Notes under the pieces: model-generated
What the model saw: only the letters and a program-made list of their open reading frames with translations
Told to the model about the DNA's origin: nothing
Databases searched by the model: none
Assembly (NCBI GenBank): GCA_017480565.1
Contig: JAFVAL010000055.1
Location: forward strand, 1-63,530
From: Lachnospiraceae bacterium
GTDB taxonomy: Bacteria; Bacillota; Clostridia; Lachnospirales; Lachnospiraceae
Length of the DNA stretch: 63,530 nt
Direction of reading: 5' to 3'
Program-made: the position numbers and the translations under genes
In this document: piece after piece, positions 1 through 63,530 of the stretch
Layout: each line of letters opens with the position of its first letter
Numbering within the stretch: position 1 is the stretch's first letter

Positions 1-290
1 GAATCGCAAACGGCTGCGGGGTCTTTGAGACAGTCGGCACTTAGCGTGGCGGGCCTTCTCGCGGGTTGCGTCTAAAAGAAAAGCCTGGAGGTCTAACAGA
101 TCATTACAGATGGCTTGTTCGAGTTTACTCGATTACAAGCCATCTGTTGATCTGTTCGTTGCGAAAGCAACGCTCCAGGCTTTGTTAAATTAAATCCAAA
201 CGCGGGAGTCACGGCCGCTTACGTGTCCGCTACTGGCGAAACGAAGCTGCGAAGCGTCCCCGCACACGGAAAGATTCGACGAGCCCAGTT
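1..290 (+). ncRNA. Highly structured non-coding RNA, class not assigned
   Basis: No reading frame explains this stretch, but it folds strongly on paper. A 10-bp perfect stem (81-90 with 173-182) encloses a long hairpin (95-103 with 148-156, 106-118 with 135-147, 119-123 with 128-132, loop 124-127) and a second hairpin, 158-162 with 167-171, capped by a GAAA tetraloop. This gives a three-way junction. A 7-bp long-range helix (15-21 with 258-264) could close the whole element, and 11-16 can pair with 31-36. I saw none of the signatures I know for tmRNA, RNase P, SRP RNA, 6S, T-box or cobalamin riboswitch. The clostridial raiA-motif RNA is the first family I would test, but I cannot confirm it. 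The strand is inferred from the GNRA loop and the downstream gene direction. The RNA may begin before the window. Confidence 0.6.
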
Positions 291-371
291 CAAGAATGTT
301 CATATCACTAGATCATAGGTATGGCTATATGAATTCCATGATAAATTTTCTGAAAACTATCTAATTTGCTC

Positions 372-400
372 TTGACTTCTGATTGACGTAGGGGTATATT
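372..400 (+). promoter_or_regulatory. SigA-type promoter of the hrcA operon
   Basis: TTGACT (372-377) and TATATT (395-400) are separated by 17 bases. Transcription would start at about 407, immediately before the CIRCE operator, so HrcA bound there would block initiation or escape. The space from about 300 to 370 upstream holds no gene; I see only an AT-rich tract with a TTCATAT/ATATGAA inverted repeat. Confidence 0.8.
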
Positions 401-414
401 ATGAATTGTAGATA

Positions 415-441
415 TTAGCACTCGAAAGAGAGGAGTGCTAA
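415..441 (+). promoter_or_regulatory. CIRCE operator (HrcA binding site)
   Basis: A perfect inverted repeat TTAGCACTC - 9 bases - GAGTGCTAA, identical to the consensus CIRCE element bound by HrcA. It lies between the promoter at 372-400 and the hrcA start, which is the classical autoregulated arrangement for class I heat-shock operons in Gram-positive bacteria. Confidence 0.97.
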
Positions 442-483
442 TAAGAAATCTCAAGCAATGATGTAGGTAAAGGAGGCGGCTAG

Positions 484-1512
484 ATGGAACTTTCCGAGAG
501 ACAACTGAAGATTCTTCAGGCGGTCATTCGCAATTACTTAGAGACCGGTGAGCCGGTGGGTTCTCGAACCATTTCGAAGTACACGGATTTGTCGCTTTCT
601 TCAGCTACCATCCGCAATGAGATGGCGGATCTGGAAGAGATGGGCTACATCATTCAGCCGCACACCTCCGCGGGACGAATCCCGACGGATAAGGCGTATC
701 GACTTTATGTGGATACGATGATGAGTGCGAAGACGGAGGAGATTGAGAGCCTGAGAGAGACCCTGATGGATAAGGCCGGGCGGCTCGATCATTTGCTCAA
801 AGAGGCTGCGAAGCTTCTGGCAGATAACACGAACTACACGAGCCTTGTGACGACGCCTTCTTACCGAGGAAGACGCGTGAAGTTCTTACAGCTGACGGAT
901 GTCGATGAGCTGCATGTGCTTTTGGTGATGGTTCTGGAAGGCAACCTGGTCCGCAACAAGATGTTGATTTCTGATGTGCCGGTTGACAAGGAAGTGGTCT
1001 TAAAGCTGAACATCCTGTTGAATACATTTTTGCAGAATTTACAGCTTTCCGAGATCAATTTGCAAATGGTTGCGCAGATGAAGGAGCAGGCGGTTGGCTT
1101 TGAGTCGATCGTCGAGCAGATTCTCGGTGCGCTTTCGCAGGAACTGAGGGATGCGGATGCCGTGGAAGTTTATACGAGCGGTACAACAAACATCTTAAGG
1201 TACCCAGAGCTTTCTGATAAGGAGAAGGCAGCAGAGCTGTTGACCACATTTGAGGAAAAGACAGAGCTGACGCAGGTGATGAATAACCGGCTGGAGTCGG
1301 AAGATGGAACCAGAGGCATTCAGGTTTACATCGGGAACGAGAACAGTATGGAGGCCATGAAGGATTGTTCGGTGGTCACTGCGACGTACCAGATGGGTGA
1401 TGGTGTGTTCGGTAAGATCGGTATTGTCGGGCCGAAGCGGATGGACTACGATAAGGTGGTTGGGACGCTGCAGAATCTGATGACAGAGCTCGACGCGATC
1501 TTTAAAAAATAG
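484..1512 (+). CDS. hrcA: Heat-inducible transcription repressor HrcA
   Basis: HrcA is the dimeric repressor that binds CIRCE and holds down hrcA-grpE-dnaK-dnaJ (and usually groESL) until heat stress titrates the chaperonin. The 342-residue length is normal. A winged helix-turn-helix fills about residues 1-75, with the family segment SATIRNEMADLEEMGYI at 40-56 and the SAGRIPT turn at 62-68. The rest is the GAF-like and inserted dimerisation region. The ATG follows an AAAGGAGG ribosome-binding site (469-476) at good spacing. It is the first gene of the operon, directly below its own operator, so it is autoregulated. Confidence 0.98.
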   Translation: MELSERQLKILQAVIRNYLETGEPVGSRTISKYTDLSLSSATIRNEMADLEEMGYIIQPHTSAGRIPTDKAYRLYVDTMMSAKTEEIESLRETLMDKAGRLDHLLKEAAKLLADNTNYTSLVTTPSYRGRRVKFLQLTDVDELHVLLVMVLEGNLVRNKMLISDVPVDKEVVLKLNILLNTFLQNLQLSEINLQMVAQMKEQAVGFESIVEQILGALSQELRDADAVEVYTSGTTNILRYPELSDKEKAAELLTTFEEKTELTQVMNNRLESEDGTRGIQVYIGNENSMEAMKDCSVVTATYQMGDGVFGKIGIVGPKRMDYDKVVGTLQNLMTELDAIFKK

Positions 1513-1531
1513 CAGGAAGAGGTGATTCCAC

Positions 1532-2161
1532 ATGGAAAACAATGCGGAATTTGAAGAGAAGGATTTAGAGGCAAAGGAAGCTGAGACCGAGGAGGTCCGT
1601 AATGAGGCTGCCGAGACGATTGAGATAGAGGATGCTTCGGAAGAAGTGACGGAAGAAGAAAAAGAAGAGGCGCAGGAAGAAGAGATCGAGATAGAAGATG
1701 CACCGGAGAAGAAAGAGAAACCGGATGCAAAGGATGAGAAGATCAAGGAACTCACAAGCGCACTCATTTACCGGATGGCGGAGTTTGAGAACTTCCGCAA
1801 TCGGACCGAGAAGGAGAAGTCTCAGATGTTTGAGACGGGTGCTTCGAGTGTGATCGAGAAGATTCTTCCGGTGATTGATAATTTTGAGCGAGGCTTAGCT
1901 GTTCTTGGCGAGGAAGAGAAGGAAGATCCTTTCGCGCAGGGAATGGATAAGATTTATAAACAGCTGATGACGATTCTAAACGATATGGATGTCAAGCCGA
2001 TCGAGGCGGTCGGACAGACATTTGACCCGAATTTGCACAATGCAGTGATGCATGTGGAAGATCCGGAGGTTGGCGAGAATATCGTAGTGGAAGAGTTTCA
2101 GCGAGGCTATACGTACCGAGGGAATGTGATTCGGTATAGTATGGTAAAGGTTGCTAATTAA
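1532..2161 (+). CDS. grpE: Nucleotide exchange factor GrpE
   Basis: GrpE releases ADP from DnaK and resets the chaperone cycle in the cytoplasm. The first 70 or so of 209 residues are very rich in Glu and Asp and look disordered. The conserved part starts near LIYRMAEFENFRNR (78-91), continues through the long dimer helix with the DNFERGL signature (116-122) and ends in the beta-domain. The acidic extension is longer than in many homologues but such tails are common in Gram-positive GrpE. It lies 19 bases after hrcA and 33 before dnaK, in one operon. Confidence 0.97.
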   Translation: MENNAEFEEKDLEAKEAETEEVRNEAAETIEIEDASEEVTEEEKEEAQEEEIEIEDAPEKKEKPDAKDEKIKELTSALIYRMAEFENFRNRTEKEKSQMFETGASSVIEKILPVIDNFERGLAVLGEEEKEDPFAQGMDKIYKQLMTILNDMDVKPIEAVGQTFDPNLHNAVMHVEDPEVGENIVVEEFQRGYTYRGNVIRYSMVKVAN

Positions 2162-2170
2162 TGCTTTTAG

Positions 2171-4099
<1,929 letters not shown>

Positions 4100-4131
4100 T
4101 TTGTAACGTAAGAGTTGATACATTTACCTGC

Positions 4132-4161
4132 AATGCAGAGGAGTTTAAGCTCCTCTGCATT
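4132..4161 (+). other. Intergenic hairpin between dnaK and dnaJ, without a U-tract
   Basis: A perfect 12-bp stem (4132-4143 with 4150-4161) closes a 6-base loop. Only three T residues follow, so it is a poor intrinsic terminator. It more likely stabilises the 3' end of the dnaK message or lets only part of transcription through to dnaJ. Confidence 0.65.
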
Positions 4162-4196
4162 TGTGGAGTTTTCGGATAGATACGGAGTGATGTCTG

Positions 4197-5366
4197 GTGG
4201 CAGATAAAAGAGATTATTATGAGGTCCTTGGCGTGAGCAAAACCGCCACGGAAGATGAGATTAAAAAAGCATATCGTGTCCTTGCAAAGAAGTATCATCC
4301 CGATATGAATCCCGGCGATAAAGACGCGGAGGCAAAGTTTAAAGAGGCTTCTGAGGCGTACGCGGTGCTTTTGGATGCGGATAAGAGAAGACAGTACGAT
4401 CAGTTCGGACATGCAGCCTTTGATGGCGGTGCCGGCGGTGGCGGCTTTGATTACAGCAATGTGGATTTCTCGGATATCTTCGGAGATCTCTTTGGAGGAG
4501 GCGGCTTCGGATTTGGCGGATTTGGAGACATTTTCGGCGGTGGATCGAGCCGTTCTTCCTATCGTGGACCGATGCGTGGGCAGAATATTCGTGCAGGCGT
4601 AAGCATCACATTTGACGAGGCGATTGCAGGCGCAGAAAAAGAGCTTGAACTGACGTTAAAAGATGAGTGTAATACCTGTCACGGTACCGGTGCAAAGCCT
4701 GGAACAACGCCGGAGACTTGTTCGAAGTGCGGTGGTAAGGGCCAGGTTGTCATGACACAGCAGTCCATGTTCGGTATGGTCAGAAGCACCACGGTCTGCC
4801 CGGATTGTCACGGAACCGGTCAGATCATTAAGGACAAGTGCCCGGATTGCGGCGGCAATGGCTATATCGCAAGCCGTAAGAAGATTCAGGTTTCGATTCC
4901 TGCGGGCATTGACAACGGACAGAGCATCCGTCTGCGCGGCAAAGGTGAGCCGGGAGTCAACGGTGGTGAACGCGGTGATCTTCTCGTAGATGTCACGGTG
5001 GAACGCCATCCCATTTTCCAGAGACAGGATATGGATATCTACTCCACCGCACAGATCAGTTATGCGACTGCAGCGCTTGGCGGCGAAGTGCGTATTCCTA
5101 CGGTGGACGGTGATATCATGTATACGGTGAAGCCGGGAACGCAGAATGATACGCGTGTCAGACTGCGCGGCAAGGGTGTGCCTTCTGTGAGAAATAGTTC
5201 TGTGCGCGGTGATCATTACGTGACACTCTTTATCACGGTGCCAACAAAGCTGAATTCTGAGCAAAAGGAACTGCTGCGTCGGTTTGATGAGTCGATCGGC
5301 GGTCAGGCATCGGATGCGGATGGCACGACAAATGGGTCACGCAAAAAGAAAGGCTTTTTTAAATAA
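4197..5366 (+). CDS. dnaJ: Chaperone DnaJ (Hsp40)
   Basis: DnaJ delivers substrates to DnaK and stimulates its ATPase. The 389 residues contain the J domain (about 1-70) with the HPD motif in [10 protein letters not shown], a Gly/Phe-rich linker (about 75-125), four CxxCxGxG-type zinc-binding repeats ([24 protein letters not shown] and CPDCGGNG, the last with N in place of the usual variable residue) and two C-terminal substrate domains. The start codon is GTG, preceded by a GGAG at suitable spacing. It is separated from dnaK by a hairpin and overlaps the next gene by one base. Confidence 0.98.
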
Positions 5367-6328
5367 TGCAAACGTTCTGGAGAAAATTTATCATACAGAC
5401 GACAGAAGAGGCAGAGGAAGCCGTCACGGCGGCCTTGATGGAGATGGGGATTTACAGTATCGAGACCATCGACGCAAGGCCGATTACGGAGGAAGAAAAG
5501 AAGGCGATGTTTATCGATTTTCTTCCGGATCCGAAAGATGACGACGGCTCTGCCCAGATCTGTTTTTATGGAGAAGAAGATTGTGATGTGGATCAGATGA
5601 TTGCTTCTGTGAAAGAAATGCTTTCGGAAGTGGGTCAGTATGTCAATATTGGAGCTGGAACCGTCACAATCGAAGAGACGAAGCAAGAAGACTGGATTAA
5701 CAACTGGAAGGCGTACTTTAAGCCATTTCGCGTGGACGAGCAGATTGTGATCAAACCGACCTGGGAGGTCTATGGGGAGGCGAAAGAGGATGATCTCATC
5801 ATCGAGATGGATCCGGGAACGGCCTTTGGAACCGGTGCGCATGAGACGACAAAGCTCTGCATCGGTGCGGTAAAGAGTTATCTGCGCGAAGGAGATGCGG
5901 TGCTTGATGCCGGTACGGGTAGTGGAATTCTTGCAATTATAGCGAAGAAACTGGGTGCCGGCAGCGTGGTTGGCGTGGATATTGATCCGAATGCAGTGAA
6001 CGCCGCAGCGGAAAATGTGGCGATCAACGGGATTGCGGAAGATGAGATTCATCTGATGACCGGCGACATCATTTCTGATGAAGGCTTCTCGGAGGAACTG
6101 GGAAGCCACTACGACCTGGTCGTGGCAAATATTTTAGCGGACGTGATTATTCCACTCTCCGGTGCAGTGGGAGCGTTGATGAAGCCGGGTGCGATCTTTA
6201 TCTCGTCCGGTATCATCGATTACATGGAAGAGCCGGTGCGGGAAGCATTGGTAAAGAATGGATTTGAAGTGTTAGAATGCAGGAGTATGGGAGACTGGCG
6301 CGCGTTTGTGGCGAGAAAACCTGCGTAA
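5366..6328 (+). CDS. prmA: Ribosomal protein L11 methyltransferase PrmA
   Basis: PrmA methylates ribosomal protein L11 with S-adenosylmethionine. The protein has 320 residues: an N-terminal L11-recognition region, then a class I methyltransferase fold with the SAM-binding segment LDAGTGSGILAIIAKKLG, the acidic VVGVDIDP strand end and NILADVI as the motif IV equivalent. Its ATG shares the last A of the dnaJ stop codon (TAATG), which points to translational coupling. The dnaJ-prmA-rsmE order matches Bacillus dnaJ-yqeT-yqeU. Confidence 0.95.
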   Translation: MQTFWRKFIIQTTEEAEEAVTAALMEMGIYSIETIDARPITEEEKKAMFIDFLPDPKDDDGSAQICFYGEEDCDVDQMIASVKEMLSEVGQYVNIGAGTVTIEETKQEDWINNWKAYFKPFRVDEQIVIKPTWEVYGEAKEDDLIIEMDPGTAFGTGAHETTKLCIGAVKSYLREGDAVLDAGTGSGILAIIAKKLGAGSVVGVDIDPNAVNAAAENVAINGIAEDEIHLMTGDIISDEGFSEELGSHYDLVVANILADVIIPLSGAVGALMKPGAIFISSGIIDYMEEPVREALVKNGFEVLECRSMGDWRAFVARKPA

Positions 6329-6352
6329 TGTTCTAACAGTTGGAGTAAAGAA

Positions 6353-7108
6353 ATGAACCGTTTTTTTGTGGAACCGATCGGTGAAAAAGAGATCACTGCG
6401 CGGATTGTGGGTGAGGATGTCAATCATATCCGCAATGTGCTTCGCATGCGCATCGGGGAAGAAGTGATGCTTTGTGACGGTGCGGGCATGGAATATCTTG
6501 GCGTCATTGAAGAAATTTCCTCCAGTGAAGTGTGCGTGGCGATTAGGAGCAGAGAGCGCACAAGGAGTGAATTGCCCGTAAAGCTTGTCCTTTTCCAGGG
6601 GCTTCCGAAGAAGGATAAGATGGATCTGATCGTGCAAAAAGCGGTGGAATTAGGGGTTTCCGAGATCGTGCCGGTCATGACAAAGCGTGTGATCGTAAAG
6701 CTCGAGGATCCGAAGAAAGAAGCGAAGAAGTTAGAGCGCTGGAATGCGATTGCCAAGAGCGCGGCGGAGCAGTCCGGCCGCGGGGTGGTCCCTGTGGTGC
6801 GCGGCGTCATTTCTTACAAAGAGGCAGTTAAGGAAGCGGCGGCGCTTGACTACGCGATGATTCCCTATGAGAAGGCGCGTGGCATGCGCTCATTGAAAGA
6901 AGCTGCTTGTGAGATTGCGAAAGCATCGTCAGCAGGCATCTTGATCGGGCCGGAAGGTGGCTTTGAAGAGTCTGAAGTTTTGGAAGCTTCGGGGGCCGGA
7001 ATCAGGCCGGTATCTTTAGGAAGCCGCATTCTTCGCACAGAGACCGCTGGACTTGCCGCACTTTCTGTGGTAGGATATGAGATCGAGGTCACGAGAGAGG
7101 AAGGTTGA
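6353..7108 (+). CDS. rsmE: 16S rRNA (uracil1498-N3)-methyltransferase RsmE
   Basis: RsmE methylates N3 of U1498 in 16S rRNA of the 30S subunit. The 251-residue protein starts with the PUA-like strand-rich domain (about 1-70) and continues into a SPOUT trefoil-knot methyltransferase domain. The knot and SAM-binding segments are visible as LIGPEGGFEESEV and LGSRILRTETAGLAAL. A GGAG precedes the ATG. It follows prmA, as in Bacillus (yqeT-yqeU). Confidence 0.96.
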   Translation: MNRFFVEPIGEKEITARIVGEDVNHIRNVLRMRIGEEVMLCDGAGMEYLGVIEEISSSEVCVAIRSRERTRSELPVKLVLFQGLPKKDKMDLIVQKAVELGVSEIVPVMTKRVIVKLEDPKKEAKKLERWNAIAKSAAEQSGRGVVPVVRGVISYKEAVKEAAALDYAMIPYEKARGMRSLKEAACEIAKASSAGILIGPEGGFEESEVLEASGAGIRPVSLGSRILRTETAGLAALSVVGYEIEVTREEG

Positions 7109-7117
7109 GAGGACTGC

Positions 7118-8278
7118 ATGGAAGCCTATTTAGATAATGCCGCGACGACAAGACCGTTTGCAAGTGTGAGAGAGATCATGATGAAGACCTTGGATGAGGA
7201 CTTCGGCAATCCGTCGTCTCTTCACACCAAGGGAATGGGCGCGGAGAAGTATTTACGAGATGCGAAGAAGATCATCGCCAATTCGCTCAAAGTCCAGGAG
7301 AAAGAGATTTTCTTTACGTCTAGCGGAACCGAGTCGAACAATACCGCGTTAATCGGTGTGGCAGAGTGCTACGCAAGACGAGGCAAGCATATCATTTCCA
7401 CGAATTTCGAGCATGCCAGCATTTACAATACGCTTGGGTATCTGGAGAGCCGGGGCTACGAAGTCAGTTATGTGCCGGTCGATACGTTAGGACATGTGAA
7501 GATGGATGCGCTGCTTGACGCGATCCGCGAGGATACAATCTTGATCTCGATCATGATGGTCAACAACGAAATCGGCAGTGTGCAGGATATTGCGGCAATC
7601 TCAAAGGCAATCAAAGAGAAGAAGCCGGATGTGATCTTCCATGTGGATGCGATCCAGGCGTACGGAAAGTATAAGATTTACCCGAAGCGCATGGGGATCG
7701 ATCTGCTCTCGGTGAGCGGTCATAAGATTCATGGTCCGAAAGGCATCGGTTTCTTGTATGTCGATGAACATGTGCGCGTCAATCCGCTGATTCATGGCGG
7801 TGGCCAGCAAAAAGGCATGCGTTCCGGCACGGAAAATGTACCCGGCATTGCAGGCCTTGGAGCCGCGGTGAAAGAGATTTATACGGATCATGAAGAGAAG
7901 ATGGCGCATCTGTATGCCTTAAAGAAACGTTTGATTGCTGGGATGGAGAAGCTGCCGGATGTGAAGGTCAATGCAGTCGGCGATGTCGTCGAAGAGACTG
8001 CGCCGCATGTGATCAGCGTGAGTTTTCGCGGTGTGCGTGCGGAAGTTTTACTGCATGCGCTGGAGGAGAGAGGCGTTTATGTTTCCTCCGGATCTGCTTG
8101 CTCGTCGAATCATCCCGCGCTGAGCGGTACGTTAAAAGCGATCGGTGTGGAAGATGCCCTTTTGGATTCCACGCTGCGTTTTTCACTCTCAGTGACGACG
8201 ACGGAAGAAGAGATTGATTATGCAGTGGCACAGGTGGCGGAGCTTCTGCCGGTGCTACGCATGTTTACGAGACACTAA
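7118..8278 (+). CDS. Cysteine desulfurase (NifS/IscS family), likely sulfur donor for ThiI
   Basis: This PLP enzyme removes sulfur from cysteine and carries it as a persulfide. The 386-residue chain is the normal length. It has the substrate segment YLDNAATTRP at the N-terminus, the PLP lysine in SVSGHKIHGPKG and the persulfide cysteine loop SSGSACSSNHPALSG. Only 18 bases separate it from thiI, so I infer that it supplies sulfur for 4-thiouridine and possibly thiazole synthesis, like the Bacillus nifZ-thiI pair. It sits 9 bases after rsmE. A general role in Fe-S assembly cannot be excluded. Confidence 0.92.
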   Translation: MEAYLDNAATTRPFASVREIMMKTLDEDFGNPSSLHTKGMGAEKYLRDAKKIIANSLKVQEKEIFFTSSGTESNNTALIGVAECYARRGKHIISTNFEHASIYNTLGYLESRGYEVSYVPVDTLGHVKMDALLDAIREDTILISIMMVNNEIGSVQDIAAISKAIKEKKPDVIFHVDAIQAYGKYKIYPKRMGIDLLSVSGHKIHGPKGIGFLYVDEHVRVNPLIHGGGQQKGMRSGTENVPGIAGLGAAVKEIYTDHEEKMAHLYALKKRLIAGMEKLPDVKVNAVGDVVEETAPHVISVSFRGVRAEVLLHALEERGVYVSSGSACSSNHPALSGTLKAIGVEDALLDSTLRFSLSVTTTEEEIDYAVAQVAELLPVLRMFTRH

Positions 8279-8296
8279 GTTTTTGGAGAAAGAAAG

Positions 8297-9496
8297 ATGC
8301 AGGAGAATATTTACCGCGCCTTTTTGATCAAATACGGCGAGATCGGTATCAAGGGAAAGAATAAGAGTAATTTTGAGGAAGCGCTGCGTGTCCAGATTGA
8401 AAATGCATTAAAACATCTGGAAGGTGATTTTCGCGTGATGCGTGAGAGCGGACGTGTCTTCGTGTTTTGCCCGAAGGTCTATGACTATGAGGAGACCGTA
8501 GAGGCACTGCAGAGAGTGTTTGGTATCGTAGGCATTTGCCCGATGCGGGTGATTTCAGATAAGAGATTCGAATCAATCAAGGAAGAGACCGTCAAGTATG
8601 TGCGCGAAGCGTTTGGCGACAGAGAACTGACCTTCAAGGTGTTTTGCAAGCGTGCAGATAAGAACTATCCGATGACCTCCCCGGAGATCTGTATGGAAGT
8701 GGGCGGCTTTCTTTTGGAGCATTTCCCGAATCTCTCTGTGGACATTAAGAATCCACAGGAGAAGATCACGATCGAAGTGCGTCAGAGCCATGCTTACGTG
8801 TATTCGCATGAGATCCCTGGTCTTGGCGGCATGCCGGTCGGTTCCAATGGAAAGGCGATGCTTCTGTTATCGGGCGGCATTGATTCTCCAGTGGCGGGCT
8901 ATATGGTGGCAAAGCGCGGCGTAACGATCGAGGCGACGTATTTCCACGCACCGCCTTATACGAGCGAGCGTGCAAAGCAGAAGGTCGTGGATCTGGCAAA
9001 GATCATCGCAAGATACACCGGACCGATTCGGCTGCACGTGATCAATTTTACGGACATCCAGCTTGCCATTTATAAGACATGCCCGCACGATGAGCTGACG
9101 ATCATCATGCGTCGGTATATGATGCGGATTGCAGAGGATCTGGCAAATAAAAACGGCTGCATGGCGCTTGTGACCGGTGAGAGCATCGGACAGGTGGCAA
9201 GTCAGACGATCCAGAGCCTTGCCTGCACCAACGAAGTCTGTGATCTGCCGGTGTTCCGTCCGCTTGTGGCATTTGACAAGGCAGATATCGTGGCGCTTTC
9301 TGAGAAGATCGGTACGTTTGAGACGTCCATTCTGCCTTTTGAGGATTGCTGCACGATCTTCGTTGCGAAACATCCGGTGACCAAGCCGATCCGCGGCGTC
9401 ATCCGCGCGTCCGAGGCAAAATTACATGGACAGATCGAAGCACTTTATGAGAAGGCGATCGAGACCGACGAAGTGATTCTTTGTGAAGCGGAATAA
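8297..9496 (+). CDS. thiI: tRNA 4-thiouridine synthase ThiI
   Basis: ThiI adenylates U8 of tRNA and transfers sulfur to make 4-thiouridine; in some bacteria it also serves thiamine synthesis. The 399 residues contain the ferredoxin-like and THUMP domains (about 1-165) and a PP-loop ATPase with the signature LLLSGGIDSPVAGYMVAKRG. As in other Firmicutes there is no C-terminal rhodanese domain, so sulfur must come directly from a desulfurase, in keeping with the gene immediately upstream. A terminator for the opposite strand lies just beyond its stop codon. Confidence 0.96.
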   Translation: MQENIYRAFLIKYGEIGIKGKNKSNFEEALRVQIENALKHLEGDFRVMRESGRVFVFCPKVYDYEETVEALQRVFGIVGICPMRVISDKRFESIKEETVKYVREAFGDRELTFKVFCKRADKNYPMTSPEICMEVGGFLLEHFPNLSVDIKNPQEKITIEVRQSHAYVYSHEIPGLGGMPVGSNGKAMLLLSGGIDSPVAGYMVAKRGVTIEATYFHAPPYTSERAKQKVVDLAKIIARYTGPIRLHVINFTDIQLAIYKTCPHDELTIIMRRYMMRIAEDLANKNGCMALVTGESIGQVASQTIQSLACTNEVCDLPVFRPLVAFDKADIVALSEKIGTFETSILPFEDCCTIFVAKHPVTKPIRGVIRASEAKLHGQIEALYEKAIETDEVILCEAE

Positions 9497-9499
9497 ATG

Positions 9500-9531
9500 A
9501 AAAAGAGAGTCCTGAACGTATCAGGACTCTC
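9500..9531 (-). terminator. Intrinsic terminator of the HPr-like gene, convergent with thiI
   Basis: A perfect 11-bp stem (9505-9515 with 9521-9531) and 5-base loop. On the - strand it is followed by five T residues, so it ends the HPr-like gene. On the + strand there is no U-tract, but it could still slow read-through from thiI. Confidence 0.8.
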
Positions 9532-9549
9532 GTCATATCAATGGATCAG

Positions 9550-9786
9550 TTACTCGATGATAAATGGTTTTAATGCTTCTAGGATCTCCGGTGCAGAGGT
9601 CTCATCACAGTGAATGTTTAAATCGATGGGCTTGGAAAGATTCAGACTGAAGATTCCCATAATCGATTTTCCGTCGATGACGTAACGGCCGGAGACAAGA
9701 TCGAATTCGTTGTCAAACTTGGTAACTTCATTGACAAATGCTTTGACAAGATCGATGGAATTAAGTGAGATTTTGACTGTTTTCAT
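9550..9786 (-). CDS. HPr-like protein lacking the active-site histidine
   Basis: The 78-residue protein matches the HPr fold of the phosphotransferase system: the second half carries GKSIMGIFSLNLSKPIDL, equivalent to the Ser46 region of HPr (here Ser41). At the place of the phospho-accepting His15 it has Ser10, and the following Arg17 is Asp12, so it cannot carry phosphate from enzyme I in the normal way. It resembles Bacillus Crh in principle (Crh has Gln15), so a regulatory role through Ser41 is possible but is inference. It has its own ribosome-binding site (AAGGAG), promoter and terminator. It interrupts the + strand run between thiI and mtaB. Confidence 0.85.
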   Translation of the reverse strand: MKTVKISLNSIDLVKAFVNEVTKFDNEFDLVSGRYVIDGKSIMGIFSLNLSKPIDLNIHCDETSAPEILEALKPFIIE

Positions 9787-9829
9787 AAGGTCTCCTTACT
9801 GATTTGGCTTTTGTTATTAGACGCATTTT

Positions 9830-9858
9830 ATACTACAAGGAATTGGTGAATTTGTCAA
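9830..9858 (-). promoter_or_regulatory. Promoter of the HPr-like gene
   Basis: Read on the - strand: TTGACA (9858-9853), 17 bases, TAGTAT (9835-9830). The consensus -35 box and ideal spacing suggest a strong SigA promoter. The divergent mtaB start lies at 9890, and I see no equally clear promoter in its direction. Confidence 0.75.
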
Positions 9859-9889
9859 GTTTTTGGCGAAGAAACCTTGATTTTAAGCG

Positions 9890-11221
9890 ATGGAACAGAA
9901 GAATTTAACGTGTGCATTTTTAACATTAGGATGCAAGGTAAATGCGTATGAAACGGACGCGATGACGCAACAGTTTCGGAGTGCAGGATATCGGATCGGG
10001 TCTTTTGAGGAGAAAGCAGACATCTACGTGGTCAATACCTGTACCGTGACCAGTATCGCAGATCGAAAGTCCAGACAGATGCTGCATCGGGCAAAGAAAA
10101 CGAACCCAGAAGCGATTGTGGTTGCTGCAGGCTGTTATGTCAATGCGGCAGCGGAAAAGCTCCTGGCAGATGCGGCCGTGGATCTTGTAATCGGCAATCA
10201 TGAGAAAAATCAGATCGTGTCTTTGGTGGAAGCCTATCTGGCAGATCATAGTCAAATGAGGTTTTCCAACGATGTCTTAAAAGAGCGAGAATATGAGACA
10301 CTTGTCATCGCGGATGCGGGAGAAAAGACGCGTGCCTATATTAAGATTCAGGATGGCTGCAATCAGTTTTGCACGTACTGCATCATCCCTTACGCAAGAG
10401 GAAGAATTCGCAGTCGAAATGCGGACGAGGTTGTTACAGAAGTGACCGATCTGGTGGCCAAAGGGTACAAGGAAGTGGTGTTAACCGGAATTCATCTGTC
10501 TTCCTACGGCAGAGATAAGCAGGAAGAAGATGCGCTTTTATCGCTGATCCTACGTCTTTGCAAGATCGATGGGCTGATGCGGATTCGTCTGGGATCTTTA
10601 GAGCCACGCATCATCACGGAGCAATTTGTATCAGCATTAAAAGACGAAGAAAAGTTCTGCCCTCATTTTCACCTTTCTCTGCAGAGTGGATGCCTAGAAA
10701 CGCTAAAGCGTATGAACCGTCACTACACACCGGAAGAATATCTTGAGAAATGTCAGATGCTGCGGGAAGCTTGGATCGATCCGGCGATCACAACAGACGT
10801 GATTGTTGGATTTCCGGGAGAGACAGAAGAGGAATTTGAAACGACGAAGGCCTTTTTAAGAGAAGCAGCTTTTTCTCAGATGCACATTTTTAAATATTCT
10901 AGAAGAGAAGGCACGAAGGCGGCTGTGATGCCAAATCAGGTGCTGGAGCCTGTGAAGAATGAACGAAGTGCAGAGCTGATTTCTCTGGAAAATGAGATGA
11001 GAAAACACTACATGGAGCGTTTTATTGGGACGACACAGAAGGTGCTTTTTGAAGAACCGGTAGAAGTCGATGGTGTCACATATCTTGTGGGGCACAATGA
11101 GAGATATCTTCGGATCGGCGTTCCATTTGAAGAAGGCCTCGAAGGAGAAGTAAGAAGTGTCCTGGTAAGAAATTTTCTGGGAGAGGAAATCCTCCTTGGA
11201 AGTTACGGAGCGAATTCTTAG
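9890..11221 (+). CDS. mtaB: tRNA t6A37 methylthiotransferase MtaB
   Basis: MtaB converts N6-threonylcarbamoyladenosine at position 37 of tRNA to its 2-methylthio form. The 443-residue protein has the three-part family layout: an N-terminal UPF0004 domain with cluster cysteines at Cys14, Cys51 and Cys82, a radical-SAM domain with CxxxCxxC at Cys157, Cys161 and Cys164, and a C-terminal TRAM domain. Lys-rich MtaB-type features and position next to the hrcA-rsmE cluster (Bacillus yqeV) favour MtaB over MiaB or RimO. The ribosome-binding site is weak, so expression may be low or the start slightly different. Confidence 0.9.
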   Translation: MEQKNLTCAFLTLGCKVNAYETDAMTQQFRSAGYRIGSFEEKADIYVVNTCTVTSIADRKSRQMLHRAKKTNPEAIVVAAGCYVNAAAEKLLADAAVDLVIGNHEKNQIVSLVEAYLADHSQMRFSNDVLKEREYETLVIADAGEKTRAYIKIQDGCNQFCTYCIIPYARGRIRSRNADEVVTEVTDLVAKGYKEVVLTGIHLSSYGRDKQEEDALLSLILRLCKIDGLMRIRLGSLEPRIITEQFVSALKDEEKFCPHFHLSLQSGCLETLKRMNRHYTPEEYLEKCQMLREAWIDPAITTDVIVGFPGETEEEFETTKAFLREAAFSQMHIFKYSRREGTKAAVMPNQVLEPVKNERSAELISLENEMRKHYMERFIGTTQKVLFEEPVEVDGVTYLVGHNERYLRIGVPFEEGLEGEVRSVLVRNFLGEEILLGSYGANS

Positions 11222-11268
11222 AATTCACTTAAGATTACATTTTTTGGACAAATGACAGCGATATCGGC

Positions 11269-11297
11269 TTGATCTTTTTGCTTTTCTACGATATGAT
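11269..11297 (+). promoter_or_regulatory. Promoter of the ireB-ruvX-DUF1292 operon
   Basis: TTGATC (11269-11274), 17 bases, TATGAT (11292-11297). It lies in the 135-base gap after mtaB, about 60 bases before the ireB start. Confidence 0.7.
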
Positions 11298-11356
11298 AAT
11301 ACAAGGAATATTATGTGCTACGATGTCATAGACATAACAACAAGAAGGGATGAGCA

Positions 11357-11617
11357 ATGAACGATTTAGGCAACACACAGTATTTTAATGTGGTAACAGA
11401 GAAGAAGCTCAGTGTCAGGGAGATCATTGCACTGGTCTATGAGGCTCTCAAGGAGAAGGGCTATAACCCTGTCAATCAGATGGTTGGCTACATTATGAGC
11501 GGTGATCCGACTTACATCACCAGCCATAAGAATGCCAGAAGTTTGATCCGTAAGGCGGAGCGCGACGAGATTTTGGAAGTTCTGCTCCAGGACTATATCA
11601 AGAATAATCTCGCATGA
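11357..11617 (+). CDS. ireB: IreB family regulatory phosphoprotein (DUF965)
   Basis: This 86-residue protein belongs to the IreB family (Bacillus YrzL). In Enterococcus IreB is phosphorylated near its N-terminus by the PASTA kinase IreK and affects cephalosporin resistance. The conserved stretch LGNTQYF with Thr7, followed by [18 protein letters not shown], is clear, and the length is typical. Its stop codon overlaps the ruvX start (ATGA). The ireB-ruvX-DUF1292 order is strongly conserved in Firmicutes. What it does in this organism is inferred from the family only. Confidence 0.93.
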
Positions 11618-12066
11618 GAATTATGGGGCTTGACTACGGGTCCAAGACAGTCGGGGTTGCGGTGAGTGACCCTCTGCTTCTGACTGCCCAGGGGCTGGAA
11701 GTCATTACAAGAAAAGAAGAGAATAAACTGCGCAAGACCTATGCGAGGATCGAGGAGCTTGCGAAGGAATATAACGTAGATCAGATCGTGGTGGGGTTTC
11801 CGAAGCATATGAATAATGACGTCGGAGAGCGTGCTTTAGCTTGTCAGGCCTTTGCGGAGAATATCACAAGGCGTAGCGGGATCAGGACCGTGCTTTGGGA
11901 CGAGCGTCTGACTACGGTGGCGGCACATAAGAGCCTGATTGAGGGCGGAATGCGCCGCGAAAAACGTGCACAGATTGTGGACTGCGTTGCTGCAGTTTTT
12001 ATTTTACAGAGTTACTTGGATTATCTGTGCAATACGAAGGAGAGTGAACCTTCGGGGAAGGAGTGA
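11614..12066 (+). CDS. ruvX: RuvX/YqgF Holliday-junction resolvase-like nuclease
   Basis: YqgF-family RNase H-like nuclease, linked to processing of the 16S rRNA 5' end and, in some species, to Holliday-junction resolution. At 150 residues it shows the first acidic motif [16 protein letters not shown], the DERLTT motif in the middle and the third acidic site in [17 protein letters not shown]. It overlaps ireB by four bases and precedes the DUF1292 gene by 7 bases, so the three are probably co-translated. Confidence 0.94.
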
Positions 12067-12073
12067 GAACGTC

Positions 12074-12355
12074 ATGAGCGAGCAAGAACCAGAATTACTG
12101 TATTTCGAAGACGAAGATGGGAATCAGGAGATCTTTGAAGTCGTTGAGACGACAACGATTATGGGTGTCGAGTATCTGATGGTGCAGGACGCGGTGGAAG
12201 AGGAAGATGAAGAGGAAACCCCGCAGGCCTACATCATGAAGAAGGTTGGAGACAAGGAAGACGATGTCTTCTATGAGTTTGTCGAGGATGAAGACGAGCT
12301 TGAGAGTGTATTTAAAGTATTTGAAGAATTATTGGAGGACATTGATTTTCTGTAA
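12074..12355 (+). CDS. DUF1292 protein (YrzB-like)
   Basis: A 93-residue, very acidic protein of the DUF1292 family. The pattern LYFEDEDGNQEIFEVVET, a central strand region and an acidic C-terminus ending in EELLEDIDFL are typical. The function is unknown, but the gene is almost always third after ireB and ruvX. I chose the ATG at 12074 because GGAAGGAG lies just upstream and the family is 90-100 residues long; a longer in-frame reading back into ruvX has no support. Confidence 0.9.
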   Translation: MSEQEPELLYFEDEDGNQEIFEVVETTTIMGVEYLMVQDAVEEEDEEETPQAYIMKKVGDKEDDVFYEFVEDEDELESVFKVFEELLEDIDFL

Positions 12356-12389
12356 GTCGTAATTTCGTATAGATTGAGAGGTTAATACA

Positions 12390-14051
12390 TTGAGCAAATT
12401 ACAGCCGACGGTCAAGATTATACCCCTTGGCGGACTGGAACAGATCGGAATGAATATCACCGCATTTGAGAGTGAGGATTCAATGATTATCGTTGATTGC
12501 GGTTTGGCATTCCCGGACGATGACATGTTGGGCATCGATTCGGTCATTCCGGATGTGACCTATTTAAAAGAGAATATTGATAAGATTGAAGCATTTGTTA
12601 TCACGCACGGACACGAGGACCACATTGGTGCTCTGCCGTTTATTTTAAAAGATATTAATGTACCGATTTACGCGACCAGGCTGACGATGAGCATCATCGA
12701 TCACAAACTGGAAGAGCAGAATATGTTAGACATCACCGAGCGGTACATTGTCAATTACGGAGATGTCATTGAACTTGGTGCGTTTGACGTGGAGTTTATC
12801 CGCACCAACCACAGTATCGCGGATGCCGCGGCACTTGCGATCTATTCCCCGGCGGGCATTATCGTGCATACCGGAGACTTTAAGATCGACTATACCCCGG
12901 TTTACGGCGATGCAATCAATTTGCAGCGTTTTAGTGAACTTGGACAGATGGGCGTGCTTGCGCTCCTTTCTGACAGCACGAACGCGATGAAGGCCGGCAA
13001 TACGATGTCTGAGCGTACGGTCGGCAAGAACTTTGATAAGATTTTTAAGGAAAATGCATCGAGTCGTATCATCGTTGCAACCTTTGCTTCCAACGTTGAC
13101 CGTGTTCAGCAGATCATCAACACGGCAGAGAAGTATGGGCGCAAGGTTTGTGTCGACGGACGCAGCATGGTGACGATCATCAATTTGGCTCTGGAGCTTG
13201 GCTACATGCACATGGAAGAAGGGACCTTGATTGATATTGATCAGGTGAAGGATTACCCGGATGAGCAGATCGTACTGATCTGTACCGGAAGCCAGGGCGA
13301 AGAGATGGCAGCGCTTTCCAGAATGGCTGCGTCGATTCACCGCAAAATCTCGATTCAGCCCGGAGATACCGTCATCTTCTCATCAAACCCGATTCCTGGC
13401 AATGAAAAGCCGGTATCGCGTGTGATCAATGAGCTTTCCATGAAGGGTGCGAATGTCATTTTCCAGGAAACCCACGTATCCGGCCACGCGAGCGCAGAAG
13501 ATTTAAAACTGATCTATGCGCTTACGAATCCGCATTACGCGGTTCCGGTGCATGGTGAGTACCGCCACCGCATGGCGAATGCAGAGATTGCGGAGGATCT
13601 CGGTGTCGCAAAGAACGACATCTTCATCCTCACTTCCGGCGATGTGCTGGAGCTTTCCGAGGATTATGGCGAGGTCGTGGACCACGTGACCGCAGGCGGC
13701 ATCTTAGTCGATGGTCTTGGTGTCGGCGATGTCGGCAACATTGTGCTTAGAGATCGTCAGATGTTGGCGGAGAACGGCTTGATCGTTATTGTTATGACGC
13801 TTGAGCGTTACAGCAACCAGGTGCTTGCCGGACCTGATATCGTCTCCAGAGGATTTGTCTATGTCAGAGAGTCCGAGGAGTTGATGGAAGAAGCGGAAGA
13901 CGTGGTAAGCAATGCATTGTATGATTGTCTGGAGAGCGGGGTCTCGGATTGGAGTAAGATTAAGACCGAGATCAAGGATGCCTTAAGCGATTTCCTCTGG
14001 AAGCGCATGAAGAGAAATCCTGTGATTCTCCCGATTATCATGGAGGTTTAA
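12390..14051 (+). CDS. rnj: Ribonuclease J
   Basis: RNase J is the Firmicutes 5'-to-3' exoribonuclease and endonuclease for mRNA decay and rRNA maturation. The 553 residues form a metallo-beta-lactamase/beta-CASP enzyme: the zinc motif THGHEDHIGA lies near residue 75, later metal ligands are in HTGDFKID and in the beta-CASP segment with HVSGHASAEDL, followed by the C-terminal domain. The start is TTG, preceded by a GAGAGG at good spacing. It runs straight into the YlbF-like gene with no gap, a coupling that fits a shared role in RNA turnover. Whether it is J1 or J2 type I cannot tell. Confidence 0.95.
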   Translation: MSKLQPTVKIIPLGGLEQIGMNITAFESEDSMIIVDCGLAFPDDDMLGIDSVIPDVTYLKENIDKIEAFVITHGHEDHIGALPFILKDINVPIYATRLTMSIIDHKLEEQNMLDITERYIVNYGDVIELGAFDVEFIRTNHSIADAAALAIYSPAGIIVHTGDFKIDYTPVYGDAINLQRFSELGQMGVLALLSDSTNAMKAGNTMSERTVGKNFDKIFKENASSRIIVATFASNVDRVQQIINTAEKYGRKVCVDGRSMVTIINLALELGYMHMEEGTLIDIDQVKDYPDEQIVLICTGSQGEEMAALSRMAASIHRKISIQPGDTVIFSSNPIPGNEKPVSRVINELSMKGANVIFQETHVSGHASAEDLKLIYALTNPHYAVPVHGEYRHRMANAEIAEDLGVAKNDIFILTSGDVLELSEDYGEVVDHVTAGGILVDGLGVGDVGNIVLRDRQMLAENGLIVIVMTLERYSNQVLAGPDIVSRGFVYVRESEELMEEAEDVVSNALYDCLESGVSDWSKIKTEIKDALSDFLWKRMKRNPVILPIIMEV

Positions 14052-14417
14052 ATGTTAGATGTAACTGCTTCCTCCTCCGGCATGAAGGAGATCGAACAGT
14101 CGATGGATGAGCTGATCGCACTGATTCATACCAGTGATCTTTGTCAGCAGATGAATGAAGCACTTGCAGAGCTTAAGAAGGATGAAGCGCTCTATGCGAT
14201 GGTCAATGAGTATCGCACGAGGCGTTTTTACGAGAAGACATCCGGGCAGGAAAGTTGGGACGATTCTCTCTCAGAGCTTAGACAACAGTGCATGGCGGAG
14301 CCGTTAGCGGCGCGTTTTCTGGCCGCAGAGCTGGAATACTGCAGATTGCTTCGCAGAATCGGACGACAGTTTTATGACGGAATGCGGTTTGATCTTGAAT
14401 TCTTGGAGGAATCTTAA
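14052..14417 (+). CDS. YlbF/YmcA family protein
   Basis: A small helical protein of 121 residues with the family layout: a long N-terminal amphipathic helix pair (MDELIALIHTSDLCQQMNEA and following), a central YRTRRFYEK segment, and a C-terminal helix. In Bacillus YlbF, YmcA and YaaT form a complex that directs RNase Y. Here the ATG starts on the base after the RNase J stop codon, which suggests that this homologue acts with RNA degradation as well. The exact paralogue (YlbF or YmcA) is unresolved. Confidence 0.8.
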   Translation: MLDVTASSSGMKEIEQSMDELIALIHTSDLCQQMNEALAELKKDEALYAMVNEYRTRRFYEKTSGQESWDDSLSELRQQCMAEPLAARFLAAELEYCRLLRRIGRQFYDGMRFDLEFLEES

Positions 14418-14442
14418 AGGATCACGGAGGAGTATATAAGGC

Positions 14443-14847
14443 ATGGCAAAGAAAAAAGCGAAAGAAGTTGCCGGACGCGTCGTGCTTGGCATGACCAAGG
14501 GTGCACTGCACGTTCTGGTGACCGTCTTGTTTTATATTCTTGTTATCATCGCACTTTTTCAGCTTGGGAAGCTGACCTATAAGTATGCTTACCAGATTAC
14601 AGGAGCCGTGACGGTTGACGAAGCGCCGGGCAAGGAAGAAGTGATCACGGTGGAGACAGGTGAGGGAACGATGGATCTGGCTGACGAGCTTTATGAGAAG
14701 GGTCTGATTTTAAACAAGTATACGTTTTATATTCGGGCCAAATTAAACCGCAAGACGCCGATTTTACCGGGAACTTACACGATCAGTTCTGCGATGACCT
14801 ACGATGATATTTTGACCATCCTCGCGGGGAAAACATTAGATACTTAA
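14443..14847 (+). CDS. MltG-like membrane protein without the catalytic domain
   Basis: A 134-residue protein with a basic N-terminus, one transmembrane helix (about 24-46) and an outer domain that matches the N-terminal LysM-like part of MltG/YceG: TMDLADELYEKGLILNKYTF followed by an LPGTY turn and a DDILTILAGK end. The lytic transglycosylase domain of MltG, about 200 residues with a catalytic Glu, is absent, yet the stop codon is clean and a hairpin follows. It sits where Bacillus yrrL (mltG) stands in the yrrLMNO order. I infer a non-catalytic cell-wall-binding relative, not a pseudogene. Confidence 0.75.
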   Translation: MAKKKAKEVAGRVVLGMTKGALHVLVTVLFYILVIIALFQLGKLTYKYAYQITGAVTVDEAPGKEEVITVETGEGTMDLADELYEKGLILNKYTFYIRAKLNRKTPILPGTYTISSAMTYDDILTILAGKTLDT

Positions 14848-14852
14848 ACGAT

Positions 14853-14880
14853 AAGCCGTGCACGAACCCGCGCACGGCTT
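14853..14880 (+). terminator. Hairpin after the MltG-like gene (weak terminator)
   Basis: A 9-bp GC-rich stem (14853-14861 with 14872-14880) in the 60-base gap before the methyltransferase gene. The following T-run is broken (CGTTACATT), so termination is probably partial. Confidence 0.5.
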
Positions 14881-14907
14881 CGTTACATTCTCACTAAAGG
14901 GAAAAAT

Positions 14908-15591
14908 ATGTTAGAAGAAGAAAGAATGGCGGCATATCTGCATTCGCTGGATCAACCTTTATCTGAGCCACTTTCTATGCTTTATCAGAGGGCAGTGGAG
15001 GAAGAAGTGCCTGTGATTCGGCCGTCCACACAAAGTTTGTTAAAATATCTGATGATAGCGCATCATCCGAAGCACATCTTAGAAGTAGGCTGTGCGGTCG
15101 GATTTTCCGCACTTTTGATGGCAGAAACGGCTGGCGAGTCCGTGCAGATTACAACGATCGAGAAAGTGCCGGATAAGATCAAAAAGGCAAAAGAAAATTT
15201 TGCAAACCTGGATGTAAACAGCCAGATTTCGCTGCTAGAGGGCGATGCGGCCGATGTGCTTTTGGTACTTATGGAAAAAGGTGAGACATACGACTTCATT
15301 TTCATGGACGCAGCGAAGGCGCAGTATATTCATTTTCTGCCGATGGTAAAGAAACTGTTAACAGAAGGTGGACTGCTGGTTTCGGATAACGTGCTGCAGG
15401 ATGGCAGTGTGATCGAATCCAAATTTACGATTACCAGAAGAGACAGGACGATTCACAGCCGGATGCGGGAGTATTTATATGCGATCACCCACGACGATGC
15501 GCTCACAACCGTGATTTTGCCTATGGGTGATGGGGTAAGCCTTAGTGTGAAAGAGACGAAAGAAAGGACAGAGAAAGATGCACATGCGTAA
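14908..15591 (+). CDS. trmR: TrmR-like tRNA wobble-uridine O-methyltransferase
   Basis: A class I SAM-dependent O-methyltransferase of 227 residues. The SAM-binding segment is LEVGCAVGFSALLMAE, and the catalytic acidic motif DFIFMDAAKAQYIHFLP and the DNVLQDG loop follow. The neighbour 3' overlaps it by 14 bases and is a U32 protein, as in Bacillus yrrM-yrrN-yrrO. There YrrM (TrmR) methylates 5-hydroxyuridine at tRNA position 34 to 5-methoxyuridine. The same role is inferred here from family plus context; catechol-type methyltransferase activity is the less likely alternative. Confidence 0.8.
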   Translation: MLEEERMAAYLHSLDQPLSEPLSMLYQRAVEEEVPVIRPSTQSLLKYLMIAHHPKHILEVGCAVGFSALLMAETAGESVQITTIEKVPDKIKKAKENFANLDVNSQISLLEGDAADVLLVLMEKGETYDFIFMDAAKAQYIHFLPMVKKLLTEGGLLVSDNVLQDGSVIESKFTITRRDRTIHSRMREYLYAITHDDALTTVILPMGDGVSLSVKETKERTEKDAHA

Positions 15592-16816
15592 GAAGCCGGA
15601 GCTTTTGATGCCGGCAAGCTGTCTGGAAGTGGCAAAGATTGCGCTTCAATTTGGCGCGGATGCGTGTTATATCGGCGGAGAGGCCTTTGGCCTGCGGGCA
15701 AAGGCGAAGAACTTCACCAAGGAAGAGATGCAAGAGGCCATTACATTTGCACATGATCTTGGAAAGAAGATCTATGTGACGGCAAATATTCTTGCACACA
15801 ACCACGATCTAGAAGGCGTCCGTGCGTATTTTGAAGAGATGAAGCAGATGAAGCCGGACGCATTGATCATCTCCGATCCCGGCGTGTTTGCGATCTGGAA
15901 GGAAGTGTGTCCTGAGATTGCGGTTCATATTTCTACTCAGGCGAATAATGTCAATTACGGGACGTTTTTGTTCTGGCAGGGAATGGGCGCGTCTCGTGTC
16001 GTGACTGGAAGAGAACTGTCTTTAAAGGAGATCGCTGAGATCCGCGAAAAGATTTCTCCAACCTTTGAGATTGAGACCTTTGTGCACGGTGCGATGTGCA
16101 TTTCTTACTCCGGGAGATGTTTGCTTTCGAACTTTATGACCGGAAGAGACGCAAACCAAGGCGCCTGCACACATCCATGTCGCTGGAAATATGCGCTCGT
16201 GGAAGAGACAAGGCCGGGAGAATATTTCCCGATTGAGGAAAATGAGCGCGGTTCCTTTATCATGAATTCCAAAGATCTGTGCATGATCGAACACATTCCT
16301 GATCTGATTGCTGCGGGGATCGATAGCTTCAAAGTGGAAGGTCGCATGAAGTCCGCGCTTTATGTGGCGACGGTTGCGAGGGCGTATCGAAAAGCGATCG
16401 ATGATTACTATGAGGATCCATCCATCTATGAAAAGAATTTGCCCTGGTATCGGTCTGAAGTGAGTAAGTGTACGAATAGACAGTACTGCACAGGGTTCTT
16501 CTATGGAAAGCCTGGGGCGGATGCGCAGATTTATGAAAACAGTACCTACGTGAAGGAAGGAACCTACCTGGGGTATCTTCACGAGGCAGTGGAGAATGGC
16601 TACTTCCTCATGGAGCAGAAGAATAAATTTTCGGTCGGAGAAGAGATCACGCTGCTCAAAGCAAACGGGGAATCTGTCACAGCGCATGTGACCGCGATGA
16701 AGGATATTGATGGGATTCCGATGGAAGCTTGTCCGCATGCGAGACAAATGTTTTATGTAAAACTGGATGTCGCAAATGCGGCTGCTTGGGATGTGCTCAG
16801 AAGAGAAGAAGTATGA
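15578..16816 (+). CDS. U32 family protein, TrhP-like tRNA hydroxylation enzyme
   Basis: A 412-residue member of peptidase family U32. The family signature is present as ETFVHGAMCISYSGRCLLS, followed by the cysteine-rich ACTHPCRWKY and the segment SFKVEGRMKSALYV. Despite the family name, close relatives (TrhP in Escherichia coli, YrrN/YrrO in Bacillus) make 5-hydroxyuridine at tRNA position 34 with prephenate as donor. It overlaps the TrmR-like gene by 14 bases, so substrate and methylating enzyme are co-expressed. Only one U32 gene is here, where Bacillus has two. Two ATG codons (15578 and 15584) are possible starts. Confidence 0.85.
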   Translation: MHMRKKPELLMPASCLEVAKIALQFGADACYIGGEAFGLRAKAKNFTKEEMQEAITFAHDLGKKIYVTANILAHNHDLEGVRAYFEEMKQMKPDALIISDPGVFAIWKEVCPEIAVHISTQANNVNYGTFLFWQGMGASRVVTGRELSLKEIAEIREKISPTFEIETFVHGAMCISYSGRCLLSNFMTGRDANQGACTHPCRWKYALVEETRPGEYFPIEENERGSFIMNSKDLCMIEHIPDLIAAGIDSFKVEGRMKSALYVATVARAYRKAIDDYYEDPSIYEKNLPWYRSEVSKCTNRQYCTGFFYGKPGADAQIYENSTYVKEGTYLGYLHEAVENGYFLMEQKNKFSVGEEITLLKANGESVTAHVTAMKDIDGIPMEACPHARQMFYVKLDVANAAAWDVLRREEV

Positions 16817-16825
16817 GGGGTGCAT

Positions 16826-17506
16826 ATGAAACGGTATGATTTGATTTTATTTGATCTGGACGGAACGTTAACAGATTCTTGTGTTGGAATCGCCAAGGCA
16901 ATTCAGTATGCGATGGATGCCTACGGGATTCATGTGGAAGATTTAACGACCCTCTATCAGTTTGCAGGACCACCCCTTGAGGTCGCATTTTCTGCGTTGG
17001 CACCTCATTTTACCGAACAGGATAAGAAGGATGCCACGGTGAAATACAGAGAGTATTATAACGTAACGGGCTGGAAGGAGAACAAAGCGTTTCCCGGTGC
17101 GGTTCAGATGCTACAAAGCCTGAAAGATGCAGGTCTTTTGCTTGGTACGGCAAGTTCCAAGCCCGAGCCTTATGTGAGAAGGATCTGTGAGTACTTTGGA
17201 CTCGCTGATTACATGGAGAATGAGCTGATCGGCGGGGCAGACATCGAGCGAGGCATGTTTGATAAGTATGAAGTACTGGATTATGTGATGCGAAAGTGTC
17301 CGGAGATTCCGAAGGATCGTATCGTTCTCGTTGGAGACCGCAAGTATGACGTCGAGGGAGGACATTTGCTCGGCGTACCGGTGATCGGTGTGAGTTTTGG
17401 CTACGGTGGCACAAAGGAGCTTACAGAAGCCGGTTGTGATGTGATCGTGGATTCTTTCGAGGAACTGACAGCGTATCTGACCGAAGAAATGTCAGATGTA
17501 GCATAA
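16826..17506 (+). CDS. HAD family phosphatase, phosphoglycolate phosphatase-like
   Basis: A 226-residue haloacid dehalogenase hydrolase. Motif I is DLDGTLTDS with the nucleophilic Asp, followed by a helical C1 cap, motif II TASSKPEP, motif III lysine region and motif IV in VGDRKYDVEGG. The substrate is unknown; phosphoglycolate phosphatase and pyrophosphatase PpaX types look alike. I prefer the ATG at 16826 because GAGGGG sits 5-6 bases upstream; a GTG two codons earlier is possible. It follows the U32 gene by 9 bases. Confidence 0.85.
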   Translation: MKRYDLILFDLDGTLTDSCVGIAKAIQYAMDAYGIHVEDLTTLYQFAGPPLEVAFSALAPHFTEQDKKDATVKYREYYNVTGWKENKAFPGAVQMLQSLKDAGLLLGTASSKPEPYVRRICEYFGLADYMENELIGGADIERGMFDKYEVLDYVMRKCPEIPKDRIVLVGDRKYDVEGGHLLGVPVIGVSFGYGGTKELTEAGCDVIVDSFEELTAYLTEEMSDVA

Positions 17507-17518
17507 GGGGGAAATGTA

Positions 17519-18883
17519 ATGGGTGATCGGATTGAACATGACTCGATGGGAGAGATGCGTGTACCTGAGGAGAAGTACTGGGGTGCACAGACCCAGCGCA
17601 GCTATCAGAATTTTGTGATCGGAACCGAGAAGATGCCGGAGGAAGTGATTCAGGCATTTGTGGTGTTAAAAGCGTCTGCAGCAAAAGCGAACGCTTCGCT
17701 CGGAAAACTGGATGAGGCGAGAAAGAACTTCATTTTGCAGGTCTGCGAGGAGATTGCGGCCGGAAAGCTTGAGGGCAACTTCCCGCTTGCGGTTTGGCAG
17801 ACGGGTAGCGGGACGCAGTCGAACATGAATGTGAATGAAGTGATCGCAAACCGGGGAAATGAACTGGCTGGCGAGAAGTTGCTGCATCCAAATGATACGG
17901 TCAACATGTCGCAGAGCTCGAATGATACGTTTCCGACCGCGATGCATATCGCTGCGTTGCTTGCGATCAAGACCAGGCTTTTGCCAAATCTAGACACCAT
18001 GATTCAGACGATGAAGCGCTTAGAAGAAGAGAATCAAGGGATTGTAAAGACCGGAAGAACACATCTTCAGGATGCGACGCCGATCGCATTTTCCCAGGAG
18101 ATCTCTGGATGGCGCAGCATGTTAGAGCACGCCCGCCAGATGATCGTGGATTCGCTCTCAGGACTCTATGAACTTGCGATCGGAGGGACGGCGGTCGGAA
18201 CGGGCTTAAATGCGCCCGAAGGATTTGCTGATGCGTGTGCAGCCGAGATTGCGGAGATGACCGGAGAGCCCTTTATGTCCGCGAAGAATAAGTTCTACGC
18301 GCTGACCTCAAAGGATGCGCTTGTCTATGCGCACGGTGCACTCAAAGCGCTCGCAGCGGACATGCTAAAGATTGCCAACGACATCCGTTTCCTTGCCTCG
18401 GGGCCGCGCTGCGGACTGGGAGAGATTTTTATCCCGGAAAATGAGCCCGGCAGTTCGATCATGCCCGGCAAAGTTAATCCGACACAGTGCGAGTCTGTCA
18501 CGATGGTAGCGGTGCAGGTCATGGGAAATGACGCGACGATCGGGTTTGCAGCATCACAGGGTAATTTTGAACTTAACGTCTTCATGCCGGTGATCATCTA
18601 CAACTTCTTACAGTCGGTCAGACTTTTATCCGACAGCCTGCGCTCCTTTGAGGAGAATTGTGTGCGAGGCATCCGGCCAAACCGTGAGAAGATGGAGGAA
18701 AACTTGCATCGTTCTTTGATGCTGGTGACAGCTCTCAATCCCTATATTGGCTATGAAAATGCGGCAAAAACCGCAAAATTGGCGCATCAGGAGAATATTT
18801 CTTTAAAAGAAGCCTGCGTAAGACTTGGTTTCCTTAATGAAGAAGAATTTGACCGGGTGTTTCACCCGGAAGAGATGATTTAA
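17519..18883 (+). CDS. fumC: Class II fumarate hydratase
   Basis: FumC reversibly hydrates fumarate to L-malate without an iron-sulfur cluster. The 454 residues carry GSGTQSNMNVNEVIANR, the SSNDTFPTAMH segment, GRTHLQDATPIAFSQE and the superfamily signature GSSIMPGKVNPTQCE. The length is typical of class II fumarases and the N-terminal half matches FumC better than aspartase or argininosuccinate lyase. It lies 12 bases after the HAD gene and ends at a terminator shared with the convergent HAD-GNAT gene. Confidence 0.95.
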   Translation: MGDRIEHDSMGEMRVPEEKYWGAQTQRSYQNFVIGTEKMPEEVIQAFVVLKASAAKANASLGKLDEARKNFILQVCEEIAAGKLEGNFPLAVWQTGSGTQSNMNVNEVIANRGNELAGEKLLHPNDTVNMSQSSNDTFPTAMHIAALLAIKTRLLPNLDTMIQTMKRLEEENQGIVKTGRTHLQDATPIAFSQEISGWRSMLEHARQMIVDSLSGLYELAIGGTAVGTGLNAPEGFADACAAEIAEMTGEPFMSAKNKFYALTSKDALVYAHGALKALAADMLKIANDIRFLASGPRCGLGEIFIPENEPGSSIMPGKVNPTQCESVTMVAVQVMGNDATIGFAASQGNFELNVFMPVIIYNFLQSVRLLSDSLRSFEENCVRGIRPNREKMEENLHRSLMLVTALNPYIGYENAAKTAKLAHQENISLKEACVRLGFLNEEEFDRVFHPEEMI

Positions 18884-18889
18884 GAAGAA

Positions 18890-18919
18890 CAGCCCGGATC
18901 ATTCCGGGCTGATTTCTTT
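18890..18919 (+). terminator. Bidirectional terminator between fumC and the HAD-GNAT gene
   Basis: A 9-bp GC-rich stem (18890-18898 with 18903-18911) with a 4-base loop, followed on the + strand by ATTTCTTT. On the - strand the tail is TTCTTCTT. It overlaps the last codons of the convergent HAD-GNAT gene. Confidence 0.75.
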
Positions 18920-20074
18920 GTAGAAAATGTGATCGCTTCGACGTGTCATGCCAAGAGATGCGGCAAGCCGTAAGGAAGCTTCGTTCGAATCATCAATGCT
19001 TGCAAGAATGGCCTTACAGTCCAGTTCTTGGCTCGCATAGGAGATTACCAAATCCATGGCCTTTTGTGCGATGGATCTGCCCCGATAGACTTCTTTTATG
19101 AGCCAACAAGCCTCCAATTCTCCGTCTTCACAGATCTTAGTTGAGTGCAGACCGCATACCCCCAGGACTTCTTCCGTCGCGGCATCTAAGATTAGCCAGA
19201 GTCCGTAATCGTAGAGTGCATACTGATTATGGATATAGCTGTTCCAGTAGTCCGTTTGTTCCGCCGGATCCTGAGGAATCTCCGAAGAGACAGAAAGCGC
19301 GGATTCATTTGCCAAAAGATCTATGACGGTGGGAATATCCTCTGCTGAAAGCTCACGAAGCTTAAGCTCCGCGGTGCGTGCAATCGTGTGAGGAATTCCA
19401 AAATGACGCTCGTAGTACTTTAACAGAAGTGCGGTATCGACTTCCTCAAAGCTTTCCACGATGAGATCTGCGCCTGTAAGATCCTGCACACCGGAGTGCG
19501 GATTGTGAAATCCGATCACGGGCATTCCCGCCGCGATCGCAGCCTGAACACCGTTGTGGGAGTCTTCGATGACGATGCATTCTCCCGGTAAAACACCGAG
19601 TGCTTCAGCCGCTGCGAGAAATGTATCCGGCGCGGGTTTCGGATGCGGCAGTTTCGTGCCGGAGACCAGCGCATCAAAGGCATCCTCAATCTCCAGTGCT
19701 TTTACGGTTCTTACAATCCTCGAATGGGGTGAGGAGGAGGCAACCGCAAGCATAAGATCGTGTGCTTTTAAATCGAAAATCAACTCTTTCTCATAAGGGA
19801 TCGGTGGAAATCCTTCAATGTCTTCCTGGGTTCTCTCATAGGCTTTGTTGCGCTCAATGAGTTCGTCCACCTCATAAGGAAGATCATAGATCGCCTTTAG
19901 GGTCTCCCAGAGCGGACGAGCGGTGCTTCCGATAAATCGTTCGTAGACGATCGAAGTATCAAGCGTATAGCCCATGTCTTTGAAAAATCGTTCGTGTGCA
20001 TGAATATGGACGGGCTCACTGTCCACCAAAACCCCGTCCATATCAAAAATCACTGCTTTTAGTTTGTATTCCAT
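18899..20074 (-). CDS. HAD phosphatase/phosphomutase fused to a GNAT acetyltransferase
   Basis: A 391-residue two-domain protein. Residues 1 to about 225 form a beta-phosphoglucomutase-like HAD domain with FDMDGVLVDSEP, the SSSPHSR motif II, KPAPDTF and IEDSHNGVQAA. From about 232 to the end is a GNAT N-acetyltransferase with LKLRELSAEDI, an acetyl-CoA loop near YRGRSIAQKAMD and ASLRLAASLGM. The domains are joined without a frameshift. The start at 20074 was chosen because it directly precedes the HAD motif and has an AGGA upstream; the 33-residue longer reading overlaps lysR and looks random. Substrates are unknown. It follows the LysR gene by 28 bases and is probably co-transcribed. Confidence 0.85.
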   Translation of the reverse strand: MEYKLKAVIFDMDGVLVDSEPVHIHAHERFFKDMGYTLDTSIVYERFIGSTARPLWETLKAIYDLPYEVDELIERNKAYERTQEDIEGFPPIPYEKELIFDLKAHDLMLAVASSSPHSRIVRTVKALEIEDAFDALVSGTKLPHPKPAPDTFLAAAEALGVLPGECIVIEDSHNGVQAAIAAGMPVIGFHNPHSGVQDLTGADLIVESFEEVDTALLLKYYERHFGIPHTIARTAELKLRELSAEDIPTVIDLLANESALSVSSEIPQDPAEQTDYWNSYIHNQYALYDYGLWLILDAATEEVLGVCGLHSTKICEDGELEACWLIKEVYRGRSIAQKAMDLVISYASQELDCKAILASIDDSNEASLRLAASLGMTRRSDHIFYKEISPE

Positions 20075-20102
20075 AGATGATTTCCTAACATTTTCACATA
20101 GA

Positions 20103-20984
20103 TTAACCGTTGCGAAGCATTTCGAGGAAGGACTCGGCGGCCGCAGAGAGCGGTACCTGATCTTGCTTGGCAAGGACGAGTTTTCTTCTCGGTAGTTCTT
20201 CGGCGAGCGAGATCACGGCCAGATCGTCGGACGGTGTCACGCAGTAATCTGGCAAGAAAGCGACGCCGAGACCGATGCGAGCAAAGTCGATGAGCAGATC
20301 ATTGCTTGTCACTTCGAGGGTCGGCACAAGTTCCAACTGATGCTGCAAGAACAGGTTGTAGAGATATTCACTCGTCGTGGAATTGCGCTCCAGCATCAGA
20401 ATCGGATAATTCTGCAGCTCTGCGAGCTCCACGCGTCTGCCGGTCAACGGAAAGGCCTGCGGATTGGTCACGAAGACGTCCTTAAACTCTCTTATGACTT
20501 CGGTATCGCGGATGCGGTTTAACTTCAGATTCGGTGCATTGACCAGGATGATATCCACCTGATTGTTCTCAAGCAAGTCCACGCACCCGAAGGAGGTGCT
20601 GTTCGTCACCTTGATCAGGACGCCGGGATGACGCTTATGAAACTGATTAATATAAGGCACGAGGAAGTAGCGGCAAATGGTGTCGCTCGCACCGATGCGG
20701 ATCTGCCCAGCGCTTAAGGTCTGGGAATCCTGCAGCTGCTTCTCCCCGCGGTGAATGAGCGCAACCGCTGGTTCAATATGTTTTAAAAGAATCTCGCCTT
20801 CTGTGGTCAGACGGACCTTCTTAGTGGAACGGACAAAGAGCGTCATACCGAGACGCTTCTCCAACATCTTCACGGACTGGCTCACCGCCGACTGGGAGAT
20901 GTAGAGTTCTCTGGCCGCATCGGAAAAGCTAAGAGTCTTGGCCACACAATAGAATACTTTATAAAGTTCAAAATTAATATCCAC
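20103..20984 (-). CDS. LysR family transcriptional regulator
   Basis: A 293-residue LysR-type regulator: winged helix-turn-helix at about 1-60 (FSDAARELYISQSAVSQSVK), a linker helix, and a periplasmic-binding-protein-like effector domain with the family phrase RIGASDTICRYFLVPY. The effector is not evident. It is transcribed divergently from the PrsA-like lipoprotein and leads the HAD-GNAT gene, so either could be its target. The start follows a strong GGAGG. Confidence 0.93.
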   Translation of the reverse strand: MDINFELYKVFYCVAKTLSFSDAARELYISQSAVSQSVKMLEKRLGMTLFVRSTKKVRLTTEGEILLKHIEPAVALIHRGEKQLQDSQTLSAGQIRIGASDTICRYFLVPYINQFHKRHPGVLIKVTNSTSFGCVDLLENNQVDIILVNAPNLKLNRIRDTEVIREFKDVFVTNPQAFPLTGRRVELAELQNYPILMLERNSTTSEYLYNLFLQHQLELVPTLEVTSNDLLIDFARIGLGVAFLPDYCVTPSDDLAVISLAEELPRRKLVLAKQDQVPLSAAAESFLEMLRNG

Positions 20985-21016
20985 GGATGCTACCTCCGCC
21001 TGATGGATGCATTTAT

Positions 21017-21035
21017 TTATAAATGACTCTTATAA
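21017..21035 (-). promoter_or_regulatory. Inverted repeat over the lysR start region, possible LysR operator
   Basis: Two TTATAA blocks (21017-21022 and 21030-21035) separated by 7 bases, just downstream of the lysR -10 box. LysR proteins usually bind imperfect palindromes of the T-N11-A type near their own promoter. AT-rich sequence makes chance occurrence plausible. Confidence 0.3.
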
Positions 21036-21063
21036 GTATACCACTCATTTATTATTAATGCAA
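21035..21063 (-). promoter_or_regulatory. Promoter of the lysR/HAD-GNAT operon
   Basis: Read on the - strand: TTGCAT (21063-21058), 17 bases, TATACT (21040-21035). It lies back to back with the prsA-like promoter at 21070-21097. Confidence 0.7.
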
Positions 21064-21069
21064 TCCTTC

Positions 21070-21097
21070 TTGACATCTTTCTCAGATTGGATAAAAT
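21070..21097 (+). promoter_or_regulatory. Promoter of the PrsA-like lipoprotein gene
   Basis: TTGACA (21070-21075), 16 bases, TAAAAT (21092-21097). Its -35 box begins 7 bases from the -35 box of the divergent lysR promoter, so the two may compete for polymerase or share a regulator. Confidence 0.75.
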
Positions 21098-21176
21098 AGA
21101 ATAGTATTGTTATGTCGGAGAGGGGTTACTATGTCCTTTGATCATAAGCTCCGACGATTATTTGGAGGTAAACATT

Positions 21177-22217
21177 TTGAAAATGAGGAGAATTCTTGCC
21201 ATCTGTCTGGCAGTTGTTTTATGTCTGGGTGCTTTGACCGGTTGCGGCGGCAACAACGCTAGTACCCGTGCTTTTACCGTGAACGGCACGAACGTTATGA
21301 TGGATGAGGCGATGTATTATATTTACGCAGAAGAGCAGGCCTATTCCGTTTACGATCAGCTCTATCAGATGATGTACGGTTTCTCGTTCTGGGATTCTAC
21401 GCAGGATGGAACGACGAGCATGGCGCAGACCGTCAAGCACGAGATCGTAACGATGGGTGCTTGGTACACGATCCTTTCTGAGGAAGCGAAGGCGAAGGGA
21501 TTTACCCTTTCTGAGGAGGATACCGCACAGATCGCAGAAGACGTACAGTCGATCTATGATGAACTTTCTGATGCACAGAAGAAGAACACCGGACTGACCG
21601 TAGATAGCCTGGTGAAGACACTGTCCAAGATCAAGCTGGCTGGTGAGTATTATGTAGATGTTGTTTCGAACTACGATGTAGACCGCGAAGCGATCCGTGC
21701 AGGCGTCGATTATAAGACCTACCGTCAGTACGACATCGAGATGTTGGAAGTCACATTTTCCTCTTCTGACGGCACGATGATGGATGAGCCGGATCAGAAG
21801 CTTTTAATCAAGAAGATCGATTCTTATGTCGCAGACGCAGAGCTTGGCAAGGATCTGGCTGGACTTCTTGATGAGGATGAGGAGCAGATTAAGTACAACT
21901 CTTTAAGCTTTACCGCGAACGATCTGACGTCCAATGAACTCTATGCCGTGGCTTCCGAGCTTGAGAATGGCAAGGTCACGACCTATCAGTCTTCCGTGTC
22001 TTATTACCTGATCCGTATGGTTGACAATGATTCTCATGAAGCATATGAGAAGGAGATTCAGACCGAGATCAAGGCGGCAGAGAACGAGAAGTTTGTGGAA
22101 GCTTATAGCTCTGTTGCAGACAATGCGAAGATCACCGTAAGCCGTTACTTTGATAAGTTAGTGATCGGTAAGATCACCGCTGATGAAACGACTACCGCTG
22201 ATTCGAGCAAAGAATAA
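21177..22217 (+). CDS. PrsA/SurA-like foldase lipoprotein
   Basis: A 346-residue lipoprotein. The signal peptide is a short basic start, a hydrophobic core and the lipobox LTGC, after which Cys is lipidated and the chain is anchored outside the membrane. The mature protein begins like PrsA/SurA chaperones (FTVNGTNVMMDEAMYY). The parvulin domain is degenerate: the GGdLG core of active prolyl isomerases is missing, although a GKVTTYQSSVSYYLIRMVD end is recognisable. I chose the TTG at 21177 because GGAGGT lies 7 bases upstream. A terminator follows. I infer a chaperone-only role in folding exported proteins. Confidence 0.8.
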   Translation: MKMRRILAICLAVVLCLGALTGCGGNNASTRAFTVNGTNVMMDEAMYYIYAEEQAYSVYDQLYQMMYGFSFWDSTQDGTTSMAQTVKHEIVTMGAWYTILSEEAKAKGFTLSEEDTAQIAEDVQSIYDELSDAQKKNTGLTVDSLVKTLSKIKLAGEYYVDVVSNYDVDREAIRAGVDYKTYRQYDIEMLEVTFSSSDGTMMDEPDQKLLIKKIDSYVADAELGKDLAGLLDEDEEQIKYNSLSFTANDLTSNELYAVASELENGKVTTYQSSVSYYLIRMVDNDSHEAYEKEIQTEIKAAENEKFVEAYSSVADNAKITVSRYFDKLVIGKITADETTTADSSKE

Positions 22218-22243
22218 GCATCACAGATTATATGGAGACATGC

Positions 22244-22270
22244 GAGGATTCCGAGAGGAGTCCTCTTTTA
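22244..22270 (+). terminator. Terminator of the PrsA-like gene
   Basis: An 8-bp stem with one G-T pair (22244-22251 with 22258-22265), a 6-base loop and a TTTTA tail. Confidence 0.75.
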
Positions 22271-22307
22271 TTATGTCAACTTATAATAAGCTTGATTATT
22301 ATTTATT

Positions 22308-22335
22308 TTGCTAATAAATCTCGTTGTGATATGAT
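22308..22335 (+). promoter_or_regulatory. Promoter of purL
   Basis: TTGCTA (22308-22313), 16 bases, TATGAT (22330-22335). It lies 47 bases before the purL ATG. The leader is too short for a purine riboswitch, and I see none. Confidence 0.65.
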
Positions 22336-22381
22336 GTCAGTATCAGAAAAAATATCAAACAAAGACGCAAAGGAGTACCCG

Positions 22382-25300
22382 ATGGTCAGACGTATTTATG
22401 TGGAAAAGAAACCGGAATTTCAGGTTGCTGCAGTTTCCTTAAAGGGGGAGCTTAAGGAGTATTTGAATCTGAAAGGTCTTGAAAATGTGCGGATTTTGAT
22501 CCGTTACGATATCGAAAATGTCAGCGATGAGACATATCTGTGCGCAAGAAATACCATTTTTTCCGAACCGCCGGTGGATGATCTGTATGAGGAGACATTT
22601 GCCCGCGGGAACGAGGATATTATCTTTTCCGTGGAATATCTGCCGGGACAGTTTGACCAGAGGGCAGATTCTGCCGAGCAGTGTGTCAAGCTGTTAAATA
22701 GCAAAGAGCATCCGGTCATTCATTCTGCAACGACTTATGTGATCTCGGGTTCTGTTAACGAAGACGATCTTGCGCGGATTAAAGCGTATTGCATCAATCC
22801 TGTGGACTCGAGAGAGACCGATGAGACGAAGCCTGAGACTTTGGTAGATGTCTATCCGGAGGCACCGGATGTAGCGGTTTTGGAAGGCTTCTGTGAGATG
22901 GATGATGCTTCTTTTGAGGCATTATATGCGTCTCTTGGCCTGGCCATGACGTTGAAAGATTTTGAACATATCAGAACTTATTATAGAGAAGAAGAGTACC
23001 GAAACCCGACCATGACCGAGATCCGCGTTCTGGACACCTATTGGTCGGATCATTGCAGACACACGACCTTTTTAACAGAGCTTAAGGATGTTGTGTTTGA
23101 GGACGGCGCGATGCGTGCTCCAATTGAGGGTGCGTATGAGCAGTACCTTGAGGATCGCAAGTCTCTCTATGCAGGCAGAAAGGATAAGTTCGTCTCCCTC
23201 ATGGACGTGGCGACCCTTGGCATGAAAAAGCTGCGTGCGGAAGGCAAACTTGACGATCTGGAAGAGTCCGATGAGATTAATGCGTGCTCAATCGTAGTCC
23301 CTGTGGAGATCGACGGTGTGACCGAAGAGTGGCTTGTCTTCTTTAAAAATGAGACGCATAATCATCCGACCGAGATCGAACCCTTCGGTGGTGCGGCGAC
23401 TTGTCTTGGCGGTGCGATCCGCGACCCGCTCTCCGGCAGAGGTTATGTCTACCAGGCAATGCGTATTACCGGCGCAGCGGATCCGACCAGACCGCTTTCG
23501 GAGACTTTGCACGGAAAGCTGCCACAGAGAAAGATTACGACCGGAGCAGCTTCCGGCTACAGTTCTTACGGAAACCAGATCGGTCTTGCTACCGGTTATG
23601 TGCACGAAATCTATCATCCGAATTATGTCGCAAAGCGCATGGAAATCGGTGCCGTGATGGGTGCTGCGCCACGCAAAAATGTGATCCGTGAGACTTCAGA
23701 TCCCGGCGACCAGATCATTTTACTTGGCGGAAGAACCGGTCGTGATGGCTGCGGCGGTGCGACGGGTGCTTCCAAGGCACATACCGACACCTCGATCGAT
23801 ACCTGCGGTGCGGAAGTCCAGAAGGGAAATGCACCGACAGAGCGTAAGATTCAGCGTTTGTTCCGTCGTCCTGAAGTGACGAAACTGATTAAGAAGTGCA
23901 ACGATTTCGGCGCGGGCGGTGTCTCCGTTGCGATCGGAGAACTGGCGGATGGTTTACACATTTTCCTGGACCGCGTGCCGAAAAAGTATGCTGGACTCGA
24001 CGGAACAGAGCTTGCAATCTCTGAGTCGCAGGAGAGAATGGCGATCGTAGTCGCTCCTAAAGATGTGGATGCGATGCTTGCCTACGCGGCAGAAGAGAAC
24101 TTAGAAGCGATTGTGGCCGCGGAAGTCAAGGAAGATCCTCGTCTTGTCATGTTCTGGCGGGGAAAGACGATTGTTGACTTATCGCGTGCATTTTTAGATA
24201 CCAACGGTGCACATCAGGAGACCAATGTGCGCGTCGAGATGCCTGAGGAGAAGGACTACTTTGCCAGCAAGCCGGTTGCTGATGTGAAGGGAAAATGGCT
24301 TGAGACCCTTTCAGATCTGAATGTCTGCTCACAAAAAGGCCTTGTGGAGATGTTTGACTCCTCGATCGGTGCTGCTACGGTGACCATGCCTTACGGCGGA
24401 AAGAAGCAGCTTACCCCGATCCAGACGATGACGGCGAAGCTCCCGGTGCTCTCCGGCAAATGTGATACGGTGACGCAGATGAGCTATGGATTTGATCCTT
24501 ATTTATCCAGCTGGAGTCCGTTCCACGGTGCTTCTTATGCGGTACTTTCGTCTGTGGCAAAGATCGTCGCGGCAGGCGGTGATTATAAGAAGATCCGCCT
24601 GACCTTCCAGGAATATTTCAAACGCATGACAGAGGATCCTGCGCGTTGGGGACAGCCTTTGTCCGCGCTTTTGGGTGCTTACGAGGCGCAGGTGCGTCTT
24701 GGCCTTCCGGCCATCGGTGGAAAGGACTCGATGTCCGGCAGTTTCAATGAAATCAATGTTCCGCCGACCTTAGTTTCTTTCGCAGTGAATGTAGGAAATC
24801 TCTGTGAAGTTGTAACGGATGAGTTTAAGACCCCTGGCGATCTGCTTGTCAAGTTCCCGGTTTATCGCGATGCGTATCAGCTTCCGGATTACGAGAAGAT
24901 GATGAAGCTTTATGACGAGATTCATGCACTTACCCAAGCGGGTGTGATTAAGACTGCTTATGCGCTTGGTTACGGCGGTATCTGTGAAGCAGTCAGTACG
25001 ATGGGCTTCGGCAATGCGCTTGGGGCAGATCTGGATCCGAGTGCGGTTTCTGCAGGAGACTTATTTGTTCCGGAATATGGTGCGATCCTCGCGTGCATTT
25101 CCAAAGAGGATCTTAAGAAGGTTACGGCAGAGCATGTGGTAATCGGTCAGGTCAATGCTTCCGGCGACTTCACCTATGGGGATGTCAAGATCGACGCGAA
25201 AGAAGCACTGGATACCTGGAAAAGACCGCTTGAAAAGGTGTTCCCGACGGACTCTGGTGTCGAGCAAAAAGAGATTCCTTCGCGTATTTATAGAGAAAAG

Positions 25301-26128
25301 CAGATATACGTTTGCAAAAACCGCGTCGCAAAACCGACCGTTTTCATTCCGGTCTTTCCCGGTACCAACTGTGAGTATGATACCGCAAAATCCTTTATCG
25401 CGGCTGGGGCAAATGTAAATACTGTGGTCTTCCGTAACACCACACCAGAAGATATCCCGGCGTCTGTGGAAGCATTTGAAAAGGCATTAAATGAGGCACA
25501 AATCCTGATGTTCCCTGGTGGATTCTCTGCAGGTGATGAGCCGGACGGATCCGGTAAATTTATAGCGACAGCGTTCCGCAATGAGCGCTTAAAAGAGGCG
25601 GTACATCGTCTGTTACAGGAACGTGACGGTCTGGCACTGGGAATCTGCAATGGCTTCCAGGCACTCATCAAGCTTGGCCTTGTGCCTTATGGGGAGATCA
25701 CCGAGCAGAAGGCAGGAAGTCCGACTTTGACGACCAATCACATTGGAAGACACATTTCCAAATCAGTGTATACCAAGGTGGTATCGAATAAGTCTCCTTG
25801 GCTTTTAAAGGCAGAGCTTGGCGGTGTCTATGCGATTCCTGCATCCCACGGCGAAGGAAGATTTGTTGCAGATCAGGAGTGGCTTGAGAAATTATTTGCC
25901 AATGGGCAGGTGGCAACGCAGTATGTCGATCTTTCTGGCAATCCGACCATGGATGAGGATTACAACCCGAACGGTTCTTATCTGGCCATCGAAGGCATCA
26001 CAAGCCCGGACGGACGTGTGCTTGGCAAGATGGCGCATTCTGAGCGTCGAGGTGACGGTGTGGCGATCAACATCACCGGCGAGCAGAATCAGATGATTTT
26101 TGCATCTGGTGTGGAGTACTTCCGCTAA
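22382..26128 (+). CDS. purL: Phosphoribosylformylglycinamidine synthase, single-chain PurL
   Basis: PurL makes FGAM from FGAR, ATP and glutamine in purine synthesis. This is the large single-chain type (1,248 residues) with PurS-like, synthetase and glutaminase parts in one protein, where Bacillus uses PurS, PurL and PurQ. Visible features are HTTFLTEL and NETHNHPTEIEPF near the active site, the long paired AIRS-like halves, and a C-terminal class I glutaminase with GFSAGDEPDGSGKF, the catalytic Cys in LALGICNGFQAL and a late His. The ATG at 22382 has an AAAGGAG just upstream; a 50-residue longer reading would cross the promoter. It stands alone with its own promoter, apart from other pur genes. 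Confidence 0.96.
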   Translation: MVRRIYVEKKPEFQVAAVSLKGELKEYLNLKGLENVRILIRYDIENVSDETYLCARNTIFSEPPVDDLYEETFARGNEDIIFSVEYLPGQFDQRADSAEQCVKLLNSKEHPVIHSATTYVISGSVNEDDLARIKAYCINPVDSRETDETKPETLVDVYPEAPDVAVLEGFCEMDDASFEALYASLGLAMTLKDFEHIRTYYREEEYRNPTMTEIRVLDTYWSDHCRHTTFLTELKDVVFEDGAMRAPIEGAYEQYLEDRKSLYAGRKDKFVSLMDVATLGMKKLRAEGKLDDLEESDEINACSIVVPVEIDGVTEEWLVFFKNETHNHPTEIEPFGGAATCLGGAIRDPLSGRGYVYQAMRITGAADPTRPLSETLHGKLPQRKITTGAASGYSSYGNQIGLATGYVHEIYHPNYVAKRMEIGAVMGAAPRKNVIRETSDPGDQIILLGGRTGRDGCGGATGASKAHTDTSIDTCGAEVQKGNAPTERKIQRLFRRPEVTKLIKKCNDFGAGGVSVAIGELADGLHIFLDRVPKKYAGLDGTELAISESQERMAIVVAPKDVDAMLAYAAEENLEAIVAAEVKEDPRLVMFWRGKTIVDLSRAFLDTNGAHQETNVRVEMPEEKDYFASKPVADVKGKWLETLSDLNVCSQKGLVEMFDSSIGAATVTMPYGGKKQLTPIQTMTAKLPVLSGKCDTVTQMSYGFDPYLSSWSPFHGASYAVLSSVAKIVAAGGDYKKIRLTFQEYFKRMTEDPARWGQPLSALLGAYEAQVRLGLPAIGGKDSMSGSFNEINVPPTLVSFAVNVGNLCEVVTDEFKTPGDLLVKFPVYRDAYQLPDYEKMMKLYDEIHALTQAGVIKTAYALGYGGICEAVSTMGFGNALGADLDPSAVSAGDLFVPEYGAILACISKEDLKKVTAEHVVIGQVNASGDFTYGDVKIDAKEALDTWKRPLEKVFPTDSGVEQKEIPSRIYREKQIYVCKNRVAKPTVFIPVFPGTNCEYDTAKSFIAAGANVNTVVFRNTTPEDIPASVEAFEKALNEAQILMFPGGFSAGDEPDGSGKFIATAFRNERLKEAVHRLLQERDGLALGICNGFQALIKLGLVPYGEITEQKAGSPTLTTNHIGRHISKSVYTKVVSNKSPWLLKAELGGVYAIPASHGEGRFVADQEWLEKLFANGQVATQYVDLSGNPTMDEDYNPNGSYLAIEGITSPDGRVLGKMAHSERRGDGVAINITGEQNQMIFASGVEYFR

Positions 26129-26162
26129 GATGGGCCATATCCGCGGAAAGCATAAGAAGTAC

Positions 26163-26192
26163 TTTACATTTACAACTTCCTTATGTTATAAT
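26163..26192 (+). promoter_or_regulatory. Promoter of the tig-clpP-clpX-lon operon
   Basis: TTTACA (26163-26168), 18 bases, TATAAT (26187-26192), about 60 bases before the tig start. I see no CIRCE or CtsR-type heptad repeat nearby. Confidence 0.7.
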
Positions 26193-26253
26193 TTCTATTT
26201 GTCGGATATTAGCGCAGGGAAAGTTTGCGCGCGAAAAGAGAGGAATTAATACT

Positions 26254-27564
26254 ATGAGCGTGAAAGTGGAAGATTTAGGAAAAAACATGATGAAGCTTGG
26301 CTTTGAGGTGTCTTACGAGGAGTTTGAGGCAGCTTGTGAGCGGGCTTATCAGAAGAATAAAGGCAGAATCAATGTACAGGGCTTCCGCAAGGGCAAAGCA
26401 CCGAGAAAGATGATCGAGCGCATTTATGGCAAGGGTATCTTTTATGAGGATGCGATCAATGATGTTTTGCCGAATGCTTATGAGAAGGCAGTGGAAGAGT
26501 CCGGACTTGACGTCGTTGCACAGCCTGACATCGATATCGATGGCGAGATCACGACAAATGAGCCGATTCATTTCGTTGCAACCGTTGCTGTGAAGCCTGA
26601 GGTAACCCTTGGCCAGTATAAGGGAATCGAAGTTGAGAAGGCAGTTGCAGAGGTCTCCGATGCAGAGATCAATGCAGAGCTTGAGAACGATCGCAAGAAG
26701 AACGCACGTCAGATCACCGTGGAAGACCGTGCTGTCGAAGATGGTGATACCGTTAACATCAATTACAAGGGTACTGTGGACGGCGTTGCATTTGACGGTG
26801 GTACCGCAGAGGATTATGATCTGAAGATCGGAAGCCACAGCTTCATCGATACGTTTGAAGATCAGATCATCGGCCACAATCTGGGAGATGAGTTTGATGT
26901 CAACGTAACCTTCCCTGAGCAGTATCATGCAGAAGAGCTTGCTGGAAAGCCGGCTGTATTTGCCGTCAAGATCAACAAGATCACAGCAGAAGAGCTTCCG
27001 GAGCTGGATGATGAGTTTGCTTCCGAGGTTTCTGAATATGATACGCTCGATGAGTACAAGGTTTCTGTCCGCGAGAGAATCTTAAACCGTAAGCAGGAGA
27101 CCTTAAAGACTGAGAAGGAAAACAAGGTTGTGGACGCTGTCATCGAGAACGCACAGATGGAGATCCCGGATGCGATGGTACTTTCTACCTGCAGACAGAT
27201 GGCGGATGAATTTGCACAGCAGCTGCAGTATCAGGGCATGAACCTTGAGCAGTATATGTCCTGGACCGGTATGGACAGCCAGAAGTTCTTAGACAGCTTA
27301 AAGCCGCAGGCAACCAAGAGAATCCAGACCCGTCTGGTACTTGAGGCAATTGCGAAGGCTGAGAACCTTGATGTGACCGAAGAAGAGATCAATGCTGAGT
27401 ATCAGAAGATGGCAGATCAGTATGGTATGGATGTTGAGACCATCAAGAGCTATCTGTCCGGTTCTGATGAGCAGATGAAGGAAGATCTGGCAGTACAAAA
27501 GGCAATCGATCTGATCGTTGCCGAGGCAGTCGAGACCGAGCCTGCTAAGGCTGAGGAAGAATAA
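26254..27564 (+). CDS. tig: Trigger factor
   Basis: Trigger factor is the ribosome-bound chaperone and prolyl isomerase at the peptide exit tunnel. The 436 residues contain the ribosome-binding domain with the signature loop GFRKGKAPRKMIERIYG (about 44-60), an FKBP-type isomerase domain (NINYKGTVDGVAFDGGTAE and onward, about 165-245) and the helical C-terminal chaperone domain. It is the first gene of the classic tig-clpP-clpX-lon-engB cluster. Confidence 0.98.
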   Translation: MSVKVEDLGKNMMKLGFEVSYEEFEAACERAYQKNKGRINVQGFRKGKAPRKMIERIYGKGIFYEDAINDVLPNAYEKAVEESGLDVVAQPDIDIDGEITTNEPIHFVATVAVKPEVTLGQYKGIEVEKAVAEVSDAEINAELENDRKKNARQITVEDRAVEDGDTVNINYKGTVDGVAFDGGTAEDYDLKIGSHSFIDTFEDQIIGHNLGDEFDVNVTFPEQYHAEELAGKPAVFAVKINKITAEELPELDDEFASEVSEYDTLDEYKVSVRERILNRKQETLKTEKENKVVDAVIENAQMEIPDAMVLSTCRQMADEFAQQLQYQGMNLEQYMSWTGMDSQKFLDSLKPQATKRIQTRLVLEAIAKAENLDVTEEEINAEYQKMADQYGMDVETIKSYLSGSDEQMKEDLAVQKAIDLIVAEAVETEPAKAEEE

Positions 27565-27605
27565 GACTGTTTCGTGTGCCAGAGGGTGAATGATTGGAGA
27601 ATAAG

Positions 27606-28190
27606 ATGAGTTTAGTACCTTATGTCATTGAACAGACGGGCCGCGGCGAGCGTTCGTATGATATTTATTCCAGCCTGTTAAGAGATCGTATCATTTTCCT
27701 CGGTGAGGAAGTCAATGAGGTGACGGCAAGCCTTGTCGTGGCACAGCTTCTGTTCTTAGAGTCTGAGGATCCCGGCAAGGATATCAGCCTTTACATCAAC
27801 AGCCCCGGCGGTTCCGTAACGGCTGGCATGGCCATCTATGATACCATGCAGTACATCAAGTGTGATGTCTCCACCATCTGTGTCGGTATGGCTGCAAGCA
27901 TGGGTGCATTTTTGCTTGCGGGCGGCACCAAGGGTAAGAGACTGGCACTTCCGAATGCGGAGATCATGATCCATCAGCCTTCCGGCGGTGCGAGAGGTCA
28001 GGCGACCGAGATCCAGATCGCTGCCGAGAACATTTTAAAGATCAAGAAAAAGTTAAACCAGATTCTTGCAGAGAATACGGGCAAGCCGATCGAAGTGGTC
28101 GAAGCGGATACCGAGAGGGATCATTACATGTCTGCCGAAGAGGCTCTTGAATACGGTCTGATTGACCGCATCATTACAAACAGAGATTAA
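27606..28190 (+). CDS. clpP: ATP-dependent Clp protease proteolytic subunit ClpP
   Basis: ClpP is the tetradecameric serine protease that degrades proteins unfolded by ClpX or ClpC. With the start at 27606 the protein has 194 residues and the catalytic triad falls at Ser98 (GMAASMGAF), His123 (MIHQPSGG) and Asp172 (TERDHYMS), matching the family numbering. The N-terminus then reads [21 protein letters not shown], like Bacillus ClpP. A TTG four codons earlier is an alternative, but a GGAG sits 6 bases before the ATG. It follows tig by 41 bases. Confidence 0.96.
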
Positions 28191-28203
28191 TAGAGCTACG
28201 GAG

Positions 28204-28227
28204 CGCAGAGGGAGTTTTCTCTTTGCG
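28204..28227 (+). other. Hairpin between clpP and clpX
   Basis: A 10-bp stem with two G-T pairs (28204-28213 with 28218-28227) and a GTTT loop. It is followed by TTTCGTTGTTTC, an interrupted T-rich run. It may be a weak terminator or a processing site that adjusts the ClpP to ClpX ratio. Confidence 0.45.
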
Positions 28228-28265
28228 TTTCGTTGTTTCATGAATTTCTAGAATTTGAGGTAACT

Positions 28266-29519
28266 ATGGCAAAATCAAACCATTACAAAAAAGATATCTG
28301 CTGTTCTTTCTGCGGAACGCCGCAGAATCGTGTCAAGAAGCTGATCTCTGGGCCAAATGATATCTATATCTGTGATAACTGTGTGTATCTGTGCCAGGAT
28401 ATCATTGAGGAAGAGTTAGACGATTACGAGATCAGCCCGGAGGAGATTAATCTCCTTCGTCCGATGGAGATCAAGCGTTATCTTGATGACTATGTGATCG
28501 GACAGGATGAGGCGAAGATTGCGCTTTCTGTGGCGGTTTATAACCATTATAAGAGAGTGCTCTCCGGCGATATTCGCGACAACGAGATCCAGAAGAGCAA
28601 TATCATCATGATCGGACCGACTGGCTCTGGCAAGACCTATCTTGCACAGACGCTTGCGAAGCTTTTGAATGTGCCATTTGCGATCGCAGACGCGACCGCG
28701 CTGACTGAGGCTGGCTATGTCGGTGAAGACGTGGAGAACATTCTTCTAAAGGTGATTCAGGCAGCGGATAACGATGTGGAACGTGCCGAGCACGGCATCA
28801 TTTACATCGATGAAGTGGATAAGATCACAAGAAAGTCTGAGAATACTTCGATTACGAGAGATGTCTCCGGAGAAGGTGTTCAGCAGGCTTTGTTAAAGAT
28901 TCTGGAAGGCACGGTGGCAAATGTTCCTCCGCAGGGCGGCAGAAAGCATCCGCAGCAAGAGTTTATCCAGATCGATACAACCAACATCTTATTTATCTGC
29001 GGCGGTGCCTTTGACGGACTCGATAAGATCATTGAGGCGCGTCTGGGAAAGAAGTCCATCGGCTTTAACGGAACCGTGATCACGAAGGATAAAAAGAACG
29101 TCGGTGAGCTCTTTAAGCAGGTCATGCCGCAGGATTTCGTCAAGTTTGGTCTGATTCCGGAGTTTGTCGGACGTGTGCCTGTGGTGGTGGGACTGGATCA
29201 GTTAGACGAAGACGCGCTGGTGCGGATCCTGACACAGCCGAAGAATGCGATTGTCAAGCAGTATCAGAAGCTGATCGGACTCGATCACGTTGATCTTGTC
29301 TTTGATGAGGAAGCGGTGCATGAGATTGCGAGAAAGGCAATCGAGCTGAACACCGGTGCGCGTGGACTGCGTGCGATCATCGAAAAGGCGATGATGAAGA
29401 CGATGTTTGAACTGCCTTCCGAGGAAGGCGTGGTTCGCTGCGTCATTACCAAGGAAGTCATCGACGGTACCGGCGACCCGATTCTGACCTACGAAGAAGA
29501 AGATCGCTTAAACGCATAA
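28266..29519 (+). CDS. clpX: ATP-dependent Clp protease ATP-binding subunit ClpX
   Basis: ClpX is the hexameric AAA+ unfoldase that feeds ClpP. The 417 residues start with the zinc-binding domain (Cys13, Cys16, Cys36, Cys39), then the AAA+ module with Walker [17 protein letters not shown], Walker [11 protein letters not shown], the pore loop GYVGEDVE and a C-terminal small domain with the ClpP-binding loop region. The ATG at 28266 is preceded by GAGGT; an 11-residue longer reading is unlikely. Confidence 0.97.
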
Positions 29520-29528
29520 ACGATTGAT

Positions 29529-31838
29529 ATGATGAAGAGAGAAGAAAATATTCCGATCATTCCGCTTCATGGCGTATGCATTTTACCCGGAATGATGGTA
29601 CATTTTGATATCCAGAAGGATCATGTAAAGGCAGGAGCGCAGGCTGCGATGGAGACAGGACGGCTTGCGTTCCTTGTTATGCAGAAAAACGAGAAAAAAG
29701 AGAAGATTCATCAGGAAGATCTGGAAGAGTCGGGCACCCTGTGTGTCGTAAAGCAGATTGTTGTTTTAAAACAGGAGATTCTGCGCGTGCTTGTGACAGG
29801 CATTGAGCGGGCACATCTGGATGAACTGACCACCTATGAGCCTTACCTGATGGGAAATGTCTCTGTCTACGAGGAAGAACCTGACATGTTGCCTTCGACG
29901 GAGCGTCAGAGTGGTATGGCAAGTTTCTTAAAAGAGACGTTGATCGATCTGCAAAAGGAGATCGGAAAGCCCGATGAGAATACGCTGCGGGAGATCTGTG
30001 ATATCACAAATCTTTACAAGCTGATGGACCGCATCGCAATCATTTTGCCGATTGCTGCCAAGAAAAAGCAGCGTTATCTCGATGAGATGTCCACGCAGAA
30101 GCGCTTTGAGGCCTTGTATTTTACCATGATGGAAGAGATCGAAATTGCGAGAATCCGCAAGGAATTCCAGGGTAAGGTCAAAGAAGAGATCGATAAAAAC
30201 CAGAAGGAATACATTTTACGCGAACAGCTTAAGGTGATTCACGACGAACTGGGTGATAATCAGGAGTCGGAAGCTGAGGAGTTTTTGCGTAAATGTGATG
30301 CGCTGGAGGCGTCTGACGAGGTCAAGGAGAAGATTAAGAAGGAGATCCGGAGGTTCCAGAATACGCCGACGAATGCGGGCGAAGCCTCTGTCATTCGTGG
30401 CTATATTGAGACTTTACTGGAACTGCCGTGGGATCATGCCTCGGTCGATGTCTATGATCTGAAAAAAGCGAAGGAGATCCTGGACCGTGATCACTACGGG
30501 CTTGAAAAAGTCAAAGAGAGAATTCTAGAATTTCTCGCCGTGCGCGCTTTGACAGAAAAAGGACGCAGCCCGATCATTTGCCTGGTGGGACCGCCCGGAA
30601 CCGGTAAGACTTCGATCGGTAAGAGCATTGCAGAGTCTCTTGGGAAGAAGTACGTTCGTATCTCGCTTGGCGGCGTGAAGGATGAGGCAGAGATTCGCGG
30701 GCACAGAAGGACTTATATCGGATCGATGCCGGGACGAATCGTGACTGGTCTTAAAAACGCCGGGGTAAAGAATCCGCTGATGCTTTTTGACGAGATCGAT
30801 AAGCTTGGAAATGATTATAAAGGCGATCCGGCATCTGCGATGTTGGAAGTGCTTGACGGTGAGCAAAACAGCCGATTTGCGGATCATTATATCGAGATTC
30901 CGGTGGATTTATCGGAAGTGCTGTTTATTGCGACGGCGAATACCACTGAGACGATTCCGAGACCTTTGCTTGACCGCATGGAGATCATTGAGATCAACAG
31001 TTATACCGCAAACGAGAAGTTCCACATCGCAAAGGAGCATCTGATTGCAAAGCAGCTTGAGAGCAATGGACTAAAGGCAAAACAGTTGTCGATCACGGAT
31101 TCTGCGCTGAAAAGTATAATTAACGGATATACCCGAGAAGCCGGTGTTCGTGCGCTCGAACGCCGGATTGGTGAGATTTGCCGAAAGGCGGCCAGAGAGC
31201 TCATGGAAGAAAATGTGACTTCCGTGAAGGTCAATTTAAAGATTCTGGAGAAGTATCTCGGCAAGGTGTTATATACCCCGGAAAAGAAGAATGAAAAGCC
31301 AGATGTCGGTATTGTGCGTGGACTTGCCTGGACGAGTATGGGCGGTGTGACGCTTGAGGTGGAAGTCAATGTCTTAGACGGGCGCGGGGAAGTGATTCTG
31401 ACCGGTCAGCTCGGTGACGTGATGAAGGAATCTGCAAGTGCCGCCCTGACCTATATCCGCTCGATCTGTGAACAGGAGGTCGGGCAGGAGTACTTTGAAA
31501 AGCACGATATCCACGTGCATATCCCGGAAGGAGCCGTCCCGAAGGATGGACCGTCTGCCGGCATCACGATGGCGACAGCGATCTATTCCGCGGTAACGGG
31601 GAAAAAGGTACGTGCAGACGTTGCGATGACGGGTGAGATTACGCTGCGTGGCCGCGTGCTTGCGATCGGCGGCTTGAAGGAAAAACTGTTGGCGGCAAAT
31701 GCAGCCGGAATGAATCTGGTGATCGTGCCGGAGGAGAACCGACGTGACGTCAGAGATCTTTCCGCGGAGATTATCGGAAAGATGGAGATCATATTTGCAA
31801 AGAATATGGAGCAGGTGCTCGCAAAAGCACTTGTATGA
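29529..31838 (+). CDS. lon: ATP-dependent protease Lon
   Basis: Lon is a hexameric AAA+ serine protease that removes damaged and regulatory proteins. The 769-residue LonA type comprises the N-terminal substrate domain ([15 protein letters not shown] onward), a coiled-coil arm, AAA+ module with [15 protein letters not shown] and LFDEIDKLG, and the C-terminal protease with the catalytic Ser in [14 protein letters not shown] and a Lys in the [10 protein letters not shown] region. Two adjacent ATG codons (29529, 29532) are possible starts. It lies 9 bases after clpX. Confidence 0.98.
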
Positions 31839-31872
31839 AACTTACATGAAATGAGAATCGGGAGGTGAGGAG

Positions 31873-32481
31873 ATGATCATTAAATCGGCAAGTCTTGAGA
31901 CGGTCTGCGGCATTACGAGCAAACTGCCGAAAAATGAACTGCCAGAGATCGCATTTGCAGGAAAATCCAATGTCGGCAAGTCATCTCTGATCAATGGACT
32001 GTTAAACCGAAAGGCACTTGCCAGAACCTCCTCACAGCCTGGAAAAACACAGACGATCAACTTTTATCTGATCAACGAGGCCTTTTATTTCACGGATTTG
32101 CCTGGATACGGCTATGCGAAAGTCTCACAGGCAGAACGAGAAAAATGGGGGCCGATGATCGAACGATATTTGCATGGATCCAAGCAGTTAAAAGCGGTCT
32201 TTCTCTTGATCGATATCAGACATGCGCCGTCTGCAAATGACAAGCAGATGTATGAATGGATCCGGTATCAGGGATTTTCACCGGTGATTATCCTGACCAA
32301 GGCAGACAAGATCAGCAAAGGTGCGAGACAAAAGCAGATGAAACTGATTAGGGAAGGTCTTGGCTGTGAGAAGGGGACGCTCATGTTTCCTTTCTCTGCG
32401 GTGACCAAAGATGGTAGAGAAGAGATCTGGAGCTGGATCGAGGAAAATGTTCTCGCCGAGACAAAGGAGACGGAAGAATGA
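31873..32481 (+). CDS. engB: Ribosome biogenesis GTPase EngB (YsxC)
   Basis: EngB is an essential GTPase for assembly of the 50S subunit. The 202 residues show the G1 motif GKSNVGKSSLIN, the G3 motif DLPGYGYAKVS and the G4 motif LTKADK. A strong GGGAGGTGAGGAG lies before the ATG. The lon-engB (lonA-ysxC) neighbourhood is the same as in Bacillus. Its stop overlaps the hisH start by four bases. Confidence 0.96.
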   Translation: MIIKSASLETVCGITSKLPKNELPEIAFAGKSNVGKSSLINGLLNRKALARTSSQPGKTQTINFYLINEAFYFTDLPGYGYAKVSQAEREKWGPMIERYLHGSKQLKAVFLLIDIRHAPSANDKQMYEWIRYQGFSPVIILTKADKISKGARQKQMKLIREGLGCEKGTLMFPFSAVTKDGREEIWSWIEENVLAETKETEE

Positions 32482-33092
32482 TTGCGATTCTTGACTATGA
32501 CGCAGGCAATTTAAAAAGTGTGGAAAAAGCTTTGCTACGTCTCGGAGCTACGCCGGTGATTACGAGAGATCGGGATACGATTCTTGCGGCGGATCACGTG
32601 ATCTTGCCTGGGGTCGGCAACTTTGGCGATGCGATGCAAAAGCTCGAAGCTTATGGTCTTGTGCCAGTCATTCATGAAGTGATCGATGCGGGAATCCCGT
32701 TTCTTGGTATCTGTCTTGGACTGCAGTTGATGTTCGAGGAGAGCGAGGAGGCGCCAGGAGTGAAAGGCCTTGGACTTCTTCCCGGCAAGATTTTTCGGAT
32801 TCCTGCCAAAGAAGGGTTAAAGATTCCGCACATGGGTTGGAATTCCCTGTGTGTCAAAGAAGGCGCAAAGCTCTTTGCAGGACTCCCCGAGGAACCGTAT
32901 GTTTACTTTGTGCATTCTTATTATCTGAAGGCTGACGATTTCTCTGATGTGGCGGCAACGTGCGAATATTCGATCGAAATTCATGCTTCAGTGGAGCAGA
33001 AGAACATATTTGCTTGTCAATTTCACCCGGAAAAGAGCGGTGAAGTGGGACTTGCCATTTTACAGAATTTTCTGCAGATCGGGGGTGCATGA
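32478..33092 (+). CDS. hisH: Imidazole glycerol phosphate synthase, glutaminase subunit HisH
   Basis: HisH splits glutamine and passes ammonia to HisF in histidine synthesis. The 204-residue protein is a class I amidotransferase with catalytic Cys79 ([11 protein letters not shown]), His183 and Glu185 (CQFHPEKSG). Start and stop overlap engB and hisF by four bases each, so all three are translationally coupled. No other his genes are in the window; the synthase pair has been separated from the rest of the pathway. Confidence 0.96.
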
Positions 33093-33856
33093 TGTTTACC
33101 AAACGAATCATTCCCTGTCTGGATGTCCACGATGGACGTGTCGTGAAGGGTGTTAATTTTGTCAACTTGCGTGATGCCGGAGATCCCGTGGAAGTTGCTG
33201 CCGCTTATGACGCAGCTGGTGCCGATGAGCTTGTCTTTTTAGACATCACGGCTTCGTCGGATGCGAGAAAGACGCGGATTGACATGGTGCGGCGTGTCGC
33301 GGAACGTGTTTTTATTCCTTTTACGGTTGGCGGCGGGATTCGCAGTGTCGAGGATTTTAAACTGCTCCTTCGCGAAGGCGCGGACAAGATTTCTGTCAAT
33401 ACCGCTGCGATCTTACATCCGAATCTGATCTCAGAAGCAGCGGATAAATTTGGCAGTCAGTGTGTGGTGCTTGCGATCGATGCGAAGCGCAGAGCCGATG
33501 GCAGTGGTTGGAACATTTATAAGAACGGTGGCAGAGTCGATATGGGAATCGATGCGGTCGAATGGGCGATAAAAGCCTGTGAACTCGGTGCGGGAGAGAT
33601 CTTGCTCACCAGCATGGACTGCGATGGAACAAAAGACGGCTACGACCTGGATCTGACAAGGACGATTGCAGAACATGTAAATGTTCCCGTGATTGCTTCC
33701 GGCGGTGCCGGTGAGCTTACACACTTTTATGATGCGCTCACAGAAGGAAAAGCGGATGCAGCGCTCGCGGCGTCTTTATTTCACTACAAGGAACTGGAAA
33801 TTCGTGAGGTAAAGCAATATTTGCACGAAAAAGGGATTCCTGTCAGAATCGTATGA
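33089..33856 (+). CDS. hisF: Imidazole glycerol phosphate synthase, cyclase subunit HisF
   Basis: HisF uses ammonia from HisH to close the imidazole ring, releasing IGP and AICAR. The 255-residue (beta/alpha)8 barrel shows the catalytic Asp in [18 protein letters not shown] and the second Asp in VVLAIDAKR, plus phosphate-binding loops [12 protein letters not shown] and [10 protein letters not shown]. It overlaps hisH by four bases and precedes dtd by 10 bases. Confidence 0.97.
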
Positions 33857-33866
33857 GGATAATAAG

Positions 33867-34319
33867 ATGAGAGCTGTGATTCAAAGAGTGTCGGAGGCAT
33901 CGGTCGTATCTGACGGTGTACTGACAGGCCAGATCGGCCAGGGGTATCTGATTCTTCTTGGTGTCTGTGCGTCAGATACCGAGGCAGAGGCCAGACGTCT
34001 TGCAGATAAGATCTTAAAATTACGTATCTTTGCGGATGCGCAGGGTAAGACCAATCTTTCTATTCTCGATGTGGAAGGTGAGTTTCTCGTCGTGTCCCAG
34101 TTTACCCTGTATGCAGACTGTCGCAAAGGAAATCGGCCAAGCTTTACAAATGCCGGTCCTGCCGATCATGCCAATGCTTTGTATGAGTACTTTGTATCGC
34201 TTCTGCGTGAGAGCGGAAGAAAGGTCGATACCGGCGTCTTTGGGGCAGATATGAAAGTGTCACTGTTAAACGACGGTCCGTTTACAATCGTTTTAGATAC
34301 CGAGGAGCTTAGTAGATAA
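33867..34319 (+). CDS. dtd: D-aminoacyl-tRNA deacylase
   Basis: Dtd removes D-amino acids and glycine wrongly attached to tRNA. The 150 residues contain [13 protein letters not shown] at the N-terminus and the two cross-subunit motifs, SQFTLYAD and [13 protein letters not shown] (usually GPVT, here GPFT). The length is typical. It is in the hisH-hisF-dtd-ung run and shares a base with the next start codon (TAATG). Confidence 0.95.
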
Positions 34320-34993
34320 TGGCTGCCATTGCAAATGATTGGCTGATTCCACTTCAGTCAGAGTTTAAGAAGGATTACTACAAAGAGCTGTATCGATTTG
34401 TCGATCAGGAATATAAGACACATACAATTTATCCGAAAGCGGAGGATATCTTTACCGCACTTCATTTGACGCCTTTGCATGATGTGAAGGTCGTCATCTT
34501 AGGGCAGGACCCGTATCACGGTCCCGGACAGGCGCATGGACTTTGTTTTTCCGTGCAGCCACAGGTGGAGATTCCACCGTCTCTGCAAAATATTTACCAG
34601 GAATTACACGATGATCTCGGCTGCAAGATTCCGAACAATGGCTATCTGGTCAAATGGGCGAAGCAAGGGGTGTTACTGCTAAATACCGTGCTTACGGTGC
34701 GTGCCCACGATGCAAACTCACATAAAGGTCACGGCTGGGAGAACTTTACGGATGCAATCATTCAGGCGGTGGATGCCGAAGATCGACCGATCGTATTCTT
34801 GCTCTGGGGAACGCCTGCAGGGCGGAAAGCAGAGATGCTGCACAATCCGAAGCATCTGATTTTAAAAGCGCCGCATCCGAGCCCGCTTTCTGCGTATCGC
34901 GGCTTCTTTGGATGCAAACACTTTAGCCAGTGCAACGATTTTCTCATAAGACATGGAGAGACGCTAATCGACTGGCAGATTGAAGATATTTAA
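34319..34993 (+). CDS. ung: Uracil-DNA glycosylase
   Basis: Family 1 Ung removes uracil from DNA and starts base-excision repair. The 224 residues contain the water-activating motif GQDPYHGPGQAHG with Asp64 and the intercalation loop HPSPLSAYRGFFG with His186. It is the last gene of this operon and is followed by a strong terminator. Confidence 0.98.
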   Translation: MAAIANDWLIPLQSEFKKDYYKELYRFVDQEYKTHTIYPKAEDIFTALHLTPLHDVKVVILGQDPYHGPGQAHGLCFSVQPQVEIPPSLQNIYQELHDDLGCKIPNNGYLVKWAKQGVLLLNTVLTVRAHDANSHKGHGWENFTDAIIQAVDAEDRPIVFLLWGTPAGRKAEMLHNPKHLILKAPHPSPLSAYRGFFGCKHFSQCNDFLIRHGETLIDWQIEDI

Positions 34994-35004
34994 ATGAAAT
35001 GGAT

Positions 35005-35040
35005 GCGCTGCACTGTTTTTATGAGAGTGCAGCGCTTTTT
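35005..35040 (+). terminator. Intrinsic terminator after ung
   Basis: A perfect 10-bp GC-rich stem (35005-35014 with 35026-35035), an 11-base loop and a run of five T residues. It closes the long tig-to-ung transcription unit. Confidence 0.92.
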
Positions 35041-35071
35041 CTATCTGGATTTATATTTTTTCGAATCCCTA

Positions 35072-35100
35072 TTGAGGCAACGTAAAAAATGCGATATAAT
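35072..35100 (+). promoter_or_regulatory. Promoter of the rhomboid-like/DUF2953/gerW operon
   Basis: TTGAGG (35072-35077), 17 bases, TATAAT (35095-35100), 24 bases before the start codon. It lies just beyond the ung terminator. Confidence 0.8.
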
Positions 35101-35123
35101 ATAACGGTGATTGGAGTGATTCG

Positions 35124-36005
35124 ATGAATGATTTTTTAAATAAACTGGAACGTAGATTTGGCCGGTTTGCGATACGCAATCTGATGTATTACATCATTGT
35201 GATCTATGCGGTAGGCGCTGTGATCGGCCTGATCAACGAAGAATTCTACTGGACGTATCTTTCGCTGGATGTCGGAAAGGTGCTTCACGGGCAGGTCTGG
35301 AGGCTGCTTACGTTCTTGTTAGAGCCATACAGCTTTACTTCACCCTTAAGCTTCCTGTTTTTGGTGATTGAGTTATCGTTCTACTATTATGTCGGAAGGA
35401 ATCTGGAGCGCGCCTGGGGTGCATTCCGGTTTAACTTATATTATCTGTCCGGGTTACTTTTTAACATACTCGCGGCGTTTGTACTGTATTTTGTTTTCGG
35501 AGATATGATTTATCCGATCGGTATTTCCTACATCAGCCGTGCACTGTTTATGGCGTTTGCTGTGTTGTTCCCGGATGTCACGATTTTGTTGTATTTCATC
35601 ATTCCGGTGAAGGCAAAGTGGCTGGGATATCTCTACGGCGCTTTCCTGATTTTCCGGGTGGTGGCTTGCTTCCTGTCCGGAACATCTGCAGGAATCACGC
35701 TTGGCATTGCCATCTTGCTTGCCGTGGCGAATTTCCTGATCTTTTTCTTCTCGACCAGGGATTATCACCGCATTTCCCCTGCAGAGATTAAGAGAAAAAG
35801 ACAGTATCAGAGGCAGGTCAATCAGGCAAATAATGTCGTCAATTTCCCAAGACACCGCTGCACGATCTGCGGGCGGACGGAGAGAGATAACCGGGATCTC
35901 GAGTTTCGGTTTTGCTCAAAGTGCGAGGGAGATCATGAATATTGTCTGGATCATCTGTATACGCATGAGCATATCAAGACGTATATCAGTCCAGAGGAAT
36001 CGTAA
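35124..36005 (+). CDS. Rhomboid-like membrane protein with C-terminal zinc ribbon, probably inactive protease
   Basis: A 293-residue protein with about six membrane helices between residues 20 and 210. It has the rhomboid L1 motif (GQVWRLLTF, 56-64) and a TM4 region that aligns residue for residue with active rhomboids through VLFPDVTILLYFIIPVKAKWL. In the GxSG motif it reads GISY, so Ser135 is kept but the Gly after it is Tyr, and the TM6 segment (AGITLGIAILL) has no catalytic His. I infer a pseudoprotease. The cytosolic tail has Cys246/Cys249 and Cys264/Cys267 plus more Cys/His, a likely zinc site. A partner protein is not evident. Confidence 0.8.
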   Translation: MNDFLNKLERRFGRFAIRNLMYYIIVIYAVGAVIGLINEEFYWTYLSLDVGKVLHGQVWRLLTFLLEPYSFTSPLSFLFLVIELSFYYYVGRNLERAWGAFRFNLYYLSGLLFNILAAFVLYFVFGDMIYPIGISYISRALFMAFAVLFPDVTILLYFIIPVKAKWLGYLYGAFLIFRVVACFLSGTSAGITLGIAILLAVANFLIFFFSTRDYHRISPAEIKRKRQYQRQVNQANNVVNFPRHRCTICGRTERDNRDLEFRFCSKCEGDHEYCLDHLYTHEHIKTYISPEES

Positions 36006-36030
36006 CATAGTTGCTAGTTGAGGATTTCAT

Positions 36031-36381
36031 ATGATCAGATGGAGCGAGAAACTCGTTTATGATCCGCTCATCAAGCGATGGTCTGAAAGTATCAAAACCG
36101 GAATTGAGAAGAACAAGACGAAAGTCAGTTACACGGTGGTGACACTTCCGACCAATCCGAAGAACTTGTTGGATATCTACAAGGTGAAAGAGCTTCATAA
36201 ACGGTTTTATGAGGACAAGGACATCGTCATTGTCGGTGTGGCGCTGGATCTGGAAGGTGCGAAAGACCTTGCCGTTCAGATTCTGGAGAAGAGCTACAAA
36301 GAGACCGGTGGATTTGCACTGAGAGATGCGTATGATCCGTTAAGAAGTGCCGGCGATCCCGGAGGGGGAGGTGCTTCATGA
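36031..36381 (+). CDS. Conserved-looking hypothetical protein
   Basis: A soluble protein of 116 residues that I cannot assign. It has a predicted helical start (WSEKLVYDPLIKRW), a beta-alpha pattern around DIVIVGVALDLEGAKDLAVQ and a Gly-rich end (DPGGGGAS). No signal peptide or membrane segment is present. It lies 25 bases after the rhomboid-like gene and overlaps the DUF2953 gene by four bases (ATGA), so it is very likely real and co-translated. Linkage to DUF2953 and GerW suggests a role at the membrane or in sporulation, which is inference. Confidence 0.7.
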   Translation: MIRWSEKLVYDPLIKRWSESIKTGIEKNKTKVSYTVVTLPTNPKNLLDIYKVKELHKRFYEDKDIVIVGVALDLEGAKDLAVQILEKSYKETGGFALRDAYDPLRSAGDPGGGGAS

Positions 36382-37406
36382 TTGCGGTTTTACTCACCAT
36401 TTTAAAAGTCATCGGCATCATTTTGCTGGTGATTTTAGGATTGATCCTTTTGATCCTTCTGCTGGTGTTATTCGTACCGTTCCGCTATCAGGTAAAAGCA
36501 GATGGGGAGGATAAGACCTGGGCTGCGAGGGCGAAGGTCGGATGGCTTGGCTATCTTTTGCAGGCAAATGTGATCTTTGAAGAGATGAAGCTTCAGATCC
36601 TGGCAAAAGCATTTGGCATTAAGGTCTTTGATTCTGGGGCAAAGCCGCTTGGCAAACAGGCAAAGCAGGAAGAGAAGGAAGAACCGAAAGAGACGAAAGC
36701 CGAAGAAGAGAAAGCCGAAGAAACAGCCGAGGAAGAAAAAGTAGAAGTAGAGAAAACAGAAGAAAAGGGAGAGTCATCGGAAGAGACCGCCCTCAATGCT
36801 TCGATGGAAGAAGAAGTGACCGAGGAGATTGTCCTAGGGACAGAGCCGGTGGAAGAGCCGGATGCCGATGTTTTCTCAGACTTTGGCGCTCATACGGATG
36901 TGACGCTGGGAGCGACAGAAGAAGCAGGCGAGAAGCAATCCGAGAAGCACGAGAGTATTTCTCTGTGGAACCGATTGGATTCGATCTACGAGACGATCGA
37001 TGGGATCCTTGATAAGGTGGAGCCTATCCTAGAGTTTTTACAGGAAGATGACACGAAGGATCTCTTTGGCGGGTTCTTTGGAACGATTGGACGGATTTTC
37101 AAGCACATTTTGCCAAACAGGCTTTCCGGAGATCTGAGGGTAGGTACAGGAGATCCGGTGGACACGGCAAAGATCGTGGCGGTGATGTCCCTGCTTTATC
37201 CGAAACTTCCAGAGAAGTTTCATTTTGAAGGATATTTTATAGATAAAAAGATTGCGGCTGACGATCTGACGATCAGTGGACGCATCCGCATCGGCAGCAT
37301 GGTAGGCATGCTGATCGGACTGGTACTCAAAGGCTATACGCTTCGCACGATCAAGCGTGTGAAGGCACTGTTAAAGACATTAAAAGAACAACCGCAGGAG
37401 GGTTAA
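36378..37406 (+). CDS. DUF2953 membrane protein (YtfI-like)
   Basis: A 342-residue protein with one strongly hydrophobic N-terminal helix (about 1-36), a folded part starting VPFRYQVKADGED, a long Glu/Lys-rich low-complexity spacer (about 95-150) and a C-terminal DUF2953 domain (from about 210, with GDLRVGTGDPVDTAKIVAV). In Bacillus the DUF2953 gene ytfI stands directly before ytfJ, as here. The function is unknown; sporulation linkage is likely by context. The acidic insert makes it longer than YtfI. Confidence 0.8.
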   Translation: MIAVLLTILKVIGIILLVILGLILLILLLVLFVPFRYQVKADGEDKTWAARAKVGWLGYLLQANVIFEEMKLQILAKAFGIKVFDSGAKPLGKQAKQEEKEEPKETKAEEEKAEETAEEEKVEVEKTEEKGESSEETALNASMEEEVTEEIVLGTEPVEEPDADVFSDFGAHTDVTLGATEEAGEKQSEKHESISLWNRLDSIYETIDGILDKVEPILEFLQEDDTKDLFGGFFGTIGRIFKHILPNRLSGDLRVGTGDPVDTAKIVAVMSLLYPKLPEKFHFEGYFIDKKIAADDLTISGRIRIGSMVGMLIGLVLKGYTLRTIKRVKALLKTLKEQPQEG

Positions 37407-37410
37407 GATC

Positions 37411-37824
37411 ATGGCAAAGGAAAATAACAGCTTTAAGGATACGGTAGGCGCATTATTTGCAGGCATGGAGGAGTTTATCACTTCCAAGACGGTTGTCGGA
37501 GAGCCGATTAAGACCGAGGACGGAACGATCGTCATTCCGTTTGTAGAGGCTTCGTTTGGTATCGGTGCAGGTGCTTCAGATTCCAGCACGAAGAGAAGCA
37601 GCGGCAGCGGCGGCATGGGCGGCAAGATCTCCCCGAGTGCAGTCTTAGTTTTAAAGGATGGTTCGAGCAAATTAGTCAATGTCAAGTATCAGGATAGCCT
37701 GACGAAGGTCATGGATCTTGTACCCGATGTTGTCAATCGAATCACGAACCGCGGCGCGGCAAAGAACGCTGAGATGAGTGATGCAGGCAGTGAAGTGATC
37801 CGCGAAATGAAGGCAGAAGAATAA
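37411..37824 (+). CDS. gerW: GerW family sporulation protein (YtfJ)
   Basis: A 137-residue member of the YtfJ/GerW family. The conserved parts are TSKTVVGEPIKTEDGTIVIP, VEASFGIGAG, a Ser/Gly-rich loop and ISPSAVLVLKDG. In Bacillus GerW is made in the forespore and is needed for L-alanine germination. Its presence indicates that this organism, or its recent ancestors, forms spores. It follows the DUF2953 gene by 4 bases. Confidence 0.93.
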   Translation: MAKENNSFKDTVGALFAGMEEFITSKTVVGEPIKTEDGTIVIPFVEASFGIGAGASDSSTKRSSGSGGMGGKISPSAVLVLKDGSSKLVNVKYQDSLTKVMDLVPDVVNRITNRGAAKNAEMSDAGSEVIREMKAEE

Positions 37825-37850
37825 GCCATTGCAACTTTTAAAAAAAGTTC

Positions 37851-37879
37851 TTGCATTTGTGCGCGCCTTTTGCTAGAAT
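37851..37879 (+). promoter_or_regulatory. Promoter of rpmB
   Basis: TTGCAT (37851-37856), 17 bases, TAGAAT (37874-37879), about 60 bases before the rpmB ATG. Confidence 0.75.
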
Positions 37880-37938
37880 ATGTTCGTTGTCTGAGCATTG
37901 AAGCGTTGCTTGGAAATAAGATATGAGGAGGTGCAGTC

Positions 37939-38124
37939 ATGGCTAGATGTGCTATTTGCGATAAGGGTGCTCATTTCGGTATTAAGGTGAGCCATTCTCA
38001 TAGAAGAAGCAATAAGATGTGGAAATCGAACGTTAAGTCTGTTCGCGTGATGACAGAGCAGGGTGCTAAGAAGATGTATGTTTGTACTTCTTGCCTTAGA
38101 TCCGGTAAAGTTGAGCGTGCATAA
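37939..38124 (+). CDS. rpmB: 50S ribosomal protein L28
   Basis: L28 is a small structural protein of the 50S subunit near the exit tunnel. The 61 residues include MARCAICDKG at the start, SHSHRRSNKMWKSNV and a C-terminal CTSCLRSGKV. Two CxxC pairs (ARCAIC and CTSC) show the zinc-binding form, which persists when zinc is plentiful. It has its own promoter, GGAGG site and terminator, and precedes asp23-fakA as in Bacillus (rpmB-yloU-yloV). Confidence 0.98.
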   Translation: MARCAICDKGAHFGIKVSHSHRRSNKMWKSNVKSVRVMTEQGAKKMYVCTSCLRSGKVERA

Positions 38125-38143
38125 GCCACAATCACAAGGAGAC

Positions 38144-38180
38144 AAAACCCCGGGGAATGATCACCTGGGGTTTTCTTTTT
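38144..38180 (+). terminator. Terminator of rpmB
   Basis: A 10-bp stem with one G-T pair (38144-38153 with 38165-38174) whose 3' arm ends in TTTT, followed by CTTTTT. The A-rich 5' arm means it could also act on the - strand. Confidence 0.88.
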
Positions 38181-38199
38181 CAACCTTTTGCGTTATACT
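38171..38199 (+). promoter_or_regulatory. Probable promoter of asp23-fakA, overlapping the rpmB terminator
   Basis: TATACT (38194-38199) with a weak -35 box TTTTCT (38171-38176) at 17-base spacing. The -35 lies inside the rpmB terminator tail. Confidence 0.5.
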
Positions 38200-38249
38200 A
38201 AGTAGCGAAGTCCGTTTTACGATGTATTTTCGATAGAAAGAGGATGGCG

Positions 38250-38615
38250 ATGAAGAAACATATCAGCTCACAAAAAGGTGAGATTTTATTTGAACAGGAT
38301 GTCATTGCGAAGTATGCAGGACTCAGCGCATCGGAGTGTTTCGGTGTTGTGGGACTTGCTTCCGTGAATATGAAGGACGGTCTTGCCAGACTGTTAAAGA
38401 ATGAGAATATCACGCAGGGTGTCACGCTGAATGCAGATGAAGATGGCATCCGTCTTGACCTCCATATTATCGTTGCGTACGGCGTCAGCATTTCTGCGGT
38501 GGCAGACAATCTGATGAAGGATGTGAAGTACCGTGTGGAAGATTTCTGCGGTATCAAGGTGAAAGAAGTCAACGTCTACGTTGAGGGCGTGCGTGTCCTT
38601 GACGAGGAAGACTGA
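38250..38615 (+). CDS. Asp23/Gls24 family envelope stress protein (YloU-like)
   Basis: A 121-residue Asp23/Gls24 protein. The family hallmark is ILFEQDVIAKYAGLSASECFGVVGLAS, followed by the hydrophilic strand region LDLHIIVAYG and the VKEVNVYVEGVRV end. In staphylococci Asp23 is a membrane-associated alkaline-shock protein. The ATG at 38250 has AGAGG 6 bases upstream; an ATG two codons earlier is too close to it. It is followed directly by the fakA-like gene, the same order as yloU-yloV. Confidence 0.92.
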   Translation: MKKHISSQKGEILFEQDVIAKYAGLSASECFGVVGLASVNMKDGLARLLKNENITQGVTLNADEDGIRLDLHIIVAYGVSISAVADNLMKDVKYRVEDFCGIKVKEVNVYVEGVRVLDEED

Positions 38616-38642
38616 AGTCGTTGAGATAGGGAGGATAATCAA

Positions 38643-40334
38643 GTGATTCATTCAATGAATGCCGAGATGGTGAAGAAGTGCTTTTTGGCAGGCGCTGCGG
38701 GCTTGAATGACCGTAAAGAATATATCAATGAACTGAATGTATTCCCGGTTCCCGACGGCGATACCGGTACGAATATGACGATGACAATCATGTCCGCGGT
38801 CAAAGCGGTCGGTGCAGTGGAGAATCTGACGATGGCCAACTTATGTAAGGCCATTTCCAGCGGTTCTCTTCGCGGTGCGAGAGGTAACTCCGGTGTGATT
38901 TTGTCACAGCTGCTTCGTGGTCTTACGAAGGAACTCAGAGACTACGATGAGATCGATGTTCCGACATTTGCTGCTAGCTTTAAGCGTGCAAGCGATACCG
39001 CGTATAAGGCGGTCATGAAGCCGAAAGAGGGAACGATCCTGACGGTTGCCAGGGGCGGTGCAGAGAAGGCTTTGGAGCTTGCAGATCAGACCGATGATCT
39101 GGAAGTGTTCTTTGGCGAGATCATTTCCTATATGGACGAAGTGCTTGAGGGAACACCTGAGCTTTTGCCTGTTTTAAAGGAAGCCGGCGTTGTGGATTCC
39201 GGCGGCACCGGTCTTGTAACCATCATGCACAGTGCTTATGATGCGTTGCTTGGCAAGATTACGGTCGAGACGCCTGTGATGACACAGAGTGCACCGGAAG
39301 GGAAGAAGGCGAAGAGAGAAGCCATTTCCACCGATGATATCAAGTTCGGCTACTGCACAGAGTTTATTATCATGTGCAACCGTGAGTTTACCGAAGAGAT
39401 GCAGGCAGATTTCCAGGCTTATCTAGAGTCTCTCGGCGATTCTTTGGTGCTTGTTGCGATGGATGACCTTGTCAAAGTCCATGTACATACCAATCATCCC
39501 GGCCTTGCCTTTGAGCGCGCACTTACCTATGGTGAATTGACTTCCATGAAGATCGATAACATGCGCGAAGAGCACAAGGAGACGCTCTTTACTGAAGAAG
39601 AAAAGGAAGAAGCCTACGCGAAGAAGGAAGAGAAGAAAGCTCCCGAGATGCCGCACAAGGCTTATGGATTTATCAGCGTGGCGTCCGGAGATGGCCTGAG
39701 TGAGATCTTTACGGAGCTTGGAGCAGATTATCTGATCCAGGGTGGTCAGACCATGAATCCGAGTACGGAAGATATGCTGGCAGCCATCGACCGTGTCAAT
39801 GCAGATACGATCTTCATTCTGCCGAACAATAAGAATATCATTCTGGCGGCAGAGCAAGCTGCAAAACTGACGGCAAAGTCTGATTCCGGCAAGCAGATCG
39901 TTGTCATTCCGACCAAGACGATTCCGCAGGGGATTGCAGCGCTGATCAATTTTGTTTATGACAAGTCCGTGGAAGAAAACACCGAGGGAATGACGCAGGC
40001 AATCCATGAGATCAAGTCCGGCGAAGTGACCTATGCGGTGCGTGATACGTCCGTGGATGGAAAGGAAATCCATCAGGGGGATCTGATGGGCATCGGGGAT
40101 CACGGCATCATCGCAGTTTCAAAGCATGTGGATGAGACTGTTGTTGCGATGCTTGAAGAGCTTGTGGATGAAGATTCCGAGATGATCACCCTTTATTACG
40201 GTGGGGACATTACTGAAGAGGATGCCGAGGCACTCGCCGAGGAACTTCGCGGCCGTTATGAAGAAGACGATGTCGAAGTGGAAGTCCATGCCGGCGGTCA
40301 GCCCATCTATTATTACATTTTATCTGTTGAGTAA
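38643..40334 (+). CDS. fakA: Fatty acid kinase FakA-like (YloV, DhaL/DegV-type)
   Basis: A 563-residue YloV-type protein. The N-terminal DhaL-like ATP domain starts with AGAAGLNDRKEYINELNVFPVPDGDTGTN (the Asp residues bind magnesium-ATP) and holds LRGARGNSGVILSQ. A middle domain and a C-terminal domain with EVHAGGQPIYYYI complete it. Relatives phosphorylate fatty acids bound to FakB, feeding membrane lipid synthesis. No fakB is in the window. The start is GTG behind a GGGAGG. A strong terminator follows. Confidence 0.9.
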   Translation: MIHSMNAEMVKKCFLAGAAGLNDRKEYINELNVFPVPDGDTGTNMTMTIMSAVKAVGAVENLTMANLCKAISSGSLRGARGNSGVILSQLLRGLTKELRDYDEIDVPTFAASFKRASDTAYKAVMKPKEGTILTVARGGAEKALELADQTDDLEVFFGEIISYMDEVLEGTPELLPVLKEAGVVDSGGTGLVTIMHSAYDALLGKITVETPVMTQSAPEGKKAKREAISTDDIKFGYCTEFIIMCNREFTEEMQADFQAYLESLGDSLVLVAMDDLVKVHVHTNHPGLAFERALTYGELTSMKIDNMREEHKETLFTEEEKEEAYAKKEEKKAPEMPHKAYGFISVASGDGLSEIFTELGADYLIQGGQTMNPSTEDMLAAIDRVNADTIFILPNNKNIILAAEQAAKLTAKSDSGKQIVVIPTKTIPQGIAALINFVYDKSVEENTEGMTQAIHEIKSGEVTYAVRDTSVDGKEIHQGDLMGIGDHGIIAVSKHVDETVVAMLEELVDEDSEMITLYYGGDITEEDAEALAEELRGRYEEDDVEVEVHAGGQPIYYYILSVE

Positions 40335-40340
40335 AAACCT

Positions 40341-40370
40341 GCCGCGCACGAAAAGGGTGCGCGGCTTTTT
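40341..40370 (+). terminator. Terminator between fakA and recG
   Basis: A 9-bp GC-only stem (40341-40349 with 40357-40365) and a tail of five T residues. The recG start lies only 7 bases beyond the T-run, so recG must rely on read-through or an unseen promoter. Confidence 0.92.
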
Positions 40371-40376
40371 CAAATT

Positions 40377-42425
40377 ATGAATTCGGTGAAGATGATGGAA
40401 CGAACTGATTCGCTTGAAAAGATTAAGGGTGTAGGGCCAAAGAAGGCGGAATTATTTGCAAAGATCGGGATTCAGACGATTGGAGATTTGATCGATCATT
40501 ATCCTCGTTCGTACGATCGCTATGGGGAGATTGTGCCTGTGTGTGATGTACAGGAAGGTTCACTGCAAATCATCTCTGTGAGGTTAAAAAGTACTCCCAG
40601 TGTGCAACGCTACAATGGGCTGACTGTTGTCACGGTGCTTGCCTATGATGAGACCGGACAGATTCGTCTGACCTGGTTTAACATGCCTTACATCCGTCAA
40701 TATCTGAAAATGGGAACATCCCTGCTTCTTCGCGGAACGATCCGTTACAAGAGAAATCAATATGTGATGGAGCAAGCGAAGTTCTTGACCATGCAGGATT
40801 ATTTAAACAAAAAAGAAATCTTGCTTCCGATCTATTCCTTGACGGCAGGGCTTACGAATCATGCGGTTACGCAGGCGATGACAGCTGCGATCAACGAGGT
40901 TCCGATCCAGAAAGACTATCTGTCTGCCGCGGTGCGAAAGGAATACGATCTCTTAGAGCGCAGCAAAGCGGTCAGGGAGATTCATTTTCCGCGCACGTAT
41001 GAATCCATGTTGGGAGCAAGAAGACGGCTGGTGTTCGATGAATTCTTCCGGTTTAGCTTGTATCTGCGCATGCTAAAGGAGGAGAACAGGCAGACGGTTT
41101 CTGCGTATCAAGTCACTGAGACGTCCCTGGCAGAGCGAGTCAAACATGAGCTTCCCTATGAACTGACCGGCGCGCAGGAGAAGGTCTGGGCAGAGATGCA
41201 AAAGGATCTTGCAAGTGGCTATGTGATGAACCGGCTGATCCAAGGTGATGTCGGCTCCGGCAAGACGATTCTTGCGGTGCTGGCATTGCTTGCTTGTATT
41301 GATGCGGGATATCAGGGCTGCATGATGGCACCGACGGAAGTGCTTGCGAGACAACATTATGAGAACTTTGTGAAACTGCTGGCTCCTTATGGTGTGCGGG
41401 TCACACTTTTGGTCGGTTCGATGACTGCCAAGGAAAAGAGAGAGGCCAAAGAAGCGATTATATCGCATCAGACCGATCTGATTGTGGGTACACACGCAGT
41501 GATTCAGGACAATGTAACCTTCGATCATCTTGCGCTGGTGATCACCGATGAACAACATCGTTTCGGTGTCGGGCAAAGGCAGGCGCTCACGAAAAAAGGC
41601 GAAGAACCGCATGTGCTCGTGATGAGTGCTACGCCGATTCCACGAACCCTTGCCATGATTCTCTATGGGGATATGGATCTGTCGGTGGTGGATGAAAAGC
41701 CGGCAAATCGCCTGCCGATCAAGAATGCGGTCGTCGACACCAGATATCGCCCCACGGCGTATAGATTTATCCAAAAGCAGGTCATGGAAGGGCGCCAGGC
41801 GTACATTATCTGTCCAATGATCGAAGAAGATGAAGATCTGGATGTGGAAAATGTGATCGATTACGCGAAGTCATTGACCATGATTTATGGAGATGCGGTC
41901 AGGGTTGCTGCGCTTCACGGTCGGATGAAGGCCTCGGAGAAAAATGAGGTGATGCAGCGATTTGCCCAAGGAGAGATTGATGTATTGGTTTCCACCACGG
42001 TCGTGGAAGTGGGCGTAGATGTGCCAAATGCGACGGTGATGATGATAGAAAACGCGGAACGCTTCGGCCTGGCACAGCTGCACCAGTTACGAGGACGTGT
42101 CGGGCGAGGGGAATACCAATCCTACTGCGTTCTTGTCAGTGGTACTGCCAAAGAAGAGACGAAAAAACGACTCGAAATCTTAAATCACTCCAATGACGGT
42201 TTTGAGATTGCAAGAGAAGATCTAAAACTGCGTGGCCCTGGAGATTTCTTTGGGATCCGGCAGAGCGGAGATCTGGAGTTTGCAATCGGAGATATCTGGA
42301 ATGATGCAGAGATCTTAAAATCAGCCGCAGATCTGGCCTCAAAGACAGATCTTGCATCTCTGGGCGATCGGGATCCTGACTTCCTGAAAAACAACGGTTG
42401 TTTTGCGGATGCATTTACCTTATAA
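40377..42425 (+). CDS. recG: ATP-dependent DNA helicase RecG
   Basis: RecG remodels stalled replication forks and Holliday junctions. The 682 residues match the family length. Visible are the helix-hairpin-helix-like KGVGPKKAELF start, the wedge OB-fold domain, Walker A QGDVGSGKTILAVLA, the DEQH box (ITDEQHRFG), SATPIPRTLA and the late VVEVGVDVPNA motif. The exact start is uncertain: the first ATG has no ribosome-binding site, and ATG codons at 40392 and 40395 follow a GGTGAAG. Bacillus has recG in the same rpmB-yloU-yloV region. Confidence 0.97.
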   Translation: MNSVKMMERTDSLEKIKGVGPKKAELFAKIGIQTIGDLIDHYPRSYDRYGEIVPVCDVQEGSLQIISVRLKSTPSVQRYNGLTVVTVLAYDETGQIRLTWFNMPYIRQYLKMGTSLLLRGTIRYKRNQYVMEQAKFLTMQDYLNKKEILLPIYSLTAGLTNHAVTQAMTAAINEVPIQKDYLSAAVRKEYDLLERSKAVREIHFPRTYESMLGARRRLVFDEFFRFSLYLRMLKEENRQTVSAYQVTETSLAERVKHELPYELTGAQEKVWAEMQKDLASGYVMNRLIQGDVGSGKTILAVLALLACIDAGYQGCMMAPTEVLARQHYENFVKLLAPYGVRVTLLVGSMTAKEKREAKEAIISHQTDLIVGTHAVIQDNVTFDHLALVITDEQHRFGVGQRQALTKKGEEPHVLVMSATPIPRTLAMILYGDMDLSVVDEKPANRLPIKNAVVDTRYRPTAYRFIQKQVMEGRQAYIICPMIEEDEDLDVENVIDYAKSLTMIYGDAVRVAALHGRMKASEKNEVMQRFAQGEIDVLVSTTVVEVGVDVPNATVMMIENAERFGLAQLHQLRGRVGRGEYQSYCVLVSGTAKEETKKRLEILNHSNDGFEIAREDLKLRGPGDFFGIRQSGDLEFAIGDIWNDAEILKSAADLASKTDLASLGDRDPDFLKNNGCFADAFTL

Positions 42426-42426
42426 T
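42398..42426 (+). promoter_or_regulatory. Promoter of the 2-hydroxyacid dehydrogenase gene
   Basis: TTGTTT (42398-42403), 17 bases, TATAAT (42421-42426). It lies inside the last codons of recG; the -10 box contains its stop codon. Confidence 0.6.
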
Positions 42427-42467
42427 GAGGATTGTATCCGATTGATTTCTCAGTTTGGGAGGCGAAG

Positions 42468-43433
42468 ATGAAAAGAAATATTTTGGTGGTTATGCCTGCA
42501 GATGAAGGACACAAGGAACTGTTAAAGAGCAAGGCAGGAGAGGCAGAGTTTGTATTTACAACGCCAGAAGAAGCAACAAGCGAGATGATTGAGAATGCGC
42601 ATATCATCGTGGGAAATGTTGCGCCTTCGTTGTTATCCGGATGTAAAAACCTGGAACTGGTACAGCTTTGCAGTGCCGGTACCGACGGTTACACCGCGGA
42701 TGGCGTCATTCCGAAAGGAGCCGTGCTTTGTAATGCGACGGGGGCCTATGGGCTTGCCATTTCTGAACATATGCTTGCCTGTGTCCTGGCGCTGAAGAAG
42801 AAATTAAACCTCTATATCAACAATATGAGTTCGCCGGTGTGGCGCGATGAAGGACCGGTTGGCGGGATCATTGGTTCAACTGTGCTGATCATAGGTCTTG
42901 GCAACATCGGAACCGAATTTGCAACACGGATGAAAGCACTTGGTGCAAAAACGATCGGCGTCGTGCGCACGAAGAGAGAAGCGCCGGAATGCGTGGATGA
43001 GCTGCACACGATGGAGGAGCTTCCGGAACTGATTGGAAGAGCAGATGTTATCACCTCCAGTCTTCCGGGAACGAAGGCAACATATAAGATCTATAACAAA
43101 GATTTTTTTGCGAAAATGAAGTCGTCTGCGATCTTTATCAATGTTGGACGCGGTACAGCCGTGGATACGGATGCGCTTATTGATGCACTGAATCAGGAAG
43201 TGATCGCGGGTGCTGCGCTTGATGTCACCGATCCGGAACCGTTGCCGGAGGATCATCCGCTCTGGGGAGCAAAGAATCTGATCCTCACACCTCATGTCTC
43301 CGGCGGATATCATATGAAGCAGACATGGGATACGATCATCGAGATTGCAGCCCATAATATTGACGTGACCGTCCATGGCGGAGAGCTTCACAGTGTGATC
43401 GATATGCAAACCGGTTACAGAAAACGCAGTTAA
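42468..43433 (+). CDS. D-isomer-specific 2-hydroxyacid dehydrogenase
   Basis: A 321-residue NAD(P)-dependent dehydrogenase of the D-2-hydroxyacid family. The nucleotide-binding loop is VLIIGLGNIGTEFATRMKALG, the catalytic Arg lies in NVGRGTAVDT, Glu in DPEPLPEDHPLW and His in TPHVSGG. The substrate cannot be told; phosphoglycerate, D-lactate and hydroxypyruvate enzymes share these motifs. The ATG follows GGGAGG; a 12-residue longer reading would overlap its own promoter. Confidence 0.9.
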   Translation: MKRNILVVMPADEGHKELLKSKAGEAEFVFTTPEEATSEMIENAHIIVGNVAPSLLSGCKNLELVQLCSAGTDGYTADGVIPKGAVLCNATGAYGLAISEHMLACVLALKKKLNLYINNMSSPVWRDEGPVGGIIGSTVLIIGLGNIGTEFATRMKALGAKTIGVVRTKREAPECVDELHTMEELPELIGRADVITSSLPGTKATYKIYNKDFFAKMKSSAIFINVGRGTAVDTDALIDALNQEVIAGAALDVTDPEPLPEDHPLWGAKNLILTPHVSGGYHMKQTWDTIIEIAAHNIDVTVHGGELHSVIDMQTGYRKRS

Positions 43434-43434
43434 T

Positions 43435-43481
43435 GTGGTTTTTTAAGAAAATCCTCAGGAAAACCACAAAAAGAAGTGGTT
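43435..43481 (+). other. Two alternative, mutually exclusive hairpins upstream of rsmD
   Basis: The block at 43460-43467 can pair with 43435-43442 (8 bp) or, through its last 6 bases, with 43476-43481. Neither hairpin is followed by a U-tract. The rsmD promoter's -35 box begins in the last arm. Confidence 0.4.
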
Positions 43482-43508
43482 GAATCTTGTGACTGTTTGC
43501 GATAAACT
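43480..43508 (+). promoter_or_regulatory. Promoter of rsmD-coaD
   Basis: TTGAAT (43480-43485), 17 bases, TAAACT (43503-43508), about 40 bases before the rsmD start. Confidence 0.6.
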
Positions 43509-43550
43509 AAAAGTTGATTTGAAGGTAGAAAGGGATAGGAGGTTCTTTAG

Positions 43551-44108
43551 ATGCGTGTCATAGCCGGAAGTGCAAGACGGATCGGTTTGGTTACACCGCA
43601 AGGCGATGGGACGAGGCCAACCACAGACCGGATCAAAGAGACCTTATTTAATATCTTATCTCCGAGCCTTGCAGATGCATCTTTTCTGGATTTGTTTGCG
43701 GGAAGCGGCGGCATCGGCATTGAAGCATTAAGCAGAGGTGCTGCGTCTGCGGTCTTTGTTGACCGGGACGGTGATGCAATTGCCTGCATCGAAGAGAATC
43801 TGAGGCGGACACATTTGGCAGAACGAGCGACGGTGAGAAGAGAACCTGCGCTCGGTGCATTATCTCGTCTGGAGGGCAGAGGGGAAGCGTTCGACTTTAT
43901 TTTCTTAGATCCGCCGTATGGCAAGGGGTTAGAACGAGAAGTGATCACCTACCTTGCAGATTCGTGTCTGGTCAATGATCAGACTTGGATCATTGTGGAA
44001 GCAAAGACAGAAGAGGACTTCTCCTGGGTCGATGCGTTAGGCTTTGAGATTGACCGGGAGAAAGTCTATGGTACAAACAAGCATCTTTTCCTCGGAAGGA
44101 AGAGATGA
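43551..44108 (+). CDS. rsmD: 16S rRNA (guanine966-N2)-methyltransferase RsmD
   Basis: RsmD methylates G966 of 16S rRNA on the assembling 30S subunit. The 185 residues include MRVIAGSARRIGL, the RPTTDRIKETLFNIL segment, the SAM loop LDLFAGSGGIGIEALSRGA and the catalytic motif FLDPPYGKG. It is followed by coaD after 12 bases, a very common bacterial pair (Bacillus ylbH-coaD). Confidence 0.96.
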   Translation: MRVIAGSARRIGLVTPQGDGTRPTTDRIKETLFNILSPSLADASFLDLFAGSGGIGIEALSRGAASAVFVDRDGDAIACIEENLRRTHLAERATVRREPALGALSRLEGRGEAFDFIFLDPPYGKGLEREVITYLADSCLVNDQTWIIVEAKTEEDFSWVDALGFEIDREKVYGTNKHLFLGRKR

Positions 44109-44120
44109 TGGAGGGTTTCA

Positions 44121-44636
44121 ATGAAGATCGCATTGTATCCGGGAAGTTTTGATCCGGTGACGCTTGGTCATTACGATGTCATTTGCCGCGCATCAAAGCT
44201 TGTCGATCGGCTGATCATCGGTGTGTTAAAAAACACCAACAAGAATGCCCTGTTTTCGGAGGAGGAACGTGTGGAGATGATCCGCACGCTGACGAAGGAT
44301 CTTCCGAATGTGGAAGTGGCTTCCTTCCACGGGCTGACGGTAGACTACGCGAAAGAGCGCGGTGCCAGATTTCTGGTGCGTGGCCTTCGGGCGGTCACCG
44401 ATTTTGAATATGAACTACAGATGGCACAGACCAACCACAAGATTGCGCCGGATATCGATACATTGTTTTTTACAACCAGTGTACAGTACGCATACGTCAG
44501 TTCCAGCATTGTCAAGGAAGTAGCTTCGTATGGGGGAGATATCAGCGGATTTGTAGCACCGGAGATTGTGCCGCTTGTATACGAGAAATATCACATAACG
44601 AATGGAGAAAAAGAACATGGCCAGCAGCAGAATTGA
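44121..44636 (+). CDS. coaD: Phosphopantetheine adenylyltransferase
   Basis: CoaD transfers AMP to 4'-phosphopantetheine, the fourth step of coenzyme A synthesis. The 171-residue nucleotidyltransferase has [19 protein letters not shown] with the TxGH motif, [19 protein letters not shown], and the [11 protein letters not shown] signature. Its 3' end overlaps the next gene by 20 bases. Confidence 0.97.
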
Positions 44637-45267
44637 AGAGTTGATTGAGGATATTTACGAGTTTGTAGAAAGCTGCAAGATGCAGCCGTTATCCTCGACG
44701 AAGGTAGTCGTTCCGAAGGATGATCTGTATGATCTGCTTGACGAACTGAGACTGAGCATTCCGGATGAAGTCAAGAAGTTCCAGAAGATCATTGCCAACC
44801 GCGATGCGATCTTAAATGACGCAGAGTCGAAGGCGAATTCGATGATCCGTGAGGCAGAAGCGCAGGTTCAGCAGATGATCAGCGAGCATGAGATCACAAA
44901 GGATGCATATGCACGTGCAGATTCGATCATCAGCCAGGCAACCGCGGAAGCTGCACAGATCCGCGCAGAGGCGAATGATGAGGCGTCTGCAGTCCGTAAG
45001 GCAGCAATGGGTTACACCGGTGATATGCTCAATAACTTAGAGGGGATTCTCTCTTCCGCGATCAACGATACGCAGTCTACCTATGAGAGCCTGTTAGATG
45101 CACTGCACGCACATCATGACACGGTGGTTGGCAACCGCAATGAGCTTTATGGCAACCCTTCTTATGATGTCGATCCGGTCGATACCATCATGAACGAAGG
45201 CAACACCGGCAGTGGCGATGCGATCGACGATTACAGCGACACCGATTTTATGTCTCATATCAACTAA
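44617..45267 (+). CDS. Coiled-coil protein (V-type ATPase subunit H-like), function unknown
   Basis: A 216-residue soluble protein. Residues about 52-130 form a long charged, alanine-rich coiled coil like DivIVA or ATPase stalk subunits, while the C-terminus is acidic and low in complexity ([18 protein letters not shown]). No membrane helix is present. I chose the ATG at 44617, five codons into the open frame, since it follows GGAG; either way the gene overlaps the end of coaD. Annotation pipelines often call such genes ATPase, but I see no nucleotide-binding motif. A cell-shape or scaffolding role is speculation. Confidence 0.75.
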
Positions 45268-45299
45268 TTTGACACACAACTGTTGGATGGCAGGATCAT

Positions 45300-45327
45300 A
45301 GAAAGGAAGAGGGAACTCTTCCTTTCT
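45300..45327 (+). terminator. Hairpin before the FGGY kinase (terminator-like)
   Basis: A perfect 12-bp stem (45300-45311 with 45316-45327) with a GGAA loop. The U-tract is poor (TTCTTGG), so it may terminate only partly or protect the upstream message. Confidence 0.55.
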
Positions 45328-45365
45328 TGGAATGTAGGAAAACACGTTAGATTGTTTGGAAAAGT

Positions 45366-46859
45366 ATGGTTGTAGCAGGTTTGGACGTCGGAACGACGGG
45401 ATGTAAGTGCAGTGTCTATTCGGATCAGGGAGAACTGAAAAAAGAAGCGTACCGCGAATACATTTTCCCGGAAGCATGCGGTGACCGTGAGCTGGATGCA
45501 GCCGTGATCTGGCAATGCGTGAAGGAAGTGATCCGCGAGGCTGCGCTGGTTTCAGATCCGCTAAAGGGAATTGGGGTTGCTTCCATGGGAGAGGCGGCCG
45601 TGCTTTTAGATGAAGCAGATCAGCCGCTTTGCAGACCGATTCTTTACTTTGATCCGAGGGGGCAAGAACAGATTGACCGTGTGATCGCTGCGCTTGGAGA
45701 AGAGAGACTCTATCAGATTACGCGGATGCGCCCGGAGAAGATTTACACGATCACTAAGATCATGTGGGAGATGGACCGGGATCCAGAGATCATAAAGAAG
45801 GCAGCGCATTTGCTCCTCATGCAGGATTATATCGTGTATATGTTAAGCGGTGTCGCACAGATTGATTATACGCTGGCGACGAGAACCTATGCATTTGACA
45901 TGAACCGAATGACCTGGAGCGATGAAATCTTAGATGTATGCGGGATTCCAAAGAACCTATGGTCCAAATGTGTTCCTACGGGGACACCAGCCGGGTATGT
46001 GAAGAAGGAAGTCGCAGAAGAACTGGGACTTTCGAAAGACCTGCTGGTTGTGACCGGTGCACATGATCAACCGGCAGCGACGATCGGAAATGGTGTGCTT
46101 TATGAAGGGATCGGTTCTGACAGTACCGGGACGAACGAGTGCATCACGACGGTTTTTGAAGGCAAGAAGCATCCAGATTATCTGAAAAGTTCAGAGATCT
46201 CTTGTGTGCCTTATGTGGTTGCCGATACCTACACGACGGCGGTCTTTTCATTTGCTGGCGGCGGGATGTTAAAGTGGTACCGCAAGCAGCTTGGCAAATG
46301 GGAAGCGAAGATTGCGAAGGAACGCGGCATCGGTTTTTATGACCGGATGGATGAGATTCTCCCGAAGGAACCGACAGAACTTCTTGTCTTTCCCTATTTC
46401 CTTGGAAAAGGTGCGCCGGATATGCATCCGAGGGCGCGTGCGTGCTTCATCGGTCTGACGATGGAGACGACGTCGGAAGAGATTTACCGGGCTTTGATGG
46501 AAGGCGTCAGCTACGAGCTCCGCATGGGCCTTGATTATCTGAAAGAGCAAGGGATCGTTGTCAAAGAACTGCGTGCGACCGGCGGTGGTGCGAGATCTGA
46601 GAATTGGCTGCAGATCAAGGCTGACATCTATGGTATGCCGGTGCACACGATGAAGGTGCAGGAAGGCGGCAATCTTGCCTGTGGGATGTTGGCTGCGATT
46701 GCGGTGGGCATTTATCCGGATCTTGAGAGCGCAAGCAAGGCATTTATCCATGTGGATAAGACCTATCTGCCGGATCCGAACCGGAAGGCATTTTACGATA
46801 AACAGTATGCTTTGTACCGTACGCTGGTACCAAAGCTTCACGATATTTATGATACATAA
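45366..46859 (+). CDS. FGGY family carbohydrate kinase, substrate unknown
   Basis: A 497-residue sugar kinase of the FGGY family. The first phosphate loop is VVAGLDVGTTGCKCSVYSD, the catalytic Asp is in VVTGAHDQPAATIGNG, and the C-terminal adenosine motif is ELRATGGGARSENWLQIKADI. It is closest in layout to xylulokinase, but the usual SGQMHG sugar loop reads VASMGEAAVLLD, so the substrate may differ. No transporter, isomerase or regulator lies beside it. It ends against nrdR without a gap. Confidence 0.88.
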   Translation: MVVAGLDVGTTGCKCSVYSDQGELKKEAYREYIFPEACGDRELDAAVIWQCVKEVIREAALVSDPLKGIGVASMGEAAVLLDEADQPLCRPILYFDPRGQEQIDRVIAALGEERLYQITRMRPEKIYTITKIMWEMDRDPEIIKKAAHLLLMQDYIVYMLSGVAQIDYTLATRTYAFDMNRMTWSDEILDVCGIPKNLWSKCVPTGTPAGYVKKEVAEELGLSKDLLVVTGAHDQPAATIGNGVLYEGIGSDSTGTNECITTVFEGKKHPDYLKSSEISCVPYVVADTYTTAVFSFAGGGMLKWYRKQLGKWEAKIAKERGIGFYDRMDEILPKEPTELLVFPYFLGKGAPDMHPRARACFIGLTMETTSEEIYRALMEGVSYELRMGLDYLKEQGIVVKELRATGGGARSENWLQIKADIYGMPVHTMKVQEGGNLACGMLAAIAVGIYPDLESASKAFIHVDKTYLPDPNRKAFYDKQYALYRTLVPKLHDIYDT

Positions 46860-46874
46860 GTGGAGGTGAATCAA

Positions 46875-47327
46875 ATGAAGTGTCCATTTTGCGGAGAAGA
46901 GAACACCCGCGTCATCGATTCCAGACCGTCGGATGAGAATAATTCCATTCGTCGTAGAAGACAGTGTGATTCCTGCAGAAAGCGTTTTACCACGTATGAG
47001 AAGGTGGAGTCCATCCCGCTCATTGTCGTAAAAAGAGATAATAACAGAGAGACGTATGACCGTTCTAAAATCGAAGCTGGCATCTTAAGATCGTGTCATA
47101 AACGTCCGATCTCTGTGGATCAGATCCGTGCGCTCGCAGATGAGGTGGAAAATGAGATCTTCCGCCGTGAGGAGAAGGAGATTCCGAGCGCAGTCATCGG
47201 CGAGATCGTCATGGAGAAGCTAAGAGAGCTGGATCCGGTTGCGTATGTGCGTTTCGCGTCTGTCTACCGTGATTTCAAGGATGTCAATACATTCATGGAT
47301 GAATTAAAACAGTTTTTGGATAATTAA
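46875..47327 (+). CDS. nrdR: Transcriptional repressor NrdR
   Basis: NrdR represses ribonucleotide reductase genes according to the ATP/dATP balance. The 150 residues begin with a zinc ribbon (MKCPFCGEENTRVIDSRP, then CDSCRKRFTTYE) and continue with an ATP-cone domain. The ATG at 46875 has GGAGGTG upstream; a GTG five codons earlier is less likely. No nrd gene is in the window, so it acts in trans. Confidence 0.97.
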   Translation: MKCPFCGEENTRVIDSRPSDENNSIRRRRQCDSCRKRFTTYEKVESIPLIVVKRDNNRETYDRSKIEAGILRSCHKRPISVDQIRALADEVENEIFRREEKEIPSAVIGEIVMEKLRELDPVAYVRFASVYRDFKDVNTFMDELKQFLDN

Positions 47328-47334
47328 GCCAAGA

Positions 47335-47372
47335 AGAGGAGGATGAATCATCATTCTCCTCTGTTCTTTTTT
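47335..47372 (+). terminator. Terminator of nrdR
   Basis: A 12-bp stem with one G-T pair (47335-47346 with 47351-47362), an ATCA loop and the tail GTTCTTTTTT. It ends 58 bases before comM. Confidence 0.88.
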
Positions 47373-47384
47373 GCAATCATTTGG

Positions 47385-47425
47385 TATAATCAAATGTGCG
47401 AGAGCTCCTCTTTCTAGGAGAGGAG
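47385..47425 (+). promoter_or_regulatory. comM -10 box and a hairpin that covers its ribosome-binding site
   Basis: A TATAAT (47385-47390) suggests a start near 47397. The only -35 candidates lie in the nrdR terminator tail and are weak. The short leader then folds into a 7-bp stem (47405-47411 with 47419-47425) whose 3' arm is the AGAGGAG ribosome-binding site of comM. Translation may therefore be limited unless the stem opens. Confidence 0.55.
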
Positions 47426-47430
47426 AATAT

Positions 47431-48948
47431 ATGTACAACAAAGTACAAAGTGCTGTGCTTCACGGGATGGAGGTTCATCTCGTGGAAGTACAGGCAGACA
47501 TTTCTGAAGGACTGCCTGTCTTTGACATGGTTGGTCTTCCCGGGTCTGAAGTCAAAGAATCCAGAGAGCGGGTGCGCACGGCGCTTCGCAACAGTGGTTT
47601 TCGGATCCCTCCGAAACGGATCACGGTGAATTTATCACCGGCAGATTTAAAGAAGGAGGGGACTGCCTTTGACCTTCCTATCGCCGCGGCCATTCTGCGC
47701 GGTATCACAAACATTCCGGATGCCTTTGAAAATGGAATTATCATCGGTGAAGTAGGCCTTGATGGAAGCGTCATTCCGGTGCGAGGTGCGATTTCGATTG
47801 CCAAACATGCACAAGCGCTCGGCTACTGCCGCATTCTTTGTGCGAAAGAAAACGCGGAAGAGTGCAGAAACACGGCGAAGCTTTCGTGCATTGGGGTAAG
47901 TTCACTAAAGGAGATGGCTGCGTATCTACAGGAAGGGACATTGCCCCCACAAGAGAGTTGTATAACGGAGGAAACCATGCCTTCTTTGCCGGACTTTTCG
48001 GATCTTGCCGGACTGGAAGTGGCAAAGAGAGCCGCAGAGATTGCTGTGGCTGGACGACATCATTTTCTGATGGTGGGACCGCCTGGTGCGGGAAAGACGA
48101 TGATTGCAAAGAGAATGATGAGTATCTTTCCAGCATTAAACGATGAGGAACGCAATCTGCAGGCAGAACTTCTTAGCATTATGGGACTGCCGGCCTTGTC
48201 GCCAGACCGTCCGTTTCGATCACCTGATGCTTCAGTGACTGCGGCTGCCTTTTTAGGCGGTGGACAAAAGATGCTCCCGGGAGAGATGGTGCTTGCCAAT
48301 GACGGAATCTTGTTTCTGGATGAACTTCCTTCGTATCCGAGCAGGATCTTGGATCTGCTTCGCATTCCTATGGAAGAGGGAAAGGTGATCCTTACGCGTA
48401 AGAACGGTGCCTACGAGTTTCCGGCAGATTTCATGTTTGTCGGCGCGATGAATCCTTGTCCTTGCGGATTCTATCCAGATATGCAGCGCTGCAAATGTAC
48501 TCCGGATCAGAGAATTCGTTATCGCAGACGCGTCGATGGGCCTTTGTTGGATCGGATCGATCTGTATCTTTCACTGCAGCCAATGGATTATGAGGGAATC
48601 TCCGGTGGACGCGGATGTGGGGAGAACTCCGAGACGATACGAGGACGCGTTACACAGGCCTGGGAACGCCAACAGAATCGTTATGAGAAGGAGAAGTTTC
48701 ATTTTAATGCACGGATGCCTGCAGAAAAGATCCCAGTATACTGTGCGCTTGGCAGGACGGAGCAAAGTCTGATGGAGCGATATTATAAACGATATCGGTT
48801 GTCTGCGAGAGCTTACCATAAAGTGTTAAAGGTTGCACGTACGATCGCGGATCTTGACGGATCAGATCAGATTCGTTCAGCACATCTGACGGAGGCGATT
48901 CATTTGCGATGTGATGATCCGGAAGCAGAAGGGAGACTGAAACGATGA
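47431..48948 (+). CDS. comM: ComM/YifB family AAA+ protein (Mg-chelatase-like)
   Basis: A 505-residue ComM-type hexameric helicase that promotes branch migration during integration of transforming DNA. It has an N-terminal Lon protease-like domain (GLPVFDMVGLPGSEVKESRER), an AAA+ module with VGPPGAGKTMIAKRM and GILFLDELPSYP, an internal cysteine-rich loop (NPCPCGFYPDMQRCKC) and a C-terminal Mg-chelatase-type domain. The ATG at 47431 follows AGGAGAGGAG. It overlaps dprA by four bases; comM-dprA pairs are frequent. Confidence 0.94.
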   Translation: MYNKVQSAVLHGMEVHLVEVQADISEGLPVFDMVGLPGSEVKESRERVRTALRNSGFRIPPKRITVNLSPADLKKEGTAFDLPIAAAILRGITNIPDAFENGIIIGEVGLDGSVIPVRGAISIAKHAQALGYCRILCAKENAEECRNTAKLSCIGVSSLKEMAAYLQEGTLPPQESCITEETMPSLPDFSDLAGLEVAKRAAEIAVAGRHHFLMVGPPGAGKTMIAKRMMSIFPALNDEERNLQAELLSIMGLPALSPDRPFRSPDASVTAAAFLGGGQKMLPGEMVLANDGILFLDELPSYPSRILDLLRIPMEEGKVILTRKNGAYEFPADFMFVGAMNPCPCGFYPDMQRCKCTPDQRIRYRRRVDGPLLDRIDLYLSLQPMDYEGISGGRGCGENSETIRGRVTQAWERQQNRYEKEKFHFNARMPAEKIPVYCALGRTEQSLMERYYKRYRLSARAYHKVLKVARTIADLDGSDQIRSAHLTEAIHLRCDDPEAEGRLKR

Positions 48949-50036
48949 CAAAGCGAGAACTGTGGTTTTGGCTTTCCGGGATACCAGGAATCGGTGCGAT
49001 GACGGCAAGAGCCTTGTTAAAGGAATATGGTTCTTTAGAGGAACTCTGGAAGCTTAAGACAGAGATCGTAGAAGAAAGCGGACTGATGAATCTAAGACAG
49101 AAGAACGCTTTTTTGTACTCACGGGAGAAAGATGCCATAAAGCGTCGATTTGATGAAATGACGCGTCTTCGGATTGAGATGGTGACCTGCGAAGAGGACA
49201 TTTACCCGAGTCGGTTAAAGATCCTTTATGACGCCCCGATCGTGATCTATTATAAAGGGAAGCTGCCGGACGAAGATACGCCAACCATCTCGATGGTCGG
49301 TGCCAGAGATTGTTCCGGCTATGGCAGGGAGGTTGCCTTGCACTTTGCGGCCTCATTTGCCGATGCGGGCATCCAGGTCATCTCCGGACTTGCGAGAGGA
49401 ATCGATGGTTTTTCACATCAAGGGGCTCTTGAGGCAAATGGACGCACCTTTGGCGTGCTTGGATGTGGCGTGGATCAGTGTTATCCAAGGCAGAATCTGG
49501 ATCTTTATCTGGAGATGATGGAAAAAGGTGGTGTCTTATCGGAGATGATACCGCAGACCAAACCGCTGCCGGCAAATTTCCCGATGAGAAATCGTATCAT
49601 CGCTGCACTCGGTGATGCGATCCTGGTGGTGGAAGCCAGAGAAGAGAGTGGATCTTTGATTACAGTAGACCAAGGACTGGAACTGGGAAAAGACATTTAT
49701 GCGATTCCAGGGAGGATCATGGATCCTTTGAGCGCAGGATGTCACCATCTGATTCGAAACGGCGCGATTTTAGCACAGTCTCCGGCGGATGTTTTGGCCG
49801 GATTTGAGCATTATGAACAGCTAACGCTTCCGCTTTCCGGCGGGAAATTGGTACTTGATTCGAAAGAAGAAAAGGTGTATGCTTGTCTGGACTTGGTGCC
49901 AAAAAACACTCAGTTTATCGTGAATGAAACAGATTTAACACCTCAGGAAGTCATGGAGTGTCTGGACCGTCTGGAATTTAGAGGACAGGTGCGAGAGGCG
50001 TCCAGAGGATATTATATGAAGGCCGGCCTGTTTTAA
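48945..50036 (+). CDS. dprA: DNA processing protein DprA
   Basis: DprA loads RecA onto incoming single-stranded DNA during natural transformation. The 363 residues carry an N-terminal SAM/HhH-like domain (LSGIPGIGAMTARALLKEYG), the Rossmann-type core with SMVGARDCSGYGREVA, ISGLARGIDGFSHQGAL and FPMRNRIIAALGDAILVVEA, and a C-terminal winged helix. It is coupled to comM by ATGA and precedes topA as in Bacillus (dprA-topA). Presence does not prove competence; Clostridia often keep dprA without known transformation. Confidence 0.96.
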   Translation: MTKRELWFWLSGIPGIGAMTARALLKEYGSLEELWKLKTEIVEESGLMNLRQKNAFLYSREKDAIKRRFDEMTRLRIEMVTCEEDIYPSRLKILYDAPIVIYYKGKLPDEDTPTISMVGARDCSGYGREVALHFAASFADAGIQVISGLARGIDGFSHQGALEANGRTFGVLGCGVDQCYPRQNLDLYLEMMEKGGVLSEMIPQTKPLPANFPMRNRIIAALGDAILVVEAREESGSLITVDQGLELGKDIYAIPGRIMDPLSAGCHHLIRNGAILAQSPADVLAGFEHYEQLTLPLSGGKLVLDSKEEKVYACLDLVPKNTQFIVNETDLTPQEVMECLDRLEFRGQVREASRGYYMKAGLF

Positions 50037-50051
50037 GACCGGGCTCTTTTT
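50021..50051 (+). terminator. Possible weak terminator at the end of dprA
   Basis: A short GC-rich stem with one mismatch spans the dprA stop codon (about 50020-50026 with 50038-50044) and is followed by CTTTTT. topA starts 16 bases later, so read-through seems needed. Confidence 0.35.
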
Positions 50052-50066
50052 GGAGGAAATGTTCCC

Positions 50067-52130
50067 ATGCCAAGATATCTTGTCATCGTGGAGTCGCCCG
50101 CAAAGGCGAAGACAATTAAGAAGTTTCTCGGCTCTTCTTATACCGTAGAGGCGAGCAACGGCCATGTTAGAGACCTTCCCAAGAGTCAGCTGGGATTTGA
50201 TCCGGAGCATGGATTTGAACCGAAGTATATCACCATTCGTGGGAAAGGTGATCTTCTGGCACATTTAAGAAAAGAAGTGGCCAAAGCGGATAGAGTCTAT
50301 CTCGCAACGGACCCTGACCGTGAGGGAGAAGCGATTTCGTGGCATCTAGCAGCTGCGCTTAATTTGCAGGATAAAAAGTACAGCAGGATTACATTCAATG
50401 AGATCACGAAGACCGCGGTGAAGGCTTCCATTAAGCAGGCGCGGGAGATTGACCAGAACCTGGTAGATGCCCAACAGGCCAGAAGAGTGCTCGACCGCAT
50501 GGTGGGGTATTCGATCAGCCCTCTTCTCTGGAAGAAGATCAAGCGTGGCCTGTCCGCAGGAAGAGTCCAGTCGGCGGCGCTTCGCATCATCTGTGACCGT
50601 GAAAATGAGATCGCTGCCTTTATTCCGCAGGAATATTGGAGCATTGATCTTACCTTTGGCGCGGAGAAGGGCAAGAAATCGTTTACCGCCCATTATTTTG
50701 GCGAAGGAGATCAAAAGAGAGACATTTCTTCGAAGGAAGAAGCGGATGCAATCCTAAAAGATCTTACGGATGCTTCTTATGTCGTCAATGAAGTAAAGCG
50801 CGGCGAACGGATGCGTCAGGCTCCTCTGCCGTTTACAACGAGTACGCTGCAGCAAGAGGCCGCAAAGACGCTTGGATTCCCGACACAAAAGACGATGCGT
50901 CTGGCGCAGCAATTATACGAAGGTGTGGATGTAAAGTCCCATGGAACTATCGGTCTGATCACGTATCTGCGTACGGATTCCACCAGAGTTTCGGAAGAAG
51001 CAGAAGGCGCGGCGAAGACATTTATCGAAGAGCATTACGGGGAAACCTATTATGCGGTCAATGAACGCAAGATTTCTTCTGGCAATAAGATTCAGGATGC
51101 ACATGAAGCCATCAGACCTACTTACGTGGATCTGACGCCTGCGGCAGTGAAGGATTCTCTTCAGAGAGACCAGTTTCGGCTTTACCAACTGATCTGGAAG
51201 CGGTTTGTCGGCAGCCGCATGAAAGCTGCCGTCTACGAGACACTTTCGATGAAGATTGACAGTGGCTCACATCGTTTTACGTCCAGTGCGTCGCAGCTGA
51301 AGTATGATGGATTCCTTTCGGTGTACCAGCCGGATGAGGATAGCTGGGAGACGCAGGCACTGTCTGACGATTTGAGTGCTGGTACCGTATTAAATGCAGC
51401 GAAGGTGGATGCAAAGCAGCATTTTACACAGCCTCCGGCACATTACACGGAAGCTGCCCTGGTGCGCGCGATGGAAGAGCTTGGTATTGGAAGACCGAGT
51501 ACCTACGCGCCGATTATCACAACAATTCTTGGCAGACGTTACGTTGTGCGCGAGAATAAGAATCTTTATGTGACAGAACTGGGAGAAGCGGTCAATCATT
51601 TGATGGTCGAAGGGTTTCCGAGCATCGTCGATGTCACATTTACAGCGAATATGGAAAGCCTGCTTGATGGTGTCGAAGAAGGCAACGTCAACTGGAAAAC
51701 TGTGGTATCGAACTTCTATCCGGATCTGATGGAGGCTGTGAAGGAAGCGCAGGAGAATATGGATCAGATTAAGATCGAGGATGAGAAGACCGACGAGATC
51801 TGTGATGTGTGCGGCCGTCAGATGGTCATCAAGTATGGTCCGCACGGAAAGTTCCTTGCCTGCCCTGGCTTTCCGGAGTGTCGCAACACCAAGCCTTATC
51901 TGGAGAAGATCGGTGTTCCTTGTCCGCTTTGCGGGAAAGACATTGTGGTTCGCAAAACAAAAAAGGGACGTAGATACTATGGATGTGAGAACAATCCGGA
52001 ATGCAGCTTTATGTCATGGTTTACGCCAACAAACGAGAAGTGTCCAAAGTGTGGAAATGTTCTTTTAAAACGTGGAAATCGCCTCGTCTGTATGAATGAA
52101 GAGTGCGGATTTGTCAAAGAAAACGAATAA
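50067..52130 (+). CDS. topA: DNA topoisomerase I
   Basis: TopA relaxes negative supercoils through a single-strand break. The 687 residues begin with the TOPRIM domain (VIVESPAKAKTIKKFLG and DPDREGEAISWHL), include the active-site Tyr in TYLRTDSTRVS, and end with three zinc ribbons (CDVCG to CRNT, CPLCG to CSFM, CPKCG to CGFV). Its length is normal for Firmicutes. The dprA-topA-codY-rpsB order resembles Bacillus, but trmFO, xerC and clpQ-clpY found there are missing here. Confidence 0.98.
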   Translation: MPRYLVIVESPAKAKTIKKFLGSSYTVEASNGHVRDLPKSQLGFDPEHGFEPKYITIRGKGDLLAHLRKEVAKADRVYLATDPDREGEAISWHLAAALNLQDKKYSRITFNEITKTAVKASIKQAREIDQNLVDAQQARRVLDRMVGYSISPLLWKKIKRGLSAGRVQSAALRIICDRENEIAAFIPQEYWSIDLTFGAEKGKKSFTAHYFGEGDQKRDISSKEEADAILKDLTDASYVVNEVKRGERMRQAPLPFTTSTLQQEAAKTLGFPTQKTMRLAQQLYEGVDVKSHGTIGLITYLRTDSTRVSEEAEGAAKTFIEEHYGETYYAVNERKISSGNKIQDAHEAIRPTYVDLTPAAVKDSLQRDQFRLYQLIWKRFVGSRMKAAVYETLSMKIDSGSHRFTSSASQLKYDGFLSVYQPDEDSWETQALSDDLSAGTVLNAAKVDAKQHFTQPPAHYTEAALVRAMEELGIGRPSTYAPIITTILGRRYVVRENKNLYVTELGEAVNHLMVEGFPSIVDVTFTANMESLLDGVEEGNVNWKTVVSNFYPDLMEAVKEAQENMDQIKIEDEKTDEICDVCGRQMVIKYGPHGKFLACPGFPECRNTKPYLEKIGVPCPLCGKDIVVRKTKKGRRYYGCENNPECSFMSWFTPTNEKCPKCGNVLLKRGNRLVCMNEECGFVKENE

Positions 52131-52140
52131 TATTGACAAG

Positions 52141-52178
52141 AATGCCGAAGGGGATCTCCTCTTCGGCATTGCCTTTTC
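52141..52178 (+). terminator. Terminator of topA
   Basis: A 10-bp perfect stem (52141-52150 with 52161-52170), extendable inside by about three pairs, with the tail GCCTTTTCT. Confidence 0.75.
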
Positions 52179-52181
52179 TGA

Positions 52182-52206
52182 TATTTTGAGAAAATTCCTG
52201 AAAACT
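52182..52206 (+). promoter_or_regulatory. Two overlapping CodY-like boxes upstream of codY
   Basis: Against the CodY consensus AATTTTCWGAAAATT, 52182-52196 matches at 13 of 15 positions and 52192-52206 at 12 of 15. The boxes overlap by 5 bases, close to the overlapping arrangement known for CodY sites, and lie directly upstream of the codY -35 box. This predicts negative autoregulation. Confidence 0.65.
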
Positions 52207-52208
52207 TA

Positions 52209-52237
52209 TTGCAAATATTTTATTAGAATGCTAAAAT
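52209..52237 (+). promoter_or_regulatory. Promoter of codY
   Basis: TTGCAA (52209-52214), 17 bases, TAAAAT (52232-52237), 42 bases before the codY ATG. Confidence 0.75.
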
Positions 52238-52279
52238 ATGTATAAATAAATACAAATCACATTTTGACAGGAGGAATCT

Positions 52280-53083
52280 ATGAGCGTTCAATTATTGGAT
52301 AAAACAAGAAAGATTAACAAATTACTGCATAATAATCGTACACAGAAGGTTGTGTTTAATGACATTTGTCAGGTGTTAGGAGAGGTTCTCGACTCGAATG
52401 TATTTGTAATCAGCCGTAAGGGTAAGGTGCTTGGCTACGCTGCCAACGAGATCGTCCCTGAGCTTGGAACCAACCTGATTTGCACGGAAGTCGGAGAGCA
52501 TGTGGATGATATGCTCAACGAGCGTTTCTTAAGCGTGTTGTCCACCAAGGAGAATGTCAATCTGATGACCCTGGGATTCGAGGCAGAGGAGATTGACCGG
52601 TATCGCGGTATCATTTCCCCGATCGATATTGCAGGCGAGAGACTGGGAACCCTGTTCGTTTATAAGACCGATACGCAGTATCTGATCGATGATATTATTT
52701 TGTCAGAGTATGGTACCACGGTTGTTGGTCTTGAGATGCTTCGTTCTGTATCTGAGGAGAATGCGGAGGAGATTCGTAAGCTTCAGGTGGTACGTTCTGC
52801 GATCGGAACACTGTCCTTCTCTGAGTTGGAAGCCATTCTTCACATCTTTGATGAGCTTGGCGGAAACGAAGGAATCCTGGTTGCAAGCAAGATTGCAGAT
52901 CGTTTCGGCATCACCCGTTCGGTCATTGTCAACGCACTGCGCAAGTTTGAAAGTGCAGGTGTCATCGAGTCGAAGTCTTCCGGTATGAAGGGTACTTTTA
53001 TCCGTGTTGTCAATGAGGCTGTATTTGACGAACTGGAGAATGTGCGCGAGACACAGATGGAAGAGATCGATTTTGACGAATAA
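52280..53083 (+). CDS. codY: GTP-sensing transcriptional regulator CodY
   Basis: CodY represses starvation-response genes when GTP and branched-chain amino acids are plentiful. The 267 residues comprise an N-terminal GAF domain (about 1-155, with NVFVISRKGKVLGYA) and a C-terminal winged helix (about 200-255) with ASKIADRFGITRSVIVNALR and ESKSSGMKGTFIRV. It is transcribed alone, from a promoter with CodY-like boxes, to a strong terminator. Its regulon in this organism is likely to include amino-acid and nitrogen genes. Confidence 0.98.
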   Translation: MSVQLLDKTRKINKLLHNNRTQKVVFNDICQVLGEVLDSNVFVISRKGKVLGYAANEIVPELGTNLICTEVGEHVDDMLNERFLSVLSTKENVNLMTLGFEAEEIDRYRGIISPIDIAGERLGTLFVYKTDTQYLIDDIILSEYGTTVVGLEMLRSVSEENAEEIRKLQVVRSAIGTLSFSELEAILHIFDELGGNEGILVASKIADRFGITRSVIVNALRKFESAGVIESKSSGMKGTFIRVVNEAVFDELENVRETQMEEIDFDE

Positions 53084-53101
53084 GTTCTTAAAAAAGTACA
53101 G

Positions 53102-53139
53102 AAATCCGGGAATGTTTTGCGACATTTCCGGATTTTTTT
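53102..53139 (+). terminator. Terminator of codY
   Basis: A 14-bp stem with one G-T pair (53102-53115 with 53122-53135), a 6-base loop and a further run of T residues. Confidence 0.9.
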
Positions 53140-53140
53140 C

Positions 53141-53169
53141 TTGCATCAGAACATGGTTTGTGCTAATAT
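53141..53169 (+). promoter_or_regulatory. Promoter of rpsB-tsf
   Basis: TTGCAT (53141-53146), 17 bases, TAATAT (53164-53169), beginning one base after the codY terminator tail. It leaves a leader of about 95 bases. Confidence 0.75.
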
Positions 53170-53175
53170 TTTCTG

Positions 53176-53260
53176 GTGACACTGCACGCGCGGGGATTTC
53201 TTTCAGGGTGCCTACGGGTCTGAGGGAAAGAAGAGACGCGCGCAAGAAAAACCAAAGGAG
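53176..53260 (+). promoter_or_regulatory. Structured mRNA leader of rpsB
   Basis: The leader folds into nested stems: 53187-53192 with 53237-53242 (6 bp, all G-C) and, inside, 53198-53204 with 53226-53232 (7 bp), separated by unpaired GGGAT and GAGA sides, with a 21-base apical loop containing GGGTGCCTACGGGTCTGAGG. The AAAGGAGGAG ribosome-binding site (about 53254-53263) lies just outside the stem. This fits an autoregulatory S2 binding site, although I cannot match it to a named leader family. Confidence 0.55.
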
Positions 53261-53269
53261 GAGAATAAC

Positions 53270-53998
53270 ATGAGCGTTATTTCTATGAAGCAGTTATTGG
53301 AAGCAGGTGTTCATTTCGGACATCAGACCAGACGTTGGAACCCTAAGATGGCTCCTTACATTTACACCGAGAGAAACGGGATCTATATCATCGATCTGCA
53401 GAAGTCGGTTGGTAAGGTAGACGAAGCTTATGCAGCAATTAAGGAGATCGTTGCAGACGGCGGCACCATTCTTTTTGTCGGCACGAAGAAGCAGGCACAG
53501 GATTCCATCAAGTCCGAAGCTGAGCGCTGCGGTATGTTTTATGTCAATGAGAGATGGCTTGGCGGTATGCTGACCAACTTCAAGACCATCCAGAGCCGTA
53601 TTGCCCGCTTAAAAGAGATCGAGACCATGTCTGAGGACGGAACTTTTGATGTTCTGCCGAAGAAGGAAGTCATCGCTCTGAAGAAGGAGTGGGAGAAGCT
53701 TGAGAAGAACCTCGGCGGTATCAAAGAGATGAAGAGAGTTCCGGATGCAATCTTCGTAGTTGACCCGAAGAAGGAGAGAATCTGCGTTCAGGAAGCTCAT
53801 ACACTTGGCATCACTCTGATCGGTATTGCAGATACCAACTGCGATCCGGAAGAGCTTGATTATGTCATCCCCGGCAACGACGATGCGATTCGTGCGGTTA
53901 AGCTGATCACCTCTGCTATGGCAGATGCTGTCATCGAGGCGAACCAGGGCGTTCAGTACGATGAGGGCGAGCCGGTTGTAGCAGAAGACGAAGAGTAA
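53270..53998 (+). CDS. rpsB: 30S ribosomal protein S2
   Basis: S2 is a late-binding protein of the 30S subunit that helps recruit S1 or mRNA. The 242 residues include [22 protein letters not shown], the coiled-coil insertion around ARLKEIETM, and [23 protein letters not shown]. The C-terminus is acidic. It is paired with tsf 21 bases downstream, the near-universal rpsB-tsf operon. Confidence 0.99.
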
Positions 53999-54018
53999 GT
54001 GGATCGGAGGATTTCATT

Positions 54019-54948
54019 ATGGCAATTACAGCTGCTGATGTTAAGAAGTTAAGAGAGATGACCGGTTCCGGTATGATGGACTGCAAGAAGGCTCTGACCG
54101 CAACCGATGGCGATATGGATAAGGCTGTTGAGTGGCTGCGTGAGAAGGGTCTTGCGACCGCTCAGAAGAAGGCTAGCAGAATCGCTGCAGAAGGTCTTGT
54201 TACCACGAAGATTTCCGAAGATGGCAAGAACGCTGTTGTCGTTGAAGTCAATTCTGAGACCGATTTCGTAGCTAAGAATGAGAAGTTCCAGGCATTTGTT
54301 GCCGATGTTGCTGCTCAGGCATTAAACACCGAAGCTGCAGATCTGGATGCTTTCCTTGCTGAGGCTTGGCAGGGCGGCGAAGGCACCGTTAAGGATGCTT
54401 TGGTTGCTCAGATCGCTGTCATCGGCGAAAACCTGAACATTCGTCGTTTCAAGCAGGTGAAGGAAGAGAATGGTTTCATTGCTTCCTACATCCATGCTGG
54501 CGGCAAGATCGGTGTTCTGGTTGATGTTGTGACCGATATCGTCAACGACGAGACCAAGGAGATGGCGAAGAATGTTGCAATGCAGGTTGCAGCGTTAAAG
54601 CCTCTTTATACCAGCGATGCAGAGATCGACCAGGATTACATTGACCGTGAGAAGGAGATTCTCTTTGTTCAGGCGAAGAACGAGAAGCCGGAAGGCAACG
54701 AGAAGATGTGGAACGGCATGGTCATGGGTCGTATCAAGAAGGAACTCAAGGAGATCTGCCTGTTAGATCAGATCTATGTCAAGGCAGAAGACGGCAAGCA
54801 GTCTGTTGGACAGTATGTAGCAGAAGTCGCTAAGGCTGTTGGCGGTCCTGTTGCTGTGAAGGGCTTTGTCCGTTTTGAGACCGGCGAAGGCATCGAGAAG
54901 AAGGAAGAAAACTTTGCAGAAGAAGTTGCAAAGCAGATGGGCCTTTAA
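54019..54948 (+). CDS. tsf: Elongation factor Ts
   Basis: EF-Ts exchanges GDP for GTP on EF-Tu. The 309 residues begin with the UBA-like domain (VKKLREMTGSGMMDCKKAL), followed by the TDFVAKNEKFQ signature and two core subdomains with the dimer region. It is the last gene of the operon: a terminator follows where many bacteria continue with pyrH and frr. Confidence 0.99.
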   Translation: MAITAADVKKLREMTGSGMMDCKKALTATDGDMDKAVEWLREKGLATAQKKASRIAAEGLVTTKISEDGKNAVVVEVNSETDFVAKNEKFQAFVADVAAQALNTEAADLDAFLAEAWQGGEGTVKDALVAQIAVIGENLNIRRFKQVKEENGFIASYIHAGGKIGVLVDVVTDIVNDETKEMAKNVAMQVAALKPLYTSDAEIDQDYIDREKEILFVQAKNEKPEGNEKMWNGMVMGRIKKELKEICLLDQIYVKAEDGKQSVGQYVAEVAKAVGGPVAVKGFVRFETGEGIEKKEENFAEEVAKQMGL

Positions 54949-54968
54949 TTCTAAGAGATAAGACATGC

Positions 54969-55006
54969 AGGGGGATGAACTTTGGTTCATTCCCCTCTTT
55001 CCTTTT
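54969..55006 (+). terminator. Terminator of rpsB-tsf
   Basis: An 11-bp stem with one G-T pair (54969-54979 with 54986-54996), a 6-base loop and the tail CTTTCCTTTT. Confidence 0.82.
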
Positions 55007-55018
55007 GTGGACAGTAAG

Positions 55019-55753
55019 ATGAAGACGATTTTATTTGATTTTTCCGGTATGTATCCGGCTCATTTCCATTGCGACAAACGGATCGATTGTCGAGGTATCG
55101 AGGGGACGAATTTATACTGCAGTGAAGAGGCTGAGGAAGAGATCCGCACAAGAATTCGGCAAATGGGTGCGCCTGGGATTCATTTGATCGATCACGGCAA
55201 TTATCATTATGTGAGCAAGCTTTTCCTGGATGTACTCGATGAGGAGTGTGATCTTGTTGTATTTGATCATCACACCGACATGCAGGCACCGGGGCTTTTC
55301 GATCTCTTAAGCTGTGGGAACTGGATTCGATCGGCAATGTTAAACAATAAAAAGATGCAGTCTATCTGTATCTTGGGACCATCTGAGCAGGCATTTGATG
55401 AGGTGGAAGCTGACTTAAGAGAGCGAGCACATTTTCTCTCAGAGCCTAAGCTCAAGATGAAGGGACGAGAGATTGGTACTTGGCTTCGCGAGAGGCTAAA
55501 AAGCAAAAACCTTTGGGTTTCAGTTGATCTGGATTTTTTATCGAAAAATGTAATTACGACGAATTGGGATCAGGGGAACTTTTCCTTGCAGGAATTAAAA
55601 GAGATGCTTTTAGAAGTGTGTTCGTTGCCTGGCCTTCTCGGCATCGATCTGTGCGGAGGCCATCCGGATACATTTGACGAAAGATCAGAGAATGTTTATG
55701 AAGAGCTGCTTGCTTTCTTGCAGTCTTTTGTTAAAATAAATGACAGAGATTAG
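55019..55753 (+). CDS. Arginase-family (ureohydrolase fold) protein
   Basis: A 244-residue arginase/deacetylase-fold protein. Two metal motifs are kept: DHHTD (Asp83, His85, Asp87) in place of DAHxD, and SVDLD with Asp170 and Asp172. The usual DP after the second motif is missing, and the chain is about 50 residues shorter than arginase or agmatinase, so the substrate is uncertain. I chose the ATG at 55019 because the earlier in-frame ATG (54965) lies in the tsf terminator. No clear promoter or strong ribosome-binding site is visible. It precedes the dipeptidase gene by 17 bases. Confidence 0.78.
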   Translation: MKTILFDFSGMYPAHFHCDKRIDCRGIEGTNLYCSEEAEEEIRTRIRQMGAPGIHLIDHGNYHYVSKLFLDVLDEECDLVVFDHHTDMQAPGLFDLLSCGNWIRSAMLNNKKMQSICILGPSEQAFDEVEADLRERAHFLSEPKLKMKGREIGTWLRERLKSKNLWVSVDLDFLSKNVITTNWDQGNFSLQELKEMLLEVCSLPGLLGIDLCGGHPDTFDERSENVYEELLAFLQSFVKINDRD

Positions 55754-55770
55754 GAGAGGGAGGAATATCC

Positions 55771-57054
55771 ATGTTAACAAATGAACAGATGATCAACGAC
55801 CTTGCCGGTGTTTGCCGATTTGCAAGTGTGGCCAAAGCCGATCCGGCAAATGAAACAGCGCCTTACGGTGAGGAAGTGCATAAAGCCCTGCTTTATATGT
55901 TAGATCTTTGCAAGAAGTTTGGTTTCCGCACGAAAAACTGTGATAACAAGATCGGCTATGCGGAGATTGGTGAAGGCGAAGAGATGATCGGTATCCTGGC
56001 ACATCTTGACGTGGTTCCTGCAGGAGACGGCTGGATGTATCCCGCATACGATGCGACAGATACCGGAGAACGCATTTACGGGCGCGGCGTGTGCGATGAT
56101 AAAGGACCTGCGATCGCTAGTGTGTATGCGATGAAGGATCTGTTGGATTCTGGCGTCGAGCTTAAGAGAAGAATTCGTATAATCTTCGGTCAGACCGAGG
56201 AAAATGGTGACTGGACCGATATGGAGTATTACAAAGAGACAGAAGAACTGCCTACCTTCGGATTTACGCCGGATGGCAATTTCCCTGCGATTTACGGAGA
56301 AAAAGGAATCTTCCATGCAGTCGTCTCGATGAATAAAAATGAGTCCGGTCTTGTGTGCGCCGAGGGTGGTGCCGCGGTCAATGTGGTACCGGATTATGCG
56401 AAGGCAGTGGTAGTAAAAGATGGTCAGGAAGTGACCTACGAGGCAACGGGAAAGTCCGCTCACGGCAGTACACCGGAAGAAGGTGTCAATGCGATTGCCA
56501 ATCTGATGAAGAAGATGGCAGATGACGGTGTGAAGAGTAAATTCGTCGACTTCTTTAATACCTGCATCGGATTTGATGTCAACGGCGGCAAGGCGGGTGT
56601 TGGATTCTCGGATGAGCAGAGTGGTCTTCTGACCCTCAACGCAGGTGTAATTACGACGACAGAGGATGCGATCACACAGACACTGGATATTCGTCATCCT
56701 GTAACCATCTCGTCTGATCAGGTCTATGAAGGACTGATGAAGGCAATGGGATCGTTTGGCATTGCGATTTCTGATATTGCGACGCAGAAGGCCGTTTACA
56801 TGGATAAAAACGGCGAGCTCATCACCACATTGGTCAACGTTTACCGCGAAGAAACGGGCGATATGACAGAGCCAATGGTGATTGGTGGAGGCACCTATGC
56901 GAAGGCAATGGATCACATCGTTGTGTTTGGCCCGATGATTTCCGGAAGGGAAGCGACAGAGCACCAGAGAAATGAGTATCTGTTAAAGGAGGATTTCCTT
57001 TTACTTCGAAAAATTTACGGAAAAGCCCTTTATAAATTGGCTGCGGAAGACTAA
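55771..57054 (+). CDS. M20 family dipeptidase (PepV/Sapep-like)
   Basis: A 427-residue metallopeptidase of family M20 that likely releases amino acids from dipeptides in the cytoplasm. Metal and catalytic residues are visible in ILAHLDVVPAGDGW, YGRGVCDDKGP and QTEENGDWTD, and a late His is in GREATEHQRNEYL. The lid domain is of the PepV/Sapep type. GGAGAGGGAGGA precedes the ATG. The neighbouring arginase-like gene suggests a nitrogen-salvage pair, which is inference. Confidence 0.9.
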   Translation: MLTNEQMINDLAGVCRFASVAKADPANETAPYGEEVHKALLYMLDLCKKFGFRTKNCDNKIGYAEIGEGEEMIGILAHLDVVPAGDGWMYPAYDATDTGERIYGRGVCDDKGPAIASVYAMKDLLDSGVELKRRIRIIFGQTEENGDWTDMEYYKETEELPTFGFTPDGNFPAIYGEKGIFHAVVSMNKNESGLVCAEGGAAVNVVPDYAKAVVVKDGQEVTYEATGKSAHGSTPEEGVNAIANLMKKMADDGVKSKFVDFFNTCIGFDVNGGKAGVGFSDEQSGLLTLNAGVITTTEDAITQTLDIRHPVTISSDQVYEGLMKAMGSFGIAISDIATQKAVYMDKNGELITTLVNVYREETGDMTEPMVIGGGTYAKAMDHIVVFGPMISGREATEHQRNEYLLKEDFLLLRKIYGKALYKLAAED

Positions 57055-57092
57055 AATATCGCGTAAAATCAACATTTTCTGCAAATTTCCTC

Positions 57093-57121
57093 ATGCAAAA
57101 TTCTTCTTTTTCTGTTATAAT
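57093..57121 (+). promoter_or_regulatory. Promoter of the CarD-like gene
   Basis: ATGCAA (57093-57098), 17 bases, TATAAT (57116-57121). The -35 box is weak, which fits promoters helped by an activator. Confidence 0.6.
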
Positions 57122-57162
57122 ATATGTGTTTCATAAAGGAAAGACAGAAAGGAAGGACGAAG

Positions 57163-57675
57163 ATGTTCAAACCCGGTGACAGAATCATTTACGGGACAAA
57201 TGGCGTCTGCGAAGTAGTCGAGATCACAACACTGAATATGAGCGGCGTGCCGTCGGATAAGAAGTATTATGTTCTTCGTCCGTGGTATCACCCTGAGCAC
57301 AAGGTGTTTACGCCGATCGATAATCAGAAGGTTGTGATGCGTCCCGTAATGACGAAGAAAGAAGCATTGACACTGATTGATGAGATTCCTCAGATTCCGC
57401 AATTGATTGTGGAGTACGAAAGGATGCGGGAAGAGTGCTATAAGCAGGCGATCAGAGGCGGCGACTGCCGTACCATCATATCGTTGATTAAGGCATTGTA
57501 TCTGAGAAGCCGTGAGAGAGAGAGTCAGGGCAGAAAAGCGACTGCGACCGATACCCGCTATTTTATGATGGCAGAGGATAATCTGCACTCGGAACTTGCC
57601 ATTTCCTTAAACATTCCGAAGGAAGAAGTGAAGGAATACATCGGAGAGAAGCTGGGCACAGCTCAGATCGCATGA
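57163..57675 (+). CDS. CarD/CdnL-like RNA polymerase-binding transcription factor
   Basis: A 170-residue protein with an N-terminal CarD/TRCF RNA polymerase-interaction domain (MFKPGDRIIYGTNGVCEV, ending near KVVMRP) and a helical C-terminal domain that in CarD contacts promoter DNA. Relatives stabilise open promoter complexes, often at rRNA promoters. The ATG at 57163 follows AAGGAAGG; a 13-residue longer reading back toward the promoter is unlikely. It is monocistronic between a promoter and a terminator hairpin. Confidence 0.9.
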   Translation: MFKPGDRIIYGTNGVCEVVEITTLNMSGVPSDKKYYVLRPWYHPEHKVFTPIDNQKVVMRPVMTKKEALTLIDEIPQIPQLIVEYERMREECYKQAIRGGDCRTIISLIKALYLRSRERESQGRKATATDTRYFMMAEDNLHSELAISLNIPKEEVKEYIGEKLGTAQIA

Positions 57676-57722
57676 TTTCTTTTGAAAGTTAATGCAGAAA
57701 GATTGAATAATTATTAATTTTT

Positions 57723-57763
57723 TGAGGCAATGCAATTTATGTATTGCCTCATTTCATTTCTTT
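57723..57763 (+). terminator. Terminator of the CarD-like gene
   Basis: A 9-bp perfect stem (57723-57731 with 57743-57751), an 11-base loop, and the tail TTTCATTTCTTT. Its 3' arm contains the -35 box of the carB promoter. Confidence 0.65.
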
Positions 57764-57772
57764 GGTTATAAT
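57744..57772 (+). promoter_or_regulatory. Promoter of carB
   Basis: TTGCCT (57744-57749), 17 bases, TATAAT (57767-57772). A second TATAAT at 57795-57800 has no good -35. I see no PyrR attenuator or other pyrimidine control in the short leader. Confidence 0.6.
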
Positions 57773-57818
57773 GTTCCAGATGCTAAAAAATGCATATAAT
57801 TACATGGGGGAATTGTAT

Positions 57819-60800
57819 ATGCCAAAGAGAACTGATATTCACAAGATACTTATCATTGGATCCGGTCCGATCATCATTGGCCAGGCTTGCGAATTCGACT
57901 ATTCGGGAACGCAGGCTTGCAAAGCATTGCGTAAATTAGGTTATGAGATTGTTCTTGTCAATTCGAATCCTGCTACGATTATGACGGATCCGGAGACAGC
58001 AGACGTGACCTATATTGAACCTTTGAATGTAAATCGTTTGGAACAGATTATTGAGAAAGAAAGACCAGATGCCCTTTTGCCGAATTTAGGAGGACAGTCC
58101 GGTCTTAATTTATGTGAAGAATTATATTCCAAAGGGATTCTTGACAAGTACGGTGTCAAGGTGATCGGTGTGCAAGTGGATGCGATTCAGAGGGGAGAAG
58201 ATCGCATCGAATTTAAGAACACAATGAACAGTCTTGGCATTGAGATGGCGCGCAGCGAGGTTGCTTATTCGGTCGAGGAAGCACTGGCAATCGCGGAAGA
58301 ACTTGGATACCCCGTGGTTCTGCGTCCCGCCTATACGATGGGTGGTGCCGGCGGCGGTCTTGTCTATAACCGGGATGAGCTTCAGACGGTCTGCGCGCGT
58401 GGATTGCAGGCGAGCCTCGTTCATCAGGTGTTGGTGGAAGAATCGGTGCTTGGCTGGGAAGAACTGGAACTGGAAGTCGTCCGTGATGCTAAAAATAACA
58501 TGATCACGGTGTGCTTTATCGAAAACATTGATCCCTTGGGCGTACATACCGGTGACTCGTTCTGTTCTGCACCGATGTTGACGATCTCTGAAGAGTGCCA
58601 GAAGAGACTGCAGGAACAGGCCTATAAGATTGTCGAGGCCATTCAGGTGATCGGTGGAACAAATGTGCAGTTTGCGCATGATCCCGAGACGGATCGCATC
58701 ATTGTCATTGAAATCAATCCGAGAACATCTCGCTCCTCGGCGCTTGCTTCCAAAGCGACAGGGTTCCCGATCGCGCTTGTCTCGGCGATGCTTGCTTGTG
58801 GACTAACGTTAGATGAGATCGAATGCGGCAAGTACGGAACGCTTGACAAATATGTACCGGATGGGGATTATGTCGTCATCAAATTTGCCCGCTGGGCCTT
58901 TGAAAAGTTTAAAGGGGTAAAGGATCAGCTTGGCATACAGATGCGTGCGGTCGGTGAAGTCATGAGCATCGGAAAGACCTATAAGGAAGCCTTCCAGAAG
59001 GCGATCAGAAGCCTTGAGACGGGCCGTTACGGACTGGGGCATGCAAAGAATTTTGAAACCAAGAGCAAAGAAAGCCTGATCCGTCGGCTGACCGATGCCT
59101 CCTCGGAGAGACATTTCATCATGTACGAGGCACTCAGAAAAGGTGCAACCGTTGAAGAGATTTACGAGATCACCAAGGTAAAGCCTTACTTTATCGAGCA
59201 AATGAAGGAGCTTGTGGAGGAAGAGGAGGAGATGCTGCGCTTCCGCGGCGGCATGATTCCGGATGCTTTGCTCATTCAGGCGAAAAAAGATGGTTTCTCT
59301 GACAAATATATCAGCCAACTCTTGGAGATCACAGAGGCTGAAGTTCGTGAAAAACGATTAGAGCTTGGTGTGACGGAGGCCTGGGAAGGCGTTCATGTGA
59401 GTGGAACGCAGGATGCGGCTTATTATTACAGCACATACAATGCGCCAGATCGTTCCACTGCCTCTGATAAGCCAAAGATCATGATTCTAGGCGGCGGCCC
59501 AAATCGGATCGGACAGGGCATTGAGTTTGATTACTGTTGTGTGCATGCAGCGCTTGCGCTGAAGAAATTGGGATTTGAGACGATCATCGTCAACTGTAAT
59601 CCGGAAACAGTTTCGACAGACTATGATACCTCCGATAAACTGTATTTTGAGCCATTAACGCTGGAAGATGTCTTAAGCATTTACGAAAAAGAAAAGCCTC
59701 TTGGTGTGATCGCACAGTTTGGCGGACAGACACCGCTCAACCTTGCCGATGACCTGGAGAAAAATGGAGTGAAGATTCTGGGGACAGCACCTTCGGTTAT
59801 TGATCTGGCAGAAGATCGAGATCTGTTCCGGGAAATGATGGAAAAGCTGGAGATTCCGATGCCGGAATCTGGTATGGCGGCGACGGTCGAGGAAGCGCTC
59901 GCAATTGCAGGAAAGATAGGTTATCCAGTGATGGTCAGACCTTCCTTCGTGCTTGGCGGACGCGGCATGGAAGTTGTCTATGACGATGAGAGCATGGTGG
60001 AATATATGCATGCTGCTGTGGGCGTTACCCCGGATCGTCCGATTTTGATCGACCGTTTCTTAAATCATGCGCTTGAGTGCGAGGCGGATGCGATTAGTGA
60101 CGGAACCCATGCATTTGTGCCTGCGGTGATGGAACATATCGAGCTGGCGGGTGTGCATTCCGGCGACTCCGCGTGCATGATCCCGAGCAGACACATCTCC
60201 GAAAAGAATCTTGAAACGATCAAAGAGTATACAAAGAAGATCGCGGTGGAGATGGGCGTCAAAGGCCTGATGAATATGCAGTATGCGATCGAAAATGACA
60301 AGGTTTATGTGCTGGAGGCGAATCCGAGAGCGTCCCGCACCGTGCCGTTGGTCTCGAAAGTCTGCAACATCCGGATGGTACCGCTTGCGACCGAGATTAT
60401 CACATCAGAATTGACGGGGAAACCTTCGCCTGTTCCGGCGCTAAAGGAGCAGGAGATTCCTTACTATGGTGTGAAGGAAGCAGTCTTCCCGTTCAATATG
60501 TTTCAGGAGGTAGACCCTATTCTTGGACCAGAAATGCGTTCGACCGGAGAAGTTTTGGGTATTGCTAAGAAGTTCGGAGAAGCGTATTATATAGCTCAGG
60601 AGGCTACGCAGACAAAACTTCCTCTTACGGGAAGTGTGCTGTTGTCCGTCAATGAAAAGGATAAGCCTGAGATCGTCGAGATTGCACGCATTTTCACGGA
60701 AGCTGGGCTTTCGTTGATTGCCACCGGCAAGACATACGAGAAGATCAAAGATGCCGGGTTGGAAGTGAAAAAGGTCAAAAAGCTTTATGAAGGAAGGCCG

Positions 60801-61055
60801 AACATTCTGGATATGATCAACAACGGACAGATCCAGTTGATCGTCAATTCGCCGGTTGGCAAGAATAGCGTGCATGATGACAGCTATTTAAGAAAAGCTG
60901 CGATCAAGGCGAGAATTCCTTACATGACGACGATGGCCGCGGCAAGAGCGTCTGCGAGCGGGATTCGCTCCGTGAAAAAGAACGGAAGCACCCCAATTCA
61001 TTCTCTGCAGGAATGGCATGGAATGATTTCCTCCAAAGAAGAAGGAACATTCTAA
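57819..61055 (+). CDS. carB: Carbamoyl phosphate synthase, large subunit
   Basis: CarB makes carbamoyl phosphate from ammonia, bicarbonate and two ATP for pyrimidine and arginine synthesis. The 1,078 residues contain two ATP-grasp halves (IGSGPIIIGQACEFDYSGTQ and LGGGPNRIGQGIEFDYCCVH), the oligomerisation domain and a C-terminal MGS-like allosteric domain (LIATGKTYEKIKDAGL). The ATG at 57819 follows GGGGGA; the longer in-frame reading covers the promoter. The glutaminase subunit gene carA is not next to it. Confidence 0.98.
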   Translation: MPKRTDIHKILIIGSGPIIIGQACEFDYSGTQACKALRKLGYEIVLVNSNPATIMTDPETADVTYIEPLNVNRLEQIIEKERPDALLPNLGGQSGLNLCEELYSKGILDKYGVKVIGVQVDAIQRGEDRIEFKNTMNSLGIEMARSEVAYSVEEALAIAEELGYPVVLRPAYTMGGAGGGLVYNRDELQTVCARGLQASLVHQVLVEESVLGWEELELEVVRDAKNNMITVCFIENIDPLGVHTGDSFCSAPMLTISEECQKRLQEQAYKIVEAIQVIGGTNVQFAHDPETDRIIVIEINPRTSRSSALASKATGFPIALVSAMLACGLTLDEIECGKYGTLDKYVPDGDYVVIKFARWAFEKFKGVKDQLGIQMRAVGEVMSIGKTYKEAFQKAIRSLETGRYGLGHAKNFETKSKESLIRRLTDASSERHFIMYEALRKGATVEEIYEITKVKPYFIEQMKELVEEEEEMLRFRGGMIPDALLIQAKKDGFSDKYISQLLEITEAEVREKRLELGVTEAWEGVHVSGTQDAAYYYSTYNAPDRSTASDKPKIMILGGGPNRIGQGIEFDYCCVHAALALKKLGFETIIVNCNPETVSTDYDTSDKLYFEPLTLEDVLSIYEKEKPLGVIAQFGGQTPLNLADDLEKNGVKILGTAPSVIDLAEDRDLFREMMEKLEIPMPESGMAATVEEALAIAGKIGYPVMVRPSFVLGGRGMEVVYDDESMVEYMHAAVGVTPDRPILIDRFLNHALECEADAISDGTHAFVPAVMEHIELAGVHSGDSACMIPSRHISEKNLETIKEYTKKIAVEMGVKGLMNMQYAIENDKVYVLEANPRASRTVPLVSKVCNIRMVPLATEIITSELTGKPSPVPALKEQEIPYYGVKEAVFPFNMFQEVDPILGPEMRSTGEVLGIAKKFGEAYYIAQEATQTKLPLTGSVLLSVNEKDKPEIVEIARIFTEAGLSLIATGKTYEKIKDAGLEVKKVKKLYEGRPNILDMINNGQIQLIVNSPVGKNSVHDDSYLRKAAIKARIPYMTTMAAARASASGIRSVKKNGSTPIHSLQEWHGMISSKEEGTF

Positions 61056-61078
61056 TGTATTGAGAAAAGGAGAAAACA

Positions 61079-63530
61079 ATGGCAGATCGTCCGGTAGGTA
61101 GAAAGAAAAAAGTCGGTTCCGGTACCGGGGACGTATATAAGAGAGGCGACGGTCAGGGAACCGGTCCGGTTGGCGGTGGCGCAGGCCCCGGTGGTGATAG
61201 TTCATCCTCTGGTGGTTCCGGCGGCAATATTTTAAGAACCAGTGGCGGAAAGATGGGCTGCGGCTCGTTGCTTCTGATTGTGATTGTCGTTCTTTATATG
61301 TTAAATGGCGGCGGCTTAAGCGGATTGCTTGGCGGCGGTGGCGGCGGATCATACACCAATGATGCGTATAATACGACACAGCAGCAACAGACAACAAACT
61401 ATATCAACTACACAACGACGACAACGCAGCAACAACAGACCACCACAAACTATCAGAATGCCGGTAGCTTATTTAGCTATTATTCTGGGAGTCAGTCCGG
61501 TGCAGGATGGACTTATGGTGCGAATACCGGAAAACTGAATACTTCTGTGGCTTCTGGTTCGCGTGCAAAGTATACGACGATTAAAGGGAACAACCAGGAT
61601 GTCTTTACGATCATGGTTTATATGTGCGGCACAGATCTTGAGTCTCAAAGCGGCATGGGTACCAATGACTTAACAGAGATGTCCAAGGCCACGATTGGCA
61701 ATAACATTAACCTGATCGTCTATACCGGCGGCTGCAAGAGATGGAGAAATAATCTCATCAGCAGCCAGTATAACCAGATTTATCAGATATCTGGCGGTAA
61801 GTTTAAGCTTCTAGAGCAAAATGCAGGCAATGCGGCGATGACCAATCCTAACACATTGCTTACATTTATCAATTACTGCACCAAGAACTTCCCGGCAAAT
61901 AGAAATGCGTTGATCTTCTGGGATCACGGCGGTGGCTCCTTGAGCGGTTATGGCTATGATGAGAAGAACACTTCCAGTGGTTCAATGTCACTGGCGGGAA
62001 TCAATCAGGCACTCGCAGCGGCTGGCGTGAAGTATGATTTCATCGGTTTCGATGCTTGCCTGATGGCAACGGCTGAGACAGCCCTGATGTTGACGCAGTA
62101 TGCGGATTATCTGATTGCTTCAGAAGAGACAGAGCCTGGTGTCGGTTGGTACTACACGAACTGGCTGACCAGTCTGTCAAAGAATCCTTCGATGTCCACG
62201 CTTGAGATCGGTAAGAATATCGTCGATGATTTCGTGGACGTGTGTGCAAGAGACTGCCGTGGTCAGGCGACTACACTGAGCGTGATCGATCTGGCAGAAT
62301 TTGGCAACACAGTGCCGGATAAGTTAAATAGCTTCGCTGTGGACACAACGAGCCTGATTACCGGAAATGAATACAAGACGGTATCAACGGCACGTTATAA
62401 TTCCAGAGAATTTGCTTCGACCAGCAAGATTGATCAGGTCGATCTGGTGCATCTTGCACGCAATGTGGGAAGTGATGAAGGAACGGCTCTGGCCAATGCG
62501 ATCTTAGGCGCGGTCAAGTATAACCGGACGTCAAGCAGCATGAACAATGCGTATGGCGTGTCCATTTATTTCCCGTACCGCAAGACTTCCAGTGTCTCTA
62601 CCGCAGTCAAGACCTACAATGCAATCGGTATGGACAGCTCCTACACGAAGTGTATCCAGGAGTTTGCAAGCCTTGAAGTGAGCGGACAGGTTGCCAGCGG
62701 CGGAACTTCTTCTCCGTTGCCTTCTCTGTTTGGCAATGTGGATTATTCCTCTACGGGTTCCGGCAGTGCGGATCTGATCACCGGTTTGCTCTCAAGCTTC
62801 CTTGGCGGTGACTTTAGCCAGATCAGCGGACTTTCTTCCAGCAACACCGACTTCTTCTCTGGCAGATCACTTTCAACAGAAGAGACGGCCGCGTACATTT
62901 CTGAAAACCAGTTAGATGCATCTGCACTGATCTGGCAGAACGTCGATGGAACGAAGAAGATCACTCTTTCAGAAGAGCAGTGGAGTTTAGTCACAGATCT
63001 TGTTCTCTCGGTTTTCTATGATGACGGTGAGGGATATCTGGATCTGGGAACCGATAACGTCTTTGAATTCGACGATGAGGGACGTTTGATCGGGGAAAAT
63101 GATCATACCTGGCTTGCCATCAATGGCCATGTGGTTTCCTACAATTACGAGGGAACAACCGTGGATGACGATGCATATACGATCGTCGGTTCTGTGCCTT
63201 GCATGATCAATGATGTCAGGGCAAATCTGATCCTTGTCTTTGACAGCGAGAATGAGGACGGATATGTGGCAGGTGCTCGTTATGATTATCATGACGGTGA
63301 GACCGATACCATTGCAAAGGGTGTTACCGAACTGAATGTCGGTGATCAGATTGATTTCCTGTGCGATTACTATGCGTATGACGGGACATATCAGGACACT
63401 TATTTCCTGGGAGATCCATTTACCGTGACAGAAGAGATGGAGATTACCAATATCAGTCTTGGAGATGCCGATCTTTACGCAACGTATCGTTTCAGTGATA
63501 TCTACAATCAGAATTACTGGACAACACCGA
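61079..63530 (+). CDS. Clostripain family (C11) cysteine protease, membrane-anchored, 3' end beyond window
   Basis: The frame is open to the window edge (817 codons visible). Residues 1-60 are basic, then Gly/Ser-rich, followed by one membrane helix (about 61-75, GSLLLIVIVVLYMLN), a Gly-rich turn and a Thr/Gln/Asn-rich linker (about 95-130). The protease domain begins near VFTIMVYMCGTDLE and holds His283 in FWDHGGG and Cys327 in GFDACLMA, the C11 dyad. A long C-terminal region of unknown fold follows. The first Met is preceded by AAAAGGAG. I infer a single-pass protein with the protease outside. Clostripains cut after Arg, but specificity here is unknown. Confidence 0.88.
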   Translation, partial: MADRPVGRKKKVGSGTGDVYKRGDGQGTGPVGGGAGPGGDSSSSGGSGGNILRTSGGKMGCGSLLLIVIVVLYMLNGGGLSGLLGGGGGGSYTNDAYNTTQQQQTTNYINYTTTTTQQQQTTTNYQNAGSLFSYYSGSQSGAGWTYGANTGKLNTSVASGSRAKYTTIKGNNQDVFTIMVYMCGTDLESQSGMGTNDLTEMSKATIGNNINLIVYTGGCKRWRNNLISSQYNQIYQISGGKFKLLEQNAGNAAMTNPNTLLTFINYCTKNFPANRNALIFWDHGGGSLSGYGYDEKNTSSGSMSLAGINQALAAAGVKYDFIGFDACLMATAETALMLTQYADYLIASEETEPGVGWYYTNWLTSLSKNPSMSTLEIGKNIVDDFVDVCARDCRGQATTLSVIDLAEFGNTVPDKLNSFAVDTTSLITGNEYKTVSTARYNSREFASTSKIDQVDLVHLARNVGSDEGTALANAILGAVKYNRTSSSMNNAYGVSIYFPYRKTSSVSTAVKTYNAIGMDSSYTKCIQEFASLEVSGQVASGGTSSPLPSLFGNVDYSSTGSGSADLITGLLSSFLGGDFSQISGLSSSNTDFFSGRSLSTEETAAYISENQLDASALIWQNVDGTKKITLSEEQWSLVTDLVLSVFYDDGEGYLDLGTDNVFEFDDEGRLIGENDHTWLAINGHVVSYNYEGTTVDDDAYTIVGSVPCMINDVRANLILVFDSENEDGYVAGARYDYHDGETDTIAKGVTELNVGDQIDFLCDYYAYDGTYQDTYFLGDPFTVTEEMEITNISLGDADLYATYRFSDIYNQNYWTTP

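Follow-up and report, generated by a model that had tools for sequence, protein, structure and literature searches.

A dispersed, structured and probably mobile non-coding repeat of Lachnospiraceae, with one copy upstream of hrcA

The hrcA locus and the element upstream of it

The window (the whole stretch of 63,530 nucleotides that was analyzed) begins at a contig start (G000:C49:1) and carries near this end a heat-shock operon, in which the Pfam match to HrcA is followed by matches to GrpE, HSP70 and DnaJ (Table 1). Positions 1-483 contain no open reading frame (ORF) of 60 amino acids or more. A reading made from the DNA letters alone (hereafter the sequence-only reading) had described a highly structured, unassigned RNA in an open-frame-free stretch at 5-264. 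All stems named there, including the closing helix, are present in the sequence and are contained in the minimum free energy (MFE) fold of positions 1-300. The claim that so much pairing is unlikely by chance also held: the MFE was -128.7 kcal/mol vs. a mean of -93.96 (sd 5.58) for shuffled sequences (z = -6.23), and 0 of 200 shuffles were as stable. The plus strand, on which the RNA had been drawn, is the better-folding one.

Table 1. Features of the element and of the hrcA locus (window coordinates).
Feature	Position	Strand	Remarks
Repeat copy (type A)	1..300	+	5' end cut by contig start; 3' end approximate
P1 closing helix, 5' strand TGCGGGG	15..21	+	pairs with 258-264; 5/5 P1 pairs change on both sides (family alignment)
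Core hairpin P2, 5' strand CAGU CGG CAC UUA GCG	31..46	+	UUA internal loop 41-43
Apical insert	60..206	+	between direct CGCGGG copies at 60-65 and 201-206
Three-way junction of the sequence-only reading	81..182	+	stem 81-90/173-182 = AAGCCTGGAG/CTCCAGGCTT; long hairpin ~95-156; GAAA hairpin 158-171
P2, 3' strand CGC UUAC GUG U CCG CU ACUG	216..235	+	UUAC loop 219-222; bulges U226 and CU 230-231
GNRA hairpin GCU-GCGA-AGC	246..255	+	GNRA in 59/63 relatives
P1 closing helix, 3' strand CCCCGCA	258..264	+	MFE fold and family alignment
hrcA promoter-like site TTGACT-17-TATATT	372..400	+	outside element; matching sequence upstream of hrcA in G001
Inverted repeat TTAGCACTC-N9-GAGTGCTAA	415..441	+	taken to be the CIRCE operator; outside element; also in G001
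hrcA	484..1512	+	Pfam HrcA, E 1.2e-63; first gene of heat-shock operon (hrcA, grpE, dnaK, dnaJ)

The junction conserved in the family is the outer one, formed by P1, by P2 with its UUR/UUAY internal loop and CU bulge, and by the GNRA hairpin. The junction at 81-182 sits in a variable, species-specific insert that this conserved junction encloses; its sequence differs among the subfamilies of the source genome, the pairing being largely kept. In the 17 copies of that genome with an insert for which both ends were readable (the 5' repeat being sought by a loose pattern; six further copies were unmeasurable), the distance between the CGCGG(G)-like repeats is 138-143, and copy L038 (1194-1407) has no insert and a single CGCGGG. 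Judged from these sequences, the apical insert may have arisen by nested insertion, the CGCGGG repeats being a 6-bp duplication; a repeat-to-repeat deletion in L038 would look identical.

Regarding the operon, the own-genus comparison consisted of one other genome, G001, whose HrcA is 91% identical; its hrcA region is significantly similar to the window from position 371 onward, and a short stretch at 341-356 matches weakly. In G001 a sequence that on visual inspection resembles the terminator of another gene precedes the hrcA promoter and CIRCE. The element was not detected in the hrcA loci of 27 other genomes, G001 included; G001 carries copies elsewhere in its genome. Because the element was not detected at hrcA of G001, significant similarity there starts at 371 and the promoter-like site lies at 372-400, the element is a neighbor, and not a regulator, of the heat-shock operon, and the link to this operon in the sequence-only reading is not supported, the element being a dispersed repeat. 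In the same material, G006 yielded three hrcA matches, equal in score and in identity, from two contigs (L275, L296, G006:C37), perhaps an assembly duplication or contamination.

Copies in the source genome and across the family

A search of the source genome with positions 1-300 yielded six further full or long copies (identity 95, 92, 82, 93, 80 and 72%), whereas searches with either end alone yielded 33 and 24 places at E <= 10, the weakest of which are chance matches. By their 3' core, 24 distinct copies were counted in the stretches fetched. An exact core pattern occurs 20 times in this genome (11 forward, 9 reverse) and not once in 396 other genomes of the family. The 5' strand of P2 is conserved in these copies, in [Lactobacillus] rogosae and in the consensus of 63 relatives, and the stem below the GNRA loop varies among the copies of the source genome in a paired way (GCU/AGC, ACC/GGU, GAC/GUC, GCC/GGC). 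Many of the other copies also lie at contig ends, as is usual for repeats in an assembly, and the window copy lacks an intact 5' end because the window begins there.

The ORFs adjoining the copies, taken from mechanical ORF lists without gene names, differ from copy to copy. In the source genome the 3' end of the element faces the stop codon of the neighboring gene in 18 of the 21 called cases (of 24 copies; p 0.0015), at least one case (L018) resting on a probably spurious ORF, and most copies are antisense to the gene beside their 3' end; among relatives the same orientation was found in 39 of 62 cases (p 0.056), a weak bias. One inverted pair (loci L007 and L018; G000:C17, ~24481-25241) adjoins TGTGGATAA-rich sequence, which we take to resemble a replication origin with DnaA boxes.

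An exact 19-mer of the element was found at three places in the genome_contigs collection (which may leave out the source genome), all in [Lactobacillus] rogosae ATCC 27753 (= G009), and in no viral contig. This strain is placed by NCBI in Lachnospira, family Lachnospiraceae, and because it is listed as belonging to the same family as the window, the window was assigned to Lachnospiraceae, a family abundant in the gut. A covariance model (R1) was built from seven copies of the source genome, the window copy among them, with the insert removed, and three L. rogosae copies. At E <= 0.01, R1 matched 76 of 397 genomes of the family, i.e., 67 of 334 genera, the source genome and L. rogosae included; six of these genomes have only a match with E above 0.001, the E-values are rough and at most nine candidates were scored per genome. 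In an order-level sample of 392 genomes (the number outside the family is not given), 20 had an R1 match at E <= 0.001, all of them in the same family. On negative material, R1 gave nothing at E <= 1 on the 27 hrcA loci and nothing at E <= 5 on 32 loci of Y1 transposases or reverse transcriptases (RT).

A second, independent model (R2), built from other genomes only, gave one match (E 0.7) on 49 negative-material loci. It matched both G001 copies and, in the source genome, five copies in four loci (L032, L007 twice, L038 and L039) at E <= 0.0011, with L008 at 0.088; at E <= 5 nothing was obtained for the window or for the other 11 of the 16 loci given besides it. With filters off, R2 scored 8.4 bits (E 0.054) on the 3' half of the window copy and 6.8 bits on 80-182, and we think that the long insert defeats R2 on the window. 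R1 reached 32.3 bits on the window with the 5' half misaligned. The window copy is nevertheless tied to the family, because its core can be read directly and because it shares 80% identity with an R2-matched copy (E 6.2e-8), the C17 copy in L007. Both models could serve to annotate the element in other genomes.

Conservation of the fold and of the strand

The L. rogosae copies, which were found by sequence alone, have the same core hairpin, with the stem CCGU/ACGG vs. CAGU/ACUG, and a further stem reads GCAGCC/GGCUGC in L077 vs. GAAACC/GGUUUC in L078, with one mismatch in L079; at the level of sequence, these differences are covariation that was collected blind to structure. A larger set comprised 63 compact copies from 50 genomes, taken from 140 rows of three overlapping cmsearch alignments and aligned by MAFFT without structure; copies of the source genome, duplicates and long-insert copies were left out and two L. 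rogosae seeds of R1 were included. RNAalifold predicted 25 pairs, and in 23 of these both partners vary. In the named structure the same is true of 26 of 27 pairs (392 cells vs. 132 in shuffles), the covariation score is 0.540 vs. 0.192 in shuffled alignments and 85.8% of the cells are paired vs. 27-45% when the structure is slid along the alignment, the copies having been picked with a structural model, which favors paired sequences. The covariation check proposed with the sequence-only reading was thus positive, for a three-way junction other than the one drawn there. The unpaired bases are nearly fixed (UUA or UUG in 61 of 63, a CU or UU bulge in 62 and a GNRA loop in 59), which is less easily explained by structural selection bias, although sequence, too, contributes to R1 scores.

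The plus strand is the more stable one in 16 of 16 copies of the source genome and in 59 of 63 relatives, compared with 24 of 30 for an FMN riboswitch control. In the global alignment with the RNAalifold structure, G-U outnumbers A-C by 105 to 42 on the plus strand, whereas the minus strand gives 53 to 67. We regard this test as suggestive only, because the FMN riboswitch control does not separate the strands (own strand, 20 to 8; opposite strand, 33 to 14). The strand bias fits an RNA or a folded single-stranded DNA of the plus strand and proves neither. A purely DNA-level palindrome had been suspected from a hand-set structure on A6 (51 G-U vs. 55 A-C) and was rejected; that count included five P2 pairs that slip register from sequence to sequence (33 of the 55 A-C and 14 of the 51 G-U).

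Signs of mobility, interpretation and comparison with known systems

Inverted pairs, with copies pointing apart within ~600 bases, occur at 10 of 24 context loci, which were picked partly for such pairs, and L106 is an eleventh case (~1.1 kb apart). Threefold tandem direct repeats were found in G149 and G424 (L121 4437-4900, L122 15-727), with periods of ~187 and ~300 bases. Near-identical units occur at different places: in the six pairwise comparisons of four G140 loci, 201-214 of 217 bases are identical, and in G339 an inverted pair of 387 bp (94% identity) is present at two places ~11 kb apart on one contig, with matching inverted ends. In G190, seven of eight copies are 194-197 bp long and bounded by a TTGCGAAACG-like and a CGTTTCGCAA-like end, both ends being exact in four; the left end of L207 is lost. 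Terminal inverted repeats are clear in G190 and G339, and TTGCGAAA-like ends on both sides were found in 5 of 65 cases vs. ~0.1 expected by chance. Inspection by eye for target-site duplications showed TA at one copy in G339 and none at the other, and none in G190. In the six copies of G017 (L215, L216, L217, L220, L226) the core is 98% identical, whereas the outer arms agree at only 53% from copy to copy; complementarity of the arms is 0.71-0.88 within a copy, compared with 0.53 on average and 0.71 at most for arms of different copies. The apical hairpins of these copies also differ and stay self-complementary, less so than the outer stems.

The search for a partner enzyme covered the families Y1_Tnp and RVT_1. 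Y1_Tnp was found in 16 of 34 carrier genomes, the other 18 being without a match, and in the source genome the only Y1 match is a fragment that stays below the cut-off of the family; this genome encodes one RVT_1 reverse transcriptase (405 aa, L090 1219-2436, G000:C31), whose locus contains no copy of the element, and no RVT_1 was found in G001 or G009. Among the 32 Y1-transposase or RT loci searched in the source, same-genus and carrier genomes (with ~1.5 kb flanks where the contig allowed), none contains a copy. A sub-threshold FuFi-1 match lies beside one element copy (L213 671-781, minus strand, 28.1 bits vs. a gathering threshold of 59.6).

With somewhat better than even confidence, we consider positions 1 to ~300 of the window to be a copy of a structured non-coding repeat that belongs to a new family and is probably mobile and non-autonomous. 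This reading builds on the multi-copy occurrence, on the 27 hrcA loci without the element, on the inverted pairs, tandem repeats and near-identical copies at different loci, on the orientation toward stop codons and on the conserved fold. A putative enzyme or other protein acting in trans would recognize the folded plus strand, as RNA or as single-stranded DNA, and this recognition would have spread the element. After insertion, mostly beside the 3' ends of genes in the source genome, a copy would have no role beyond that of a passive structured 3' region, and at the present locus it would have inserted ahead of the hrcA promoter and CIRCE, outside heat-shock control. Several points count against this reading: no partner enzyme was found in the Y1_Tnp and RVT_1 searches, no consistent target-site duplication was seen, TTGCGAAA-like ends on both sides are rare, the orientation bias is weak in relatives, and the conserved loop bases and the GNRA hairpin exceed the strict needs of a mobile element. 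It is also conceivable, but unlikely, that the element is a mobile structured RNA, the plus-strand transcript of which would fold into the conserved junction, be bound by a dedicated protein and be copied via an RNA or single-stranded intermediate, its outer and apical stems being rewritten at each copying with self-complementarity kept. Should a protein recognize the folded strand, its identification would add a new example of mobility guided by structure, or of RNA binding.

The same loop bases (UUR, UUAY and CU, nearly fixed) and the GNRA tetraloop, together with the more stable plus strand, the excess of G-U over A-C on that strand only and pairs covarying on one strand (in copies found with a structural model), are what would be expected of a duplicated functional RNA, either a small RNA or a protein-binding 3'-UTR element, the repeats then being genes or processing signals and not parasites. 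This is the main alternative, but a clearly less likely one: the plus strand of positions 1-300 has no promoter- or terminator-like site, a single terminator-like site was seen on the opposite strand (264-248, minus; 0.4 expected by chance in 1-500), the neighboring ORFs vary, most copies in the source genome are antisense to their 3' neighbor, and matches are limited to less than a fifth of the family genomes scanned (76 of 397). That the element is a single-stranded-DNA repeat of the REP type moved by a RAYT (Y1 tyrosine transposase) appears improbable. On the complementary strand GTAG precedes an imperfect palindrome in 35 of the 63 relatives, and the inverted pairs, like BIMEs, and the clusters recall such repeats; the tetranucleotide, however, differs in the other 28, and two of the tag bases are paired in P2, with changes compensated in all but one cell, whereas a REP tag (GTAG or CGTC) lies outside the stem. 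Moreover, no copy lies at the Y1 loci searched, the only Y1 fragment of the source genome is below cut-off, and the size and additional GNRA helix exceed the 20-40 bp given for REPs (PMC3733652). As tested, the REP/RAYT identity fails on two features, the tag outside the stem and the linked RAYT gene.

Two further readings carry very little weight. A cis-regulatory leader of the heat-shock operon would agree with the position ~184-483 bases upstream of hrcA and with the best-folding strand being that of hrcA, but is very improbable: because the element ends ~70 bases upstream of the promoter-like site, it lies outside a transcript starting from there, the search of hrcA loci in 27 other genomes yielded no copy, and the other copies of the source genome lie beside other genes, so that on synteny this was refuted as a general role. 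Membership in a known Rfam class (raiA-motif, 6S, tmRNA or a group II intron remnant) has nothing in its favor beyond the high degree of structure, and its probability is close to negligible. Rfam 15 gave no match at gathering thresholds in the whole window, and in positions 1-500 at E <= 10 only chance matches (mir-26, Afu_199), so that the element remains unassigned, as the sequence-only reading had it, and its tentative raiA-motif candidate was dropped. In 20 loci of relatives the single match at gathering thresholds was a lysine riboswitch away from the motif, and in six such loci at E <= 2 only MIR4208 overlapped it, on the minus strand (25.5 bits vs. a gathering threshold of 140, E 1.7); known classes were therefore rejected for want of a fitting family in the window or in the relatives' loci.

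No description of the element was found in the open-access full-text literature, and it is unnamed in the catalogues searched, i.e., Rfam 15 and that literature; PMC2864571 describes candidate RNAs without an Rfam number, some from Clostridia or the human gut. The element represents an unnamed, widespread structured addition to Lachnospiraceae and helps to explain assembly breaks such as the one at the start of the window.

Among known systems, the BOX, RUP and SPRITE repeats of Streptococcus pneumoniae are likewise dispersed, strongly folded and short, BOX being modular, and they are proposed to be non-autonomous mobile elements (PMC3049150); together with IS elements they are over-represented between convergent genes, which the authors of that paper regard as a sign of mobile elements. 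Unlike these repeats, the element has a single three-way-junction core with near-fixed loop bases and occurs in many genera. REP and BIME sequences share with it a palindrome, mismatches conserved in E. coli, inverted pairs, clusters and a proposed mobilization (PMC3733652, PMC8266576). E. coli REPs need GTAG and a stem bulge, the GTAG requirement and its strictness varying among REP groups (PMC8266576), whereas in the element GTAG is variable and partly base-paired, the length is ~100-300 nt with a second hairpin, and no linked Y1 gene was found. MITEs resemble it in the near-identical small units at different loci and, in some genomes, in the terminal inverted repeats; they differ in that the ends of the element vary between genomes while the internal fold is conserved, and that neither a consistent target duplication nor a parent transposon was found in the searches for Y1_Tnp and RVT_1. 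The preferred reading is that of a probably mobile element comparable to BOX, REP or MITE repeats, with the difference that its folded core is kept in a large part of the Lachnospiraceae.
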